Origin: an uncultured Caulobacterales bacterium
Lineage (GTDB): Bacteria; Pseudomonadota; Alphaproteobacteria; Caulobacterales; Maricaulaceae
Direction of reading: 5' to 3'
DNA: 12,210 nucleotides
NCBI GenBank assembly: GCA_938007945.1
Contig: CALLME010000293.1
Location: 1-12,210 of the forward strand
The notes below the pieces were generated by a model. The model had not been told where the DNA came from and ran no database searches. It saw only the letters and a program-made list of their open reading frames with translations. Numbering within the stretch: the stretch's first letter is position 1; the number at the start of each line of letters is the position of its first letter. Below, in pieces: positions 1-12,210 of the stretch. The position numbers and the translations under genes were made by a program.

Positions 1-2052
1 GTAAAGCGGGCTGACGTCATCAAAAGCATAGCCGCGACGTGCCGTTGGTTTGTGATTATAAAAAGCTGGGATTTGCCCAACAGTGCGCGGCACAGTGACA
101 GGCATTTTGCCTGATGGGTTGGCGTCACCATAAAGCAAGTCAGCCACCGCTGTGCCTGTCTCTTGGCCCAATATCCAACCATAGAGAATAGCATCGAATT
201 GGTCTTGCACATTTGTCAGCGCAAGCGGACGCCCAGAGATAACGACTCCGACCATTGGCTTACCTGTCTCAGCAATCGCGTCGATAAGCTCTTTCTGCTC
301 GCCGATGAGTGTGATGTCATTGCGGTCACCCATATGGGCTTCGTTCCAAGCCTCGCGAGAGGTTGACTCGTCACCCCCAATCGCGAGAATAACGAGGTCA
401 GCTTTCTTCGCGACCGCCACGGCCTTATAAATTGAGGACAAGTTTTCATCGCGGTTAGCAAGATTAACTTCATCATCCCACCAGCTACGATTATCTGTCA
501 GTTTCACGCCTTGGGAGTGGAGAATGTCAACTTTGCCATCAAGCTTAGTTTTCAACCCATCAAGAATTGAAATTGTCTGACGCGGCTCATCTGAATACCC
601 GCCAAGCACGGTAATATCCGCATTAGGGCCGATAACAGCGATGGTTTTATATTGGCTATCAGAGAGCGGTAATATGCCGTCATTTTTGACGAGCACGGCC
701 GCCTTCTTAGCTGACTCTAACGCGAGATCACGGGCTTCTTGATTACCTGTTAGCGCATCGGCTTTTTCGCCGTCGGCATAGGGTGTCTCAAACACATTGC
801 CGCGCAGTTTCATCTCAAGCACGCGGCGCACGGCGCGGTCGACATATTTCTCGTCAAACTCACCGGCCTCGATTTTGTCTTTTAGTTCATAAAACGCAAT
901 GCCGTCTGGCAGTTCTAAATCTACACCAGACATGAGCGAAAGTGCGCCAGCTTCGCCAATATCGTTGACGATAGAATGGCGGCGTTGCAGCTCGTTAATG
1001 GCAAAATAATCGGCCACAACGACACCGTCAAAACCCCATTCTTGCCGCAGAATGTCATTGAGAAGCCAAGGATTAGCATGTGAGGGAATGCCATCAATTT
1101 CGTTATAAGACGCCATGACAGAGGCGGCGTTGGCTTCTTTAATGGCAGCTTCAAATGGTGGGAAGAAGGTCTCGCGCAAGACGCGTTCGCTCACTTGGCT
1201 TGGGCCGACATTCATGCCGCCTTCAGGCTGTCCGTGACCTGTCATGTGCTTCAGTGTGGCCAGTACTTTATCGTCTGCAATCGGGAAACTGTCGCCTTGG
1301 AAACCTTTGACGGCCGCGACACCCATGCGCGAGACGAGATAAGGGTCTTCGCCGTAAGTTTCTTCAATGCGGCCCCAACGCGGGTCAAGTGCAATATCCA
1401 CTACGGGCGAGAGCACATGATGCGCCCCGCGGACGCGGATTTCGCGCGCGACAATGGAGAAGATGTCTTCCGCCATGTCTGGGTCAAACGTTGCTGCGAG
1501 GGCAATCGACTGTGGGAAAGAGGTCGCGTAACGGCCCTGAAAACCATGAAGGCCTTCTTCGTGAAAGAGTGTCGGGATACCGAGACGTGTGTCTTCGATA
1601 TGCCATTTCTGAATGGCGTTATTTAGGGCGACCGTCTCAGATGGGGTGCGCGCAGAAAGCTTACGTACGACAGAACTGTCATTAGGATCACGTTCCCCTT
1701 CTTGCTCTTCCATACCAAAGGTATCTTGCGGGCGTGCCCAGCACCCTACGCCGTGCGGGAATTCTTCTTTCATTTTTTCAGGATTAAAACTGCCGTCACT
1801 ATTAAGCGCTTTGGCTTTGTCAAACCAGACGCAGGTAATTTGCGCGAGTTTTTCTTCAATCGTCATCTGCGCCAGAAGCTCTTCAACTTTGGGATTAGAT
1901 GATTTGTCAAAGGTAAGAGCTTTGACCGTTTCTGTCGCTTCACCCTTTGACTTTTCAATTTGAGGGTTGTTCATCTGCGTCTCTCCAGCAGGAGAGCACG
2001 CGGCGAGGGTAATTCCAAAAACGGAGGCGAGCAATAGGTGGCGAAGTTTCAT
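1..2052 (-). CDS. GH3 beta-glucosidase/beta-xylosidase-like lipoprotein, C-terminus cut by window edge
   Basis: Family 3 glycoside hydrolase that should remove beta-linked glucose or xylose from the non-reducing end of oligosaccharides by a retaining mechanism. The visible 684 residues begin with a lipoprotein signal (lipobox L16-A17-A18-C19). A TIM-barrel domain covers about residues 50-400 with H164-E165-E166, K268-H269, the run T271-G-H-G-Q-P-E-G-G and the nucleophile D348 in GFDGVVVADY. An alpha/beta sandwich covers about 440-660, with the acid/base expected in GGDESTSREAW (E562 or E567). The frame is still open at base 1, just before the usual FGYGLSY segment, so about the last 100 residues and a probable fibronectin-III-like domain are missing. 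The start at 2052 is supported by AGGGGAAT just upstream. It is transcribed away from the LacI gene across a shared operator. The GH3 assignment is firm; glucosidase versus xylosidase is not resolved. Confidence 0.93.
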   Translation of the reverse strand, partial: MKLRHLLLASVFGITLAACSPAGETQMNNPQIEKSKGEATETVKALTFDKSSNPKVEELLAQMTIEEKLAQITCVWFDKAKALNSDGSFNPEKMKEEFPHGVGCWARPQDTFGMEEQEGERDPNDSSVVRKLSARTPSETVALNNAIQKWHIEDTRLGIPTLFHEEGLHGFQGRYATSFPQSIALAATFDPDMAEDIFSIVAREIRVRGAHHVLSPVVDIALDPRWGRIEETYGEDPYLVSRMGVAAVKGFQGDSFPIADDKVLATLKHMTGHGQPEGGMNVGPSQVSERVLRETFFPPFEAAIKEANAASVMASYNEIDGIPSHANPWLLNDILRQEWGFDGVVVADYFAINELQRRHSIVNDIGEAGALSLMSGVDLELPDGIAFYELKDKIEAGEFDEKYVDRAVRRVLEMKLRGNVFETPYADGEKADALTGNQEARDLALESAKKAAVLVKNDGILPLSDSQYKTIAVIGPNADITVLGGYSDEPRQTISILDGLKTKLDGKVDILHSQGVKLTDNRSWWDDEVNLANRDENLSSIYKAVAVAKKADLVILAIGGDESTSREAWNEAHMGDRNDITLIGEQKELIDAIAETGKPMVGVVISGRPLALTNVQDQFDAILYGWILGQETGTAVADLLYGDANPSGKMPVTVPRTVGQIPAFYNHKPTARRGYAFDDVSPLY

Positions 2053-2127
2053 GTCATTCCCCTGAATTTATGAGCGCGACGGCACTTCTTACGAGTTCCT
2101 TCCGCTAAATAACTGTGACTTTGACTT

Positions 2128-2171
2128 TTCATAAGGCAAAATTGACATCGTTGTCAATTTGACTTTAAGAT
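2128..2171. promoter_or_regulatory. Probable back-to-back divergent promoters sharing one operator
   Basis: Rightward, TTGACA at 2142-2147 and TAAGAT at 2166-2171 are 18 bp apart and would serve the LacI-esterase unit, with transcription starting near 2178. Leftward, TTGACA on the minus strand (2157-2152) and TATGAA (2133-2128), also 18 bp apart, would serve the GH3 gene. Both -35 boxes fall inside the inverted repeat, so a bound repressor would shut both directions at once. The boxes match the sigma-70 consensus well at -35 and 4 of 6 at -10. Assignment is by eye only. Confidence 0.45.
2141..2158. promoter_or_regulatory. LacI-family operator in the divergent gap
   Basis: ATTGACATCGTTGTCAAT is an inverted repeat with 7-bp arms (ATTGACA / TGTCAAT) around a 4-bp centre; one more base pair on each side extends the symmetry. 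Read on the minus strand it is ATTGACAACGATGTCAAT and carries the central ACG typical of LacI-family sites. It differs at only two positions from the site at 5038-5055. It lies between the LacI gene and the divergent GH3 gene, so autoregulation and repression of the GH3 are the natural reading. Confidence 0.75.
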
Positions 2172-2199
2172 AAGTTATGGAAAACCTGATTTTGGTACT

Positions 2200-3255
2200 T
2201 TGGGCCGAATTCATTTTGCGGAGACAAGCGCCATTCAGACTAGCCCTCTAAAACCCAGTACTATTAAAGATGTCGCGAGAGAGGCAGGCGTTTCAATTAA
2301 GACGGTGTCGCGCGTTATTAATGGCGAGCCGCATGTCAGTGCTCGTATGCGTGAGAAAGTGCTGGCGTCTGTTGAGCTGTTGAATTTCAAGATAAATGCG
2401 GCGGCACGGTCGCTTCGCTCAAAGCTTGCCAAGCAACTCGTTGTAGTTTTGGATAACCCGTCACAGAGCTATACCGAAGCTGTGCAGATTAATGCTGTGT
2501 TAGCGTGTCAGCCTTTTGGCTTTGAGTTGTCTTTGCAAGGCTCTGCTGATTTGGACGCGCTTACAATTGCAATGGAGAGTGGAACCCTTGTGGGGCTTGT
2601 GCTGACGCCGCCGCTTTCTAATGATTTTGAGTTGCTTGACAGGCTCAGCAAGGCTGACTTGCCCTTCGTAAGGGTGGGGGCCGAACGCGGGCCCATTGAA
2701 TTAAATGAGGCAGGTGATAAAATCGGCATTGATGACCGCGTCGCTGCGAGCGAAATGACGGCGCATTTGATTGCACTCGGCCACACTCGCATTGGCTTTA
2801 TTACGGGCGCGCAAAGCTATGACGTCGCGCGGCGGCGTTTGATGGGCTATTATGACGGGCTGCAAAAAGCGGGCATCTCGCGTAACTCTAGTCTCGTTGT
2901 GGAGGGTGATTTCTCATATGCTTCTGGTCTGTTGTGTGGGGAGGCATTGATGAGCCAGACCTCGCGCCCTACGGCTATCTTTGCTAGTAATGATGATATG
3001 GCGGCGGGCTGTCTGGCGAGCGCCTATAAACTTGGCTTACGCGTGCCTGACACGCTCTCGGTTGTCGGCTTTGATGACGCGCCGTTCTCACGCATCATCT
3101 ATCCCGCCCTAACAACCGTGCATCAATCCTTAGACGATATGATGGAGCAAGCTGTCGCTATATTAGCGGCAAGGCGCTCTGACCCTTCCGCGCCGTTGCG
3201 CGATGTTGTGATTGCGCATAGCCTTGTCAAAAGGGAATCATGCGCCGCGCCGTAA
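2200..3255 (+). CDS. LacI-family transcriptional repressor
   Basis: Sugar-responsive DNA-binding regulator, 351 residues. A LacI helix-turn-helix lies at residues 21-45 (TIKDVAREAGVS, then IKTVSRVINGE), followed by a hinge helix around N66-AAARSLRS. The rest is the periplasmic-binding-protein-like effector domain, ending with the family signatures FASNDDMAAG (261-270) and VVGFDDAPFSRIIYPALTTV (288-307). The start is uncertain: the frame has no ATG before the DNA-binding domain, and TTG at 2200 is the best choice, giving a 20-residue leader with no clear ribosome binding site. The gene is followed after 21 nt by the esterase gene, so the two are likely co-transcribed. Its probable targets are the two near-identical operators at 2141-2158 and 5038-5055. 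The ligand is unknown, but GH3 and esterase neighbours suggest a beta-glucoside or related oligosaccharide. Confidence 0.92.
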   Translation: MGRIHFAETSAIQTSPLKPSTIKDVAREAGVSIKTVSRVINGEPHVSARMREKVLASVELLNFKINAAARSLRSKLAKQLVVVLDNPSQSYTEAVQINAVLACQPFGFELSLQGSADLDALTIAMESGTLVGLVLTPPLSNDFELLDRLSKADLPFVRVGAERGPIELNEAGDKIGIDDRVAASEMTAHLIALGHTRIGFITGAQSYDVARRRLMGYYDGLQKAGISRNSSLVVEGDFSYASGLLCGEALMSQTSRPTAIFASNDDMAAGCLASAYKLGLRVPDTLSVVGFDDAPFSRIIYPALTTVHQSLDDMMEQAVAILAARRSDPSAPLRDVVIAHSLVKRESCAAP

Positions 3256-3276
3256 GCGCGTGTAGGAAGTAACAAT

Positions 3277-4965
3277 ATGCGGAATTATCTCAAAACTTTA
3301 GTCGTCGGGTTTTTATCTCTTCTTTTGCTTGCGTGCGAAGCGCCGCAACTCACGGGTAAATCTACGACTGGTGAGGTGCACTATCTCGGGCGTTATGATA
3401 TGACTGAGGCAGGCGATGTCCGTATGGGCTGGCCAGGCAGTGGTCTAAGTTTACGCTTTCGGGGCACGAAATTAACAGTCACGATAACAGACGGCGGGAA
3501 CGGCATTATGGACGCCGTCATTAACGGCAAATCCTCGGCGCTCATCTTGCGAGAAGGCCGTCAAGATTACGACATTGTTAGCTCAGACACAGAGAGTTTG
3601 TTTGATATTTCACTGACCCGCCGCACGGAGGTTTTCGATACGGGTCTGTTTGAGATTAATGATGTTAAAGTCACAGGCGAATTAGTTGGGGCGCCAGCTA
3701 TAGATCGCAAAATCTTGTTTATCGGCGATAGCATTACCACAGGCTTTGGCGTTCGCGGGAACACGAAAGACTGCCAATATTCGCCAGCGTCAAATGCGCC
3801 GCGCAAAAGCTATGCTTGGCTCGCGGCGGATGCGCTTAAAGCCGAGCCGCATCTTGTTGCTATTTCTGGGCGAGGGGTCGTCTTTAATTACGATAATGAC
3901 CCCAACCCTGTTATGCCTTTGCAAATCGATTACGCTGTGCCTGACACAGACAGCCGTTGGGAACATACTAAATTCCAAGCAGATGTCGTTGTTGTCATGC
4001 TCGGCACAAATGACTGGTCCACCGTAGATCCCGGGCAGGAAAAATTTAATTCAGGCTATCTTGCCCTCGTCAATGATATTCGCGCGCGCTTTCCCAAAGC
4101 ACATATTGTTATGGCAAGCGGGCCGCTACTGGGCGGAGCGCAGGGGGCGGCTATCGTTGACGGGATTGACTATGTGAAATCTCAAATGAGCTCTGACGCA
4201 AATCTCTCATCTGTAAATCTATCGCTCTCAGAGACACAGTTAAAGTGGAGCTGTAACGCCCATCCGGGTCGCGACAGCATGGTCAAAATGGCCAACGATG
4301 TGTCCGCTCATATTTCAAAACAAACAGGATGGAAAGCTAAGACGCGATCTCTGCCCAAAGACCTGACCATCGCGCCGCCGCCTGAAATGTATGAGGGCGG
4401 GAAGGCGCATTACGCCAAGCGCGTGAAAGAAATTGCGAAAAACCCGCCACTTGAAGGCGGTGTGCTTTTCCTTGGCGACAGCATTACCGAGGCGGGACAA
4501 TGGGGTGAGTATTATCCGAATATTCCAACGGCCAATCACGGGATTGGCTGGGACACGGTCAGGGGAGTCGGCGGGCGTTTGCAGCAGGTTATTCTTAACC
4601 GTCCTGACAAAGTCTTTATCAAAATCGGCACAAATGACATTAGCTATGGCCATGATCCTGTTGATATGGCCGAAGACCTTGAGAACATCATTCGCGGCCT
4701 GAAGTTTAAAATGGGTGATGCCAAGATATACATTCAATCCGTCATGCCGCGCGAGCTTGAGAATAGGGGCAAAGTCGACGCGATTAACGCAGAGTATAAA
4801 AAAGTCGCGCAAGATTTAGGTGTCACTTTTATAGATTTACGCGAGGCGTTCGCCGCGCCAGATGGCAGTCTAAAAGCTGAGCTAACTTATGATAATTTGC
4901 ATCTGAATGATGCGGGTTATAAAGTTTGGGCGGAAGCGTTGCGCCCCTTTGTGGAGGGGGAATAG
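3277..4965 (+). CDS. Double-headed SGNH carbohydrate esterase lipoprotein (CE2-like plus GDSL domain)
   Basis: Exported esterase of 562 residues, expected to remove acetyl groups from carbohydrate. The lipobox is L17-L18-A19-C20. Residues about 33-135 form a beta-rich module like the N-terminal jelly roll of CE2 acetyl esterases. The first SGNH domain (about 145-345) has G150-D151-S152, a glycine block near 198-200, G243-T-N245-D and H329. The usual Asp three residues before the His is C326 here, and two before is N327, so it may work as a Ser-His dyad, as described for CE2 enzymes. A second, independent SGNH domain (about 392-560) has G400-D401-S402, G451-T-N453-D and an intact D539-x-x-H542. 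A linker at about 350-390 (proline run APPPE) joins them. AGGAAG precedes the ATG. It follows the LacI gene closely and probably acts with the neighbouring GH3 enzymes on an acetylated substrate; the substrate is not shown. Confidence 0.88.
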   Translation: MRNYLKTLVVGFLSLLLLACEAPQLTGKSTTGEVHYLGRYDMTEAGDVRMGWPGSGLSLRFRGTKLTVTITDGGNGIMDAVINGKSSALILREGRQDYDIVSSDTESLFDISLTRRTEVFDTGLFEINDVKVTGELVGAPAIDRKILFIGDSITTGFGVRGNTKDCQYSPASNAPRKSYAWLAADALKAEPHLVAISGRGVVFNYDNDPNPVMPLQIDYAVPDTDSRWEHTKFQADVVVVMLGTNDWSTVDPGQEKFNSGYLALVNDIRARFPKAHIVMASGPLLGGAQGAAIVDGIDYVKSQMSSDANLSSVNLSLSETQLKWSCNAHPGRDSMVKMANDVSAHISKQTGWKAKTRSLPKDLTIAPPPEMYEGGKAHYAKRVKEIAKNPPLEGGVLFLGDSITEAGQWGEYYPNIPTANHGIGWDTVRGVGGRLQQVILNRPDKVFIKIGTNDISYGHDPVDMAEDLENIIRGLKFKMGDAKIYIQSVMPRELENRGKVDAINAEYKKVAQDLGVTFIDLREAFAAPDGSLKAELTYDNLHLNDAGYKVWAEALRPFVEGE

Positions 4966-5037
4966 GGTGATGCGCGCCTTTAGCTATGGCCAAATTGCCA
5001 CATTTCCCAGTTATCAACGCCGCTATGAAAGTTAACA

Positions 5038-5055
5038 ATTGACAACGCTGTCATT
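5038..5055. promoter_or_regulatory. Second LacI-family operator, upstream of the ExoP-like GH3
   Basis: ATTGACAACGCTGTCATT matches the divergent-gap operator at 16 of 18 positions in minus-strand orientation and keeps the TGACA / TGTCA arms and central ACG. It sits 82 nt before the GH3 start codon within a 172-nt non-coding gap. TTGACA at 5039-5044 inside it may be the -35 box; the best -10 at 17-bp spacing, TCTTTT (5062-5067), is poor. Repression by the LacI protein encoded at 2200-3255 is inferred from the matching sites. Confidence 0.72.
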
Positions 5056-5137
5056 TTTGCGTCTTTTTAGTTTAACGCCGCCAACCGAGCTGCGAAAAAA
5101 TAATGTAGCGGGCACGTCCCGTCAGGGAGTATAGCAA

Positions 5138-7690
5138 ATGTCAAAACTACAAATTCTGCGCTCAACAACAGCGCTTATCTCAGCTGCCGTCCTCATTGGA
5201 TGTAATTCAGCGACCGATACAAGCGCGGATGCTGCGAATGATAAAGCGGCAACGACAGTTTCAATGCCAGGTGAAGTTAACGCGCAACTTTGGCCAGAAG
5301 CCAAAAGCCCTGTCGCGCTCGACCCTGCCATGGAAGCGCGCATCACAGAGATTATTGCGCAGATGACACTTCGTCAAAAAATCGGCCAAGTCATCCAAGG
5401 CGATATCGGCTCCCTGACGCCAGAAGATTTGAAAACCTACCCGCTGGGCTCTGTACTGAACGGCGGTAATTCTGCGCCTAATGGGGATAACCGTTCACCC
5501 GCCTCAGCTTGGGTGGAGCTGGCGGATGAGTTTTGGGACGCGACAAAAGCGGCAGACCTTGAAGGCGGGCCGTTTATTCCCATCCTTTGGGGTACAGATG
5601 CGGTGCATGGTCACAACAATATCCCGGGCGCGACCGTCTTTCCGCACAATATCGGGCTAGGCGCGACGCGTAACCCTGACCTTCTTGGTAAAATCGGCGC
5701 GATTACAGCCCGCGAAATTCGCGTCGGGGCACAAGAGTGGACATTTGCGCCAACCATCGCCGTTGTGCGCGACGACCGCTGGGGCCGCACTTATGAAGGT
5801 TACGCGGAAAGCCCAGAGGTCACCGTCAGCTATACAGGTGAGCTTATCACAGGTATCCAAGGACAGCCCGGAACAGACACATGGCTGAAAGGCCCAAAGG
5901 TTATTGCAACAGCCAAGCACTTCCTGGGTGACGGCGGTACAGCAGGTGGCCGCGATCAAGGCGATAATCTTGATAGCGAAGAAGATTTGCGCGACATTCA
6001 CGGCGCGGCTTATCCTGTCGCCATTGAGGCTGGCACACAGTCGGTCATGATTTCATTTTCAAGCTGGCAAGGCAAAAAGCTCCACGGTCACAAAGGCCTT
6101 ATTACTGATGTCCTCAAAGAACGCATGGGCTTTGACGGCTTTGTTGTCGGTGACTGGAACGCCCATGGTCAGATTGAAGGCTGTACGAATACGGATTGCT
6201 TGAAAGCGCTTAATGCGGGTCTTGATATGTATATGGCGTCTGATAGCTGGCGCGGCCTTTTTGATACTATGCTCGCCCAAGCTGAGCGCGGCGAAGTTGA
6301 TATGGATCGCTTGGAGGATGCCATCCGTCGTATCCTGCGCGTAAAACTTCGCAGTGGTCTGTTTGAAGCCGGTCGTCCGAGCGAGCGTCCTTTGGCAGGC
6401 GATTATGATATCCTGCAAGATCCAGCGTCTAAAGAGGTCGCGCGCCAAGCTGTGCGTGAGTCGCTTGTGCTGATTAAAAACAATGGTGTCTTGCCGCTTA
6501 AGAAAAGCATGAATGTGCTCATGGCAGGTGACGGCGCCGACAATATCGGCAAGCAATCAGGTGGCTGGACATTGTCTTGGCAGGGCACAGGGAATTCAAA
6601 TTCTGATTTCCCAGGTGGCTCATCATTTTATGATGGCGTGAAGCGCCACGTCGAAGCAGGCGGCGGTTCGGTAACGCTCTCTGAAGACGGTAACTATAGC
6701 GGTAAGCCTGATGTGGCGATGGTTGTTTTTGGTGAAGACCCATATGCCGAATTCAAAGGCGATATTGATAATCTGTCCTACAAACCAGGTGATGATAGCG
6801 ACCTTGCGCTTTTGCAAAAATATAAAGCTGACGGCATTCCCGTTGTGGCTGTGTTCCTCTCAGGACGTCCGCTCTGGATGAACCGCGAGATTAATAGCTC
6901 TGACGCGTTTGTGGCGGCGTGGTTGCCAGGCTCTGAAGGTGGTTACGCGACAGACGTTTTGTTTGGCGACGCAGACTTTAAAGGCACATTGCCTTACTCT
7001 TGGCCACGCACAGCCGTACAGACGCCACTAAATGTGGGCGACGAGAATTACGACCCGCTCTTTGCTTATGGCTACGGCCTGTCATATGCAAAGCCCGGCA
7101 AGGTGGGTGAGTTGTCTGAGGAGGCAGGTATTTCGCTTGCTGTGAAAAATGACAGTGATTATTTCCGCGTCGGTAAATCTGTCTTCCCATGGGCGATGTA
7201 TGCCCATGACAGCGCAGGTAAAACGACGATTGCGACGACGCGTGGTCGTTCGCCGCAAGGAATTATCCAAGTCAACTCAGCCGATGACGGGGCGCAGGAA
7301 AATATCCGCACAATCGAATGGGATGGTCGCGGCGAGGCGCGCTTTGAGGTCGGCGGGAACGCCATTGATCTTTCGCGTCAAACAACGGCGGATATGGCGG
7401 TGTATTTCCGCATCCGCCGTGACACAGATATGGACGGCACTAATCTTGATCTGAATGTGCTCTGCGGCAAAGACTGCGTGACCGAAGCACAGCCGCTTGG
7501 CACATCGCTGGCCAAAGCGCCGCAAGGTGAGTGGCAAGAATATCAAGTCAAGCTTTCGTGCTTTGCAGAGGGTAGCAGCCTGGGTAGCGTGACCGCGCCT
7601 TTCACGTTGACATCTGATGATGCTTTCCAAGTTTCGCTCTCCGATGTGCGCCTGATTACCAACGAAGGCGCGGCAGGCTGTCTTAAGTAA
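5138..7690 (+). CDS. GH3 exo-1,3/1,4-beta-glucanase (ExoP-like) lipoprotein
   Basis: Retaining exo-acting beta-glucan glucohydrolase, 850 residues, expected to release glucose from beta-1,3/1,4-linked gluco-oligosaccharides. The lipoprotein signal has L19-I20-G21-C22. The TIM barrel (about 60-410) carries WGTDAVHGHNN (151-161), K260-H261 and nucleophile D339 in GFVVGDWNAH. The alpha/beta domain (about 430-650) carries the acid/base segment FGEDPYAEFKGD (531-542; E533 or E538) and ends with AYGYGLSY. C349 and C354 in GCTNTDC could form a disulfide near the active site. An extra beta-rich domain (about 655-850) with four cysteines (776, 780, 808, 848) resembles the C-terminal domain of ExoP from Pseudoalteromonas; its role is unknown. 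AGGGAG precedes the ATG by 8 nt. It is clearly a different GH3 subgroup from the left-hand enzyme. The upstream operator links it to the local LacI repressor. Confidence 0.94.
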   Translation: MSKLQILRSTTALISAAVLIGCNSATDTSADAANDKAATTVSMPGEVNAQLWPEAKSPVALDPAMEARITEIIAQMTLRQKIGQVIQGDIGSLTPEDLKTYPLGSVLNGGNSAPNGDNRSPASAWVELADEFWDATKAADLEGGPFIPILWGTDAVHGHNNIPGATVFPHNIGLGATRNPDLLGKIGAITAREIRVGAQEWTFAPTIAVVRDDRWGRTYEGYAESPEVTVSYTGELITGIQGQPGTDTWLKGPKVIATAKHFLGDGGTAGGRDQGDNLDSEEDLRDIHGAAYPVAIEAGTQSVMISFSSWQGKKLHGHKGLITDVLKERMGFDGFVVGDWNAHGQIEGCTNTDCLKALNAGLDMYMASDSWRGLFDTMLAQAERGEVDMDRLEDAIRRILRVKLRSGLFEAGRPSERPLAGDYDILQDPASKEVARQAVRESLVLIKNNGVLPLKKSMNVLMAGDGADNIGKQSGGWTLSWQGTGNSNSDFPGGSSFYDGVKRHVEAGGGSVTLSEDGNYSGKPDVAMVVFGEDPYAEFKGDIDNLSYKPGDDSDLALLQKYKADGIPVVAVFLSGRPLWMNREINSSDAFVAAWLPGSEGGYATDVLFGDADFKGTLPYSWPRTAVQTPLNVGDENYDPLFAYGYGLSYAKPGKVGELSEEAGISLAVKNDSDYFRVGKSVFPWAMYAHDSAGKTTIATTRGRSPQGIIQVNSADDGAQENIRTIEWDGRGEARFEVGGNAIDLSRQTTADMAVYFRIRRDTDMDGTNLDLNVLCGKDCVTEAQPLGTSLAKAPQGEWQEYQVKLSCFAEGSSLGSVTAPFTLTSDDAFQVSLSDVRLITNEGAAGCLK

Positions 7691-7715
7691 AATCAAAGGG
7701 GGGATCGCCGCCGCC

Positions 7716-7743
7716 TTGCACAGTGCCGCGTTCTCGTTATGGT
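7716..7743 (+). promoter_or_regulatory. Weak candidate promoter for the oxidoreductase-transporter operon
   Basis: In the 105-nt gap after the ExoP-like GH3, TTGCAC (7716-7721) and TATGGT (7738-7743) are 16 bp apart. Neither box is strong. No LacI-type inverted repeat and no convincing rho-independent terminator is visible in this gap, so read-through from the GH3 promoter is an equally good explanation for how the operon is expressed. Confidence 0.2.
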
Positions 7744-7795
7744 AGGCGAACATAATAACAGGCCCGCTAAGAAGTCGTAAATTTAGGGAGATAGA

Positions 7796-8926
7796 ATGGC
7801 ACGGGAAAATTCCGTCATTAAATACGGTATGGTCGGCGGTGGCCAAGGCGCTTTCATCGGCGAAGTACACCGTTTGGCTGCGCGGCTTGACGGCAAGATT
7901 GACCTTGTCTGTGGCGCATTCTCAAGAGATGCGGATAATTGCAAAACCACCGGAGCCGCGCTCGGGCTAGACCCATCACGTTGTTATGCTGACTTTGAAG
8001 CCATGATGGTGGGCGAGGCCGCACGCCCTGAATCAGAGCGCATGGATTTTGTCTCAATCGTGACGCCCAATCACGTGCATTTCCCCGTCGCGAAAGCTGC
8101 GCTTGAGGCGGGCTTTCATGTCCTTTCGGACAAACCCGCCACGCTGAATTTAAAAGAAGCCAAGCAGCTTCGTAAAATCGTCAAAGCGAGCGGTAAATCT
8201 TACGGCCTCACCCATACCTATCTCGGCTATCCACTTGTTGGGGAGGCGCGCGGCATTATTGAGGCAGGCGGCATTGGCAAAGTGCGTAAAGTCTTCGTCG
8301 AATATATTCAAGGCTGGCTCGCAACTGAGGTTGATAATAAACAAGCCGATTGGCGCACAGACCCTGCGCGCTCCGGCGGCTCGGGCTGTATGGGCGATAT
8401 TGGCACGCACGCCCATAATCTCGCTGAATTTATCACAGGCAAACGCATGACCCATGTCGCGGCTGATTTATCTATTTTCGTGGATGGTAGACGTCTAGAT
8501 GATGATGGTTCTGCTCTGTTTCGGATGGAAGACGGCATCAAAGGCACGCTATCTGCGAGCCAGATTTGCGTCGGCAATGAGAACAGCCTGTCTATTCGCG
8601 TTTACGGCGAAACAGGTGGGCTGGAATGGCATCAGGAAGAACCTAATACGCTCACGCGGACTTATCTTGATAAACCGACAGAAATCTTGCGCGCGGCGAA
8701 TGGGTATCTTTCGCAAGGTGCGCAAGATTGGTTCCGCACACCGCCAGGCCATCCCGAAGGCTATCTCGAAGCCTTCGCCAATTGCTATCTCGATTTTGCC
8801 AAAGCTATTCAAACAAACGGCGGCAGCACAACGGGCATAGAGGCTGGTGTGCGCGGTATGGCCTTTGTCGAAGCACTGCTGACCAGCAGTAAAAAGAACT
8901 CAAAATGGATAGAGATTAAATCATGA
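7796..8926 (+). CDS. Gfo/Idh/MocA-family NAD(P)-dependent sugar oxidoreductase
   Basis: Cytoplasmic dehydrogenase/reductase acting on a sugar or sugar derivative, 376 residues, no signal peptide. The N-terminal Rossmann fold has the glycine-rich loop G11-M-V-G-G-G-Q-G (11-18) and the family lysine K113 in S-D-K-P, a variant of the usual EKP. The C-terminal alpha/beta domain has G200-D201-I-G-T-H205-A-H-N, with D201 and H205 in the usual catalytic positions. AGGGAG lies 6 nt before the ATG. The stop overlaps the next gene's start by 4 nt (ATGA), so the two are translationally coupled. Enzymes of this family oxidise or reduce C3 of glycosides in levoglucosan, trehalose (ThuB) and C-glucoside degradation. 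With a TIM-barrel partner and a GMC dehydrogenase alongside, a 3-keto-sugar redox step is the best inference, but the substrate is not shown by the sequence. Confidence 0.9.
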   Translation: MARENSVIKYGMVGGGQGAFIGEVHRLAARLDGKIDLVCGAFSRDADNCKTTGAALGLDPSRCYADFEAMMVGEAARPESERMDFVSIVTPNHVHFPVAKAALEAGFHVLSDKPATLNLKEAKQLRKIVKASGKSYGLTHTYLGYPLVGEARGIIEAGGIGKVRKVFVEYIQGWLATEVDNKQADWRTDPARSGGSGCMGDIGTHAHNLAEFITGKRMTHVAADLSIFVDGRRLDDDGSALFRMEDGIKGTLSASQICVGNENSLSIRVYGETGGLEWHQEEPNTLTRTYLDKPTEILRAANGYLSQGAQDWFRTPPGHPEGYLEAFANCYLDFAKAIQTNGGSTTGIEAGVRGMAFVEALLTSSKKNSKWIEIKS

Positions 8927-9975
8927 AAACCCTCAAAGGTCCCGGAATTTTCCTCGCGCAATTTATGGGCGACGCCCCGTTTGATAGTATGGATAACGCC
9001 TGCAAGTGGATGGCAGACGCGGGCTATAAGGGCGTACAAATTCCGTCTGATAATCCCGTCTGTATGGACCTCAAACTCGCCGCAGAAAGCCAGACTTATT
9101 GTGATGAGTTAAAAGGACGTTGCGCCGAGAACGGCGTGAAAATTACAGAGCTTTCGACCCATATCCAAGGACAGCTTGTCGCTGTGCATCCTGCTTATGA
9201 CACGGCCTTTGACGCGTTTGCACCTGCGCACCTCCACGGCAAACCCGATGACCGTCAGCGCTGGGCGGTAGAGCAAGTCATGTTCGCCGCCAAAGCCTCT
9301 CAGCGTCTGGGTCTTGACCGTTCGGTCTCATTCTCAGGCGCGCTCGTTTGGCCCTTTATGTATCCTTGGCCGCAACGCCCTGCGGGCCTTGTCGAAGAGG
9401 GCTTTGATGAATTGGCGCGCCGCTGGCGTCCGATTTTTGATTACTATGATGAGTGCGGCGTGGATGTTTGTTTTGAAATACATCCTGGTGAAGACCTGCA
9501 TGACGGTATCACATTTGAAATGCTGCTGGAGCGCGTCGACAATCACCCGCGCTGCAACATCCTTTATGACCCAAGCCATTTCATTTTGCAGCAGCTGGAT
9601 TACCTCGCCTTCATAGACCACTACAAAGACCGCATCCGTATGTTCCACGTCAAAGATGCGGAATTTAATCCGACAGGAAAATCAGGAATTTACGGCGGCT
9701 ATCAAAGCTGGGTGGATCGTCCGGGACGTTTCCGCTCTCTTGGTGATGGGCAAATAGATTTCAAAGCGATTTTCGCGAAAATGGCGGCCAATGATTTTGA
9801 TGGCTGGGCTGTGGTGGAATGGGAATGCGCGCTCAAGCACAACCAAGACGGCGCGCGCGAAGGGGCGCAATTTGTCAAAGATCACATCATTCGCGTGACA
9901 GATAAAGCCTTTGATGATTTCGCAGGCGGCGCAGCGGACAAAAAGACGAATAAGAAAATGCTAGGACTAACCTAG
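8923..9975 (+). CDS. Sugar phosphate isomerase/epimerase-like TIM-barrel protein
   Basis: Xylose-isomerase-like TIM barrel of the AP-endonuclease-2 superfamily, 350 residues, cytoplasmic. The probable divalent-metal ligands are E185 in CFEIHPGE, D216 in LYDPSHF, H242 in MFHVKD and E299 in AVVEWE, the usual E-D-H-E set. H80 and H187 are further candidates near the site. It is longer than the roughly 280-residue core family because of an insertion around 80-165 that includes an aromatic-rich stretch (WPFMYPWP, 143-150) and a lysine-rich tail. Start by ATGA overlap with the oxidoreductase gene. In 3-keto-glycoside pathways such proteins act as isomerases, epimerases or beta-eliminating lyases on the oxidised sugar; that role here is inferred from context. 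Confidence 0.87.
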   Translation: MKTLKGPGIFLAQFMGDAPFDSMDNACKWMADAGYKGVQIPSDNPVCMDLKLAAESQTYCDELKGRCAENGVKITELSTHIQGQLVAVHPAYDTAFDAFAPAHLHGKPDDRQRWAVEQVMFAAKASQRLGLDRSVSFSGALVWPFMYPWPQRPAGLVEEGFDELARRWRPIFDYYDECGVDVCFEIHPGEDLHDGITFEMLLERVDNHPRCNILYDPSHFILQQLDYLAFIDHYKDRIRMFHVKDAEFNPTGKSGIYGGYQSWVDRPGRFRSLGDGQIDFKAIFAKMAANDFDGWAVVEWECALKHNQDGAREGAQFVKDHIIRVTDKAFDDFAGGAADKKTNKKMLGLT

Positions 9976-10021
9976 AGGTTTAATGGCTCCAAAGAAGAGC
10001 CTTGAATTAATTAAATATAAT

Positions 10022-10030
10022 AAGGGGAAG
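10022..10030 (+). promoter_or_regulatory. Ribosome binding site deciding the MFS start
   Basis: AAGGGGAAG lies 3 nt before the ATG at 10034, with the GGGG core 6 nt away. The in-frame ATG at 9983 has only a weaker AGAGG and would add a 17-residue lysine-rich tail before the first membrane span, so the inner start is preferred. Confidence 0.6.
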
Positions 10031-10033
10031 AAA

Positions 10034-11299
10034 ATGGTTGATACAACACTGGCGATGAATGAGGGAATAAAGCCGAACCGGCTTTTCGTGTTGAGTTGCG
10101 TGGCGCTCTGCGTCACCGCCATGACTTTTGCCATTCGGGCAGGCATGCTCAATGACCTCGGCACAGAGTTTAGCCTCACCAAAGCACAGCTCGGTTGGAC
10201 AGCCTCCATGGCGTTTTTCGGCTTCCCTGCCGCGACCATTATTGGTGGATTAATTTACAACGCCATCGGCCCGCGCCTCATTATGATTGTCGCCTTCCTC
10301 GGGCACTTGCTCGGATTAGGGCTGACGATTTTCGCAGGTGGATTTATGGGGTTGATGATTTCAACCTTCTTTGTCGGCTTTGCCAATGGCGCCGTTGAAG
10401 CGGCCTGTAATCCGATGATTGCAAATATGTACCGCGAAAATAAAACGACGATGCTGAATAAGTTTCATGTCTGGTTCCCAGGCGGCATTGTCGTAGGCTC
10501 ACTCGCAGCGCTCGCTGTGAAGAAGCTATTCGGTGCAGGCGGTAATCCGACATGGCAGCTTGAAATCGCGGTCATGCTTATCCCGACCCTCATTTACGGC
10601 TATATGATTTTCACTACGAAATTCCCAGATGTGCAGCACGATAAGACTGACCTGACGGACACAGGTAAGAACTTAAAAGCGCTGATTTCACCGCTCTTTA
10701 TTTTCATGTGCGTTTTGATGACAATCACAGCGACAACAGAGCTTGGCACGCAGCAATGGGTCGGCTCACTGCTCGAAAGCTCAGGTGCAAACCCGCTGAT
10801 TATTCTCGCGATTGTGACAGGCCTTATGGCGGTGGGGCGATATTTTGCGGGGCCGCTTGTACATGCGCTCAACCCGATTGGTGTTCTGCTGTTCTCGGCC
10901 GTGGTCACAACGCTCGGTGTCTTCTTGCTCAGCATGGCGACAGGGCCGATGACTTATGTGGCGGCCATCGTATTTGCGATTGGCGTCTGTTATTTCTGGC
11001 CAACGATGATTGGATTTATCGGCGAATATATGCCGCAAACCGGCGCGCTGGGTATGTCGATTATCGGCGGAGTTGGCATGATGGGCCTTGCGATGTGGCA
11101 GCCTGTTATTGGTGGCTGGATTGATAGTGAAACAGAAAAAGCGCAAGCCGCAGGCGTAGTAGGTGATGCCGTGCAACTCGCGGCGGGGCAGGCAACACTG
11201 GGTAAGATTTTGCTTTTCCCGATTGTGCTCGTGCTAGCTTATGGCCTGCTCTTTGCTCTGCGTAAAAAGTTCATTTCACATGGAGCCTCTCATGCATAA
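10034..11299 (+). CDS. MFS sugar transporter
   Basis: Inner-membrane major facilitator permease, 421 residues from the preferred start, with about 12 hydrophobic spans: six before and six after a polar central loop at about residues 197-216 (DVQHDKTDLTDTGKN). Charged positions typical of MFS sugar porters occur in the first half, for example N118-G-A-V-E122-A-A-C-N126 in span 4 and R35 at the end of span 1. The sequence resembles the fucose/glucose permease-like branch (FHS), by eye only. It lies 58 nt after the TIM-barrel gene, and its end overlaps the next start by 8 nt. In this operon it most plausibly imports the glycoside or 3-keto sugar made in the periplasm by the downstream dehydrogenase. 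Confidence 0.88.
   Translation: MVDTTLAMNEGIKPNRLFVLSCVALCVTAMTFAIRAGMLNDLGTEFSLTKAQLGWTASMAFFGFPAATIIGGLIYNAIGPRLIMIVAFLGHLLGLGLTIFAGGFMGLMISTFFVGFANGAVEAACNPMIANMYRENKTTMLNKFHVWFPGGIVVGSLAALAVKKLFGAGGNPTWQLEIAVMLIPTLIYGYMIFTTKFPDVQHDKTDLTDTGKNLKALISPLFIFMCVLMTITATTELGTQQWVGSLLESSGANPLIILAIVTGLMAVGRYFAGPLVHALNPIGVLLFSAVVTTLGVFLLSMATGPMTYVAAIVFAIGVCYFWPTMIGFIGEYMPQTGALGMSIIGGVGMMGLAMWQPVIGGWIDSETEKAQAAGVVGDAVQLAAGQATLGKILLFPIVLVLAYGLLFALRKKFISHGASHA
11282..11285 (+). promoter_or_regulatory. Ribosome binding site deciding the small-subunit start
   Basis: GGAG sits 6 nt before the ATG at 11292 and lies within the end of the transporter gene. This favours 11292 over the in-frame ATGs at 11241 and 11280, and puts the twin arginines at residues 8-9, the normal place for a Tat signal. 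Confidence 0.6.
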
Positions 11300-11864
11300 T
11301 ATCGGCACAAGCCGCAGGGACGCTATTAAAGGTCTGCTTGCAATATCTGCGAGCGGGGCTTTGGCAGCGTGCAGCGGCGCGAAAGAGGGAAGTGCGGGTT
11401 CCGCAAAAACAACGAAGACCGCGTCTGAACTCTCAGCGGCTAATATGGTCACGCTGACGGCGGTGGTCGACACCATCATCCCCGCGACTGAGACAGGCGG
11501 CGCGATTGCGGCGGGTGTGCCTGCAACGCTCGCCTCGCTCGTCAAAGACTGGGGCGATGATAATTTCAAAGCGTATTGGACGGCAGGCATGGACGCGCTT
11601 GGCAAAACGCTTAACGCCAAAGCGGGGCAGAGCTTTGCCAATATGTCAGCCAAGCAGAAAGAAAGCCTGCTCAGCAAATATGACGCTGATGTTTACGGCG
11701 GAAAAATCAAAGATGATTTTTACAAGGACATGAAACAAACGGCGGCAACGGCTTATTATATGAGCGAGATTGGCGCGTCAGAAGAGCTCGCCTATGAGCC
11801 TGTACCGGGCGAGTGGATTGGCTGTGTACCGCTGGCGGATTTCCCTAAGACGTGGGCGACATAG
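11292..11864 (+). CDS. Gluconate 2-dehydrogenase subunit 3-family protein with Tat lipoprotein signal
   Basis: Small (gamma) subunit that partners a GMC flavoprotein in periplasmic sugar dehydrogenases, 190 residues. A Tat signal starts TSRRDAIKGLL (R8-R9) and ends in a lipobox L24-A25-A26-C27, so it is likely exported folded and lipid-anchored. The mature part has the family mark DTIIPATETGGAIAAGVP (about residues 58-75), a helical body and a conserved C-terminal tail ending in PGEWIGCVPL and a final FPKTW. The start overlaps the transporter gene by 8 nt; the stop is 2 nt before the GMC start. In known glucoside 3-dehydrogenases this subunit carries the export signal for the whole complex; here the adjoining GMC protein lacks a signal, fitting that picture. 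Confidence 0.88.
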   Translation: MHNIGTSRRDAIKGLLAISASGALAACSGAKEGSAGSAKTTKTASELSAANMVTLTAVVDTIIPATETGGAIAAGVPATLASLVKDWGDDNFKAYWTAGMDALGKTLNAKAGQSFANMSAKQKESLLSKYDADVYGGKIKDDFYKDMKQTAATAYYMSEIGASEELAYEPVPGEWIGCVPLADFPKTWAT

Positions 11865-11866
11865 AT

Positions 11867-12210
11867 ATGGCTGATGAAAAAACATATGACTTTGATGTCA
11901 TCGTTGTCGGCTCTGGTATGTCGGGCGGCTGGGTGGCCAAAGAAATGGCCGAGCGCGGGATGAAAGTCTGCGTGCTTGAGCGCGGCAAAGACATTGTCCC
12001 TACAGAGGACTACACTGATTTCGAAGACCCATGGCAGCATGAGCAACTCAATAAGAAGTCGGCGAAAGACTGGGAAGATTATCCTATTCAGGCCGAAGTC
12101 TATGCCTTCCACAGCTATACAAAACAGTTCTGGGTGAAAGATAAAGAGCATCCATATGAAACGCCTGCGGGACAAGATTACCGCTGGCGTCGCGGCTATC
12201 ATACAGGTGG
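11867..12210 (+). CDS. GMC-family flavoprotein oxidoreductase, N-terminal part only
   Basis: FAD-dependent catalytic subunit, probably of a glucoside 3-dehydrogenase-type complex; the window ends after 114 codons and 2 bases. The N-terminus has the dinucleotide-binding loop G15-S-G17-M-S-G20-G21-W22 followed by the ribose-binding L37-E38-R39-G40, and the visible part ends in W107-R-R-G-Y-H-T-G, which in GMC proteins leads into the FAD-contacting GG motif. There is no signal peptide, so export by the Tat system together with the preceding subunit is likely. The start codon is 2 nt after the small-subunit stop, with no clear ribosome binding site, so translation is probably coupled. The oxidised substrate and electron acceptor (usually a c-type cytochrome) cannot be read from this fragment. 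Confidence 0.88.
   Translation, partial: MADEKTYDFDVIVVGSGMSGGWVAKEMAERGMKVCVLERGKDIVPTEDYTDFEDPWQHEQLNKKSAKDWEDYPIQAEVYAFHSYTKQFWVKDKEHPYETPAGQDYRWRRGYHTG

Follow-up and report, generated by a model that had tools for sequence, protein, structure and literature searches.

The window analysed here, a stretch of 12,210 nucleotides, is the whole of contig C293 of genome G000, from a marine alphaproteobacterium. This genome is 70% complete, and the same-genus genome G001 is complete (100%). The genes and candidate operators of the window are as follows.

1..2052, - strand: GH3a, GH3 glycoside hydrolase (PF00933/PF01915)
2143..2156, no strand: LacI-type operator candidate TGACATCGTTGTCA, inside a 22-bp palindrome (2139-2160)
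2200..3255, + strand: LacI-family regulator (PF00356, PF13377)
3277..4965, + strand: CE2/GDSL esterase (PF17996 and PF13472, in two stretches)
5040..5053, no strand: another operator candidate, TGACAACGCTGTCA, preceding GH3b
5138..7690, + strand: GH3b, GH3 beta-glucan exohydrolase-like (PF00933, PF01915, PF18559)
7796..8926, + strand: Gfo/Idh/MocA oxidoreductase, MocA (PF01408/PF22725)
8923..9975, + strand: TIM barrel, putative 2-hydroxy-3-keto-glucal hydratase, HYD (PDB 8ro4 match)
10034..11299, + strand: MFS permease (PF07690)
11292..11864, + strand: Gluconate_2-dh3 small subunit, SS, a Tat-type lipoprotein (PF13618)
11867..12210, + strand: GMC dehydrogenase copy 1, N-terminal ~114 residues (similarity to the GMC1 of relatives)

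Hydrolytic and oxidative genes of the window

Pfam matches bear out the LacI/GH3/esterase cluster that a preliminary description had placed upstream of the oxidative genes, as the LacI gene, the CE2/GDSL esterase and both GH3 genes proved real. GH3a and the esterase have lipoprotein-like N-termini, and GH3a, which is divergent from the LacI gene and whose 3' end lies beyond the contig, scores under all listed NCBIfam cut-offs. The esterase reaches 171 bits against the AxeC2 model, below its cut-off of 500, and GH3b matches PDB 3usz, an exo-1,3/1,4-beta-glucanase, at E 4e-218. The LacI gene has a TTG start as listed, and its real start may lie further in.

The five downstream genes are, as the same description held, packed on the + strand with start overlaps between MocA and HYD (4 bp) and between MFS and SS. 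This packing does not reflect chance, because the comparison of gene order that had been suggested for relatives revealed MocA-HYD-MFS-SS-GMC again in G012, G036, G054, G027, G057 and L015. HYD aligns with 8ro4, a solved 2-hydroxy-3-keto-glucal hydratase, at E 1.9e-171 with 238 of 350 columns identical (68%), shows no visible export signal and is, by this homology, a 2-hydroxy-3-keto-glucal hydratase. Weak IolE and IolG model matches and a partial match to 3cny would instead point to an IolE/IolG-like inositol or inosose pathway, but the NCBIfam equivalog scores fall far under their cut-offs (IolE 66 bits against 290; IolG 56 against 355) and the match of HYD to 3cny is only 7e-13, such that this pathway was rejected as extremely improbable.

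MocA similarly shows no visible export signal. Its nearest solved structure, 3v5n, was deposited merely as an oxidoreductase, its best NCBIfam model is that for levoglucosan dehydrogenase (NF052479; 113 bits, under the cut-off of 650), and the BT_2158 model gave 27 bits against a cut-off of 750; among NCBIfam models and solved structures no close characterised reductase relative was found. Evaluating 80 hydratase loci revealed a MocA homologue in 79, lying ≤300 bases from the hydratase in 69, and both family and position fit the role of 3-keto-glucose reductase that we propose for it.

The MFS permease, a proposed importer of the elimination product, has relatives named "MFS transporter" and "sugar MFS transporter", and ATG 10034 is suggested as its start (the ORF opens at 9983) because close relatives are ~419-421 aa long. 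SS scores 93.5 bits against PF13618, over the cut-off of 23.4, and begins at ATG 11292 or 11280, overlapping the end of the MFS gene. Its N-terminus, MHNIGTSRRDAIKGLLAISASGALAACSG, contains a twin arginine and a lipobox as judged by eye, and SS is proposed as exporter and partner of the GMC protein. Because the window is the entire contig, the GMC gene is present only as its first ~114 residues, starting at ATG 11867 or GTG 11852. Pfam on this fragment alone gives only an FAD-binding N-terminus, and the GMC assignment rests on relatives (74-80% to GMC copy 1 of G001, G054 and G012), one of them Pfam-confirmed as GMC.

A candidate eliminase and the gene set in relatives

Outside the window, the genome has on a further contig, C170 (L106), in order a GMC gene (the last GMC copy), an AtOGE-type TIM barrel with the leader of a Tat-type lipoprotein, and GH10. 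The TIM barrel matches 8bvk, which is AtOGE, at E 1.3e-23 and shares with it five metal and catalytic residues (His132, His134, Asp163, His189 and Glu233) that are conserved without exception across 53 aligned relatives, its own sequence included. The homology and the conserved active site are plain from these alignments and point to an OGE-type eliminase with a Mn site and a catalytic His, the reaction of which we infer. It also matches the solved TIM-barrel entries 8tcd, 8tcs and 8tct (E 1e-22 to 7e-14), which carry the deposition names sugar phosphate isomerase or TIM barrel protein and are reported to be lyases of a gut-bacterial 3-keto-glycan route. C170 probably carries the remainder of the window's operon and would lie adjacent to C293; the 400-base ends of the two contigs have no common 15-mer.

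The preliminary description had advised extending downstream for further genes of the route. A cleavage gene did come to light, as the C170 eliminase, whereas the DUF1080 (PF06439) gene that it named had no match in the 70%-complete own genome or in the complete G001, and neither ThuA nor cytochrome c genes were recognised, without family models, among ORFs of at least 90 aa at the G001 locus. A cytochrome c subunit gene is expected in a locus of the LacABC/DUF1080 type. In such a route GMC and SS would oxidise C3, a periplasmic PF06439 3-keto-glycoside hydrolase would cleave, and the TIM barrels would have another function; Caulobacter lactose use has been proposed to proceed so from fitness data (PMC9007349, in excerpt), and the C3-oxidising GMC-type parts are in common. 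As PF06439 gave no match in G001 or the 70%-complete own genome and an AtOGE-type protein with a conserved active site is present instead, we rejected this route as very unlikely here. Across the 59 family genomes PF06439 matched in 8, in 4 of them over the cut-off, and of these only G027 also has the hydratase.

Hydratase and eliminase travel together across genomes. Among the family genomes (n=59) the hydratase is present in 9, the eliminase in 10 and both in 9, and among the order genomes (n=299) the raw counts, uncorrected for kinship, are 49, 50 and 46. Weak matches had been dropped beforehand, with a limit of 1e-150 for the hydratase, which removed 10 of 59 genomes, and of 1e-17 for the eliminase, which removed 9 of 59. 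The hydratase stands without the eliminase in G129, G163 and G311, and the eliminase without the hydratase in G130, G152, G162 and G218, as well as in the same-genus G020 (73% complete). The contiguous order in G012, G036 and G054 is MocA-HYD-MFS-SS-GMC copies-eliminase, with GMC copies in relatives numbering 1-4 in tandem, and in G001 the same gene set is contiguous too, but its two blocks have changed places and are separated by GH10. MFS adjoins HYD in G001, G012, G036, G054, G018, G027 and G057, is only 50-55% alike in several loci, and in the DNA read no MFS of this kind was seen at 12 loci of the order that combine SS and HYD with an eliminase carrying a leader (L156-L159, L161-L168), nor at the HYD/MocA locus of G005.

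In G018 and G005 the genes are divided over contigs, with SS, GMC and eliminase apart from HYD and MocA (and MFS in G018), which is also the division by proposed compartment. This bears on the possibility that MocA acts as the first oxidant, a cytoplasmic NAD-dependent glycoside 3-dehydrogenase like LgdA, with the GMC complex serving another substrate. An NAD-dependent enzyme oxidises first in the levoglucosan route (PMC7676230, in excerpt), and levoglucosan dehydrogenase is the top NCBIfam model for MocA, but the score is far under the cut-off, the closeness of MocA to the hydratase suits the step after hydration, which is a reduction, and the leader-bearing eliminase goes with GMC rather than MocA in the split loci. 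We therefore regard MocA as an unlikely first oxidant.

Association with hydrolytic genes and a LacI-type palindrome

The oxidative operon could also be a common, self-contained glucoside route with unrelated GH3 and CE2 genes as mere neighbours, as would fit the 105 bp that separate GH3b from MocA in the window and the DNA read around the operon in G012, G036, G054 and G201, where GH3, CE2 and GH10 homologues were not found. This seems to us rather doubtful. In G001 the hydrolase genes share a single locus with the oxidative genes and a linked TonB receptor, GH3b lying 34 bases from SS and GH10 adjoining MocA, and GH10 follows the eliminase on C170. GH3b-like genes lie near operon parts in G027, G057, G005, G127 and G103, CE2, LacI and GH3a sit beside SS and the eliminase in G240, and Croceicoccus has a GH3 gene beside MocA-HYD-SS-GMC.

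Hydrolytic and oxidative parts further have a palindrome in common, TGACAnSSnTGTCA, which stands at LacI/GH3a and at GH3b in the window (2 sites against 0.08 expected, and 0 of 200 shuffles with 2, for a pattern partly drawn from these sites). It lies upstream of the first gene in 9 of 9 MocA- or SS-led modules examined in seven family genomes. In 6 the match is exact, at a distance of 28-71 bases, and in the other 3, at 44, 45 and 141 bases, it has a single mismatch. Because it occurs 6-12 times in each of ten carrier genomes, the palindrome is not specific to one regulator, and its exact form was present in only 2 of 40 further order loci. None stands directly before MocA in the window, and the candidate at 5040..5053 is possibly upstream of the oxidative genes too, via read-through. 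The hydrolytic and the oxidative genes are probably under joint control of a LacI-type repressor, and the contiguous G001 locus together with the shared palindrome upholds, for this genus, the earlier claim that the two sets belong together.

Proposed route, its compartments and known systems

We consider it likely, judging from gene content and homology, that a non-hydrolytic Agrobacterium-type route operates in a glycan or glucoside locus with its first two steps in the periplasm. Exported GH10, GH3 and CE2 enzymes would trim a beta-glycan, after which SS would carry one of several GMC flavoproteins out and, by analogy with GlycDH and its TAT subunit, the two would oxidise C3 of a beta-glucosyl unit and pass electrons to an acceptor. 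The C170 lipoprotein would split the 3-keto-glucoside into 2-hydroxy-3-keto-glucal and a leaving sugar or aglycone, and the MFS permease would bring the glucal in. A cytoplasmic hydratase, of which a close homologue is solved and so named, would then give 3-keto-glucose, which MocA, from its position and from Agrobacterium Gfo, would reduce to glucose. Hydrolytic and oxidative routes alike may attack one glycan.

The evidence is evenly balanced on the full compartment split, in which Tat-exported periplasmic proteins oxidise and eliminate and a dedicated MFS imports the reactive enone 2-hydroxy-3-keto-glucal for hydration and reduction inside. On this reading, the split route of Fretibacter and its glycan hydrolases have a LacI-type operator in common, so that one polymer would face both hydrolysis and elimination; F. 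rubidus is a seawater isolate (PMC11556079, in excerpt). In nine genomes of one related clade the eliminase bears no signal and lies beside GMC, MocA and hydratase genes, in two of them together with an MFS_2-type sugar importer, and PF13618 genes are absent genome-wide in all nine, such that eliminase location and Tat subunit presence appear to switch together. These nine eliminases form one clade in the tree (support 100/98), and the linked absence of leader and PF13618 thus counts as one event, not nine. The chemistry is already known and the compartment variant apparently new; no periplasmic version was found in the open-licence PMC literature, and we claim no priority.

Functions can thereby be proposed for marine Maricaulales genes annotated as isomerase, oxidoreductase or gluconate dehydrogenase, and glycan use in these bacteria is suggested to be underestimated by glycoside hydrolase counts alone. 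If the periplasmic split is true, an unstable enone would be a transported nutrient, a new transport activity would be predicted for the MFS family, and these genomes would offer a natural experiment on a multi-step pathway moving between compartments.

Among known systems, Caulobacter LacABC likewise oxidises C3 in the periplasm with a dehydrogenase of several components, and hydrolytic cleavage by a PF06439 (DUF1080) 3'-keto-lactose hydrolase was proposed to follow (PMC9007349, in excerpt), unlike here, where PF06439 is without match in G001 and the 70%-complete own genome. The levoglucosan lgdA-B1-B2-C route has the same four steps of oxidation, elimination, hydration and reduction, but NAD-dependent LgdA acts first and the excerpted account describes no GMC/Tat pair (PMC7676230).

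The set found here, a GMC-type dehydrogenase with a Tat subunit, a TIM-barrel eliminase, a TIM-barrel hydratase and a Gfo/Idh/MocA protein, is like that of A. tumefaciens; HYD is 68% identical to the solved hydratase 8ro4, and the five AtOGE active-site residues are kept. The four-enzyme glucoside pathway of A. tumefaciens is reportedly also the work of Kastner et al. It proceeds by C3 oxidation, beta-elimination, hydration and reduction through GlycDH, which was expressed with a TAT subunit, AtOGE, AtHYD and Gfo (PMC10628242, in excerpt); this agrees with the C3-oxidation and elimination locus first suspected, and the accompanying remark that no described pathway has this exact set was mistaken. 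In two plasmid-borne loci of Agrobacterium, hydratase homologues have ABC genes as neighbours. The eliminase here differs in its Tat-type lipoprotein leader, crystallised 8bvk beginning 8 residues before the matched core, and compared with the published A. tumefaciens set our locus adds an MFS gene in the operon, tandem GMC copies in relatives, and GH3, CE2 and GH10.

Predicted hydratase and eliminase

The window fills one entire contig (C293) of a 2.0 Mb genome (G000), estimated at ~70% complete. The genus Fretibacter is placed in Robiginitomaculaceae, Maricaulales. The genes of the window are as follows.

1–2052, minus strand: GH3a, a GH3 gene that runs off the contig
2200–3255, plus strand: LacI
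3277–4965, plus strand: CE2/GDSL esterase
5138–7690, plus strand: GH3b, a second GH3 gene
7796–8926, plus strand: MocA, Gfo/Idh/MocA oxidoreductase
8923–9975, plus strand: TIM barrel protein
10034–11299, plus strand: MFS permease
11292–11864, plus strand: Gluconate_2-dh3 small subunit (PF13618)
11867–12210, plus strand: start of a GMC dehydrogenase, cut by the contig end

Comparison with solved structures revealed that the TIM barrel best matches 8ro4, deposited as a 2-hydroxy-3-keto-glucal hydratase (E 1.9e-171; identical in 238/350 columns), with the next matches far weaker (2zds, 1e-41; 3cny IolE, 7e-13), and by sequence it is a predicted hydratase; the preliminary description named it an isomerase/epimerase. 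Among the best 80 of at least 598 hydratase loci, 79 hold a MocA homologue, lying ≤300 bases from the hydratase in 69 of the 80, and at the sole exception (L045) the DNA stops 16 bases past the hydratase match.

In relatives, 1–4 tandem GMC genes are followed by a PF01261 TIM-barrel protein whose leader is of the Tat lipoprotein type, and searching the window's own genome with this lipoprotein revealed a single copy on another contig, C170, in the order GMC (cut by the contig end), TIM lipoprotein, GH10 and cytochrome c maturation genes. This lipoprotein matches the Agrobacterium protein AtOGE (8bvk, E 1.3e-23), as well as 8tcd, 8tcs and 8tct (E 1e-22 to 7e-14), whose deposition titles read sugar phosphate isomerase or TIM barrel proteins. 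PMC10628242 gives the AtOGE metal ligands as His132, Asp163, His189 and, weakly, Glu233, and the catalytic residue as His134, whose alanine variant is inactive. All five are identical in 53/53 aligned homologues, the C170 copy included; Glu39 and His66 are invariant too, and Glu161 is kept in 52/53. The C170 protein thus fits a beta-eliminase, and the proposal that a cleavage gene might lie further downstream held insofar as a candidate was found, on C170, but it is of AtOGE type and not DUF1080: PF06439, the 3-keto-glycoside hydrolase family, has no match in the ~70% complete genome of the window or in complete G001. Across the family PF06439 has matches in 8/59 genomes (4 over the cut-off), of which just G027 also has the hydratase.

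The two enzymes travel together. Across the 59 family genomes the hydratase occurs in 9, the eliminase in 10 and both in 9, the tenth being G020 (73% complete). Across 299 order genomes the counts are 49, 50 and 46, with the hydratase alone in 3 and the eliminase alone in 4 (Fisher 1e-45, kinship ignored), at thresholds of E better than 1e-150 for the hydratase (10 weaker genomes dropped) and better than 1e-17 for the eliminase (9 weaker dropped). GMC copy 1 is strongly matched (E <1e-150) in nine of the ten eliminase genomes, all but the window's own, and in G050; in G000 that search matched only the two cut genes. Among the GMC copies of relatives, the window fragment is nearest to the first (74–80%) and the C170 gene to the last (80–81% in G001, a complete genome of the same genus, and G012), so these are probably two distinct genes. 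The GMC array may have broken the assembly between C293 and C170; since the contig ends (400 bases each) have no common 15-mer, we only infer their adjacency. In same-genus G020, three GMC genes and then the TIM lipoprotein lie on a single contig. Arrays of 3–4 tandem GMC genes are seen at L094 (12604–19392), L092, L091 and L124, with copies within a genome ~50–65% alike; the copies may be specific for different sugars or linkages. Past GH10, C170 (L106, 464–5232) carries CcmF and CcmH by Pfam and, identified by eye, a redoxin (CcmG), YceI, cytochrome b561 and CcmI. Because this set was not seen next to GH10 in G001, the CcmF/CcmH stretch is probably an unrelated neighbour.

Export leaders and compartments

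Judged by eye against the known motifs, the small subunit and eliminase bear Tat-type leaders with a lipobox; an export leader was likewise looked for in the hydratase and MocA, and none was seen. In G018 and G005, where the locus is divided between contigs, the split follows this same line, with small subunit, GMC and eliminase together and hydratase and MocA elsewhere, joined by the MFS gene in G018 only.

Eliminase neighbourhoods were read in 50 order genomes (48 of the 50 counted, all but G200 and G267, together with G020 and G057) and four further loci, of which L015 repeats G185. Nine genomes have a leaderless eliminase (L140, L143, L145, L146, L148–L151, L153); these loci hold hydratase, MocA, GMC and eliminase, and neither the small subunit nor an MFS gene of the window type. 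PF13618 is absent from 9/9 of these whole genomes and present in 4/4 comparison genomes. Because all nine fall into one clade of the eliminase tree (100/98), the missing leader and the missing PF13618 are one linked change. The clade apparently has a cytoplasmic version of the route. At either type of locus, only a few residues separate the GMC start from the flavin-binding motif, so GMC export would depend on the small subunit. In the five of the nine loci read this closely, an MFS_2-type sugar transporter lies near the genes in L150 and L151, and an extra PF01261 TIM barrel in L146 and L151. Two groups count against the compartment picture. The DNA read shows no hydratase at L135, L137, L142, L144, L152, L154 and L155, whose eliminase bears a leader, and no window-type MFS at 12 loci (L156–L159, L161–L168) that have small subunit, hydratase and leader-bearing eliminase.

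Hydrolytic neighbours and regulation

In G001 the entire locus is contiguous: GH3a divergent from LacI, a sugar porter, CE2, four tryptophan-halogenase-like genes (opposite strand), a TonB receptor, GH3b, small subunit, two GMC, eliminase, GH10, MocA, hydratase and MFS, with 34 bases between GH3b and the small subunit, and GH10 adjoining MocA. The halogenase-like genes form a tandem run (L098, 9099–15083) from CE2 to the TonB receptor; the two that were tested match PF04820, and the corresponding genes of G027 and G057 have similar runs nearby. Parts of the operon have GH3b-like genes close by in G027, G057, G005, G127 and G103, and GH10 homologues in G126; in G240, small subunit and eliminase stand beside GH3a, LacI and CE2, and Croceicoccus marinus has a GH3 gene ahead of MocA, hydratase, small subunit and GMC. 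The hydrolase link is not universal, because G012, G036, G054 and G201 had no homologue of the GH3, CE2 or GH10 hydrolases in the DNA read. GH3b is nearest to the exo-1,3/1,4-beta-glucanase 3usz (E 4e-218) and GH10 to beta-xylanases (7d88, E 2e-37), and the esterase shows a likeness, scoring below cut-off, to an acetylxylan/glucomannan deacetylase model; by sequence likeness, an acetylated or mixed beta-glucan or a xylan-type glycan is a plausible substrate. With a CE2 part at its N-terminus and two GDSL matches, the window esterase may be a single lipoprotein with two esterase domains.

The palindrome TGACA-N4-TGTCA, a candidate LacI-type operator, stands at 2143 (between GH3a and LacI) and 5040 (upstream of GH3b), 2 copies against 0.08 expected for a pattern partly derived from these very sites. 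In G001, LacI, the sugar porter and the TonB receptor each have a copy upstream, and so does the first gene in 9/9 examined modules led by MocA or the small subunit (G012, G036, G054, G057, G027, G005, G018). The palindrome is exact in 6/9, 28–71 bases from the first gene; in the two G018 modules (44 and 45 bases) and the MocA module of G005 (141) it has a single mismatch, all measured from alignment or longest-ORF starts. Ten carrier genomes hold 6–12 exact copies each and three non-carriers 1, 0 and 3 (reversed pattern, 0–1), so several regulators may share it. Across whole genomes, TGACANSSNTGTCA recurs 6–12 times per carrier, TGACAGCGCTGTCA being a frequent form among the matches listed, which suggests a wider set of LacI regulons; outside those genomes, the exact palindrome was seen at just 2/40 further loci read. 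Because the window has no copy directly 5' of MocA and no terminator-like site was listed in the GH3b–MocA gap, read-through from 5040 into MocA and later genes is possible.

Relation to the Agrobacterium route

In open-licence papers we found no description of an exported eliminase with an MFS importer, or of regulation shared with hydrolases. The chemistry itself is already known, and went unrecognised when the preliminary description named no pathway with this exact set: both a predicted hydratase matching 8ro4 and a predicted AtOGE-like eliminase were found. For Agrobacterium, PMC10628242 proposes from preliminary data that AtHYD, the counterpart of the window hydratase, adds water to 2-hydroxy-3-keto-glucal and so forms 3-keto-glucose, and that the Gfo oxidoreductase of the same operon reduces 3-keto-glucose to glucose.
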